This document shows positions 1 through 43,232 of a DNA stretch of 43,232 nucleotides, piece after piece. The notes beneath the pieces are model-generated. The model had not been told where the DNA came from. It saw nothing but the letters and a program-made list of their open reading frames with translations, and made no database searches. The position numbers were made by a program, and so were the translations under genes. Source of the stretch: an uncultured Clostridia bacterium (GTDB lineage Bacteria; Bacillota; Clostridia; Oscillospirales; Ruminococcaceae); contig CANPYZ010000021.1 of the NCBI GenBank assembly GCA_947589035.1, positions 1 through 43,232 of the forward strand, in the 5' to 3' direction. Positions within the stretch are counted from its first letter, which is position 1. The number at the start of each line of letters is the position of its first letter.

Positions 1-95
1 GCTTCTCTGTTAGTTTTTGTATCTTCATACCTATATTTTATCATATTTTTGTGAAAAAGTAAATGCTGTTGCCGTGCTTCGCTTTTCATATTTTC

Positions 96-124
96 TTGAC
101 AAATGATAAGAAGTATGATATAAT
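96..124 (+). promoter_or_regulatory. Promoter of the 173-679 gene
   Basis: TTGACA at 96-101, a 17-base spacer and TATAAT at 119-124 form a consensus sigma-A type promoter. It lies about 50 bases before the ATG at 173. The only ribosome binding site seen is a weak AAGGGCGG at about 156-163. Confidence 0.8.
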
Positions 125-172
125 GAAGATGATAATTGAAGAGCAATAAATTGATAAGGGCGGTTTAGAATA

Positions 173-679
173 ATGCAACAATTACTTGAAACGTTAAAAA
201 ACGTATCTATACGGGGAAGAATGGCGTTTATTATTATGTGTATTGAAAACTATCTAATTAAACAATGCCCCTATAAAGATTGGTCTCCCCTTTCAGAACA
301 AATGTGGAAAGTAACCGATTCTTATTGGGACAAATGGTTACAGGATTTTATAGAAATCATTCCCGAAAGTGTGATGATAGAAACAGATACACAAAATATA
401 AAATATACATTTAAGAAACTATATGAAAATTTACCCCCAGACACGCTAAATGATATTATTGCACTTTTAGATGCGCTGGAAGAAATGGTGGAATTATTTG
501 TATACACAAATGCTTCCATGGCAAATGCTTCGTTAGACATTATAAAAGAAATTGTTAATAAATATCTTGAAAAAAGAATCACTATTCCTGATGTTAATCA
601 AGTAACTTTTTCTAAATTTGAAGAAAATGAAGGATTTGGTAAACGATTTGATGGAAAATATCTTTCAATAATTCTCTAA
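173..679 (+). CDS. Hypothetical protein, possibly immunity-like
   Basis: This 168-residue protein has no signal peptide and no clear transmembrane segment. It is rich in helix-forming residues, with an early RMAFIIMCIENYLIKQ stretch and several tryptophans around residues 38-60. I do not recognise the family with certainty. The size, acidic-helical character and early helix recall small immunity proteins of polymorphic toxin systems (Imm6-like), but no toxin gene is visible beside it, so that is only a guess. It is a lone gene with its own consensus promoter. A CRISPR-repeat-like sequence and a terminator follow it. The ATG at 173 was chosen as the first start after the promoter. Confidence 0.6.
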   Translation: MQQLLETLKNVSIRGRMAFIIMCIENYLIKQCPYKDWSPLSEQMWKVTDSYWDKWLQDFIEIIPESVMIETDTQNIKYTFKKLYENLPPDTLNDIIALLDALEEMVELFVYTNASMANASLDIIKEIVNKYLEKRITIPDVNQVTFSKFEENEGFGKRFDGKYLSIIL

Positions 680-701
680 TTCTAAATAAAATAGGGACGG
701 G

Positions 702-731
702 GTCGTCCTCATATAGAGCGTAGATTGAAAC
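702..731 (+). repeat. Single CRISPR-repeat-like sequence (type I-C style)
   Basis: A 30-base stretch starts GTCGTCCTCATATAGAGCG and ends TAGATTGAAAC. It has the layout of type I-C repeats: GTCG start, short central hairpin and ATTGAAAC/T end. The hairpin is damaged: the 3' half AGAGCG is present but the matching CGCTCT is replaced by CGTCCTC. No second copy and no cas gene is in the window, so this is at most a solitary degenerate repeat. Confidence 0.4.
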
Positions 732-761
732 AAAATATGAAGAGTAATAATTATAATTTAT

Positions 762-796
762 CCATTGCTTTCTAATAAAAAGCAAGGGATTTTTTT
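762..796. terminator. Bidirectional terminator between convergent genes
   Basis: Arms 762-771 and 779-788 pair with one mismatch, and seven T follow at 790-796 on the plus strand. It ends the 173-679 transcript. The TAA stop of the minus-strand membrane gene (795-797) overlaps the T tract, so the hairpin may serve both directions. Confidence 0.7.
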
Positions 797-3062
797 ATCG
801 CCAGAGTTCAAACAATCTTGCTAAACTGTAGGCTTTACTTTGTAAGGGCAACGCAAGCGAATTGATGATCCATGAATATGTCTGTCCGAAAACTAAGATA
901 AAGCAAAATATTGTGCTATAGCCAGTTAAACGGGTAAGGCGTTTCTGAAGGGAAATTTCGCTTTTCTGGAATAAGATAAACGCAATGACTAATGCGCCAA
1001 TTAACATTTGCCACGCAAAATCTACACAATATCTTGCGCCATATCCACTTTCCCAGATGGAAAACATCACCGCAAACGGACAAATTAAGCAAACAATCAC
1101 TAATAAAATCGTATACCAGCGTTTATTTTGATTTTCAGTTACTCGGTAAGCGTTCACGCCTTTGGTGTAGGAAAATAACGGCAAAGATTTCCAGAAAAGC
1201 CCGATTGCCGTGTACGTTGCCACAAAATAATATCCTTGCGGGAAAAATGTTTCCACGGCTGAACAATCGAAAAAGGGAAATTCTGTTTTAAAATCCGGTA
1301 TCGCCAATAAATAATTATATAGCGTAATCAAAACAAAATGGCTATGATACTGCGCTTGTGTGAAGTCGTTAATGGTTAAAGAATATTCTATGCCGAAATC
1401 AAACGGCGAACCAAAACGCACGGCATTATACCACATTTGCAGACTTCCTAAGAAAACATATGGCAGCAGTGAAGCACAAAGAAAACGAATGGTGAAAATT
1501 TTTTTATTTTCGCCGGAAGCAAGATATTTTTTCAAGCCCAGCCATAAAAACGGCATTGCCGCAACGCAATAAACCGCTAATGTTGGTCTGCTCAGTACGC
1601 CAAGACTCATGCAAATTGCGGAAACACTCAACCGCCATAAGGAAATTTTCTTTTCTGTTCCTAATACGCCGGCTTTTAACAGGAAATACGCCCCTGGCAT
1701 AATGCAGGCGAATCCTGACATTTGCGAAATTTCATAAAATAACGGATTAAAAAAGCAAAACCAGATTCCCGAAATCAATTGCATGATGACTAATCCGCAA
1801 ATTACCGGAGAAGTGTGCATTTTCGGGAAAAATTGATACATGAAGTAAAGATATAATTTTGTCATGAAAAATATGCCAATGCACCCGAATAAAAATACTG
1901 CCCATACTGTCGGGAAATAATACCCTGTTATCATGTGATACGGTAAAAATAACACTAATACCGGAGCAATTCCATAATAGGAATAAATTTTCCCGTTATA
2001 AAGCAAATGATCCCACGGGCAATTCACACCTTCACGCTGCGAACGGTCGTAAGGATTTTCTAAAGCGAGTAATTCTTCTGAAGGTTCAGCAGCTAAATAA
2101 GTGTGTCCAGCTTCGAAAGCGTCTACAATTTCCTGTGTAATCTGATTTCCGGACGTAGATTGAAAATCTTTTTTCAGGCTGTGTTCTTCATCGGCATATC
2201 TGCCTAAATTCGCCATGAATAACGCCGTCAACATCAATACAACTGTAATGCTATACGCACAAATTTTCACGGAACGTTGATTTTCTGTAATAGTTTTCCC
2301 TGCCCACGCCGAGCGGGTCAACATCATTAAACAGAAATACACCGCAAACAGAAAAAACATTCTCAACAAAGAAAAATGAACGTTAATTGGTTCATTCAGC
2401 TTAATTGCAGAAAGGGTAATCGTTTCATTTTCAGAAGGATAATACCGGAAACGAATGTCATGTACTTTTCCGGAAAAATTACACACGCCATGTTGACTTC
2501 TTTCATTTCCTGAAATAATCCGCACAACAGCAACATTACTCCGGAAAGCGGCGGAATTTGTGTCATCAGTCACATCAATCTGCACATCTTTGATTGATGA
2601 GTCAGGCGCATTCAATTTAAAACATACTGTTCCGATAGGTATATTTAAATCTCGGAAAGTTAAAGAAACTTCCTCAGAAGAAAGATTTTTCCCTGTATTT
2701 GGGTCAAAATTTACTGTTTCTGCTTGTGTGAAATCAAGGGTTTTTGGAGAGTAGCCCCCCCCCCCCCCGAACAAATGGAATGAGTGCCACTGGCAAAAAA
2801 TGATTTCCACTAACACGGCAAATAAAACCGCCTTCCGAAGGTTGTCAATGAGTTCCTGATTTTCCTGATTCCGAAGTCTGCTCAACAGCAACAACACGCT
2901 GCACACGCACAGCAGCAGAACAAAAATTCCCTGAAATGGCTGAATTGGTAACCATTTCAACGCATCTGCTAACCCTAAAAGCACTAAAATTGCCCATAAA
3001 GCTATCATAACTGCTTTATTTTGTTTGCAAACTTCCCAAAATGTTTTACTTTGTTTTAGCAC
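795..3062 (-). CDS. Polytopic membrane protein, probable GT-C glycosyltransferase, with poly-G tract
   Basis: The protein has 755 residues. Two or three N-terminal membrane helices are followed by an extracytoplasmic beta-rich region (about residues 105-230). Another helix, a soluble loop with ADEEHSLKKDF and many more helices follow. The loop segment YYGIAPVLVLFLPYH and the topology fit the GT-C / Dol-P-mannosyltransferase-like fold, so polyprenyl-linked sugar transfer at the cell surface is the likely role; the donor and acceptor cannot be told. The start is GTG at 3062, with AAAGGAG eight bases before it. The coding strand carries 14 consecutive G (complement 2755-2768) encoding glycines at about residues 99-103, so a one-base slip would shift the frame early. 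The gene stands alone, divergent from the 3235 gene. Confidence 0.7.
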   Translation of the reverse strand: MLKQSKTFWEVCKQNKAVMIALWAILVLLGLADALKWLPIQPFQGIFVLLLCVCSVLLLLSRLRNQENQELIDNLRKAVLFAVLVEIIFCQWHSFHLFGGGGGYSPKTLDFTQAETVNFDPNTGKNLSSEEVSLTFRDLNIPIGTVCFKLNAPDSSIKDVQIDVTDDTNSAAFRSNVAVVRIISGNERSQHGVCNFSGKVHDIRFRYYPSENETITLSAIKLNEPINVHFSLLRMFFLFAVYFCLMMLTRSAWAGKTITENQRSVKICAYSITVVLMLTALFMANLGRYADEEHSLKKDFQSTSGNQITQEIVDAFEAGHTYLAAEPSEELLALENPYDRSQREGVNCPWDHLLYNGKIYSYYGIAPVLVLFLPYHMITGYYFPTVWAVFLFGCIGIFFMTKLYLYFMYQFFPKMHTSPVICGLVIMQLISGIWFCFFNPLFYEISQMSGFACIMPGAYFLLKAGVLGTEKKISLWRLSVSAICMSLGVLSRPTLAVYCVAAMPFLWLGLKKYLASGENKKIFTIRFLCASLLPYVFLGSLQMWYNAVRFGSPFDFGIEYSLTINDFTQAQYHSHFVLITLYNYLLAIPDFKTEFPFFDCSAVETFFPQGYYFVATYTAIGLFWKSLPLFSYTKGVNAYRVTENQNKRWYTILLVIVCLICPFAVMFSIWESGYGARYCVDFAWQMLIGALVIAFILFQKSEISLQKRLTRLTGYSTIFCFILVFGQTYSWIINSLALPLQSKAYSLARLFELWR

Positions 3063-3094
3063 AAAAATGCTCCTTTCAAAAAATATTTGATTTG

Positions 3095-3123
3095 ATTATA
3101 GCATGTTTTTTCTGATTTGTCAA
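3095..3123 (-). promoter_or_regulatory. Promoter of the membrane glycosyltransferase-like gene
   Basis: On the minus strand TTGACA (complement of 3118-3123), a 17-base spacer and TATAAT (complement of 3095-3100) form a consensus promoter about 33 bases before the GTG start. Confidence 0.8.
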
Positions 3124-3158
3124 GAGTAAATATTTTCACTTTCACAGAATTTCTATGC

Positions 3159-3187
3159 TTGACAGATAAGCTTTTTTTTGCTATAAT
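3159..3187 (+). promoter_or_regulatory. Promoter of the 3235 gene
   Basis: TTGACA at 3159-3164, a 17-base spacer and TATAAT at 3182-3187. It is divergent from the promoter at 3095-3123, with about 35 bases between the two -35 boxes. Confidence 0.8.
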
Positions 3188-3234
3188 TAAATTAAGAAAA
3201 ATTTTCAGATTAGATTAGAATGGAGAAAATAGCC

Positions 3235-4338
3235 ATGCGCAAACTTAATTATCAGGCAGTGTTAATTCTGATTGGCGTGTTGTTAATGACGGTAATTCTT
3301 TTCGCATTAGTGACAGAAGCCCTGCAAAACAGCGCACCGCCGTCTGTTCCGCCTTTGGAAACGGTTGACCAGTCCACGAACATTCAAGGCGAAATTCGCA
3401 CAGATACAATGATTTGCTTCCAGAGAGAAAATCAACCGAAATTTTTATTGAATCTTTCCTACCAAAATTCAGAAAACTGGTTTGATGAATATCCGGCAGA
3501 ATTTTTTGAAGAATATGACATTCGCCCGGGGGATTTCGTTCAGGCTGAATATCAGGCGAAATATTCCGTTGGCGGTATTGATGGACATCATCAGGAAATT
3601 TTACAAGTGGGTGATTTTCATCAGGTTTTCGCCAAAGAAGCCCTCGCCAACAGAAATCTTCCTTCCGTGCAGGACATCTGGCACAATTCCCGAACGGCAA
3701 ACGCTTACCCTGTACAAATCAATCAAAATTCCGTTTCTGATTTCGTCATGATTCCGGCGGAAAATTGCTATTATCTTTTCTTTCCGGATTCGGATAAGCC
3801 GTTAATTTTCGACGAATATAAGCAAATCACGAAAACCATTACTGTTCATGACACGCCCATTGAATTGCATATGTGGGTACTTTGCAATGAAACAATTTCT
3901 GATCAGGACATGCTCGACGCACTATATTCCGGCACAGTGTCGCAAACTCCGGAAATGTTTTTCGTGGGGTATGATGCGCCGTATCCGTTTTCATTCACGG
4001 CGGACGGAATCGAACAGGAAAGTATTTTTTCCATGAAAAAAATTTACATTCCTGAAGGCGTTCCCCGTGAGTATGCAAGGCATTTTCTGCCGGAAGAACT
4101 CGAAAATACAGAAGTATTTTCCACCTTGCCGACAGCCGTTCAGCAGGAACTTGTTTCCGGCTGGAATCATGAAGACCATGTATTACTTTTCGGTGGGCAA
4201 TATGATGAAACTTCTGTGCTGACATTCAATAACGATAATCGGCTTTGCTTACTAAACGGCAATAATTCCGGCTATGTGGTCATTTATCTGGAACCGGAAT
4301 TTTTTGATACAATCTGTTCCGGAATCGAAAAAGAATAA
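3235..4338 (+). CDS. Unknown membrane-anchored extracytoplasmic protein
   Basis: The protein has 367 residues when started at ATG 3235, which has GGAG nine bases upstream. An ATG at 3220 in the same frame has no ribosome binding site. An N-terminal hydrophobic helix (about residues 8-27, YQAVLILIGVLLMTVILFAL) is followed by a short proline-rich linker (SAPPSVPPLE) and a soluble domain of roughly 320 residues rich in Tyr, Phe and Glu. It has no lipobox and no sortase signal, so it should be anchored by the helix and face outwards. I recognise no catalytic motif or family. It has its own promoter. The next gene downstream is the copper repressor under a separate promoter. Confidence 0.7.
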   Translation: MRKLNYQAVLILIGVLLMTVILFALVTEALQNSAPPSVPPLETVDQSTNIQGEIRTDTMICFQRENQPKFLLNLSYQNSENWFDEYPAEFFEEYDIRPGDFVQAEYQAKYSVGGIDGHHQEILQVGDFHQVFAKEALANRNLPSVQDIWHNSRTANAYPVQINQNSVSDFVMIPAENCYYLFFPDSDKPLIFDEYKQITKTITVHDTPIELHMWVLCNETISDQDMLDALYSGTVSQTPEMFFVGYDAPYPFSFTADGIEQESIFSMKKIYIPEGVPREYARHFLPEELENTEVFSTLPTAVQQELVSGWNHEDHVLLFGGQYDETSVLTFNNDNRLCLLNGNNSGYVVIYLEPEFFDTICSGIEKE

Positions 4339-4386
4339 TTAATACTCATTATGAAAAAATTTTTTTAAAAAATTTTAAAAAATCCC

Positions 4387-4438
4387 TTGACAAAATCGAA
4401 CTTTTGTAGTATAGTATAAATATACCCCGTGGGGGTAT
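4387..4438 (+). promoter_or_regulatory. Copper-responsive promoter with CsoR operator
   Basis: TTGACA at 4387-4392, a 17-base spacer and TATAGT at 4410-4415 form the promoter. Just downstream, 4422-4438 is the inverted repeat ATACCCC-GTG-GGGGTAT, the typical CsoR-type GC-rich palindrome in an AT-rich setting. Bound repressor would cover the start of transcription, so csoR and copA are very likely autoregulated by copper. Confidence 0.88.
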
Positions 4439-4456
4439 GCTGAAAGGATGAATCAC

Positions 4457-4765
4457 ATGAACGATGAAACAACTTGCCATTGCTCCGGAAAATCCACTTC
4501 CCGTTCCGCAGACGAACAGAAAAAATTAATTCATCGCCTGAACCGCATAGAGGGACAAATTCGAGGAATCCGAAAAATGGTTGAACAGAATGCTTACTGT
4601 ACAGATATTCTCACCCAGTCCGCCGCCGTCAATGCCGCTGTCAACGCATTTAACAGAGAATTAATTGCAAGTCATCTCCGAAATTGTGTTGCCCGTGATA
4701 TCCGTGACGGAAAAGAAGAAGTCATTGATGAACTTGTGATTACCCTTCAGAAACTGATGAAATAA
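4457..4765 (+). CDS. csoR: Copper-sensing repressor CsoR
   Basis: This is a CsoR-family four-helix repressor. It binds the operator without copper and lets go when Cu(I) binds. The family Cys-His-Cys copper site is visible as C48 (in AYCTDIL), H73 and C77 (in SHLRNC), counting from ATG 4457. That ATG has AAAGG nine bases upstream; the ATG at 4448 is directly abutted by the same AAAGG and is less likely. The length of 102 residues is normal. An extra N-terminal CHC motif (residues 7-9) is outside the core fold and could bind metal, which is an inference. copA starts 29 bases downstream, so the two form one transcript. Confidence 0.93.
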
Positions 4766-4794
4766 TTAAATTTATTTTAAAAGAAGGGGTTGCT

Positions 4795-7287
4795 ATGACG
4801 CAATATTTAATTACCGGAATGAGCTGCGCTGCGTGCAGCTCCCGTGTAGAGAAAGCCGTTTCCAAAGTCGCCGGAGTGACTTCTTGTTCGGTTAGTTTAC
4901 TGACTAATTCTATGGGTGTAGAAGGCACTGCTTCCGCACAGGATATTATTAACGCTGTCCGGAATGCCGGTTACGGGGCTTCTTTAAAACATGCCGAAAA
5001 AAAACAAACATTTTCCGAAGAAGAAAACGCCCTGAAAGACACAGAAACACCACTCCTGAAAAAACGCCTGATTGCTTCTATCATTTTTCTGATTCCGTTA
5101 ATGTATCTTTCTATGGGTCACACCATGTGGAACTGGAAACTTCCGGCTTTTTTCGCTGGAAATCCTCTGGCAATTGGTTTACTTCAACTTCTGCTGACAA
5201 TCATCATTATGATCATTAACCAGAAATTTTTCATCAGCGGAATAAAAAGCCTTCTGCACCGTTCCCCGAATATGGATACGCTTGTTTCCTTAGGTTCGGC
5301 TGCCGCTTTCGGATACAGCACTTTTGCTTTATTTGCCATGACCGGAGCGGAAAATAAAGAAATGGCTATGCATTACATGCATGAATTTTATTTCGAATCT
5401 GCCGCAATGATTTTAATGTTAATCACTGTCGGGAAAATGTTAGAAGCCCGTTCGAAAGGGAAAACTACTGACGCTTTGAAAAGTTTAATGCAGCTCACGC
5501 CGGAAACGGCTACTTTATTCCGAAATCAGCAGGAAATTATTGTTCCCGTGGAAGAAGTTCAGCAAGGAGAAATTTTTCTCGTTCGCCCTGGAGAACAAAT
5601 TCCCGTTGACGGAACAATTCTTGAAGGAAACAGTGCTGTTAATGAATCTGCCCTTACTGGCGAAAGTCTCCCCGTAGATAAAACAATTGGCGATGTTGTT
5701 TCCGCCGGAACAATTAACCAGTCCGGTTTTCTCCGGTGTCAGGCGACCAGAACAGGACAAAATACAACGCTTTCCCAAATTATTCAGCTTGTCAGCGATG
5801 CTGCCGCTTCTAAAGCTCCTATTGCTAAAATTGCTGATAAAGTTTCCGGAATTTTCGTTCCGGTAGTCATTGGCATTGCGTTACTCACAATAATGATTTG
5901 GTTAATTTCCGGTCAGTCTGTTGGTTTCGCTTTAGCAAGGGGAATTTCCGTTTTAGTCATTAGTTGCCCATGTGCTTTAGGATTAGCCACGCCTGTTGCC
6001 GTCATGGTCGGAAATGGTGTCGGCGCAAAAAACGGCATTTTATTCAAAACTGCCGCTTCCCTCGAATTAACCGGAAAAGCGCAAATTGTTGCTTTAGACA
6101 AAACCGGAACCATTACACAAGGTCAACCGCAAATCACAGAAATTCTTCCGGCAGAATCGTTTTCCGAAAATCAACTTCTTCAACTCGCTTACGCTTTAGA
6201 ACAGAAAAGCGAACACCCTTTAGCGAAAGCAATTACCCGTCAGGCAGAAGCGCAGAATCTTCCGTTAATGCCCGTGTCTGATTTTCAGGCTTTATCCGGA
6301 AACGGTTTATGTGCAGTTTTAGAAAATCAACCCATTTACGGCGGAAATTTACAATATATTCAGTCAAAAATTTCCATTCCGGAAAATTTCTGTGAACAAG
6401 CCGAAATGCTTTCTTCTCAAGGAAAAACGCCATTATTTTTCGTTCACGGGGAAAAATTCTGCGGAATGATTGCCGTAGCAGATGTCATTAAACCCGACAG
6501 CCCGACAGCCATTCAGGAACTTCAGAAAATGAACATTCATGTTGTCATGCTTACCGGAGACAACCCGAAAACCGCTGAGGCAATCGGAAAACAAGCCGGT
6601 GTGAATGAAGTCATTGCCGGCGTTCTTCCTGACCAAAAAGAAGCCGTAATCCGGAATTTACAGCAAAAAGGAAAAGTCATTATGGTTGGTGACGGAATCA
6701 ATGATGCGCCTGCATTAACTCGTGCAAATACTGGCATAGCCATTGGCGCAGGAACGGACATTGCCATTGATGCAGCAGATGTTGTATTAATGAAAAGTAA
6801 ACTTTCTGATGTTCCGGCAGCTATTCGGCTAAGCCGTGCAACGCTGAATATTATTCATCAGAATTTATTCTGGGCATTTATTTATAATTTTATTGGTATT
6901 CCGTTGGCAGCAGGGGTATTTATTCCCGTTTTCGGGTGGCAGCTGAATCCCATGTTCGGCGCAGCGGCAATGAGTTTATCAAGTTTTTGTGTGGTGACGA
7001 ATGCGTTACGATTGAATTTTTTCCGTATGCACGGCACCACTCAACATAAAACAATGACCAGAAAGGAGAAAACCACAATGCAGAAAACATTAAACATTGA
7101 AGGCATGATGTGCGCCCATTGTGAAGCAAGAGTGAAAAAAACACTTGAAGCCATTCCAGGCGTAACTCAGGCGGAAGTCAGTCACACTTCCGGAACGGCA
7201 GTTGTCACACTGGAAACAGATGTTGACAATCAGACATTGAAACAGGCTGTTGAAGCGCAAGATTATTCCGTAACAAACATTTCCTAA
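4795..7287 (+). CDS. copA: Copper-exporting P1B-type ATPase CopA with fused C-terminal CopZ-like domain
   Basis: The protein has 830 residues and pumps Cu(I) out across the cytoplasmic membrane. It starts with a heavy-metal-associated domain (GMSCAAC, residues 8-14). Eight predicted helices carry the P1B core: a TGES loop, the CPC ion site (391-393), phosphorylation site DKTGT (D435), SEHPLA and GDGINDAP (D633). The ATPase ends near residue 745 and the frame runs on through a charged linker into a second HMA domain (762-830, GMMCAHC at 770-776). That domain looks like a complete CopZ chaperone. AGAAAGGAGAAAACCACA lies just before its Met762 codon (7078), a strong internal ribosome binding site. 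A free CopZ could therefore also be made. It forms an operon with csoR. Confidence 0.95.
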
Positions 7288-7294
7288 TGAAAAA

Positions 7295-7324
7295 AGGCTG
7301 TTGCACGTCAAAATGCAACAGCCT
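7295..7324. terminator. Bidirectional terminator between copA and lipoprotein gene
   Basis: Perfect arms AGGCTGTTGCA (7295-7305) and TGCAACAGCCT (7314-7324). On the minus strand six T follow at once, so it best fits the lipoprotein transcript. On the plus strand the T run is poor but the stem is strong. Confidence 0.8.
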
Positions 7325-7329
7325 GAATT

Positions 7330-7869
7330 TTACGGTTCACAAACTTTACAAGGACTATAACCCTGATTCATTAAATCCTCTCTACTTTCATTAGAAACTA
7401 CCCAATATTCTTGACTTTTGTCTTTAATTGTACGACACTCAGAAATATGAAATTTTCCACTGTCCGTATTTACCCAATATCCCCCCCATGCAGGAGCATC
7501 TGGAGCTTCTGTTAAGGGTTGACGTGTTACAGGTGGTTCAGTAGGTGGCGGTGTCGGACGTGTTGCAGGCGGTTCTGTTGGCGGTTCTGTAGGTGGGGGT
7601 GTTGGGGGATTTGTAGGTGCTTCTGTTGGCGGTTCAGTAGATGGGGGTGTTGGTTTAGTAGAAACTTCTGTAACAGCTTTTGTTTCTGATTTCGTTGTAC
7701 TTTTTTCAGTCTCCTGAAAAAAAGTAGTTTCCGATTCAGCACTTAAAGAAGAAGTATTTTCAATAGTTTCTTCACCACACCCGGAAAGTGCCGCAACTAA
7801 AAGTATTGTGCATACTGCTATAAATCCAGAAGAAAAAAATTTCTTTTGTAAATTTTTTTTGTTCATCAT
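7330..7869 (-). CDS. Lipoprotein with Pro-Thr-Glu linker and C-terminal Cys/His module
   Basis: The protein has 179 residues from ATG 7869, preceded by GGGAG; an in-frame TTG sits at 7872. It has a basic N-terminus, a hydrophobic helix and the lipobox LSGC, so it should be lipid-anchored outside the cell. A Ser/Thr region is followed by a low-complexity linker of repeated PTPPPTEPPTE units. The last 50 residues form a compact module with KFHISEC, then GYSPCKVCEP. The H-x3-C plus C-x2-C layout is the small zinc-binding module often seen at the end of secreted nucleases and surface proteins (Ada-type zinc-finger-like). No enzyme domain is present. Proximity to copA suggests, without proof, a metal-related role. 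Confidence 0.75.
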   Translation of the reverse strand: MMNKKNLQKKFFSSGFIAVCTILLVAALSGCGEETIENTSSLSAESETTFFQETEKSTTKSETKAVTEVSTKPTPPSTEPPTEAPTNPPTPPPTEPPTEPPATRPTPPPTEPPVTRQPLTEAPDAPAWGGYWVNTDSGKFHISECRTIKDKSQEYWVVSNESREDLMNQGYSPCKVCEP

Positions 7870-7907
7870 CAATAAAAACTCCCTATAAAATAATTTTTAG
7901 AAAATAA

Positions 7908-7936
7908 TATTTACGCATTGGAAATGTCTTTTTCAA
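7908..7936 (-). promoter_or_regulatory. Possible promoter of the lipoprotein gene
   Basis: On the minus strand TTGAAA (complement of 7931-7936), a 17-base spacer and TAAATA (complement of 7908-7913). The boxes are weaker than the other promoters here. It lies inside the UPF0175-like remnant. Confidence 0.4.
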
Positions 7937-7939
7937 GTT

Positions 7940-8083
7940 CTATGTTATTTTTAAAATCAAAATAACTTTATTTTCAGCCAAAAAACGAATAAAATCAGCC
8001 TTTGGCATTTCGACAATTTTGGCATAATAGCCTAAAGTGCAGCAGCTTTCCAATTTTTCTGGTTTGAAAAGTCTTTGTTTATG
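7940..8083 (-). pseudogene. Remnant of a UPF0175-like (antitoxin family) gene
   Basis: Directly after the TAA of the regulator gene the same frame stays open for 47 codons and includes TLGYYAKIVEMPKADF and IRFLAENKV. This resembles the core of UPF0175 proteins (SLGKAAELAGMSKxEFIxxLGxxGV). The start and the usual C-terminal tail are missing, and the frame ends at TAG 7940-7942. UPF0175 proteins are usually partnered with PIN-like DUF3368 proteins, and none is present. The call rests on motif memory and is tentative. Confidence 0.4.
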
Positions 8084-8499
8084 TTATTCACTCCCTGAAT
8101 CATTATTTTTTTCTTTGTATTTATCAACATACTGATAAATCATAGACATCAATTCCGTTTGATCTCTGAACGGCAATTCTGAAAGCAGCTGAATCAATTC
8201 ATGACAAAGTTCTGTGGTTTTTTCCGGCAATCCAAAATTCACCTGATTATGTTCAAAATGGCTTTGATGATTATTATATACTTGCAAAACATTTTTTGCG
8301 GTAACATTTTTGCTGCTATCGGCAACACTTTCCGAATTTTCTGTTCTTCCTAACAGATAATCTACTGAACAATTAAGATAATCAGCTATTTTGATTATAT
8401 TGACTGAAGTCATTCCTCTTGTGTCAGAAATTTGCCTGACAGCATTCACGCCTAAAGAAAGTTCTGTAAGCATTTGGTTAACAGATATACCGTTATTGA

Positions 8500-8764
8500 A
8501 AACTTATAAAAAGCTATAAAATAAACTTTTATGTTCCATTCCTTGTTCAATGTGTCCGCTTTTGAAATTGCAAGCAATTCCTACTCACGTTTGGGATAAC
8601 ACTCCGAAGGCGTAAATTCCCGACTAACGTATCGGTACACATCTGCATTTCCTTGAATATGGAATGATGCAGATTTTACGCTTAAGATTTTACATACAAT
8701 ACGATTCGATTGTAAAACCGCATATCTTAACTTGTCAAGTTGCATGGTACTTGGTTTTCGTACC
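8500..8764 (-). ncRNA. Candidate structured RNA inside the small element
   Basis: Transcription is expected from about 8764 leftwards. Stems seen in the RNA sense: GGTAC/GTACC near the 5' end; a 13-pair stem made of 8725-8730 with 8682-8687 plus 8711-8717 with 8688-8694; a stem of 8667-8674 with 8641-8648 extended by GGAA/TTCC; a UUCG-capped hairpin at about 8593-8621 closed by GGGA/UCCC; and GGAAUUGC/GCAAUUUC at 8564-8581. The density of exact pairings in 200 bases argues for a folded RNA rather than a protein. The 3' end is undefined, as no good terminator is seen. I do not recognise the RNA family. Confidence 0.5.
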
Positions 8765-8770
8765 AATTTT

Positions 8771-8799
8771 ATCCTACCACAAAACTCCTTCTTTGTCAA
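8771..8799 (-). promoter_or_regulatory. Promoter inside the small element
   Basis: On the minus strand TTGACA (complement of 8794-8799), a 17-base spacer and TAGGAT (complement of 8771-8776). It would launch the hairpin-rich RNA from about 8764. Confidence 0.6.
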
Positions 8800-8811
8800 G
8801 TGGTTTTTAGA

Positions 8812-8913
8812 TTTTTATTGAGTTGTATATTTTTATCAATTTAAACGTTTAAATTGATAAAAGTCAATACTTTATGATAACATTTTATCAAAATGTTTTA
8901 ACTGTTAAATCCC
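8812..8913 (-). repeat. Conserved left end of the small element, copy 1
   Basis: These 102 bases are the part shared with the window edge (43131-43232). The only difference is at 43190, where copy 2 has T and copy 1 has A on the same strand. The copy 1 version keeps the 32-base palindrome (8831-8862, centre AAAC|GTTT) perfect. Confidence 0.95.
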
Positions 8914-8984
8914 TTGTTCTTTACATAATAATTTAATTCTATCTTTTGTCATCTGTGAATCATACATAAAGCCACCTCGTTACC

Positions 8985-9000
8985 AACGAAAAACCGTCGA
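8985..9000 (+). promoter_or_regulatory. Direct repeat A, possible operator of the XRE regulator
   Basis: AACGAAAAACCGTCGA lies between the regulator's promoter and its start codon. A second copy with one change is at 9133-9148. The placement in the leader suggests an autoregulatory operator, but other roles are possible. Confidence 0.35.
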
Positions 9001-9030
9001 AAAATTAATCATATTATTTATCTTTTATTT

Positions 9031-9059
9031 ATTATACCAGATTTCATTTTCTTTGTCAA
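9031..9059 (-). promoter_or_regulatory. Promoter of the XRE regulator gene
   Basis: On the minus strand TTGACA (complement of 9054-9059), a 17-base spacer and TATAAT (complement of 9031-9036). It lies about 64 bases before the ATG at 8967 and is intact although the gene is interrupted. Confidence 0.8.
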
Positions 9060-9132
9060 GAATATTCCGCTAATTTTTCGCAATTTGTTAGATATTTCTA
9101 AATATTCCAAAAAAATTTGTACAAATATAACA

Positions 9133-9148
9133 AACGAAAAACCGTTGA
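9133..9148 (+). promoter_or_regulatory. Direct repeat B, possible operator of the XRE regulator
   Basis: AACGAAAAACCGTTGA matches repeat A (8985-9000) at 15 of 16 positions, 148 bases away on the other side of the regulator's promoter. The stretch from 9060 to 9170 holds no gene. Confidence 0.3.
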
Positions 9149-9170
9149 TTTTAATTTAAAAATAAAATTT

Positions 9171-9210
9171 CCCTGAAATGTATTATTCCAACGCATTTCA
9201 GGGATTTTTT
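9171..9210. terminator. Terminator downstream of tRNA-Ser
   Basis: Arms CCCTGAAATG (9171-9180) and CATTTCAGGG (9194-9203) pair perfectly. T-rich stretches flank both sides, six T on the plus strand and AAATTTTATTTTT on the minus strand, so it ends the minus-strand tRNA transcript. Confidence 0.8.
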
Positions 9211-9223
9211 AAAAAATATGTTA

Positions 9224-9316
9224 TGGCGGAGACGGTGGGATTCGAACCCACGAGCCGGGATTAACCGACCAAACGATTTCGAGTCGTTCTCGTTATGACC
9301 GCTTCGATACGTCTCC
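9224..9316 (-). tRNA. tRNA-Ser, anticodon CGA
   Basis: The minus strand folds as a class II tRNA with acceptor GGAGACG/CGTCTCC, a long variable arm, the T arm GTGGGTTCGAATCCCAC and an encoded CCA. The anticodon loop CTCGAAA gives anticodon CGA, reading UCG. It lies 33 bases after the stop of the GH25 gene. No promoter is visible in that gap, so it may be transcribed from upstream. Confidence 0.95.
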
Positions 9317-9320
9317 GAAA

Positions 9321-9340
9321 GTCTCCTCAAGAGAGGAGAC
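9321..9340 (-). terminator. Hairpin between the GH25 gene and tRNA-Ser
   Basis: A perfect eight-base stem, GTCTCCTC and GAGGAGAC with a four-base loop, lies just after the GH25 stop. Only three T follow on the minus strand. It may be a weak terminator or a processing structure ahead of the tRNA. Confidence 0.45.
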
Positions 9341-9349
9341 TGTGCATGT

Positions 9350-10891
9350 TTAGTTTGTGTAATAGCCTACGCCCGCATATGCACTGTAAGTTAAAACATC
9401 ACTTGCATCTACAGCATCAACTGCGCCGTCTGCATTGAAATCATACAGGCTGATATAGGAATCAGCAAATTGTCTTTTCTCTGGAGTAACTGCCGATTCA
9501 GCAGAGAAATTCAAAATATATACCGCATCAATGGCATTGACAATACCGTCTGCATTGCAGTCCCCTGGAGTTAATTCTCCATCGGAAACAACGACATTGC
9601 AAGTTTCCACATTGCCTGCGGAATCTTCTGCGGTAATGATTGCCGTCCCACACCCTACAGCGGTTGCTGTGCCGTCTCCGGCAATGGAAACAACATTCGC
9701 ATCAGAAGAAGACAATGTGACATTCGCCTGAGTAACGGCTTCACTTGCGCCAAGCTGCTGGAAAACCATTCCGGAATAATTTAATAATGCTGCTGGCGGG
9801 AAATCTACATTTACTGTAATTGTATCCCGTGAACCGTTGTCCGAAAAAGCAGTAATAACTGTTGTTCCGCTGGAAACTCCGGAAATATTGCCTTCTGCAT
9901 CTACAGTAGCGACTGACGGGTCAGCCGATTCAAATGTAATTGTTCCATCTCCGGAAAATTCCGGCTTTACTGGTGTATCCGGTTCTTCAATTGTTACAGC
10001 ATCTTGTGCAAAATTCACTTTCTGGGAATATAAAATATTCATGTCCACATTTCCGGAAATTCCGCTTACTCTTCCTGTAGAAGAATACTGCCACAACTGG
10101 TAATCGCCTTTATAGGAAGTCTGACTGGTATAATGCGCAAGCCAGATTTTATATTTCGTGGAAAGATAATCCGGATCAAGATAATCTAAGAAATAGCTCT
10201 TGGAAGAATAAATTCCCCCTTCATAGCCTGCTTCCTGGATAGTTTTGCAGAAAGCTTCCGCAATGTCTGTTCTTTGCTTAATGGAAAGATTTGCCCTGTT
10301 CAGACGACCATTCACACCGGAACCTTCCGTTCTTTCAATGTCAATGTAAATCGGCATGGAAACCGGATAGCCTTTCACGCATTCAATGCAATATTTCGCT
10401 TCTTCTATGGCTTCCTGAACGGTAATTGCCTGTGTGAAGAAATATGCTCCGACTTTTATTCCGGCATTGGTTGCGCCCTGAATATTTTTCAGGAAATTTC
10501 TGTCTCCTGAAATTCTTCCGGCATCATAGCCACGGTAACCGACACGCAAAATAGCGTAATGCACACCGCTTGCCGCAACGGCATTCCAGTCAATATTTCC
10601 CTGATAAACAGAAATATCAATGCAATCCAGTTTCATGCAATTGTCAAATTTGCTGTTATGCACTAAATTAGCAGCACTGGACACTGCCTGACTTGTTGGT
10701 TGAGAAGAAGTAATGACTTTGAACGTTTCGGGGTCGTCAGCATCGCCCTCATAACCGGTGACTAACGCATCGACAATTTCGGAATCATTTTCTGTTTCTG
10801 CATTTACCTGACGATTATTCAGCATTTCAGGTAAATATTGAAAAGCAAGTATAGCTGCCGCAAGAACAGCAGCTGTTTTCATCAGCTTCAT
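9350..10891 (-). CDS. Secreted GH25 lysozyme with Ig-like domains and C-terminal dockerin
   Basis: The protein has 513 residues with a signal peptide (first about 31, ending near VNA-ET). The GH25 muramidase domain (about 88-290) starts CIDISVYQGNIDW and contains YIDIERTEGS with the DxE catalytic pair, so it should cleave the MurNAc-GlcNAc bond of peptidoglycan. Two bacterial Ig-like (Big_2) segments follow (about 305-365 and 370-435). The C-terminus (440-513) is a dockerin with two calcium-loop repeats, GDCNADGIVNAIDAVYIL and YDFNADGAVDAVDASDVL. The dockerin implies docking to a cohesin scaffold outside the cell. A dockerin on a lysozyme is less usual than on a plant-fibre enzyme. It is divergent from the GH9 gene; the start ATG 10891 follows AAGGAG. 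Confidence 0.93.
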   Translation of the reverse strand: MKLMKTAAVLAAAILAFQYLPEMLNNRQVNAETENDSEIVDALVTGYEGDADDPETFKVITSSQPTSQAVSSAANLVHNSKFDNCMKLDCIDISVYQGNIDWNAVAASGVHYAILRVGYRGYDAGRISGDRNFLKNIQGATNAGIKVGAYFFTQAITVQEAIEEAKYCIECVKGYPVSMPIYIDIERTEGSGVNGRLNRANLSIKQRTDIAEAFCKTIQEAGYEGGIYSSKSYFLDYLDPDYLSTKYKIWLAHYTSQTSYKGDYQLWQYSSTGRVSGISGNVDMNILYSQKVNFAQDAVTIEEPDTPVKPEFSGDGTITFESADPSVATVDAEGNISGVSSGTTVITAFSDNGSRDTITVNVDFPPAALLNYSGMVFQQLGASEAVTQANVTLSSSDANVVSIAGDGTATAVGCGTAIITAEDSAGNVETCNVVVSDGELTPGDCNADGIVNAIDAVYILNFSAESAVTPEKRQFADSYISLYDFNADGAVDAVDASDVLTYSAYAGVGYYTN

Positions 10892-10981
10892 TGGTCTAAA
10901 CTCCTTACTTATTTTTAGTGATGATTATTTTTCACTCACTAATTAAACTTTAAAATTTAAAAATTTTCCCTAACAAAATAT

Positions 10982-11010
10982 AGTATAGCATACTTTGGCG
11001 AATATGTCAA
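10982..11010 (-). promoter_or_regulatory. Promoter of the GH25 gene
   Basis: On the minus strand TTGACA (complement of 11005-11010), a 17-base spacer and TATACT (complement of 10982-10987). It leaves an untranslated leader of about 85 bases. The 380-base gap between the GH25 and GH9 genes holds this promoter, the GH9 promoter and AT-rich sequence, with no further gene seen. Confidence 0.75.
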
Positions 11011-11161
11011 GTTTTTCAGCAGATTTCCGGCGTTTTTCACAAAAATCAAACCAATAATCCGGAATATTCGTGTGAAATTTTATCATAATCACTAAATTTA
11101 AACAGAAAAATTTCTATTTTTTGTTCAAATCATTAAATTTCCTGAAAAAATAAAATTTTTA

Positions 11162-11190
11162 TTGCAATTTTGTGATAAATATGTTATACT
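11162..11190 (+). promoter_or_regulatory. Promoter of the GH9 gene
   Basis: TTGCAA at 11162-11167, a 17-base spacer and TATACT at 11185-11190. The leader of about 75 bases ends in AGAGGAGGAAATTTTTA before the ATG at 11274. Confidence 0.65.
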
Positions 11191-11273
11191 GGAATTATGT
11201 ATAATAGAGAGTCGTGTTTTCCATTGGCGGCTGCGCTGTCAAGTACACTGATTTTCAGAGGAGGAAATTTTTA

Positions 11274-13574
11274 ATGATGAAAAACAAAAAAAGTCTGAAA
11301 GCTCGTCTTACTGCTGGTTTGATGAGTGCGGCAATGCTCACTTCCGCAAGTGTTCCGGCAATGATGAGTATGCCGGTTAATGCTGCGGACGGCAATGACT
11401 ATTACGAAGCATTAGCGTTATCATTATATTTTTTTGATGCGAACGCCTGCGGAGATGATGTTGATGCCGGACCTCTTACATGGAGAGGTGACTGCCACAC
11501 ATATGACGAATATCCAGGTGGCTATCATGATGCCGGTGACCACATCAAATTCAATTTAACCATGGGTTTTGCGGGTTCAAGTTTGGCAATGGCTGAATAT
11601 TTAAACCCTGGTGTGTTTGAAAAAGCCGGCTGTAAAGACCATCTCGTTGCGATTTTAAAGCGCAATGCAGATTATTTGATGTCTACAACAACAATGAACG
11701 GTGATAGCGTGGAACAAATTGCTCATGTTGTTGCAGATGGCAACATGGACCACAGTTATTGGACAAGTCCGGAAGAACAGACTTACTCCCGTACAACGTA
11801 TTATTTAACTGCCGGAAATAATAACTCCGCAGTCTGCGGAGAAATGGCTGCCGCTTTAGCCGGAACGGCTTACGTGGTGAAAGATTCTGACCCTGCCTAT
11901 GCAGAACAATGCCTGAAATATGCGAAAGCTTTAGTTGCTTTCGGAAAAGACCACGTTGGAAATAATACAGAAGGTCTCAATGGCTTCTATGGCACAGATC
12001 CTCAATATCAGGACGAAATTGCTTTAGCGGAAGCATGGCTTTACATTTGCGGAGCTGGCGACAAGCCGACACTTGTTCCGGAAGGCGGCGGAAAATATAG
12101 CGATAACGTTGGCTATGATGGCTACAGATACTGCTGGGATAAAGTTTTCCAAGGGTACGCTGCTTTAATGTATAAAGCTACTGGCGATAGCATGTGGGCA
12201 ACTGAACTCGAAACGGAAATTCAGAAACAAGGCGGTCTGAGCGTTGGTAATTATAACGGCGATGGCTGGGGTGCTTCCCGTTACAACTGCGCATTACAAA
12301 TGAGCGGTTACGCTGTTGCTAATGGTGATGCGAATAACCAATATGCAAAAGCCGGAAAATGGCAAATGGATTACCTTCTCGGCGACAATCCGACAGGCTA
12401 TAGTTTCCTGATTGGTTACGGCGATAAATACCCGACACACATTCATCACCGTGCCGCTAACCCCGGTGACGGAAATCAGACTTCCGTTGACAATCCGGAA
12501 GCAAAATATACCCTTTACGGCGCATTAGTCGGCGGTATTGACGGCGGCGGAAGTTATGAAGACCATGCTGACCGTTATCAATACACAGAACCGGCATTAG
12601 ATTACAACGGCTGCTTTGTGTTAGCTTGTGCGGCTTTAGCGGATTTGTACGGCGGTACAGATGCAGGAGCAGCGAATATTATTTCTAATGCGTCTGAAAT
12701 TACTTATCCGTTCTCATTCGGGAATGGTTCTTCTGTTACGCCCACACCTCCGCCAACAGAACCCACCAGCGAAACAACCACAGCAACAGAGCCTGTTTCT
12801 TCTGAAGAAACCACTGCCCCCACTGAACCAACGACTCAGCCGAATGACCCTGTAGAAACCACTACACAACAGCAGCAACAGCAACAGCCTTCCGGCGGTG
12901 AAAAAGAAGCAACCTTAACAGAAAAACAAGGCGAAGGCAACAGTACTTACTGGACTGTTGACACAACAGGTGCTTCCAAATTAACCATTACTTGCAAAAC
13001 TAATTCCGCTGATACAGCAGCAAACGGTGCATTCAATCCTCCTGGCGGCTGGACGCCGGAGAACTGGGAACTGACGAATATCAGCGGCGGAACATTTACT
13101 GTTACTTATGACGTTCCCGCCGGACAGAACAGCGTTGACTTCTATCTCTGGTGGCCTACAGAAGCAACAATTGAAAAAGCTGTCCTCACCATGAATGGCG
13201 GCGGTGAACAACAACCGTCAACTTCTGCGACTACTGCTGAACAAACCCCAACAACCACAACCACAACAACAACTGTTCAGGATAATCCTCAGCCCACTCA
13301 GCCAACGAACCCCACTCAGCCCACTGAACCGACGAATCCTTCCGGAGGAGACCTCCAGCCAACAAAACCCGGTGATGCTGACTTAGATAATGAAGTAAAT
13401 ATTTTAGATGTTATTTTTGTGAACAGAGCGATTTTAGGAAAATCTTCTCTGACTGAACAAGGACTTGTCAACATCGACTTCAATCACAACAAAATACCTG
13501 AACCTGATGAAGCATTGACGATTATGAAACGTATTGTGAACATTCTCACTGATGACGATTTAAGAAATGCTTAA
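11274..13574 (+). CDS. Cellulosomal GH9 endoglucanase with accessory module and dockerin
   Basis: The protein has 766 residues from ATG 11274, chosen because GGAGG lies nine bases upstream; the frame is open from 11214 without a ribosome site. A signal peptide ends near VNA-AD (about residue 38). The GH9 domain (about 40-475) has GGYHDAGDH with D86/D89, IHHRAANPGDG and YTEPALDYNG with the acid Glu at about 439, matching the GH9 signature. It should cleave beta-1,4-glucan with inversion. A Pro-Thr/Gln linker leads to a beta-rich module (about 542-640, with WTPENWEL and FYLWWPTE), probably carbohydrate-binding but of no class I can name. A second linker and a dockerin (about 700-760, starting GDADLDNEVNILDV) follow. 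The enzyme should join a cohesin scaffold. Confidence 0.95.
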   Translation: MMKNKKSLKARLTAGLMSAAMLTSASVPAMMSMPVNAADGNDYYEALALSLYFFDANACGDDVDAGPLTWRGDCHTYDEYPGGYHDAGDHIKFNLTMGFAGSSLAMAEYLNPGVFEKAGCKDHLVAILKRNADYLMSTTTMNGDSVEQIAHVVADGNMDHSYWTSPEEQTYSRTTYYLTAGNNNSAVCGEMAAALAGTAYVVKDSDPAYAEQCLKYAKALVAFGKDHVGNNTEGLNGFYGTDPQYQDEIALAEAWLYICGAGDKPTLVPEGGGKYSDNVGYDGYRYCWDKVFQGYAALMYKATGDSMWATELETEIQKQGGLSVGNYNGDGWGASRYNCALQMSGYAVANGDANNQYAKAGKWQMDYLLGDNPTGYSFLIGYGDKYPTHIHHRAANPGDGNQTSVDNPEAKYTLYGALVGGIDGGGSYEDHADRYQYTEPALDYNGCFVLACAALADLYGGTDAGAANIISNASEITYPFSFGNGSSVTPTPPPTEPTSETTTATEPVSSEETTAPTEPTTQPNDPVETTTQQQQQQQPSGGEKEATLTEKQGEGNSTYWTVDTTGASKLTITCKTNSADTAANGAFNPPGGWTPENWELTNISGGTFTVTYDVPAGQNSVDFYLWWPTEATIEKAVLTMNGGGEQQPSTSATTAEQTPTTTTTTTTVQDNPQPTQPTNPTQPTEPTNPSGGDLQPTKPGDADLDNEVNILDVIFVNRAILGKSSLTEQGLVNIDFNHNKIPEPDEALTIMKRIVNILTDDDLRNA

Positions 13575-13593
13575 TTTCTGAATTGCAAAAAAT

Positions 13594-13622
13594 CCCGTTC
13601 CACTTTCGGAACGGGTTTTTTT
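13594..13622. terminator. Bidirectional terminator between GH9 and the HSP90 operon
   Basis: CCCGTTCC (13594-13601) and GGAACGGG (13608-13615) form a stem, followed by seven T on the plus strand and an A/T-rich stretch on the minus strand. It ends the GH9 transcript and probably also the long minus-strand operon. Confidence 0.88.
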
Positions 13623-13723
13623 CATGCATTCTGTAATAATGGAAGAATCACGAATCCAATTAATGTAGCCGCTGCCATGCACAGGACAACAATGCGCATC
13701 CATAATTTTTTCTGAGATTTCAA
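13622..13723 (-). CDS. Small membrane peptide of 33 residues
   Basis: A short frame starts at TTG 13723 with GAGGTGA seven bases upstream, 15 bases after the stop of the preceding gene. It encodes a basic start (KSQKKLWMR), one hydrophobic helix (about residues 11-30) and a stop at 13622 just before the terminator. The layout (good ribosome site, plausible single-pass peptide, last place in a coupled operon) supports a real gene. I do not recognise a family. The non-ATG start lowers confidence. Confidence 0.5.
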   Translation of the reverse strand: MKSQKKLWMRIVVLCMAAATLIGFVILPLLQNA

Positions 13724-13738
13724 TTCATGTCACCTCGC

Positions 13739-14155
13739 TTATTGTAATGTTTCCGTAATTGTCTGTTCAGGGGAATTTATATCCACATCATCAACATCAT
13801 TTTCTTCTTCTGGAAGTTCTTCTTCAGGGGAAGTTTCTTCTTCCGGATTTTCTTCATCTGTGGGTAATTCTTCCCCGTCTGGAAGGCTTTCTGCCGGCAT
13901 TTCGCCGGATTCTGCGGGAATACTTCCTTCTGTTCCTGTTCCGGCGACAACAGTTTCCGACTGCCGGAGAACGTCCCAAATGCTGGTTGTTGCTGTTGTC
14001 GTAATGATTCGTGAAGCGAGGGCTTCTCCTTGTTCCTGTTCACGGCGTTTCTGGTTAATTTCGTCCACATGTGCCATACTATGCAGCATCCAGCCGATAA
14101 TCACCAGAACAATTAAAATTGCTACACCGAAAAATACAATTTGTTTCATGCTCAT
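13739..14155 (-). CDS. Single-pass membrane protein with acidic tail
   Basis: The protein has 138 residues. Residues 5-25 form one hydrophobic helix (IVFFGVAILIVLVIIGWML) at the N-terminus, followed by a basic patch (NQKRREQEQ). The second half is very acidic, with repeated Glu/Pro (EENPEEETSPEEELPEEEN). No enzyme motif or known family is seen. Its ATG overlaps the TGA of the upstream gene (ATGA), so translation is coupled to the TPR-like gene. It may anchor or tether the soluble members of this operon at the membrane, which is inference from context only. Confidence 0.7.
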   Translation of the reverse strand: MSMKQIVFFGVAILIVLVIIGWMLHSMAHVDEINQKRREQEQGEALASRIITTTATTSIWDVLRQSETVVAGTGTEGSIPAESGEMPAESLPDGEELPTDEENPEEETSPEEELPEEENDVDDVDINSPEQTITETLQ

Positions 14156-16443
14156 GACAAGTCACCTTTTTCTTCATTGTCCAGTAACCAAAGTTCCTGC
14201 GGAGAAAATATTTCTTCTTCGGAAAGAACTAACCTCCAGTCAATAAGATTTTCTAAATCCACTTCTACAGTATCGCCAATTTTCAAATTCGGGAGCGTTT
14301 CGGCTTCCTGTTCTAAAACAGCAGTTTTCCCGTCAGGGTTTAATTTCGCCCAGAGTAATTCATTGTAGTAGTCGTACTCTCCCCATAACGATTCGTCAAG
14401 TTCTATGGCAATCTGTACGACAACTTTCACATGTTTCACGGCTTCCAGCGCAAGTGGGAAAGTTTCTTCCGCAAGGTGAATTTTTCTTGACTGTTCTGTA
14501 GAGTTTGGAATTTTCGGTTGTTTCATGTCAGGAAGAATATCATGCAGATTTAAAATTCCTGTTACACAGTCTTCCGGTCTTTGCTGGAAAATGGATTCTT
14601 CCGGAAAATGTTTCAGGACTTTTTCCGGATTTTCCCAGAAAATGGGAACATCTTCATCGCTTTCTGTTTCTGCTATATCATAGCAAGGAATAATGGTTTG
14701 CCCCTCATCGGGTAAAGCATTATTTGCCACGCAATAAGCAGCGACATCATCTATTATTTTGGCGAATTGCTGAAAAGTATCCTGTTTTGCGCCGACAAAT
14801 TCCAATTCACGCATACCGAAAACAGATAAACCAACCGTTACGCCCATAATTTCATCAGGTTCTTCTTTTCCGGAAAAATATAAATTAAATAATTGCTGCG
14901 GCGAAAGGAAATTTGCATATTTTCCGGCATAGCGCACCATTGCTGCCGGATAGAGTTTAACTGCGGAAAGGCTCAGCATATAGCACAATTCCGGAAATAA
15001 TTCACTGACGAAACGCATTAACGCATGATAGGCTTTCAGAGGTTCGCCGGAAATTTCCGTAGTGAATAAATACACTTCAGGACATTGCTGTGCCTCTTCA
15101 ATCATTTCCGGAGGAGCATTCAGCAAAGGATTTTCCTGTAAATCCGGTTTTCCCTCAGATTTGAACATTGCCATTTCCATCATTTTTGAATCCTGTTCCA
15201 AGGTGAAGAAAATATAACTTTCTTTATCCTGAACGGAAATATTCTGCTTTTCTAAACGGGAACAAATTTCTTCTTTAGAAACAGAATTTTTCAGGAAAAA
15301 TGCAAACGAGGCTCTTTCTTTGCGAATCAGTCCATGAACGGAAGAATGCTGTTGTTCCTGTAATTTTTCTTCCGAAAGAGGTTCCGGAAAATCTTTTTCC
15401 AGTAAAGGCACATAATGCGGAATCTGGTTGCGCTGGTCAAGTTTTTCAGCAATTTCTTTCGCCTGTTCGTAAAAATATTGTTTCATTTCTTCCGAACGCC
15501 AACCGTCTTCAGACGGCTTAATTGGCAGAACGTTCATTCGTGAAGAATGCACAAACTCCGTTTCCTGCTGGAGTACTTCCATGACTCGGAATGCGCCTCG
15601 GGCGAAAGTCATTTTCATTTTAGGATTATTGCATTTCATGAAGAAATTCACATGATATTTTAACAAATTCCATGCTTCCGGCGGGTTAATCCGGCTGTAA
15701 ATTTCCATTAACATGCCGAGTTCTTTTAAAAATTCCGGTTTCCCGAAAATTAAATTCTTACACAAATCAGCATAATATTCTGCTTCTGTGAAATTTCCTT
15801 CCGAAAAGTAATATTCCGCTAAAGTGGCATAAGTGACATGCGGAATTTCTGCGCAGGATTTTCTATGTGTCAGAATTGGTTCTGCAACAGATAACGCTTC
15901 TTTTTCCTTGTGCTGCCGTAATAATACTTCCATTTCGAAATTGATTTCGCAGGCGATACAGTCGCTGTTCCGGTTACGGCTGAATTTTTTGAATTTTTCG
16001 AAATTTTCCAAAGCACGTGGTAAATCCACTTCCAGCCAGAACGAAGTCTGTTTCATGTAATACGTTCTTAACGAAAAACCGTATTTCTGACAGCGTTGTT
16101 TAAATTCGGAAAAATAATTTTCCACTTGTTCAAGGGAAATCTGATAATAGTCGTCTACATCGCCAAGCAGCCATTTAAACGCCCACATCATATCCTGTGA
16201 CATTTCGTCTTCCTGTTCGGGGTGTTCGTCGAAAATTTTCAGATATTCCGGAAAACACAGCAAGCCCTTGAAATTATCGCCGTAAATAACAGATTCTTCA
16301 ATATATTCATATCGGAAATATAATCTCCAATAAGCCTGTCCGGCGTTGTCTGCCTCCCGAATTGCCTCTGTGATATGTGCTAAACGAGCAGCACCATGTT
16401 CTTCATTGTTGATTTTATGCACATATTCCTGTGGATTAAACAT
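14152..16443 (-). CDS. TPR-like protein with DUF4026/DUF2314-like C-terminal region
   Basis: The protein has 763 residues. The start is ATG 16443, with AGAGGGG eight bases before it and overlapping the stop of the upstream gene; the frame is open further upstream but that part lies inside the neighbour. The N-terminal half (about 1-330) consists of helical, TPR-like repeats related to the protein encoded just upstream: both contain FRYEYIEESV and FKW at the same spacing. The C-terminal half begins near KERASFAFFLKNSVS and resembles DUF4026. The last 100 residues (YNELLWAKLN, then KIGDTVEVDLENLIDWRLV) resemble DUF2314. No catalytic residues are evident. It is probably a binding or adaptor protein working with the HSP90-like ATPase. 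Confidence 0.75.
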   Translation of the reverse strand: MFNPQEYVHKINNEEHGAARLAHITEAIREADNAGQAYWRLYFRYEYIEESVIYGDNFKGLLCFPEYLKIFDEHPEQEDEMSQDMMWAFKWLLGDVDDYYQISLEQVENYFSEFKQRCQKYGFSLRTYYMKQTSFWLEVDLPRALENFEKFKKFSRNRNSDCIACEINFEMEVLLRQHKEKEALSVAEPILTHRKSCAEIPHVTYATLAEYYFSEGNFTEAEYYADLCKNLIFGKPEFLKELGMLMEIYSRINPPEAWNLLKYHVNFFMKCNNPKMKMTFARGAFRVMEVLQQETEFVHSSRMNVLPIKPSEDGWRSEEMKQYFYEQAKEIAEKLDQRNQIPHYVPLLEKDFPEPLSEEKLQEQQHSSVHGLIRKERASFAFFLKNSVSKEEICSRLEKQNISVQDKESYIFFTLEQDSKMMEMAMFKSEGKPDLQENPLLNAPPEMIEEAQQCPEVYLFTTEISGEPLKAYHALMRFVSELFPELCYMLSLSAVKLYPAAMVRYAGKYANFLSPQQLFNLYFSGKEEPDEIMGVTVGLSVFGMRELEFVGAKQDTFQQFAKIIDDVAAYCVANNALPDEGQTIIPCYDIAETESDEDVPIFWENPEKVLKHFPEESIFQQRPEDCVTGILNLHDILPDMKQPKIPNSTEQSRKIHLAEETFPLALEAVKHVKVVVQIAIELDESLWGEYDYYNELLWAKLNPDGKTAVLEQEAETLPNLKIGDTVEVDLENLIDWRLVLSEEEIFSPQELWLLDNEEKGDLS

Positions 16444-17452
16444 TAAAAATCCCCTCTTTCTCATCATTAAAGCGATACAGTTTTTTCGCATAATACGTTG
16501 TTCCGTTGCGGGTGTCGAATTTTTCCACGGCTTCGGAAACTTCCTGAAATAGTTTTTCCTGCCGTTCATCTCCTGCGGAATGCAAAACATGATATGCCCC
16601 GATAGCGAACAGCATTTTCAGCCACGGATTGCGGGAATTTTCATAAAATACTTTATGCTTTTCGAATAATTCCATTCCGTGCGGAACATCTGTCACGCTG
16701 TATAAACTTAATAATACACTAAGTAAATCTAAATAATATGGGTCATTTAAAATTTTCGGTTCAATCATGTTGGCATAGCGCATTGCTTCAGAATAATTTT
16801 TCTGGTTCAGGTAGTATTCGCAAAAATCGCCGTAAGTAATTTGCGGCATGGAATTAGCAGTTAATTTTCCGGTGAAAATCGGTTCAGCTGCCGCTAAAGC
16901 CTTTTCTTCTTCCCCTATTGAAAGATAATATTTCGCCACTTGATCCTGATAAAACGCTTTCCCGTCGGAAATGTCGTCCAGCGGCGCATCACGGAAACGG
17001 TAAAAGTCTACTGCTGCCAATGCCGGGTCAGCCTGCATGTAAAATAAACAGCGTTTCATGTAGAAAATACTTAAACTTTTCCCCTGCTGTAACAGCATTT
17101 TCCGGAATAAACGAAAATAACTTTCAATTTCTTCACGGGAAATATTCGGAAATTCCGGTGCTGCTTCCACAATCCATTTGAAACAGAAAAGTAAATTATG
17201 GGAAATATATGCATCTTCCTGCAAAGAAGTATTTTTTTCGTAAAGCGAAAGCATTTCCGGAAACATAATCATGGCGCAATATCTGTCACCGCAGAATACA
17301 GATTCTTCAATATATTCATAACGGAAACGAAACTGCCATAATAACTGATTATTCTGGTCAGCTAACACAATTGCTTCACGAATGCGTTTCAGCCGGGAAT
17401 CTCCTCGTTCAAATTCAGAAAACGTTCTCAGAATCTGTTGAAAATCTTCCAT
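16436..17452 (-). CDS. TPR-like protein, paralogue of the next gene's N-terminal half
   Basis: The protein has 338 residues and is all-helical with TPR-like helix pairs (for example AKYYLSIGEEEKALAAAEPIF and, later, YYLNQKNYSEAMRYAN). The start is ATG 17452, whose A is the last base of the HSP90 gene's TAA (TAATG overlap); an ATG 15 bases earlier lies within the HSP90 gene. The region RIREAIVLADQ to FKWIVEA aligns by eye with the same region of the following protein, sharing FRYEYIEESV, so an internal duplication made the pair. No enzyme domain. TPR proteins commonly act as HSP90 partners, and the coupling to an HSP90 gene fits that. Confidence 0.75.
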   Translation of the reverse strand: MEDFQQILRTFSEFERGDSRLKRIREAIVLADQNNQLLWQFRFRYEYIEESVFCGDRYCAMIMFPEMLSLYEKNTSLQEDAYISHNLLFCFKWIVEAAPEFPNISREEIESYFRLFRKMLLQQGKSLSIFYMKRCLFYMQADPALAAVDFYRFRDAPLDDISDGKAFYQDQVAKYYLSIGEEEKALAAAEPIFTGKLTANSMPQITYGDFCEYYLNQKNYSEAMRYANMIEPKILNDPYYLDLLSVLLSLYSVTDVPHGMELFEKHKVFYENSRNPWLKMLFAIGAYHVLHSAGDERQEKLFQEVSEAVEKFDTRNGTTYYAKKLYRFNDEKEGIFNV

Positions 17453-19233
17453 TATGTCAGCCCCCATTCAATCAGCTGAATTAAATTTTCATTCAATGTT
17501 GCCATTTCTCCGCCACGCATGGGAAATCTTCCCGTTAATAAATTCTGAATATACAGAATTTCAATGCAAGTTTTCATTCGTTCGGAATCTTTCAAATGAA
17601 TTAATTTCTGAATGAGTTCATTATTCCAGTTCAAAAACAAAGTCGCCTGACTGTTTTCAATTTCTTCCGCAAACGTTTCCAGCATGGACGAAAATAATTC
17701 ATGTGCGTTTTCTTTGGAATGCTGAATTTCCCGTTTCCGTTCTGCATTTTCATTCAGTAAATAAAATACTGGTAATTGTTCCGGCGAAAAAGATTTCAAT
17801 TCCACGTCACAGTCGAAAGGTTCCATTGCCTTCCGTGCGGCATTCAGTAAAAGTTTCGCTGAATGGAAACTTTCCGCCGGCGGATTCTGTAAAAATTCTT
17901 CAAACGTGACATATTCCAACGGATAAGCAATGAAATTTTCGTCATATTCCTGCATAAGCTGTAACAGCTGCGCATCATAAACATAACAGGCATTCACTAA
18001 TAATTGATTCTGGGCAAGCATTAACGCAGATGTCCGGTGAAATTGGTTCATTTCCTGCACATAACTTAACGGTTCTGTACGGGTTAATAAATCTTTTCCG
18101 GTAAATTCGCCCATATTCGTTTCGAATTTCAGAAACGGCACAAACGTTTTGAAAAATTGTTCATCTTCACAAGCCATAGATTTAATCATCATGAAATGCA
18201 CTTGAATAATTTTTTGCAGTAATTCCGGATTTTTCGCCGCAAGTCCTGTTAAATATTCCGCAATGCATTCACTTAATTCTTCCCTTGCCTGCTTTAGTAA
18301 TTCATCTTCATAGAAATTTTCCCGTGAGGCAGTCGGGCGAAGTTGTGACGTATTCAGAAAACATTGCAAAAAGCCTGACCATTTCGGGAGAATGGCTTCT
18401 CCGTCCTCCGTGAGTAACATATTTTTCAAATAAATCCGGTGCGTATTTTTCGCATGGAGTGAAACGGCGTACGGCATAATATACGCCACTCCGCTGAATA
18501 AACCCGATTTCGATTCCAAAGGAATATACCCCATAAAAGACGTATCGAATAATTCTTTCCCTAAATTCATAATTTGCTGTGTGATATTCTCGCCATGTAA
18601 AGAAAAATTCGCATTGATTTGTTCTTCTTCGCCGTTTTCGTGCATTAACATCACCGGAAACGGCAAAGGCAAACCATAATATCTGACTAATTCCGTGACT
18701 TTTTCTTCCGTGAAATATTCTTCACAGCCTGTTTTTGCATCAATCTGCACTTCCGTTCCAATGGGAACAGTTTCCGCATGAACTTCCGTAATTCGATAAG
18801 TGCCGTCTGGACAACCTTCAAATAGATATGCATGTTCTGGGTGTTTTGCCGAACGTGTCAGCATTTTAATTCGATTCGTGACCATAAAGCAGGACAGCAT
18901 ACCAATGCCGAATCTCCCGATGTAATCTTCTAAAATTTTTCCGCTTTTCAGGTCACGTTTTGAAGATTGCCCAATCACTGCAAGAAACTGGTGAATTTCT
19001 TCTTCTGTCAGACCTGTTCCGTTATCCTGAAAAGATAAATTTTTTTCTTTCTGTATGCGGATAGTGATTCGACCTGTGGAAAATTCCGGTTCTGTTTGTT
19101 TCCTTCCGCTGATTGCGTCTGTGCCATTTTGCAGAAGTTCCCGAATAAACACGTCTGGACTGCTGTAGAGATGATTCGCAAGAATGTCAATCATTCCTCC
19201 GAGATTAACTTTGAAAATAAACGGTTCTGACAA
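17452..19233 (-). CDS. HSP90-family ATPase (HtpG-like, divergent)
   Basis: The protein has 593 residues and is a GHKL-type ATPase and chaperone. The nucleotide-binding signature is present: FIRELLQNGTDAI (E32, N36, D39), QDNGTGL (D70) and the lid/GxxGxG-like GRFGIGML (106-113). The middle-domain arginine motif appears as PTASREN, matching the LNVSRE of standard HtpG. The sequence is otherwise far from classical HtpG (NGTDAI for NASDAI, IGQSSKRD for IAKSGT), so it is a specialised branch. The start is TTG 19233, with AGGAGG about ten bases upstream. It lies 23 bases after the GGDEF gene and overlaps the next TPR gene by one base. Clients are unknown; the TPR neighbours are the likely partners. 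Confidence 0.88.
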   Translation of the reverse strand: MSEPFIFKVNLGGMIDILANHLYSSPDVFIRELLQNGTDAISGRKQTEPEFSTGRITIRIQKEKNLSFQDNGTGLTEEEIHQFLAVIGQSSKRDLKSGKILEDYIGRFGIGMLSCFMVTNRIKMLTRSAKHPEHAYLFEGCPDGTYRITEVHAETVPIGTEVQIDAKTGCEEYFTEEKVTELVRYYGLPLPFPVMLMHENGEEEQINANFSLHGENITQQIMNLGKELFDTSFMGYIPLESKSGLFSGVAYIMPYAVSLHAKNTHRIYLKNMLLTEDGEAILPKWSGFLQCFLNTSQLRPTASRENFYEDELLKQAREELSECIAEYLTGLAAKNPELLQKIIQVHFMMIKSMACEDEQFFKTFVPFLKFETNMGEFTGKDLLTRTEPLSYVQEMNQFHRTSALMLAQNQLLVNACYVYDAQLLQLMQEYDENFIAYPLEYVTFEEFLQNPPAESFHSAKLLLNAARKAMEPFDCDVELKSFSPEQLPVFYLLNENAERKREIQHSKENAHELFSSMLETFAEEIENSQATLFLNWNNELIQKLIHLKDSERMKTCIEILYIQNLLTGRFPMRGGEMATLNENLIQLIEWGLT

Positions 19234-19256
19234 AATTTTTCCTCCTGTTCAGGTGT

Positions 19257-21194
19257 TTAACTCCTTCTTAAATACTGAGAAGTTTTTTTTCGTTTTTTCT
19301 GTTCATACATCAGCGTGTCTGCCTGTGTAATTAAACTGAATAATGTGTCGCTGTCGTTGACATCGGAAACAAGCATACCAATGCTTGCATCAATCTGATA
19401 GGGCTTGCAAATGATTTGATTCACTGCTGCAAGGCGTTTCCGGAACATGCCTTCTAACGGTTCAATATCTGCTTCACAAGCATCTCCGATTAAAATAATA
19501 AATTCATCTCCTCCGAAACGTGCGCAGACACCGCCGTTTTTCGCACATTCGCTGATTGTGGAGGCAAGCCGCTGAATGGCAAAATCGCCTTCTTTATGCC
19601 CGTAATTATCGTTAATTGCTTTTAACCCGTCCATGTCAATGAATGCAATTAAAATCTGTGTATGATTTTTCTTTGCATTCTTCATAATCTGGTCAGCCTG
19701 CCGAATAAAACCATTCCGGTTATAAATTCCGCAAAGCGGGTCAGTGGTATATAACTGGTCAAGTTGGCTAATCACACTGCTTAAATGAAACAGTTTCCGG
19801 ATATTTTCGATAGAATTGCTGATATTCAGCATCATTGTATGGCAAAGCATACTCTTAATCGGGAAATCGCCATTCTGAATAATATAATATCCCAAACATC
19901 TTTCCCGGAAATGCAAAGGCAAGAAATAACTGATATTTCCGCCGTTTTCCAACGGTTCAGGGAACATGTCCTCACTCCGGAAACGGTCTACTTTCCGAAT
20001 TTTTCCCTTATCCCAAATTAACGGCGCACTCATATGCCGTGTGTACCCATGAATCCGATATTCTTCTTCTTTCTGTCCCAGAACATCATGAAATACGCCT
20101 TCCCATTCTGAACATAAACAAATATAATACCGTTCGCAATCCAATTCCTGAATAAGTTTACCAATCACTTGAAAATTATCCTCAATTGTTTCCGTTTCAG
20201 CGAGTTCCATGGTCATTCTGTTCAGTAAAGAAATATCTTTCCGGCAGTCGTCAATTAACTGGAATGTGCTTTTTTTGTACTGGCGAATATTTTTAGAAGC
20301 GTCTTTGCAGCAACCGCAGCTTTCAGCGAAAACAGGTTCAGCTTCTAAAATTTGTTTATGGTCAATTTCCTGCTGGTTCAGCACATACAAAAGCATTTCA
20401 CAAGCTTTATATCCTGCTTCATTCAGCGGTCTGGAAACAGTCGTCAAAGACGGGCAGTAATGCCTTGCATTATACGTATTGTCAAACCCTGTGACAATAA
20501 TATCATCCGGCACGGAATAGTCATATTTTTCCAGTTCAGCAATCACGGCTAATGCCATTGCATCATTTGCACAAATAATTGCATCAGGAACAGACATTCC
20601 CGCAGAAATGAACGTTTCAATTGCCCGTTTTCCGTCCACAGCTCGGAAATCTCCGAAATATACTTGATTTTCTCCAATTTCCAAATCATTTTCATGCATG
20701 ACATGACAAAATGCCTGATAACGGTCACGGGCTTCCGGATTCGCTAAAGGTCCTGAAACAAAACAAATATGTCTTGCTTTATGTTCTTCAATCACATGCT
20801 GTACAATTTTCCGCATTGCCCGACTGTTATCAATTCGAACATGATAAAAATCCGGGTCTTCTTCCCCGTCAAGAATTACCGCAGGCAAGCCGGAATCTTT
20901 CGCTTGCTGAATGAGTTTTTTCTTTTCTTCGGGGTTGCTGATTGTGTTTGTCATTAAAATCAATGCATCGAATTTTTTCATGTTCAGGAGTTCATAAATA
21001 TTATATTCCCCAATGTCATAGCGGCTATTGGCAATTACTCCCGTAAAAGAAGCAAAACAGGAAATATTCGCATGATATGTCTTTGCACAGTCCACAATTC
21101 CTTCAATAATACTGTTCTGATACTCTTCATCAATACCGGCAACCACAACGGCAATATTCCGTGGGTGTTTCACGGTTTCCTGATAGTTTAACAT
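19257..21194 (-). CDS. Sensor diguanylate cyclase with LacI-type ligand domain
   Basis: The protein has 645 residues. It starts with a LacI/PurR-like periplasmic-binding-protein fold (about 12-295, with AVVVAGIDEEYQNSIIEGI and PDAIICANDAMALAV). There is neither a signal peptide nor a DNA-binding headpiece, so it should sense a small ligand, perhaps a sugar, in the cytoplasm. A GAF-like middle region (about 320-460) and a C-terminal GGDEF domain (about 480-640) follow. GGDEF is intact at 561-565 within ARFGGDEF, so c-di-GMP synthesis is expected. The RxxD inhibitory site before it is missing. It is the first gene of the HSP90/TPR operon and has its own promoter. The start ATG follows AAGGA. 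Confidence 0.9.
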   Translation of the reverse strand: MLNYQETVKHPRNIAVVVAGIDEEYQNSIIEGIVDCAKTYHANISCFASFTGVIANSRYDIGEYNIYELLNMKKFDALILMTNTISNPEEKKKLIQQAKDSGLPAVILDGEEDPDFYHVRIDNSRAMRKIVQHVIEEHKARHICFVSGPLANPEARDRYQAFCHVMHENDLEIGENQVYFGDFRAVDGKRAIETFISAGMSVPDAIICANDAMALAVIAELEKYDYSVPDDIIVTGFDNTYNARHYCPSLTTVSRPLNEAGYKACEMLLYVLNQQEIDHKQILEAEPVFAESCGCCKDASKNIRQYKKSTFQLIDDCRKDISLLNRMTMELAETETIEDNFQVIGKLIQELDCERYYICLCSEWEGVFHDVLGQKEEEYRIHGYTRHMSAPLIWDKGKIRKVDRFRSEDMFPEPLENGGNISYFLPLHFRERCLGYYIIQNGDFPIKSMLCHTMMLNISNSIENIRKLFHLSSVISQLDQLYTTDPLCGIYNRNGFIRQADQIMKNAKKNHTQILIAFIDMDGLKAINDNYGHKEGDFAIQRLASTISECAKNGGVCARFGGDEFIILIGDACEADIEPLEGMFRKRLAAVNQIICKPYQIDASIGMLVSDVNDSDTLFSLITQADTLMYEQKKRKKTSQYLRRS

Positions 21195-21256
21195 AAAATC
21201 ACCATTCCTTCTTGAAATTCCTGTCGAAAATAATTTTCTGACAGTACAACAGTTCT

Positions 21257-21285
21257 ATTATAGCATATTTTGTCAAAGAAATCAA
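21257..21285 (-). promoter_or_regulatory. Promoter of the GGDEF-HSP90-TPR operon
   Basis: On the minus strand TTGATT (complement of 21280-21285), a 17-base spacer and TATAAT (complement of 21257-21262). No other promoter was seen between the genes down to 13622, so they are probably one transcript. Confidence 0.7.
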
Positions 21286-21327
21286 GTGTTATTGCAATTT
21301 TTTTAGAAAAATCCTGATTTAAATAAA

Positions 21328-21353
21328 TGCACCTGAAAAACGTTTCAGGTGCA
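21328..21353 (-). terminator. Terminator of the AIM24-like gene
   Basis: Perfect arms TGCACCTGAAA (21328-21338) and TTTCAGGTGCA (21343-21353), followed on the minus strand by TTTATTTAAATC. It lies just after the AIM24-like stop. Confidence 0.75.
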
Positions 21354-21362
21354 TGATTGGTT

Positions 21363-22046
21363 TCAGGAACCGGAAGTCGGAATGTACGGACGAATTGCTC
21401 CGGCGAGATTGTACAGCGGCATAGTTTGCAGCCACACATGCCCTGGACCGGTGACTCTCGTATTGAAAAAGCCTTCTCCGCCGAATAACACATTGCCCAC
21501 GCCGGAAACTTTCTCAATGCTCATTGTGCAAGTAGATTCCATTGCGGCAAGATAAGTTGCATCAATCAAAATTGACTGCCCTTTCATTAAGTCATATTCT
21601 ACAATACTGCCGTCAAATTCAAGAAACAGCATTCCGTTTCCAGTGAATTTCTGCATGATGAACCCTTCACCGCCGAAAAACCCTACTCCGAATTTTTTCT
21701 GAAACGTAATCGTAAAGTCTACATTTTCTTCGGAAGCTAAATAAGCCGTTTTCTGCGCAATAATGGAATTTGTTGCAGAAATCTGAATGGGAACAATATT
21801 CCCTGGCATACTTACCGCAAATGCAATTTCTCCTGCACCGCCTTCAGCAATATATTTATTCTGGAACATGGATTCGCCCGAAATGACACGAGTGAATGCT
21901 TTTTTCACACTGCCTCCTGCATTAGTGGACATTTTCATATTCGGGGACATCCACGCCATAGCCCCTTGTTGGCAGCAAATGGGTTCGTTTTCTTCCAGCG
22001 TGCAAATCACAACCGGAAATGGGCTGCCTTTGATTTCATACTTCAT
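21363..22046 (-). CDS. AIM24 / TIGR00266 family protein
   Basis: The protein has 227 residues and belongs to the AIM24-like beta-prism family of unknown biochemical role. Visible hallmarks are CCQQGAMAWMSPNMKM near the N-terminus, the glycine-rich centre AEGGAGEIAFAVSMPG, GVGFFGGEGFIMQKF, and LFGGEGFFNTRVTGPG near the end. The length is typical of the family. There is no signal peptide or membrane helix, so it should be cytoplasmic, possibly membrane-associated. It is a single gene with its own promoter and terminator. Confidence 0.9.
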   Translation of the reverse strand: MKYEIKGSPFPVVICTLEENEPICCQQGAMAWMSPNMKMSTNAGGSVKKAFTRVISGESMFQNKYIAEGGAGEIAFAVSMPGNIVPIQISATNSIIAQKTAYLASEENVDFTITFQKKFGVGFFGGEGFIMQKFTGNGMLFLEFDGSIVEYDLMKGQSILIDATYLAAMESTCTMSIEKVSGVGNVLFGGEGFFNTRVTGPGHVWLQTMPLYNLAGAIRPYIPTSGS

Positions 22047-22084
22047 AAAATCGAAACAATCCTTTCATTAACATTGATGTTTTT

Positions 22085-22113
22085 ATTATAACAATTTTTT
22101 TCTGAAATGTCAA
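22085..22113 (-). promoter_or_regulatory. Promoter of the AIM24-like gene
   Basis: On the minus strand TTGACA (complement of 22108-22113), a 17-base spacer and TATAAT (complement of 22085-22090). Confidence 0.8.
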
Positions 22114-22156
22114 GTCATTTTGAAATAATTTTTTAAAAAAATTTAAATGATTAAGA

Positions 22157-22185
22157 TTGACAAAAATTTCGAAATATGTTATAAT
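22157..22185 (+). promoter_or_regulatory. Promoter of gltX
   Basis: TTGACA at 22157-22162, a 17-base spacer and TATAAT at 22180-22185. It is divergent from the AIM24-like promoter. Confidence 0.82.
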
Positions 22186-22226
22186 TAGAAGTTGATGAAT
22201 TAAAAAAAATGAATGTGAGGAAAATT

Positions 22227-23864
22227 ATGAATACACAGAAACTTGCAGAATTATTATTTCCTGATGTGAACGGCACGCCCGAAATGCTGGAAAAACGTTT
22301 CCCAGAAAGGAAACTTCCGGCTGGGGCAGTTGTTACCCGTATAGGACCAAGCCCGACAGGATTTGTTCATTTAGGAAATCTTTACAACGCCGTAATCGGT
22401 GAACGGCTTGCCCATCAATCAGAAGGAATTTTTTATCTTCGCATTGAGGACACCGACGAAAAACGAAAGGTTGACGGTGCTGTAGAAACGTTAATTTCCG
22501 CTATGCAGTATTTCGGCGTGCAGTTCGACGAAGGCGCAACGGCAGACGGCGACAACGGGAATTATGCCCCCTACCGGCAAAGACAGAGAAAAGAAATTTA
22601 TCATATTATTGCTAAATTTCTCGTTCAGCAAGGGAAGGCTTACCCTTGTTTCTTAACTGCGGAAGAAATTGACGCTATTCGAGAAGAACAGACTAAACAA
22701 CAGGAAAACCCCGGTATTTACGGAAAATATGCTGAGGCGAACCGGAATTTGACGTTAGAAGAAATTCAACAGAAAATTTCTTCCGGTTTGCCGTGGGTAT
22801 TGCGTTACCGTGCGGAATTATCTGATGAAACAATTACTGTTCAGGACGCTGTCAGAGGGAAAATTTCCATGCCGAAAAATATTATGGATTTCGTTTTGCT
22901 GAAAAGTGACGGCATTCCGACTTATCATTTTGCGCATGTTGTAGATGACCATTTTATGCGTTCTACGCATGTTATCCGTGGTGAAGAATGGATTTCTTCC
23001 CTTCCGATGCATGTTGAACTGTTTAACACTCTCGGCTGGAATTTACCCATTTACTGCCATACTGCCACACTCATGAAAACAGACGACGGAAAAAAACGTA
23101 AACTTTCCAAACGGAAAGACCCTGAACTTGCGCTTGCATATTATCAGCAAGAAGGTATTTGTCCGGAAGCAGTATGGGAATTTTTATTAACTTTGTTAAA
23201 TTCCGATTTTGAAGAATGGCGACTTGCCAATCCGGAAAAAGATTATCATGAATTTCCCTATTCCATTGAAAAAATGTCTGTTTCCGGTGCTTTAGTGGAT
23301 TTAGACAAACTCCGTGATGTGTCTAAAGAAGTCATCAGCCGTATGCCTGCGGAAAAAGTTTACTCCGCTTTGCTTGACTGGTGCAGAATATATCAACCGG
23401 ATTTTGCTGAATTACTCCGGAAATACCCTGAAAGAAGTCTGAAAGCGTTAAACATTGGCAGAACAGGTGAAAAACGCCGGAAAGATTTAGAAAACTGGAA
23501 ACAGGCTTGTCAGTTTTTGAATTTCTGGTTTGAAGAAACGTTTATTCAGCAAGATGCTATGCCGGAAGAAATTTCTGAATCCGACAGGAAATTATTTTTC
23601 CAAACGTATATAGAACGCTATCAGCATTCTGATGATTCTTCCGCATGGTTCGCCAAAGTGAAAGAAATTACTCAAGAACTCGGCTATGCTGTCAAACCTA
23701 AAGATTTCAAAAAGCACCCTGACCAATTCAAAGGTAGTATTATTCATGTCACTAATATGCTGCGCATTGCTTTAACTGGAAGGGCTAACGCTCCGGATAT
23801 TTGGGAAGTTAGTCAGGTTCTCGGTGAAGAAATCGTTTTAAACAGATTAAAAAAATTCCTTTAA
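22227..23864 (+). CDS. gltX: Glutamyl-tRNA synthetase
   Basis: The protein has 545 residues from ATG 22227, chosen because GTGAGGAAAATT precedes it; an upstream in-frame ATG at 22209 lacks a site. It is a class I synthetase charging tRNA-Glu, and often tRNA-Gln in Firmicutes. The HIGH-type motif is PSPTGFVHLGN (41-51) and the KMSKS-type motif is KLSKR (292-296). RIEDTDEKR and HVVDDHFMRSTHVIRGEEW are typical GluRS segments. It is somewhat longer than most bacterial GluRS, with a helical C-terminal anticodon-binding region. The MetRS-like gene follows 16 bases later, so the two are co-transcribed. Confidence 0.93.
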   Translation: MNTQKLAELLFPDVNGTPEMLEKRFPERKLPAGAVVTRIGPSPTGFVHLGNLYNAVIGERLAHQSEGIFYLRIEDTDEKRKVDGAVETLISAMQYFGVQFDEGATADGDNGNYAPYRQRQRKEIYHIIAKFLVQQGKAYPCFLTAEEIDAIREEQTKQQENPGIYGKYAEANRNLTLEEIQQKISSGLPWVLRYRAELSDETITVQDAVRGKISMPKNIMDFVLLKSDGIPTYHFAHVVDDHFMRSTHVIRGEEWISSLPMHVELFNTLGWNLPIYCHTATLMKTDDGKKRKLSKRKDPELALAYYQQEGICPEAVWEFLLTLLNSDFEEWRLANPEKDYHEFPYSIEKMSVSGALVDLDKLRDVSKEVISRMPAEKVYSALLDWCRIYQPDFAELLRKYPERSLKALNIGRTGEKRRKDLENWKQACQFLNFWFEETFIQQDAMPEEISESDRKLFFQTYIERYQHSDDSSAWFAKVKEITQELGYAVKPKDFKKHPDQFKGSIIHVTNMLRIALTGRANAPDIWEVSQVLGEEIVLNRLKKFL

Positions 23865-23880
23865 AGAAAGGCTGAAATTT

Positions 23881-25893
23881 ATGGCTAAACATTCTGAATC
23901 AAATCATGAAATTCCTCGTCCGGAATTTCCTGAACGTGTTGTGATTACAGGCGGTATGCCCTACGGAAATAAAGAATTACATTTCGGGCATGTCGGCGGT
24001 ATGTTCGTTTTTGCGGACACGTTCGCCCGTTTCATGCGTGACCGTATCGGAAAAGAAAATGTGATTTTCGTTTGTGGTACGGACTGTTACGGTTCTCCCA
24101 TTGCGGAAGGCTGGAGAAAACAAGTGGAATCCGGTGCATTTTCCGGCACTTTAGAAGAATTTGTGCAGAAAAATCACGACAAACAAAAAGAAACTTTAGA
24201 CGCTTACGGCATTTCCACGAATTTATTTGCGGCTTCCGGTTTAGGGCGTTCCAAAGAAATTCATGCAGAAGTCACAGATTGGTTTTTGCGTTCGCTTTAC
24301 GAAAAACACCAACTTGAACAATTAAGCACAATGCAATTTTTCGATGAAAAAGCAGGCGTATTCCTGAACGGCAGGCAAGTAATTGGAAAATGTCCGGTAG
24401 AAGGTTGCCCTTCCGAAAAAGCCTATGCAGATGAATGTGACCTCGGTCACCAGTATATGCCGGAAAATTTAATTCACCCTGTCAGCACTTTAACCGGAGA
24501 AACGCCCGTCATGAAACCTGTGACAAACTGGTATTTCAAATTACGTGATTATGAACCACTCATGAAAAATTGGGTTGCTGAACTGAAACAAGATAAATCC
24601 ATTCGTCCAGTTGTCTGGAAAACCATTGACGAATTTTTAAAACCACCGGTAATTTATATTAAGCGTGAGTTTGAAGAAAAATATTTTTCTCTGAAAAATA
24701 CTCTTCCGGAACATGAATACATGGAAGAACCGAAAAAACCTTCTTTCACCATTCAGTTTCAGAAACTTTCCGACTGTGATATTGCCTGCCGGATTTTAAC
24801 GGAAAATCAAATTCGCTACCGCACGGGGAAAACTTTAGTTCCCTTCCGTTTAACAGGTAACGTGGAATGGGGTGTTCCTGCGCCTGTTCTCGAAAATGAA
24901 GAACCTCTGACTGTTTGGGTATGGCCTGAATCGCTGTGGGCTCCGATTTCTTTCACGCAAACTTATTTGGAATCTATCGGAAAAAGCCGTGACGACTGGA
25001 AAAAATTCTGGTGCAGTAAATCCGCTAAAGTTTACCAGTTTATTGGACAAGATAATATTTACTTCTACGGCATTGCTGAACCGGCAATGTGGATGGCACA
25101 GCAAAATGACGAACAGAAAACTTCTTCCCCGAAAGAAGGAGAATTACAACTTCCTGTAATTGTTGCCAATCATCATATTTTATTCTTAGATAAGAAAGCC
25201 TCCAGTTCCGGCGCAGTTAAGCCCCCTATGGCGGATGATTTACTGAATTACTACACGCCAGAACAACTCAGAATGCATTGGCTTGGTTTAGGATTAGGAA
25301 GAAGTTCTGTTAGTTTCATGCCGAAACCGTTCAACCCGCTTGCCAAACCGGAAGACACTGACCCTGTAGTCAAAGACGGTTTATTATTATCCAACGTTTA
25401 TAACCGAATGATTCGCACGGCATTCTACACCGCCCAAAAATATACTAATGGCTTACTTCCAGACGTTTCCCCGGAAGAAAAATTCCTTTCCGAAGGGAAA
25501 AAAGCCGTTCTCGATTATGAACGCCACATGGCAAAATTCGCTTTTCATCAATGCACTTACGTTCTTGACAGTTATATCCGCAATGGGAGTAAATACGTTT
25601 CCAAAGCGTTGAAACCGGAAGAACAAACTCCGGAAGAAATTCAGCAAGTACTGGCGAATATTTTCTATTGTATTCGCATTGCAGGGATTCTTCTGCACCC
25701 GTTCGCCCCATTCGGCACGGAAAAATTAAGAGAATATCTGCAAATTGATGAACGTCTCTGGTCATGGGAATTTATTTTCGAACCACTGAATTTCTTCACA
25801 GGGGAAAAACATGCATTGAAATTCCTTCCGCCAAGAACGGACTTTTTCACGAAACACGAAAGCCAATTCACAACAGAAACAGACTCTGAATGA
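23881..25893 (+). CDS. metG: Methionyl-tRNA synthetase-like class I tRNA ligase (divergent)
   Basis: The protein has 670 residues. The class I catalytic domain is clear: GGMPYGNKELHFGHVGG with the HxGH site at 34-37, FVCGTDCYGSPI, a zinc-type knuckle (CPVEGCPSEKAYADEC) and FIGQDNIYFYG, which resembles the MetRS FxGKDNxxFH motif. Two things are odd. The KMSKS loop reads KASSS (439-443), so the second lysine is missing. An insert of about 90 residues (roughly 255-345) splits the usual catalytic core. A helical anticodon-binding-like domain closes the protein. It may be the cell's MetRS or a paralogue with changed chemistry; presence or absence of a standard metG elsewhere would decide. It is co-transcribed with gltX. 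Confidence 0.75.
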   Translation: MAKHSESNHEIPRPEFPERVVITGGMPYGNKELHFGHVGGMFVFADTFARFMRDRIGKENVIFVCGTDCYGSPIAEGWRKQVESGAFSGTLEEFVQKNHDKQKETLDAYGISTNLFAASGLGRSKEIHAEVTDWFLRSLYEKHQLEQLSTMQFFDEKAGVFLNGRQVIGKCPVEGCPSEKAYADECDLGHQYMPENLIHPVSTLTGETPVMKPVTNWYFKLRDYEPLMKNWVAELKQDKSIRPVVWKTIDEFLKPPVIYIKREFEEKYFSLKNTLPEHEYMEEPKKPSFTIQFQKLSDCDIACRILTENQIRYRTGKTLVPFRLTGNVEWGVPAPVLENEEPLTVWVWPESLWAPISFTQTYLESIGKSRDDWKKFWCSKSAKVYQFIGQDNIYFYGIAEPAMWMAQQNDEQKTSSPKEGELQLPVIVANHHILFLDKKASSSGAVKPPMADDLLNYYTPEQLRMHWLGLGLGRSSVSFMPKPFNPLAKPEDTDPVVKDGLLLSNVYNRMIRTAFYTAQKYTNGLLPDVSPEEKFLSEGKKAVLDYERHMAKFAFHQCTYVLDSYIRNGSKYVSKALKPEEQTPEEIQQVLANIFYCIRIAGILLHPFAPFGTEKLREYLQIDERLWSWEFIFEPLNFFTGEKHALKFLPPRTDFFTKHESQFTTETDSE

Positions 25894-25900
25894 AAAATTT

Positions 25901-25938
25901 CAGGCAGTGATGAATATTTCACTGCCTGATTTTCTTTT
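25901..25938. terminator. Bidirectional terminator between convergent genes
   Basis: CAGGCAGTGA (25901-25910) and TCACTGCCTG (25919-25928) pair perfectly, with ATTTTCTTTT on the plus side. The stop codon of the PAP2 gene lies inside the right arm. Confidence 0.85.
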
Positions 25939-26443
25939 CGGGAATGAAATTTTTTCCGGAAATGTACCATCCAATCAATATGCCTAAAAGCATTCCGCCT
26001 AAAATATCTGTCGGGAAATGCACGAATAAATACATTCTGGAAAATGCAATCAGTATCGCTAATATGATTGCCGGTATGCCGAAATATTTTCGTTCACGCA
26101 TTAGCACAACAGCGGAAATAGTAGAAGATAATGTATGTCCGGACGGAAAAGAATAATCTTTCGGAATGGCAATTAACATGGAAATTTCCGAATCAATCCA
26201 GCAAGGGCGTTCACGGGCGATTAAATTTTTCAGCAATAAATTGCCAATGATTAACCCTATCAGCATTCCGGCAAGCATTTGTATTCCGCAGTTCCGGTAT
26301 TTCCGGAAAAATAATAATATTCCTGCCCAGATAATCCAAAGTATTCCGGCACTTCCTGCATGAGTAATGACCGGCATAATTTCATCTAAAATTTCATTCC
26401 GGAAATGTTCCTGTATCCAGTATAATATACGAAAATCCAACAA
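25919..26443 (-). CDS. PAP2-family membrane phosphatase
   Basis: The protein has 174 residues with about five to six membrane helices. The three acid-phosphatase motifs are complete: KNLIARERP (72-80), PSGHT (100-104) and SRMYLFVHFPTD (135-146) with catalytic histidines 103 and 142. It probably removes phosphate from a lipid phosphate such as undecaprenyl pyrophosphate or phosphatidic acid at the outer face of the membrane; the substrate is not told by sequence. The start is TTG 26443, with GGAGGG just upstream. It is a single gene, convergent with the MetRS-like gene. Confidence 0.92.
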   Translation of the reverse strand: MLDFRILYWIQEHFRNEILDEIMPVITHAGSAGILWIIWAGILLFFRKYRNCGIQMLAGMLIGLIIGNLLLKNLIARERPCWIDSEISMLIAIPKDYSFPSGHTLSSTISAVVLMRERKYFGIPAIILAILIAFSRMYLFVHFPTDILGGMLLGILIGWYISGKNFIPEKKIRQ

Positions 26444-26523
26444 AATCCCTCCTTTATGTATTCAGTATAATATTTAATAATTAAACAAATATGAAATTTT
26501 TCTGAAAAATTTGAAAATTTCTC

Positions 26524-26552
26524 TTGACAAAGTGTTTGATTTGTGTTATAAT
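26524..26552 (+). promoter_or_regulatory. Promoter of the SPFH operon
   Basis: TTGACA at 26524-26529, a 17-base spacer and TATAAT at 26547-26552. Confidence 0.82.
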
Positions 26553-26606
26553 CAAAATATAATTATCAGAAAGATAATATCAAGTTAATATTAAGGAGTG
26601 GTTTTC

Positions 26607-27617
26607 ATGTATGTGAAATTTTTACCCAGTCAGTATATTTTCCGCTATCGTAAGGGAAAATTAATTCATCAGGGCGTAGGACTTTCGTTTTTCTTTTTCG
26701 AACAGGAAACTTCCGCTATGGCTATTCCTGTAACGAATCAGGACACGGATTTCATTTTTGAGGAAATGACTTTCGATTTTCAGAAAATCAGCATACAGGG
26801 GCAAATGACTTACCGCATTACAGATTATGCGAAAATTTCCGGTGCGTTCGATTTTACCATGAATCTGAAAACAAAACAGTATTATGGTAATCCTATGCAG
26901 AAATTAGCTAAACGCATGACTAATATTGCGGAAAGTTTCATTAAAAGCAAAATCAGCAAAATGCAAATGACACAGGCAATTCCTTCCAGTCTTGCTCTTG
27001 CTTCAGATGTTTGGGAACAAATGCGGAATTGTCCGGAATTAACGGCTCTCGGCGTTTCCGTAACGGGTTTTTCCATTCTGAAAATTTCCGCTAATGCAGA
27101 AACTTCCCGTGCATTGGAAGCCCGTACCCGTGAACAAATTCTGAAACAGTCTGATGATGCCATTTACGAACGCCGGAATGCCTCTATTGAACAGGAACGC
27201 CATGTGAAAGAAAATGAATTAAATACAGAAATTTGCCTTAAGGAAAAACAACAGCGCATTCAGGAAACGGAAAACCAATTACAAAAAATTCGCACACTCA
27301 GCGAAGCCGAACGGGAAGAATTGAAAATTGATGCGGAAATTGCCATAGAAAAAAAGCGTCAGGAACTCGCTGAATTGCGTTTTCAGAATGCGAAAAAAGC
27401 TGCTGATGCCGAAGCTTACCGGATTCAGGCAATTATGCAGGCTTACAGTCAATTAAATGCAGAAGTGTTAATTGCTTTAGCTACGTTGAATATGAATCCG
27501 GAAACTTTACTTGCGCAGGCTTTTGAGAAACTCGCCGGAAATAGCGAAAAAATCGGAACACTGAACATTACGCCGGATTTTCTTCAGGCGATCGCCGGAA
27601 AGAGAGTTTCTTCATGA
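26607..27617 (+). CDS. SPFH (band 7) domain protein
   Basis: The protein has 336 residues from ATG 26607, which has AAGGAG eight bases upstream; a GTG at 26598 touches that site and is unlikely. Residues 1-180 form an SPFH/band-7 domain without an N-terminal membrane helix. Residues about 180-280 are a charged coiled coil (ARTREQILKQSDDAIYERR and many Glu/Lys), followed by a short helical end. SPFH proteins oligomerise into rings or scaffolds, often at membranes. The stop overlaps the start of the NAD-kinase-like gene (ATGA), so the two proteins are probably made in step and act together. Confidence 0.88.
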   Translation: MYVKFLPSQYIFRYRKGKLIHQGVGLSFFFFEQETSAMAIPVTNQDTDFIFEEMTFDFQKISIQGQMTYRITDYAKISGAFDFTMNLKTKQYYGNPMQKLAKRMTNIAESFIKSKISKMQMTQAIPSSLALASDVWEQMRNCPELTALGVSVTGFSILKISANAETSRALEARTREQILKQSDDAIYERRNASIEQERHVKENELNTEICLKEKQQRIQETENQLQKIRTLSEAEREELKIDAEIAIEKKRQELAELRFQNAKKAADAEAYRIQAIMQAYSQLNAEVLIALATLNMNPETLLAQAFEKLAGNSEKIGTLNITPDFLQAIAGKRVSS

Positions 27618-28528
27618 CGGACAGAAAATTTATTTTACTTACGCAAAAAACACGTTTAGAACAGTTAGTGAAACGCTATAACACAATCGGACAGGCTGAA
27701 TTTTATATTGAACATCACGGAGGGGATTTTTCTGTTTATCAGGAAGAACATTCCCGTTATCAGGAAGCATTGCAGAAAACTTCCGGTTATTTGCAGAAAT
27801 TCGGCAGAGTAAGCATTTTAGAAAAAGAATATTTATCCGGCTATTTATTCGGGGAAAAAGATATTCTCGTTGTGTTAGGGCGTGACGGTTTAGTGGTCAA
27901 TGCCTTGAAATATCTTCATCATCAGAAAGTCATTGGCGTGAATCCGGACATTTCCACATATGACGGCGTATTATTGCCTTTCGTGCCGGAAGATTTACCG
28001 AAAATTCTTCCTGAACTGCATAAACGTCCAATTCATTCTGTCACTTTAGCATGTGCGGAACTCAATGACGGTCAGAAATTATATGCTGTTAATGATTTAT
28101 TCATTGGGCAGAAAACCCACACTTCCGCAAGATATATTCTTTCCCTTGACGGGAAAACAGAAACGCAAATTTCAAGCGGATTGATTATTTCTACGGGGCT
28201 TGGTTCAACTGGCTGGCTGAAAAGTATTCTCGCAGGTGTTTCCGGAATTGACCGTTATTATGGCATTCAGAATCATTTCCGCCTTTCTCCGGATTTCCGG
28301 CATGATGCGAAATATTTATATTTTTCCGTTCGGGAACCTTTCCCCAGTAAAACAACCGGAACAGAAATTGTTTTCGGGAAAATTTCCCAACAAATGCAAA
28401 TTATTTCCCTCATGCCGGAAAACGGTGTCATTTTCAGCGACGGCATGGAAGCGGATTTTTTAGAATTTAATTCCGGTGCGGAAGTTTCTGTTAAAATTGC
28501 GGAAAAAACCGGAAATTTAGTCAACTAA
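27614..28528 (+). CDS. NAD-kinase-like protein with altered nucleotide motif
   Basis: The protein has 304 residues with the ATP-NAD kinase / diacylglycerol kinase-like fold. The glycine-rich motif GGDG is GRDG (89-92), the NE motif appears as NDLFIG, and the substrate loop is ISTGLGSTGW. These changes suggest a specialised paralogue rather than the housekeeping NAD kinase. Activity could be kept, as the Asp of the motif is present. It overlaps the SPFH gene by four bases, so the pair is a unit. The next gene downstream is under the preQ1 riboswitch and separate. Confidence 0.8.
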   Translation: MTDRKFILLTQKTRLEQLVKRYNTIGQAEFYIEHHGGDFSVYQEEHSRYQEALQKTSGYLQKFGRVSILEKEYLSGYLFGEKDILVVLGRDGLVVNALKYLHHQKVIGVNPDISTYDGVLLPFVPEDLPKILPELHKRPIHSVTLACAELNDGQKLYAVNDLFIGQKTHTSARYILSLDGKTETQISSGLIISTGLGSTGWLKSILAGVSGIDRYYGIQNHFRLSPDFRHDAKYLYFSVREPFPSKTTGTEIVFGKISQQMQIISLMPENGVIFSDGMEADFLEFNSGAEVSVKIAEKTGNLVN

Positions 28529-28535
28529 TTTGTTC

Positions 28536-28564
28536 TTGACAAACGTTTTCTTCTATGTTATAAT
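28536..28564 (+). promoter_or_regulatory. Promoter of the queuosine precursor operon
   Basis: TTGACA at 28536-28541, a 17-base spacer and TATAAT at 28559-28564. Transcription should start near 28571, at the first base of the riboswitch. Confidence 0.85.
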
Positions 28565-28570
28565 AAAATT

Positions 28571-28639
28571 ACCGGCAGTTCCTGCACAACCTGCCGTTAA
28601 ACAAAACAGGTCTTGCAGACTGTTTTGTCTGCATTTTTT
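28571..28639 (+). promoter_or_regulatory. preQ1-I riboswitch with transcription attenuator
   Basis: The aptamer P1 stem is CGGCAG (28573-28578) with CTGCCG (28591-28596), loop TTCCTGCACAAC, and the A-rich tail TTAAACAAAACAGG (28597-28610) whose CAGG can pair with CCTG of the loop to form the pseudoknot. This is the preQ1 class I layout. Downstream, TGCAGAC (28614-28620) and GTCTGCA (28627-28633) plus six T form a terminator. ACAAAACAG (28601-28609) can instead pair with CTGTTTTGT (28620-28628), a perfect antiterminator. Ligand binding holds the A-rich tail and so favours termination: preQ1 turns the operon off. Confidence 0.93.
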
Positions 28640-28662
28640 ATTTTAATTTATGAGGTGAAATT

Positions 28663-29085
28663 ATGTATCAATTGAAAACTTCCGCTTCGTTCGATTCGGC
28701 GCATTTTTTAGCGGGCTATCACGGAAAATGTGCTAATCTGCACGGACATCACTGGAAAATTGAAGTTTGCATTCAAGGGAAAGTTTTACAACCTTCCGGT
28801 CAGCAGCAAGGCATGTTGTTAGATTTCGGAGAATTGAAAACTGCCGTCCGCAAATTAGCGGAACATTTCGACCATGCATTGATTTATGAAGAAAATACGC
28901 TGAAAGAAAAAACTATTCAGGCTTTACAAGAAGAAAATTTCCGTTTACTTCCGGTGGCTTTCCGTCCTACAGCGGAAAATTTCGCAAAACATTTCTATGA
29001 AATTTTAACTCGCCACGGCTTGTCAGTATTTTCCGTGACGGTTTATGAAACGCCTGAAAACTGTGCGGAGTATTTCGAACAATGA
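28663..29085 (+). CDS. queD: 6-carboxytetrahydropterin synthase QueD
   Basis: The protein has 140 residues and converts dihydroneopterin triphosphate to 6-carboxy-5,6,7,8-tetrahydropterin. Zinc ligands H14 (FDSAHF), H27 and H29 (NLHGHH) and the catalytic C23 are in place, as are the DFGELK and FDHALI family segments. ATG 28663 follows GAGGTG. It is the first gene under the preQ1 riboswitch and overlaps queE by four bases. Confidence 0.94.
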   Translation: MYQLKTSASFDSAHFLAGYHGKCANLHGHHWKIEVCIQGKVLQPSGQQQGMLLDFGELKTAVRKLAEHFDHALIYEENTLKEKTIQALQEENFRLLPVAFRPTAENFAKHFYEILTRHGLSVFSVTVYETPENCAEYFEQ

Positions 29086-29756
29086 AACAGCCAGTTTATT
29101 TCGTTGCGGAAAAATTCACCAGTATCAACGGAGAAGGGAAAAAAGCCGGAGAATTAGCCGTATTCATTCGTTTCCGGAAATGCAATCTTCGTTGTTCTTA
29201 CTGTGATACGGCATGGGCGAACAGAAATGATTCCCCTGCGGAAGAATATGCTTTAGAAAAATTAGTGGAAGAAGTGGAACAAACCGGAATACGAAATGTT
29301 ACGCTTACCGGAGGAGAACCGCTTTTACAGCCTGATTTAGATTTGTTCATTACAGAACTCATGAAACGAAATCACGCCGTAGAAATCGAAACTAACGGAA
29401 GTATTTCTATTCAGCATTTTTCTGAATTAACATACCGTCCGGATTTTACATTAGATTATAAACTGCCGTCAAGCCATATGGAAAAATTCATGCTGACGGA
29501 AAATTATCAATATTTAAATTATACACATGATGTTGTGAAATTCGTTGCCGGAAGTGTTCAGGATTTAGAAAAGGCTTTAGAAATTATTCAAAAATTTGAC
29601 TTACTGAATAAGGCGAAAATTTATTTCAGTCCGGTTTTCGGCGAAATTGACCCGAAAGAAATTGTAGCATTTCTGAAACAACATCAACTTAATCAAATCA
29701 GATTACAATTACAGTTACATAAATTTATCTGGAATCCTAATCAAGGAGGCGTTTAA
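29082..29756 (+). CDS. queE: 7-carboxy-7-deazaguanine synthase QueE
   Basis: The protein has 224 residues and is a radical SAM enzyme that contracts the pterin ring to 7-carboxy-7-deazaguanine. The iron-sulphur motif is C34-NLR-C38-SY-C41 (CX3CX2C), and TLTGGEPLLQ is the SAM-binding GGE motif. The N-terminal KFTSINGEGKKAG is typical of QueE. Its ATG lies in the stop of queD (ATGA), so translation is coupled. Confidence 0.94.
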   Translation: MKQPVYFVAEKFTSINGEGKKAGELAVFIRFRKCNLRCSYCDTAWANRNDSPAEEYALEKLVEEVEQTGIRNVTLTGGEPLLQPDLDLFITELMKRNHAVEIETNGSISIQHFSELTYRPDFTLDYKLPSSHMEKFMLTENYQYLNYTHDVVKFVAGSVQDLEKALEIIQKFDLLNKAKIYFSPVFGEIDPKEIVAFLKQHQLNQIRLQLQLHKFIWNPNQGGV

Positions 29757-29758
29757 TT

Positions 29759-30322
29759 TTGGAACGGGAAAAAATTAAATATCATGTTCGGGAATTATTA
29801 AAAGCTATCGGTGAAAACCCTGACCGTGAAGGTTTACAGGAAACGCCTGACAGAGTAACACGCATGATTGAAGAAGTATTAGAGGGAACTCGTTATTCTA
29901 ATCATGAAATAGCGCAGATGTTCGGAAAAACATTTCCTTTGCCGGAAAATCAGCAGTCCGGTTCAGCCGTTGTCATGAAAGATATTCAAGTCTTCAGTTA
30001 TTGTGAACATCATTTAGCGTTAATGTATGATATGTCTGTTAATGTGGCTTATTTACCTGCCGGAAAAGTATTAGGCTTAAGCAAAATTGCCCGCATTTGT
30101 GATATGGCGGCAAAACGTTTACAAATACAGGAACGTCTCGGAAATGATATTGCAGAAATTATTTCTGAAGCTTCCGGTTCAGCGGACGTAGGTGTATTCA
30201 TTTGCGGTTCGCATAGCTGTATGACCGCAAGAGGAATCCGGAATACTTCCGCTAAAACAATTACCAAAACATTCAGAGGAAAATTTCTTACTGACCAATC
30301 ATTGCAGGAGTTGATTTTATGA
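29759..30322 (+). CDS. folE: GTP cyclohydrolase I
   Basis: The protein has 187 residues and opens GTP to 7,8-dihydroneopterin triphosphate, the first step of both folate and queuosine synthesis. Zinc-binding segments YCEHHLALMY and SHSCMTARG and the C-terminal family end KTFRGKFL are present. The start is TTG 29759 with AAGGAGG upstream. Its place within the que operon shows that it feeds preQ1 synthesis, and it is then repressed by preQ1. The stop overlaps queC. Confidence 0.95.
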   Translation: MEREKIKYHVRELLKAIGENPDREGLQETPDRVTRMIEEVLEGTRYSNHEIAQMFGKTFPLPENQQSGSAVVMKDIQVFSYCEHHLALMYDMSVNVAYLPAGKVLGLSKIARICDMAAKRLQIQERLGNDIAEIISEASGSADVGVFICGSHSCMTARGIRNTSAKTITKTFRGKFLTDQSLQELIL

Positions 30323-31011
30323 AAGCATTAGTTTTATGTAGTGGAGGAACAGACAGCGCAACTTGTTTAGCGATTGCTGTGGAAAAATACGGCGCAGGGG
30401 AAGTGCTTGCCTTAGCGATTGACTACGGGCAGAAACATCAGAAAGAATTGGAATATTCCCGTAAAATTGCGGAATATTATCATACAGAATTTAAAATTTT
30501 AGATTTATCGGTAATTTTTGCAGAATCTTCCTGTTCGCTTTTAGCAAAAAATGAACATGCTGAAATTCCGGAAATTTCCTATGCGGAACAACTGAAAGAA
30601 ACTAACGGCAAGCCTGTTTCGACTTATGTTCCCTTCCGGAATGGTTTATTTTTATCTTGTGCGGCAAGCATTGCCTTGTCAAATGGCTGTGAAGTGATTT
30701 ATTACGGGGCGCACAGCGACGATGCCGCCGGAAATGCCTATCCTGATTGCAGTGAAGAATTTCATTCCGCTATGGGGAAAGCGATTTACACCGGAACGGG
30801 CGAACAACTTCGCATTGAAGCTCCTTTTGTGAAATTAACTAAAGCGGAAGTCATTCGGAAGGGTTTAGCTTTACATGTGCCGTATGAATACACATGGAGC
30901 TGTTATGCTGGAAAAGACCGCCCTTGCGGCGTTTGCGGAACGTGCCGTGACCGTGCAAAGGCTTTCGCTGAAAATCATACCATTGACCCATGGAAACCGG
31001 AGGAATCATAA
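30319..31011 (+). CDS. queC: 7-cyano-7-deazaguanine synthase QueC
   Basis: The protein has 230 residues and converts 7-carboxy-7-deazaguanine to preQ0 with ATP and ammonia. The PP-loop SGGTDSAT (8-15) and the C-terminal zinc cluster ([15 protein letters not shown]) are intact. ATG 30319 overlaps the folE stop, and its own TAA overlaps the start of queF (TAATG). Confidence 0.95.
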
Positions 31012-31496
31012 TGCGTGAAAAAGAAAAAAGTTTATCTTTATTAGGAAATCAGCATACTGTTTATGAAACTGAATATCATCCGGAATTATTGGAAACGTTT
31101 CAGAATAAACACCCTGAAAGAGATTATTTCGTTAAATTCAACTGTCCGGAATTTACCAGTTTATGCCCAATTACAGGGCAGCCGGATTTCGCCACATTGT
31201 ATATTTCCTATGTTCCGGATAAGCGAATGGTAGAAAGTAAATCTTTAAAATTATATTTGTTCAGTTTTCGGAATCATGGAGATTTTCATGAAGATTGCGT
31301 GAATATTATTATGAATGACTTAATTCAGCTGATGCAGCCGAAATATATTGAAGTCTGGGGGAAATTTTTACCTCGTGGGGGAATTTCCATTGACCCTTAT
31401 TGTAATTATGGGAAACCCGGCACTAAATGGGAAAAAGTCGCATGGGAAAGACTTTCGCAACATGATTTATTCCCTGAATCTGTGAATAATCGCTGA
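31011..31496 (+). CDS. queF: preQ0 reductase QueF
   Basis: The protein has 161 residues of the short QueF type and reduces preQ0 to preQ1 with NADPH. Catalytic C52 lies in [14 protein letters not shown] with D59, followed by ESKSLKLYL and the HEDC segment. The start is ATG 31011 with CGGAGGAATCATA upstream; an earlier ATG at 30990 is inside queC. It is the last gene of the preQ1 operon. No obvious hairpin terminator follows; the next promoter starts seven bases after the stop. Confidence 0.94.
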
Positions 31497-31502
31497 AAAT
31501 TC

Positions 31503-31531
31503 TTGACAAATCTTTCGAATTGTGATAAAAT
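31503..31531 (+). promoter_or_regulatory. Promoter of the YceG-TelA operon
   Basis: TTGACA at 31503-31508, a 17-base spacer and TAAAAT at 31526-31531. Confidence 0.75.
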
Positions 31532-31565
31532 ATAAATAATATCTCAACAGAAAGAAGTTGTTTCC

Positions 31566-33839
31566 ATGCTGGAACATAAACAAATACAAAATATTGATGA
31601 TTTTTTTCTTCCTCTGCATCAGCGCAGGGAAAAAGGCGTTTATTTCTATCGTTTTAACGGCTGTACGCCTGAAATCCGGAAATTTATCCGGAAATATTAC
31701 GATACTGCCCGCAAAAACGGCGTAATTTTAGAAGGCGGTATTCCTAACCCGACAAATCAAAATTTAGCGTATTATCAGGAACAAATGGGAAATGCGTTTC
31801 AGCTGAATTTACCTTTTTTGCAGAACAGTCTGAAAAAATGGCTTCCCCGAATGAATGACGTTCAGCAAACAGTTGCCGTTTCAATTTATCACACATTGGA
31901 AAATTTGAAAAAAGCCGGAAAACCGGAAAGCGTGCTGAAAAATGTTTATATTAAATTCATGTGCTGGCTTTATTACAAATTCGAACGCATTGTTAGTTTA
32001 TTAGGCAATGACCAGATTCCGAAAATTCTTTATGAAGGCAATATTTCCTATCATGAATTATTACTAATTTCTGTGCTTGTACACGCCGGCTGTGATGTGA
32101 TTCTTCTGCAATATCAGGGAGACACTAATTATTTAAAGCATGACCCCCGTTCAGAACTTTCCGAAAATTTAACGTTTCCGAATTTGCAGCCTTTTCCGGA
32201 AGGTTACACGCTGAAAACTGTCCGGCAGGAAATTCAGGACGAAATGAACCGGAAACGGCTTTACGGCACACTTCCGGAAGTGCAGAACTGCACAAATGCA
32301 TGGTTAAATCCAAATGAAGATATTTTCGAAAAAATCCGCACTGCGCCGGAACTCAGAGGAACAGACGGAAATTTATTTTATAATTTATTTTGCAGAATAG
32401 AAGGCGTTCCTGAAAAACAAACCTACCCGAACACATTATTTCAGTTATATTCTGATTTGAATCATTCAGGGCGTGCAGTCGTCATTCTTGAAAAAGAACT
32501 TCCTGAACCTACTCCAACGGAAATTTCCGCTTTACATCGTGGAAACGCAACGAAAATTGACCAGTTAATTTCCGGTTTTCTGCCGAATTTACGCTATCCT
32601 GCGAATATACAGCTTGAACGGCTTATGATAAAATCTTTTGTGGATTTGCTTTTAGAAGAAGCGGAACATTCTGATTTGCAGAAAATTAGTCAATATGCAA
32701 TTTATTTGCTTTGTTGGCTGAAAAACTATCAGGAAAAATTATTTTCTCATTGGAAAATGCCGAATGTTTGCTGTATGCTTTATCTCGGCGGCTGCCAGAA
32801 TCAGAAAGAAGCTTTTTTCTTCCGGTTTTTGTCACGTTTGCCTGTAGATATTTTGATTTTGACACCAAATTCCAATCAGCATTGCGTGCTGGAAGATCAT
32901 TTGCTTTATCCTGTGCATTATTCAGAATTTTTAGAAATTACCCATTTTCCGACAGATATTTCAGAAATTCGTTTAGGCACAACGGCATTTCATGCAGAAC
33001 GGGAATTAGATCAGATTTTATATCAGGATTCCGGCATGTACCGCAACCAGCAATACACAAAGGCGAATGCTGTTACTTTGCGGACAACGTTTGAAGAAAT
33101 TGCAATTTATTGGCGTGAAGACCTTAATGTCAGACCTAATTTCAGCGTAACGAATGACGTTGTAACAATTCCGGTGATTTTCGCAAAAGTTTCCGGCGTG
33201 AAAGACGGCGATTTGAACGCTTACTGGGATTGGGCTAAAATGTTAATGTCTGAAAATCCGTTTTTAATTCAGCGTGCGCCGTTCATCATGAATAATATGC
33301 TGAACCCTATGCGGAATATGACGACAGAATTTTTAATGAATGGAAAACTTCAGAAAGACAGAATCCGCAGTCACCCGAATTATCCCTATAGTTTTCTTCG
33401 TGAATCCATGCAGGAACATATTTTAGATAAACTCCAGCTTTTACTTGACCAGAAAATTATTAAAGGCACTTACGAGAACGGAACGGAATATTTAATTGTT
33501 TCTGTAATTCTGAATTTAAATATTCAGCTTATACGAGAAATTCAGAAATTCGATTTCACGAAAAAAAACCCTAAATTAGTTTATGTTCTTGCCACTGAAC
33601 GCACAATGTCTTTAGAAGACAGTATTATTATGGCGTTTTTAAATCTTGTCGGCTTTGATATTTTATTTCTTGTGCCGACGGGCTACCAGTCCGTGGAAAA
33701 TTTTTTCCAGAAAAACCGCATTGAAGAACATCAAGCCGGAGAATATCTTTATGATGTTCGTGTGCCTAACCTACAGAAATACGCTGGAAAACCTGTTAAA
33801 TCCAGCCCGTTTTCAAATTTATTCAAAAAAAGGAGATAA
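31566..33839 (+). CDS. YceG-like component of toxic-anion stress systems
   Basis: The protein has 757 residues and resembles B. subtilis YceG (PF14266, a putative component of Ter-type stress modules). Visible features are the N-terminal GVYFYRFNGCTPEIRKF, ISYHELLLISVLVHAGCDV, and a C-terminal NLVGFDILFLVPTGYQS segment of the same sort. These family proteins have no established enzymatic activity. It has its own promoter, and the TelA-like gene follows six bases later, the same order as yceG-yceH in Bacillus. No TerD-type gene is in the window. Confidence 0.85.
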   Translation: MLEHKQIQNIDDFFLPLHQRREKGVYFYRFNGCTPEIRKFIRKYYDTARKNGVILEGGIPNPTNQNLAYYQEQMGNAFQLNLPFLQNSLKKWLPRMNDVQQTVAVSIYHTLENLKKAGKPESVLKNVYIKFMCWLYYKFERIVSLLGNDQIPKILYEGNISYHELLLISVLVHAGCDVILLQYQGDTNYLKHDPRSELSENLTFPNLQPFPEGYTLKTVRQEIQDEMNRKRLYGTLPEVQNCTNAWLNPNEDIFEKIRTAPELRGTDGNLFYNLFCRIEGVPEKQTYPNTLFQLYSDLNHSGRAVVILEKELPEPTPTEISALHRGNATKIDQLISGFLPNLRYPANIQLERLMIKSFVDLLLEEAEHSDLQKISQYAIYLLCWLKNYQEKLFSHWKMPNVCCMLYLGGCQNQKEAFFFRFLSRLPVDILILTPNSNQHCVLEDHLLYPVHYSEFLEITHFPTDISEIRLGTTAFHAERELDQILYQDSGMYRNQQYTKANAVTLRTTFEEIAIYWREDLNVRPNFSVTNDVVTIPVIFAKVSGVKDGDLNAYWDWAKMLMSENPFLIQRAPFIMNNMLNPMRNMTTEFLMNGKLQKDRIRSHPNYPYSFLRESMQEHILDKLQLLLDQKIIKGTYENGTEYLIVSVILNLNIQLIREIQKFDFTKKNPKLVYVLATERTMSLEDSIIMAFLNLVGFDILFLVPTGYQSVENFFQKNRIEEHQAGEYLYDVRVPNLQKYAGKPVKSSPFSNLFKKRR

Positions 33840-33845
33840 ATTCTT

Positions 33846-35009
33846 ATGCCAGTGAATTTAACCAGAAAAACCCCAAAGGAAAATCACGCCGCTGCCGGTG
33901 CGATTTCCGCAGAACCTGTTGCTGAACAGGTGACCAGCATTGAACCCGTCAAAGAATATGACATTGTCGAGGATAAAGCCCAACTCGTTCAGAACATGGA
34001 CATGGAAAAAATTGACCGCCTCACCAGTGAACTTGACGTTTCTGACATGGGGACAATTGTTTCATTTGGAGCAGAAGCCGCTGAAGAAATTTCCAGAGCC
34101 TCTGACACTGTGCTGAACAACATGAGTTTAAACCAGATTAACCAGTCCAGTGACACACTGAAAGCCCTTGCCAAAATTATGGATCAGTTCAACGTTGACG
34201 AACTCAAAGAACCGAAAGGAATACAGAAACTGTTCAAAAAAGCACAGATACAGATTGAAAAGCTCCTGAAGAAATATAATACTATGGGAGCGGAAATTGA
34301 CAAAATTTATGTGGAACTCCGGAAATATCAAGACGAAATCCGGAAATCGAATCAGCAGTTAAGCGTAATGTTTGATGCTAACGTGAATTTCTACCACAAT
34401 TTAGAAGAATACATTTACGCCGGCGAACAGGGCTGCAAAGAAATTCAAGCAGCGATTGAAGAAACACAGGCAGAAATGAACTCTACCGGAAATAATGAAT
34501 TACAATTCCAGTTGTCCTCTTATCAGCAGGCGTTAGCTTTACTGGAACAGCGTGTGCAGGATTTACGGACAGCGGAAGTTGTTGCTATGGAGAGTATACC
34601 CATGCTGAAAACAATGGAGTTTAGCAATTATAACCTTTACCGGAAAATGGAATCTGCAATTATTATTACACTTCCTGTATTTAAGCAGGCACTTACACAG
34701 GCGTTATTGCTGAAACGGCAGAAAGTTCAGGCGGAAGCAGTTTCAGAACTTGACAAGAAAACAAATGAATTACTGACACGCAACGCACAGAATACTATGG
34801 AATTAGCTAAAACTACCGCAAGAATGGCTTCCGGCAGTTCCATTCAAACAGAAACACTTGAAAACACATGGAAAACCATTACAAACGGTATTGCTGAAAT
34901 TCAGCAAATTGAAATGGATGCCCACAAACAACGTGAACAGGATAAAGTCCGTTTACAAACAATTAAAAACGAGTTCAACAAAAATTACCACGTTCCGGAT
35001 AAACGATAA
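33846..35009 (+). CDS. TelA-family toxic anion resistance protein
   Basis: The protein has 387 residues and belongs to the TelA/KlaA/YceH family (PF05816), associated with tellurite, toxin and cell-envelope stress tolerance. It is almost fully helical. The N-terminal 45 residues are low complexity; then come SFGAEAAEEISRASD and a central part from about 230 with MLKTMEFSNYNLYRKMESAI, AIIITLPVFKQAL and NELLTRNAQNTMELAKTTA, which are family hallmarks. ATG 33846 follows AAAGGAG. It is co-transcribed with the YceG-like gene; a terminator follows at 35016. Confidence 0.9.
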   Translation: MPVNLTRKTPKENHAAAGAISAEPVAEQVTSIEPVKEYDIVEDKAQLVQNMDMEKIDRLTSELDVSDMGTIVSFGAEAAEEISRASDTVLNNMSLNQINQSSDTLKALAKIMDQFNVDELKEPKGIQKLFKKAQIQIEKLLKKYNTMGAEIDKIYVELRKYQDEIRKSNQQLSVMFDANVNFYHNLEEYIYAGEQGCKEIQAAIEETQAEMNSTGNNELQFQLSSYQQALALLEQRVQDLRTAEVVAMESIPMLKTMEFSNYNLYRKMESAIIITLPVFKQALTQALLLKRQKVQAEAVSELDKKTNELLTRNAQNTMELAKTTARMASGSSIQTETLENTWKTITNGIAEIQQIEMDAHKQREQDKVRLQTIKNEFNKNYHVPDKR

Positions 35010-35015
35010 TGCCAA

Positions 35016-35040
35016 AAGCCCTGCTCCGGCAGGGCTTCTC
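35016..35040 (+). terminator. Terminator after the TelA-like gene
   Basis: AAGCCCTGC (35016-35024) and GCAGGGCTT (35029-35037) with a four-base loop, followed by CTCTCTT. The T run is poor, so some read-through into the next gene is likely. Confidence 0.65.
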
Positions 35041-35058
35041 TCTTGAAAGGAAATTTTT

Positions 35059-35814
35059 ATGCAGAAACAAATTTCAGAAAAATTATTTCTATTTGAAGAA
35101 CAGGAACAAGTGAAAATTTTACACGCCGTGGAATCTGGTTCCAGGGCATGGGGGTTCGCTTCGCCAGACAGTGATTATGACGTGCGGTGCATTTACGTTC
35201 GACCGTTGGAAAATTATTTACAGCTGAATCCAATTCGGGACGTAATCGAATTTCAGCTTGATGAAGTATTAGACATTAACGGCTGGGATTTTCAGAAAAT
35301 GCTGAAATTATTATACAAATCTAATCCGACAATTTTCGAATGGGCAAATTCGCCGATTGTTTACCGGACAACAGAATTTTTCCAGAAACTGAAACCAATG
35401 ATATTTTCCTATTTTTCGCCGAAAACTTCTATTTATCATTATTTGAACATGGCAAAAGCGACTTATCACGCCTATTGTGAAAAAGAACAGGTCAAATTCA
35501 AAAAATATTTTTATGTTTTACGTCCGCTTTTAGCTTGTTACTGGATTTTAGAAAAGCAAACACCTCCGCCGATGTTATTTTCAGATTTGCTTGAATTGGA
35601 GCAAGTGAAAGAAATTCGCCCGTTAATTCACACGCTTTTAGAAATGAAGGCTCTTTCTTCTGAAACTCGGTTTATTCCGAAAAATGAACCCTTAGACCAA
35701 TGGATTCACCAACAAATACAAATTATTCAAAAATATGCCGATGCTATGCCATTTACTGAAAATTCAGGCTGGAACGCCCTGAATGAAGCATTTTTGTCTT
35801 GTTTAAAGTGTTGA
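35059..35814 (+). CDS. YcgL-like nucleotidyltransferase
   Basis: The protein has 251 residues of the PF10127 (YcgL-like) nucleotidyltransferase family. The polymerase-beta type signature is ESGSRAWGFASPDSDYDVR, with GS and DxD. A helical C-terminal domain follows. The target of nucleotide transfer is unknown for this family. ATG 35059 has GAAAGGAAA upstream. No separate promoter is seen, so it may be read from the YceG-TelA transcript. The stop codon (35812-35814) overlaps the -35 box of the polyamine operon promoter. Confidence 0.88.
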   Translation: MQKQISEKLFLFEEQEQVKILHAVESGSRAWGFASPDSDYDVRCIYVRPLENYLQLNPIRDVIEFQLDEVLDINGWDFQKMLKLLYKSNPTIFEWANSPIVYRTTEFFQKLKPMIFSYFSPKTSIYHYLNMAKATYHAYCEKEQVKFKKYFYVLRPLLACYWILEKQTPPPMLFSDLLELEQVKEIRPLIHTLLEMKALSSETRFIPKNEPLDQWIHQQIQIIQKYADAMPFTENSGWNALNEAFLSCLKC

Positions 35815-35839
35815 CAGAATTTTTCAAATATGTTATAAT
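35811..35839 (+). promoter_or_regulatory. Promoter of the polyamine operon
   Basis: TTGACA at 35811-35816, which overlaps the end of the preceding gene, a 17-base spacer and TATAAT at 35834-35839. It probably drives all genes to 43121. Confidence 0.82.
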
Positions 35840-35884
35840 AAAAAAAACAATTTTGACAAACTCACCAGAAAGGGAAGAACAATA

Positions 35885-37333
35885 ATGAATTTAGATGCTC
35901 AGAAATCTGCTCCCGTTTATGAAGCTCTCGAACGTTTCCGAAAACAACGTGTTGTACCTTTTGATGTTCCCGGTCATAAACGTGGACGAGGAAATCCGGA
36001 ACTTGTGAAACTTCTCGGCGAACAGTGCGTTTCTTTAGATGTTAATTCGATGAAACCGCTTGACAATTTGTGTCACCCTGTTTCCGTGATTTACGAAGCG
36101 GAAAAATTAGCCGCTGACGCATTCGGGGCAGCTAATGCTTATTTTATGGTCGGGGGAACAACTTCTTCTGTTCAAAGTATGGTATTAACTGCCTGTAAAG
36201 CCGGCGACAAAATTATTCTTCCCCGAAATGTTCATCGCAGTGTCATCAATGCGCTTGTGTTGTGCGGTGCGGAACCGGTTTACGTTAATCCGGACATGGA
36301 TTCTCACATTGGCATTGCGTTAGGAATGGAACTTTCGCAAGTGGAACGGGCAATTCTTGCCCACCCTGAAGCAAAAGCAATTTTTGTGAATAATCCTACT
36401 TATTACGGCATTTGTTCGGATTTACTTTCAATTGTCCGGTTAGCGCATGAACATCATATGCTTGTGCTTGTTGATGAAGCCCACGGCACGCATTTATATT
36501 TTCATGAAAAATTACCTGTTTCCGCAATGGAAGCCGGCGCAGATATGGCAGCTGTTTCCATGCACAAATCCGGCGGAAGTCTCACACAAAGTTCATTACT
36601 TTTGTTGAATCATTCTGTTAATACACGCTATGTTGAACAAATTATTAATTTAACACAGACAACCAGCGCATCTTATTTATTATTATCCAGTTTGGACATT
36701 TCCAGAAGAAATCTCGCTCTCCGTGGGCATGAATCTTTTGAAAAAGTCGCTAATATGGCAGAATACGCCCGGGAAGAAATTAATTCTATCGGCGGTTATT
36801 ACGCTTACGGAAAAGATTTAGTCAACGGCGGAAGTATTTTCGATTATGATGTCACGAAACTTTCTGTTTATACTCGTGATATTGGCTTAACAGGTATTGA
36901 AGTTTACGATTTACTCCGTGATGAATATGACATTCAAATTGAATTTGGCGATATTGGCAACATTCTTGCGTATATTTCCATTGGGGACAGAATACAGGAC
37001 ATTGAACGCCTTGTGGGGGCTTTAGAAGATATTAAACGGCTTTATTGCCATAATATTTCCGGTTTGCACAGTGCGGAATACATTCCGCCCATTGTCGCCA
37101 CAACGCCGCAAAAAGCATTTTACGCTGAAAAAGAACGCATTCCCATTCAGGAAACTGCCGGAAGAATCTGCGGTGAATTTGTCATGTGCTACCCTCCAGG
37201 CATTCCCATTCTCGCCCCGGGGGAAAAAATTACTAAAGAAATTATTGAATATACCCTCTATTCCAAAGAAAAGGGCTGTTCTATGCAAGGTCCGGAAGAC
37301 AGCAGCCTTGCTTATTTGAACGTTCTCAAATGA
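35885..37333 (+). CDS. speA: Biosynthetic arginine decarboxylase (Orn/Lys/Arg decarboxylase family)
   Basis: The protein has 482 residues of the fold-I PLP family, B. subtilis SpeA type. It should convert arginine to agmatine with release of CO2. The N-terminus has VPFDVPGHKRGRG, the PLP site is SMHKSGGSLTQSS with the Schiff-base lysine at K228, and LVDEAHGTH carries the PLP-binding Asp. The length fits the short biosynthetic type. Substrate cannot be fixed from the sequence alone, but agmatine deiminase and N-carbamoylputrescine amidase in the same operon make arginine the clear choice. The macro-domain gene begins 13 bases downstream. Confidence 0.92.
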   Translation: MNLDAQKSAPVYEALERFRKQRVVPFDVPGHKRGRGNPELVKLLGEQCVSLDVNSMKPLDNLCHPVSVIYEAEKLAADAFGAANAYFMVGGTTSSVQSMVLTACKAGDKIILPRNVHRSVINALVLCGAEPVYVNPDMDSHIGIALGMELSQVERAILAHPEAKAIFVNNPTYYGICSDLLSIVRLAHEHHMLVLVDEAHGTHLYFHEKLPVSAMEAGADMAAVSMHKSGGSLTQSSLLLLNHSVNTRYVEQIINLTQTTSASYLLLSSLDISRRNLALRGHESFEKVANMAEYAREEINSIGGYYAYGKDLVNGGSIFDYDVTKLSVYTRDIGLTGIEVYDLLRDEYDIQIEFGDIGNILAYISIGDRIQDIERLVGALEDIKRLYCHNISGLHSAEYIPPIVATTPQKAFYAEKERIPIQETAGRICGEFVMCYPPGIPILAPGEKITKEIIEYTLYSKEKGCSMQGPEDSSLAYLNVLK

Positions 37334-37346
37334 AAGGAAATAATTT

Positions 37347-37859
37347 ATGCTGAATTTTCAACTTGTCAGAACAGATATTACTAAATTAACTGTTGATGCA
37401 ATTGTCAACGCTGCAAATTCAAGTCTTTTAGGCGGCGGAGGTGTTGACGGGGCAATTCATCGGGCTGCCGGTGAAGAACTATTAGCAGAATGCCGGCTGC
37501 TTGGCGGCTGTAAAACCGGACAAGCTAAAATCACTAAAGGCTATCAGTTACCCGCAAAATATATCATTCACACAGTAGGTCCTGTTTACCGTGGGTATGA
37601 TGACCCCCTGCAAGCGGAAAATTTACTGAAATCCTGCTATATTCAGTCTATGGAACTGGCGAAAAAATACCATTTGAAAAGTATTGCTTTTCCGGCAATT
37701 TCTACGGGAATTTACGGCTATCCCCAAAAAGAAGCCGCTCAGGCTTCTTTTTCCGCCTTGAAAGAATGGGAGAAAAATAACCCTGATGAACAAATTACAA
37801 TTATATTCACTTGTTTTTCTAATCTGTCTTATCAGACTTATCAAGAATTATTAACCTAA
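37347..37859 (+). CDS. Macro-domain protein (ADP-ribosyl/O-acetyl-ADP-ribose hydrolase type)
   Basis: The protein has 170 residues and consists of one macro domain of the MacroD/YmdB class. [19 protein letters not shown] carries the ADP-ribose binding and catalytic Asn/Asp residues, and [11 protein letters not shown] is the second phosphate loop. It should remove ADP-ribose from proteins or deacetylate O-acetyl-ADP-ribose. It lies between speA and speE with short gaps (13 and 11 bases) and has its own ribosome site, so it belongs to the polyamine transcript. A link to polyamine acetylation or NAD metabolism is inference only. Confidence 0.92.
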
Positions 37860-37870
37860 AGGAGAAAAAA

Positions 37871-38740
37871 ATGGATTTTTGGTTTTCTGAAATGCATACC
37901 CGCAATGTGAAAATTTCTATTCGTGTGGAAAAGCAGCTTTTTTCCGGCACAAGCGATTTTCAGCGAATTGACGTATTCGAATCGGAAGAATTTGGAAGAT
38001 TTTTAACTTCTGACGGGAGTATTATTTTTTCTGAAAAAGATGAATTTACTTATGATGAAATGATTGTGCATGTGCCTATGGCGGTGCATCCGCATGTGAA
38101 AAAAGTGTTAGTCATTGGCGGCGGTGACGGCGGTGTTGCCCGTGAATTATCCTATTATAAAGAAATTGAAGAAATTGACGTGGTTGAACCGGATGAATTA
38201 TTCGTTAAAGTCTGTCGGGAATTTTTCCCCGATAATGCAAGAGGATTAGACGACCCCAGAGTAAAAGTGTATTATCGGGACGGCTTGCGTTTTCTTCGGC
38301 GCAGACAAGATGAATATGATTTAATTATTAATGACAGCACCGACCCCCTCGGACATACTGCCGGATTATTCACAAAAGAATTTTACGGCAGCTGTTATAA
38401 GGCTTTACACGATGACGGCATTATGGTTTACCAGCACGGCAGCCCGTTTTATGATGAAGATGAAGAAACTTGCCGGGCTATGCACAGAAAAGCCTATAAA
38501 AGTTTTCCCATTAGCAGAGTATATCAAGCGCATATTCCGACTTGCCCCTCTGGGTATTGGCTTTTCGGATTCGCTTCTAAAAAATATCACCCTCTGCACG
38601 ATTTAAATGCCCAGCGTTGGCGGGCAAGAAAATTGAAAACCTGGTATTATACAACTAATCTGCACATGGGCGCATTTATGCTCCCGAAATATGTGGAAGA
38701 TTTACTGGAAGAAGAAGAACAGAAAAATAAAACTGTTTAA
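37871..38740 (+). CDS. speE: Spermidine synthase-like aminopropyltransferase
   Basis: The protein has 289 residues. The binding motif for decarboxylated AdoMet is complete: VIGGGDGGVARE (GGGDGG at 83-88), VVEPDELF and NDSTDPLG with the catalytic Asp. The segment before it, FTYDEMIVHVPM, matches the usual YHEMxxHxP with Asp in place of His. It should transfer an aminopropyl group to putrescine or a related amine. There is no AdoMet decarboxylase (speD) in the window, so the donor must come from elsewhere in the genome or the enzyme uses another donor. ATG 37871 follows AAAGGAG. Confidence 0.9.
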   Translation: MDFWFSEMHTRNVKISIRVEKQLFSGTSDFQRIDVFESEEFGRFLTSDGSIIFSEKDEFTYDEMIVHVPMAVHPHVKKVLVIGGGDGGVARELSYYKEIEEIDVVEPDELFVKVCREFFPDNARGLDDPRVKVYYRDGLRFLRRRQDEYDLIINDSTDPLGHTAGLFTKEFYGSCYKALHDDGIMVYQHGSPFYDEDEETCRAMHRKAYKSFPISRVYQAHIPTCPSGYWLFGFASKKYHPLHDLNAQRWRARKLKTWYYTTNLHMGAFMLPKYVEDLLEEEEQKNKTV

Positions 38741-38763
38741 TTTTTAAAAAGGAGATTTTTTTG

Positions 38764-40017
38764 ATGAAATTATTAGTTATTGGCTGCGGCGGTGTCGCTA
38801 CAGTTGCCATTCACAAATGCTGTCAGAATCCTGTTTTCACAGAAATTTGCATTGCCAGCAGAACGATTTCACGTTGTAACGCCCTTGTGGAAAAGCTTTC
38901 CCCCACGGCGAACGCAAAATTAACTACAGCGGAAGTGAATGCGGATAATTTGCAGGAATTAATTGCGTTAATGAAAAAATTTCAGCCACACACTGTGCTG
39001 AATGTTGCTTTACCTTATCAGGATTTAACGATTATGGAAGCCTGTCTCGCCTGCGGTGCGAATTACGTTGACACGGCAAATTATGAAGCGGAAAACACTG
39101 ATGACCCTGAATGGCGTGCCATTTATGAAAAACGCTGCCAGGAAAAAGGCTTTACAGCGTATTTTGATTATTCGTGGCAGTGGGCTTATCAGGAAAAATT
39201 CCAGAAAGCCGGATTAACGGCATTATTAGGAACAGGCTTTGACCCTGGTGTGACAAGCGTTTTCACGGCTTACGCACAAAAGCATTATTTTGATGAAATT
39301 CATACGATTGATATTTTAGACTGTAACGGCGGTGACCACGGCTATCCGTTTGCCACGAATTTCAACCCGGAAATTAACCTCAGGGAAGTTTCCGCAAATG
39401 GTTCCTATTGGGAAAATGGTCACTGGATTGAAACTAAGCCTATGGAAATCAAACGGGAATATGATTTTGACGGCGTGGGCAAAAAAGAAATGTATTTACT
39501 TCATCATGAAGAAATTGAATCTCTTGCTAAAAATATTCCTCATGTGAAAAGAATCCGGTTTTTTATGACATTCGGGAAAAGCTATCTCACGCACATGCAA
39601 TGCTTACAAAATGTCGGTATGCTGAACACAACGCCTGTTTTATTCGAGGGAAAAGAAATCGTTCCGATTAAATTTCTGAAAGCTTTACTTCCTGACCCTG
39701 CATCTTTAGGCGCAAGAACTGTCGGAAAAACTAACATTGGCTGTATTTTCACCGGAATAAAAGACGGAAAACTGAAAAGCCTTTCAATTTATAATATTTG
39801 CGACCATCAGGAAGCATTCAAAGAAACAGGTTTACAGGCAATTTCCTACACGACCGGCGTTCCGGCAATGATTGGAACGGCTTTAGTGGCTTCTGGCGTA
39901 TGGAATCAGGCGGGCGTTTTCAACGTGGAAGAATTTGACCCAGACCCTTATATGAACATGTTGAATGAATACGGCTTGCCGTGGGTTGTGAATGATTCTC
40001 CCGTTCTGGTGGACTGA
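38764..40017 (+). CDS. Carboxynorspermidine/carboxyspermidine dehydrogenase (saccharopine dehydrogenase family)
   Basis: The protein has 417 residues. The Rossmann start is LVIGCGGVATVAIHKC, and SRTISRCNALVEKL follows as in the family. It should condense a diamine with aspartate semialdehyde and reduce the Schiff base to a carboxy-polyamine. Features such as TGFDPGVTSVF and DYSWQWAY occur in carboxynorspermidine synthases. The amine could be putrescine, 1,3-diaminopropane or agmatine; with putrescine made by this operon, carboxyspermidine is most likely. The start is ATG 38764 with AAGGAG upstream, next to an in-frame TTG. The nspC gene follows at once. Confidence 0.88.
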   Translation: MKLLVIGCGGVATVAIHKCCQNPVFTEICIASRTISRCNALVEKLSPTANAKLTTAEVNADNLQELIALMKKFQPHTVLNVALPYQDLTIMEACLACGANYVDTANYEAENTDDPEWRAIYEKRCQEKGFTAYFDYSWQWAYQEKFQKAGLTALLGTGFDPGVTSVFTAYAQKHYFDEIHTIDILDCNGGDHGYPFATNFNPEINLREVSANGSYWENGHWIETKPMEIKREYDFDGVGKKEMYLLHHEEIESLAKNIPHVKRIRFFMTFGKSYLTHMQCLQNVGMLNTTPVLFEGKEIVPIKFLKALLPDPASLGARTVGKTNIGCIFTGIKDGKLKSLSIYNICDHQEAFKETGLQAISYTTGVPAMIGTALVASGVWNQAGVFNVEEFDPDPYMNMLNEYGLPWVVNDSPVLVD

Positions 40018-40018
40018 T

Positions 40019-41158
40019 ATGCAGAATGAACTTCTTGCTATGGCAGGTGTTACACATACACCTGCCTATGTACTGGACGAAGAAAAATTATTACAGAATT
40101 TGAAAATTCTGCAATCTGTTCAGAAACTTTCCGGCTGTAAAATTCTTTTAGCGCAGAAAGCTTTTTCTTTATTTAAAGTTTATCCGTTAATTGCAAAATA
40201 TCTTTCCGGAACAACCGCAAGCGGATTATATGAAGCCCGTCTCGGAAGAGAAGAATTTTCCGGAGAAGTGCATGTTTATTCCCCTGCTTACCGGAAAGAA
40301 GATATGCCGGAAATCATTTCTTTTGCGGATCATATTATTTTTAATTCTATGAATCAGCTTCAGCAATTCGGAACACTCTGCCGGAAACATCAGAAAAGCA
40401 TTGGCTTACGCATCAATCCGGAATGTTCCACACAGGAAACGCCTTTATATGACCCTTGCGCAAATGGTTCACGCTTAGGCGTAACAAGTCAGCAATTGAC
40501 TGATTTTCCGGATATTGACGGTTTACATTTTCACACCCTTTGTGAACAGAATGCCGATGCTTTAGCAATCACTTTGCAAGCCGTTGAAAAAAATTTCGGA
40601 AAATTTTTATCCCGTTGCCAATGGGTAAATTTCGGCGGCGGGCATCATATTACCAGAAACGATTATGAAATTGATTTGTTAATTCAGTTAATTCAGGAAT
40701 TTTCGGAAAAATATTCCGTTCAGGTTTACCTTGAACCAGGGGAAGCCGTTGCCTTGAATGCTGGCTATTTAATTACAGAAGTTTTAGATATTGTTGAACA
40801 TCAGGGAACGAAAACATTAATTTTAGATACTTCTGCGGCGTGCCATATGCCGGACGTTTTAGAAATGCCCTACCGACCGCCATTATTTCAGTCAGGGAAA
40901 CCGGAAGAATTTCCTTATGTTTATCGTTTATCTTCCTGCACTTGTCTTGCTGGTGATATTATTGGCGATTATAGTTTCCCGAATCCGGTAAAAATCGGCG
41001 ACAGGCTTTGTTTTGAAGATATGATGATTTATTCTATGGTCAAAAATAATACATTTAACGGAATGCCTTTGCCGGATATTGGCATTTTACACGAAAATAA
41101 AACTTACGAAGTTATCCGGAAATTTAATTATACTGATTTTAAGGAGCGTTTGTCATGA
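40019..41158 (+). CDS. nspC: Carboxynorspermidine/carboxyspermidine decarboxylase
   Basis: The protein has 379 residues from ATG 40019, one base after the stop of the dehydrogenase; the frame is open further upstream but inside that gene. It is a fold-III PLP enzyme of the alanine-racemase type. The Schiff-base lysine is K47 in LLAQKAFSLF, and FGGGHHIT, YLEPGEAV and SCTCLAGDIIGDYSF with the active-site Cys are family marks. It removes the carboxyl group from carboxyspermidine to give spermidine. The stop overlaps the aguA start. Confidence 0.92.
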   Translation: MQNELLAMAGVTHTPAYVLDEEKLLQNLKILQSVQKLSGCKILLAQKAFSLFKVYPLIAKYLSGTTASGLYEARLGREEFSGEVHVYSPAYRKEDMPEIISFADHIIFNSMNQLQQFGTLCRKHQKSIGLRINPECSTQETPLYDPCANGSRLGVTSQQLTDFPDIDGLHFHTLCEQNADALAITLQAVEKNFGKFLSRCQWVNFGGGHHITRNDYEIDLLIQLIQEFSEKYSVQVYLEPGEAVALNAGYLITEVLDIVEHQGTKTLILDTSAACHMPDVLEMPYRPPLFQSGKPEEFPYVYRLSSCTCLAGDIIGDYSFPNPVKIGDRLCFEDMMIYSMVKNNTFNGMPLPDIGILHENKTYEVIRKFNYTDFKERLS

Positions 41159-42258
41159 CAACCCCGAAACAAGACGGTTTTTTCATGCCGGCGGAATTTT
41201 CCCCGCATTCGGCAACAATTATGATTTTTCCGGAACGTCCAGGTTCATGGCATTACAACGCTGAACCAGCTTTACCGGAATTTCTTTCCATTTGGAAAAA
41301 TATTACACAAGATGAACAATTATATTTACTCGTCAGTCCACGCACGGAAAAAAAAGCTGCTGATTTACTTCAGCAACATCATATTCAGCATGTTCAGCTT
41401 TTAACAATTGACCAGAATGATGCATGGGCAAGGGATACCGCACCGACATTCGTCACGAATCATTCTGAAATTCGTGGAATTGACTGGAAATTCAACGCCT
41501 GGGGCGGAACGTATGACGGACTTTACGCCGACTGGGAAAAAGATAATGCTTTAGCTTCCGCCCTATGTCAGAAATTATCCATTCCCTGCTATAATGCACA
41601 AAATTTTGTTTTAGAGGGCGGTTCGATTCATTCGAACGGAAAAGGAATGATTTTAACTACGGAGGCTTGTTTATTAAGCCGTGGACGGAATCCGCATTTA
41701 TCGAAAATGCAAATTCAGCAAATGCTTTTAGAGTATCTCGGCGCAAATCGAATTATCTGGCTGCCACATGGCATTGACCAGGACGAAACAAACGAACATG
41801 TCGATAATATTTGCGCATTCGTTCAGCCGGAAGAAGTGGTTTTATCCTGGACAGATGACCGGAATCTTCCGCAATATGCATTTTCCCATTCGTGCATGGA
41901 AATTCTTCAGAAAGAAAATATCCATGTGCATAAACTTCCGCTTCCGGACGAGCCTGTGCGCATTACTGAACATGACCTTGCCGGTTATGTTTTCGAAGAA
42001 GGCGAAACGCCCCGTGAAGTTGGTGAACAACTCGCTGCCTCTTATGTGAATTTTTATTTTACGAATCGTTCTGTATTAGTTCCCCAGTTCGGCGGAAAAA
42101 ATCAGAAAAGCGATGAAAACGCTTTAGAAATTCTTTCAAGACTTTGCCCGAACAGGAAAATTATTCCCATTCCTGCCCGTGAATTATTACTCGGCGGTGG
42201 AAATATCCACTGCCTTACGCAACAAATCCCTGCTATTCAGAAAGGAGAAATTTCATGA
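41155..42258 (+). CDS. aguA: Agmatine deiminase
   Basis: The protein has 367 residues of the peptidyl-arginine-deiminase-like fold. It should hydrolyse agmatine to N-carbamoylputrescine and ammonia. QNDAWARDTAPTFV, LEGGSIHSNGKG, LPHGIDQDETNEHVDN and the C-terminal nucleophile C353 in LGGGNIHCLTQQIP are all present. ATG 41155 overlaps the nspC stop (ATGA) and has AAGGAG upstream. It works directly after SpeA and before AguB. Confidence 0.95.
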   Translation: MTTPKQDGFFMPAEFSPHSATIMIFPERPGSWHYNAEPALPEFLSIWKNITQDEQLYLLVSPRTEKKAADLLQQHHIQHVQLLTIDQNDAWARDTAPTFVTNHSEIRGIDWKFNAWGGTYDGLYADWEKDNALASALCQKLSIPCYNAQNFVLEGGSIHSNGKGMILTTEACLLSRGRNPHLSKMQIQQMLLEYLGANRIIWLPHGIDQDETNEHVDNICAFVQPEEVVLSWTDDRNLPQYAFSHSCMEILQKENIHVHKLPLPDEPVRITEHDLAGYVFEEGETPREVGEQLAASYVNFYFTNRSVLVPQFGGKNQKSDENALEILSRLCPNRKIIPIPARELLLGGGNIHCLTQQIPAIQKGEIS

Positions 42259-43121
42259 TTATTTCCGCCATACAAATGAATTGTTCCCGAAATGTTCAGG
42301 AAAATATTTCCCATGCGGAAAATTTAGTTCGTCAGGCTGCCGGAAAGGGCGCAAAAATCATTTTACTTCCGGAATTGTTCGAACGTCAATATTTTTGCCA
42401 AGAAAGACAATACGCCTATTATGCGTATGCAAAACCCGTCCAGGAAAATGAAGCCGTTCAGCATTTTTCCGCACTTTGTCGGGAATTGCGTGTTGTCATG
42501 CCGATTAGTTTTTTTGAAAAAGACAATCAGGAAACTTATAATTCCGTTGCGGTAATTGATGCAGACGGAAAAATTCTCGGCGTATACCGGAAAATTCACA
42601 TTCCGGACGACCATTTTTATCAGGAAAAATTTTATTTCCGTCCTGGAAATACTGGTTTTCGTGTGTGGGAAACGGCTTACGGAAAAATTGGTGTTGGCAT
42701 TTGCTGGGATCAGTGGTTTCCGGAATGCGCAAGGGCAATGACATTGCAGGGAGCGGAAATTTTATTTTATCCGACGGCTATCGGGTCAGAGCCAATTTTA
42801 AATTGTGACAGTATGCCCCACTGGAAAAGATGTATGCAAGGACACGCCGCAGCGAATATTCTTCCGGTTGTGGCGGCGAATCGTTACGGCTTAGAAAAAG
42901 TTTCCCCTTGTCCGGAAAATGCTCATCAGGAATCAAGCCTTGAATTTTACGGTTCTTCTTTCATTACTGATGAAACAGGGGAAATTTTAATTCAGGCGGA
43001 GCGAACCGGAGATAAAATTCTACTTGCGGAACTGGATTTACCAAAAATCAATCAAGCCCGTTCAGAATGGGGGTTATTCCGTGACCGCCGTCCGGAATGC
43101 TACCAGATTTTAACGAAATAA
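42255..43121 (+). CDS. aguB: N-carbamoylputrescine amidase
   Basis: The protein has 288 residues of the nitrilase superfamily. It should hydrolyse N-carbamoylputrescine to putrescine, CO2 and ammonia. The catalytic triad is E40 (LLPELFERQYF), K113 (YRKIHIPDDHFY) and C150 (GVGICWDQWFPE). ATG 42255 overlaps the aguA stop and follows AGAAAGGAG. It is the last gene seen of the operon. Nine bases after its stop the repeat that forms the left end of the small element begins. Confidence 0.95.
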   Translation: MIISAIQMNCSRNVQENISHAENLVRQAAGKGAKIILLPELFERQYFCQERQYAYYAYAKPVQENEAVQHFSALCRELRVVMPISFFEKDNQETYNSVAVIDADGKILGVYRKIHIPDDHFYQEKFYFRPGNTGFRVWETAYGKIGVGICWDQWFPECARAMTLQGAEILFYPTAIGSEPILNCDSMPHWKRCMQGHAAANILPVVAANRYGLEKVSPCPENAHQESSLEFYGSSFITDETGEILIQAERTGDKILLAELDLPKINQARSEWGLFRDRRPECYQILTK

Positions 43122-43130
43122 CATTCCGGA

Positions 43131-43232
43131 GGGATTTAACAGTTAAAACATTTTGATAAAATGTTATCATAAAGTATTGACTTTTATCATTTTAAACGTT
43201 TAAATTGATAAAAATATACAACTCAATAAAAA
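43131..43232 (+). mobile_element. Left end of the small insertion element, copy 2 (cut by the window edge)
   Basis: These last 102 bases match the complement of 8812-8913 with one difference (43190). The shared part starts at GGGATTTAACAG, the same base as in copy 1, where it marks the left end of the insert in the regulator gene. Features repeated here are the eight-base-arm hairpin (43147-43165) and the palindrome (43182-43213), which has one mismatch in this copy. The rest of the element, including its promoter and RNA, would lie beyond the window on the plus strand. Confidence 0.85.

Follow-up and report, generated by a model that had tools for sequence, protein, structure and literature searches.

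Miniature elements derived from prokaryotic insertion sequences (MITEs) are short and non-coding, occur in several near-identical copies and carry the ends of a larger family. Insertion sequences of the IS607 family, as described in the available part of PMC6188088, insert in all cases at a GG dinucleotide without duplicating it, which fits an exchange over two identical base pairs, and have no terminal inverted repeats. RAGATH-18 forms the scaffold of the guide RNAs of IS607 TnpB, and the available part of PMC11061315 reports this motif with IS607 TnpB only. The same part of that source gives the TAM as AGGAG in 18 of 22 strains and as GAGGG in 4 of 22, and states that single TAM changes in ISFba1 abolish cutting entirely.

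The window analysed here is a stretch of 43,232 nt from an assembly of 2.4 Mb in 72 contigs. On its minus strand an XRE-like gene starts at 8967 and reads up to ...AAAGAACAAGG (8912), where a 420-bp unit (8492-8911, minus strand) interrupts it at a GG; the gene picks up again after the insert with GGTATATCTG (from 8491). The 5′ part (8912-8967) and the 3′ part (8084-8491) of the gene were delimited on the minus strand by a junction test and a homologue search. Two of the six junctions tried were open, 8913 and 8910. With one GG kept, the former gives a protein of 153 aa reading ...CKEQGISVNQM... across the join, and the latter is open too but places one extra residue in the protein. The 0.42-kb segment of the original prediction is present, and the halves of the regulator do join in frame at a single GG. 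Once that GG is assigned to the gene, the unit that remains measures 420 bp, with its left end at 8911, its right end at 8492 and GG on both flanks (8912-8913 and 8490-8491); these borders are based on the copies described below and on the single-GG join. Moreover, all nine aligned homologues from other genomes, a selection from the genus-wide matches to the XRE-like protein, cross the junction region without an insert. Matches at E ≤ 0.001 were found in 32 of 38 genomes of the genus, the element's own genome included, many of them weak and to other regulators. Pfam sees a sub-threshold Cro/C1 helix-turn-helix alone (17.5 bits against 22), and therefore the label 'XRE family' seems fair but weak. 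The gene has most likely been knocked out by the element. Elsewhere in the window we noted by eye an ORF resembling a copper-type P-type ATPase (4795-7287, plus strand) and another resembling a dockerin-bearing glycoside hydrolase (11214-13574, plus strand).

A GG target without target-site duplication fits the XRE site, where the frame closes on one GG. In genome G171, a related RAGATH-18 element interrupts a 378-aa ORF that is restored if one GG is kept and is not restored if both are; the downstream part of this ORF matches Pfam Aldo_ket_red (aldo/keto reductase). The insertion had been predicted to be clean, without target duplication and with about two bases to spare, and this is explained by the single-GG join, since IS607 exchange takes place at GG and leaves no duplication. 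The element had also been called palindrome-ended. This was mistaken, as the palindrome (8831-8862) is internal and is absent from the five tnpB-bearing left-end halves inspected, and IS607 elements are described in the available text of PMC6188088 as lacking terminal inverted repeats. The longest listed ORF inside the element (72 aa, 8581-8799, minus strand) has no Pfam match at E ≤ 0.01; coding potential was rejected on this ground, which agrees with the view that the insert codes for no plausible protein. The sense orientation of the element within the gene, together with the restoration of the frame on its removal, would also be expected of an IStron-like element that is spliced from the XRE mRNA. 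However, no intron family was among the 10 matches obtained at E ≤ 10. Moreover, within 160 nt of another copy no ORF exceeds 90 aa, and one lies directly against an ORF of opposite orientation. Splicing was rejected on the intron search and on the ORF context of these other copies, and we consider it scarcely credible.

Five full-length copies were found in the assembly at 97-100% identity, one of which covers 421 of 423 bases, together with many partial copies (40 of 102 candidates were scored). At the edge of the window (43131-43232, plus strand) a further copy is represented by its left end, the rest being lost where the contig stops; its flank reads CCGGAGG|GATTTAAC. Its identity of 99% is far above chance, and the defined ends, one of them recurring at the window edge, are thus upheld. 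The left end of the element itself (66 nt, 8848-8913, minus strand) is 94-97% identical to five left ends of tnpB-bearing elements in the same genome. In these five left-end halves the main-family element is without tnpA, the 66-nt left end being followed by tnpB within about 100 nt. The TnpB of the same-end relatives matches Pfam PF12323, PF01385 and PF07282 (OrfB and zinc-finger domains), with left-end and right-end halves on different contigs. No contig inspected spans left end, tnpB and right end of the main family, and therefore the link between MITE and tnpB elements rests on half elements at contig ends. The element in the window has neither tnpA nor tnpB, so that its description as transposase-less stands. 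An intact tnpA, the serine transposase gene expected of an autonomous IS607 relative, was not found in the genome search, the assembly being broken at repeats; the three matches were all below the cut-off and include a C-terminal remnant directly 5′ of tnpB (47.7 bits against 110) and a match of 24 bits within a 265-aa recombinase-like ORF. At the end of contig C54 (L055), a C-terminal tnpA remnant stands before the start of a main-family tnpB. This remnant suggests that the tnpB-only elements descended from tnpA-tnpB elements.

Several copies (five full and others partial) thus share the same ends and contain no transposase gene, and on sequence grounds the element is an IS607-derived MITE. 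It can therefore be named, whereas the original prediction had no name for it. The checks proposed with that prediction largely succeeded: they brought up further copies bounded by the same two ends, tnpB-bearing relatives beside these ends and gene homologues that lack the insert, whereas no sister strain was found to have this very gene as an empty site.

The 152 nt leading to the right end (8491-8642, minus strand) are a guide-RNA (reRNA) scaffold, with 82-94% identity to the sequence that precedes the right end in tnpB copies of the main family. Within it, the RAGATH-18 motif (RF03064; 8539-8610, minus strand) is matched by Rfam at 67.2 bits against a gathering score of 44.9, which bears out the earlier impression of an RNA-rich insert. 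The scaffold is laid out as 32 nt, RAGATH-18 (72 nt) and 48 nt, in total about 150 nt leading up to the right end. A hairpin loop 5′ of RAGATH-18 (CGTTA, 8625-8629, minus strand) supplies the 5′ partner of the pseudoknot PK2 described in the available part of PMC11061315, and the complementary TAACG at the right end (8491-8495, minus strand) its 3′ partner.

RAGATH-18 is matched 33 times in the genome, 32 of them above the gathering score, and we examined 31 of the 33 copies. Thirteen stand after the C-terminal part of a main-family tnpB, five after tnpBs of other families and one (L131) after a degenerate tnpB tail. Five are full MITEs and two are other short forms (L103 and C4), whilst four are cut by contig ends and one (L132) has no tnpB or left end in reach. 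The pair CGTTA/TAACG is present in 25 of these 31 copies, including all six MITE copies examined. It is replaced by CGCTAC/GTAGCG in L127 and L130 and, by eye, in the G171 MITE; in L122, L128, L129 and L132, which belong to other subfamilies, a loop-to-end pair of at least five was not found. The scaffold scores 66.7-73.6 bits in the six MITE copies, which overlaps with the 68.8-74.3 bits of the 13 main-family tnpB copies. The element carries a seemingly complete TnpB guide RNA.

Upstream of the scaffold, a putative sigma-70-like promoter (TTGACA-17-TAGGAT, 8771-8799, minus strand), recognised by its match to the consensus, reads into the guide RNA; 10 promoter-like sites were observed in a 560-base region against 2.3 expected. 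It is followed by a leader hairpin TGGTAC...GTACCA (8745-8765, minus strand), identified by eye and similar in the IS607-type and CRISPR-type units of G171 described below, and by a 65-nt module with two helices, the inner one covarying, which we call M (8676-8740, minus strand). Of this the earlier reading had missed two things, namely that the RNA belongs to the guide RNAs of TnpB and that the middle third of the element contains a module common to other guide-RNA systems.

We propose that 8492-8911 is very probably a non-autonomous IS607-family MITE that carries a free-standing guide-RNA gene, is moved by TnpA and loads TnpB in trans. At the level of sequence, the proposal draws on the insertion at GG, on both ends being shared with local tnpB elements, on the reRNA scaffold with its pseudoknot and on the presence of promoter and M instead of tnpA and tnpB. 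An IS607 TnpA acting in trans would cut and rejoin the element at GG. A transcript would start near 8764, cover M and the scaffold and continue into the gene that flanks the element. TnpB from other copies would bind this RNA and take about 20 nt of flank as the guide, predicted to be 8471-8490 (minus strand) in the XRE gene beside the right end from the guide placement and length given in the available part of PMC11061315. The guide would then point at the insertion site without the element, as has been proposed for TnpB transposons.

The context of the insertion bears on this last step. The TAM-equivalent at the XRE site is ACAAG, not AGGAG or GAGGG, which counts against TnpB-guided retention at this site because the empty site would need a TAM. 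The mismatch does not remove the element from the IS607 family, as the TAM belongs to the target of the nuclease and not to insertion by TnpA. NGGAG is found at two of eight MITE left ends against four of five tnpB left ends (Fisher p = 0.10), a count that leaves out C30 (class unclear) and the short forms in L024 and L033 and takes the C2 copy, despite an irregular left end, as a match. At tnpB-type right ends, a class set by right-end letters that takes in short and undecided forms, an ATG lies 4-12 nt downstream in 14 of 23 cases, compared with 578 of 3766 GG sites (p = 8e-7). The same spacing occurs at 5 of 26 GGAGG sites in the window and at 2 of 7 MITE right ends. The tnpB-type copies stand just 5′ of start codons, beyond what the GGAGG motif gives in the window. 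The contrast between MITE and tnpB copies in start-codon context is not significant (p = 0.20), and the differences in TAM (p = 0.10) and start-codon context are suggestive only. We also note that the tnpB-type IS607 positions look as if inserted between a Shine-Dalgarno site and the start codon.

The element might instead be a plain dead MITE, its guide RNA a fossil that persists only because TnpA requires the right end and the RNA overlaps with it. Scaffold and right end do physically overlap, no intact tnpA was found and NGGAG is absent from six of eight MITE left ends. However, the scaffold scores as high as in the tnpB copies, PK2 is kept in every MITE copy examined, and a promoter and M stand upstream and recur with other guide scaffolds. 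We consider this explanation unlikely, if respectable.

M came to light as the middle of the MITE matched other genomes independently of the rest. A covariance model of M matched 2 of the 247 genomes of the family under strict filters. The exact M pattern was found in 27 contig stretches of a collection of 84,980 species, all titled Ruminococcus or Oscillospiraceae, and in no stretch of viral_contigs; phage and plasmid records (five and one, respectively) matched the right-end/guide part alone, at 72.9-77.0%. The idea of M as a viral feature was rejected on these two results. Rfam gave no family at gathering score over M, the best overlap being a snoRNA model at 16.3 bits against 75. We collected 35 copies of M, 30 from the species collection and five from the element's own genome, and all 33 that are not cut off stand 5′ of one of four guide scaffolds. 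With scaffold classes assigned by patterns made for the present analysis, these are t1 in 9 of the 35, t2 in 8, a type I-C-like CRISPR repeat in 9 and RAGATH-18 in 7; the remaining two are cut off. A further copy outside the pattern set (G171:C19, 63 bits) adjoins an I-C repeat. A truncated promoter-M copy was seen before a long ORF in the element's own genome (C29:11351-11419, within L030 of G000, 11351-11495); no guide scaffold was seen there, and this copy, also outside the pattern set, is the sole exception.

By their position, t1 and t2 are omega-RNAs of TnpB. Within the genus, 28 loci with t1 or t2 came up, of which eight have M. Six loci (five places, four t1 and one t2) follow a tnpB-like ORF and are without M, Pfam supporting three of the ORFs, and 14 have neither M nor a tnpB-like ORF, five of these being cut by contig ends. 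M marks many, but not all, protein-less copies. M also accompanies omega-RNAs of other TnpB families, in elements that end in hairpins; this, and the TnpB relatives of the element itself, would agree with a MITE derived from IS200/IS605, as the original prediction had guessed. That guess came close, but the family is IS607: the target is GG, RAGATH-18 is reported only with IS607 TnpB in the available part of PMC11061315, and inspection by eye shows none of the hairpin ends that t1/t2 elements have. Membership of IS200/IS605 was rejected on the scaffold and the target, and we regard it as very improbable.

A sigma-70-like promoter precedes M, by pattern match, in 27 of the 31 copies with enough upstream sequence. 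The inner helix of M has 24 cells changed on both sides against 9.7 ± 2.1 in shuffles, and slid versions score lower; the pairs with both-side changes number three, not above shuffles, and the changes track scaffold classes. Covariation thus lends the helix moderate support. Candidate contributions of M are a processing site, a site for protein binding, or a 5′ end that is defined or stable. By eye, the region just 5′ of the scaffold in the window MITE resembles that of the G171 element, and owing to this likeness a cassette may have been swapped between IS607 subfamilies.

In G171, nine promoter-M-repeat units lie at loci L179-L184 (contigs C20, C6, C67, C24, C43 and C42), of which one has two type I-C-like repeats and the other eight have one each. 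An array of 22 repeats is present on C40 as well. The M model has no match before this array, and M as the leader of the main G171 CRISPR array was not supported. Some units lie within phage-like genes (portal, terminase, DNA methyltransferase and transposition protein, by PHROGs). Where portal genes are intact, about 300-360 nt separate the two flanks, which means that part of the gene is missing. The I-C PAM is TTC. The triplet before the 'spacer' was read by eye in uninterrupted alleles for eight of nine repeat-side junctions, none being found for L182. TTC was present in the single allele of what we take to be a hydF-like gene (1/1), in 5/5 alleles at L181 site 1336, in 2/3 at site 943, in 6/15 at L184 (5 TTT) and in 1/3 at the XRE junction, and was lacking at the portal (0/12), L180_7023 (0/2) and L179_6749 (0/1). 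At three of the eight compared junctions, the repeat abuts the protospacer and the intact allele carries TTC.

These units admit a tentative and rather doubtful generalisation, in which M would be a 5′ RNA module that is portable and makes mobile, free-standing guide genes out of scaffolds belonging to unrelated RNA-guided nucleases (IS607 TnpB, two other TnpB families and type I-C Cascade), the CRISPR version of G171 being perhaps a homing cassette. Here the host CRISPR effector would cut the empty allele and the cassette would be copied in, as is thought for TnpB and its transposon. The reading is weakened by two further junctions without TTC. A different role would be that of a decoy: the MITE RNA would occupy TnpB with guides that have no valid TAM, shielding the genome or the MITE as RNA anti-CRISPRs do against Cascade. 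This would agree with the putative promoter of the element and with the TAM mismatch at most MITE left ends; moreover, a solitary CRISPR repeat inhibits type I-F CRISPR-Cas according to the available part of PMC10651486, and M also stands 5′ of solitary I-C-like repeats. The presence of a PAM in the intact allele at three of eight CRISPR-type junctions, by which some guides look usable, speaks against a decoy, and we think such a role distinctly unlikely. We retain the reading of the window element as a MITE with a guide-RNA gene of its own.

In summary, the usual picture of TnpB transposons has the guide next to the nuclease gene, and here the guide travels alone with its own putative promoter. 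As the same scaffold follows tnpB in 13 or more places of the genome, the element lends itself as a natural experiment on whether guides work in trans, and on what keeps them, be it retention, inhibition or mere hitch-hiking. If confirmed, M would represent a new RNA family common to transposon guide RNAs and CRISPR repeats, and its sequence could be used to track down orphan guides belonging to several RNA-guided nucleases. MITEs, guides of the RAGATH-18 type and IStrons without an ORF are all established kinds. The literature searched, which comprised titles and abstract openings and lay largely outside subscription journals, yielded no guide-only IS607 MITE that brings a promoter of its own.

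The element fits the description of prokaryotic MITEs, but keeps a whole guide-RNA scaffold and a putative promoter. With IS607 elements as described in the available part of PMC6188088 it shares the GG target without duplication. With those that carry a RAGATH-18 reRNA, such as ISFba1, it shares the reRNA motif and PK2, the layout being 32+72+48 nt here and 37+73+64 nt in the available part of PMC11061315. Unlike ISFba1-type elements, it has no tnpA or tnpB, possesses its own putative promoter and M, and has a mismatched TAM at its site. Group B IStrons without an ORF, for example forms of BcISt1, are likewise IS607-type, ORF-less and inserted at GG in the available part of PMC4227781, but the window element contains no group I intron (no intron family at E ≤ 10). 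Lastly, the solitary repeat units or RNA anti-CRISPRs of PMC10651486, in the part available, consist like the M units of G171 of a promoter and a lone guide scaffold without protein, whereas the window element is a transposon, its ends defined and its scaffold of the TnpB type.
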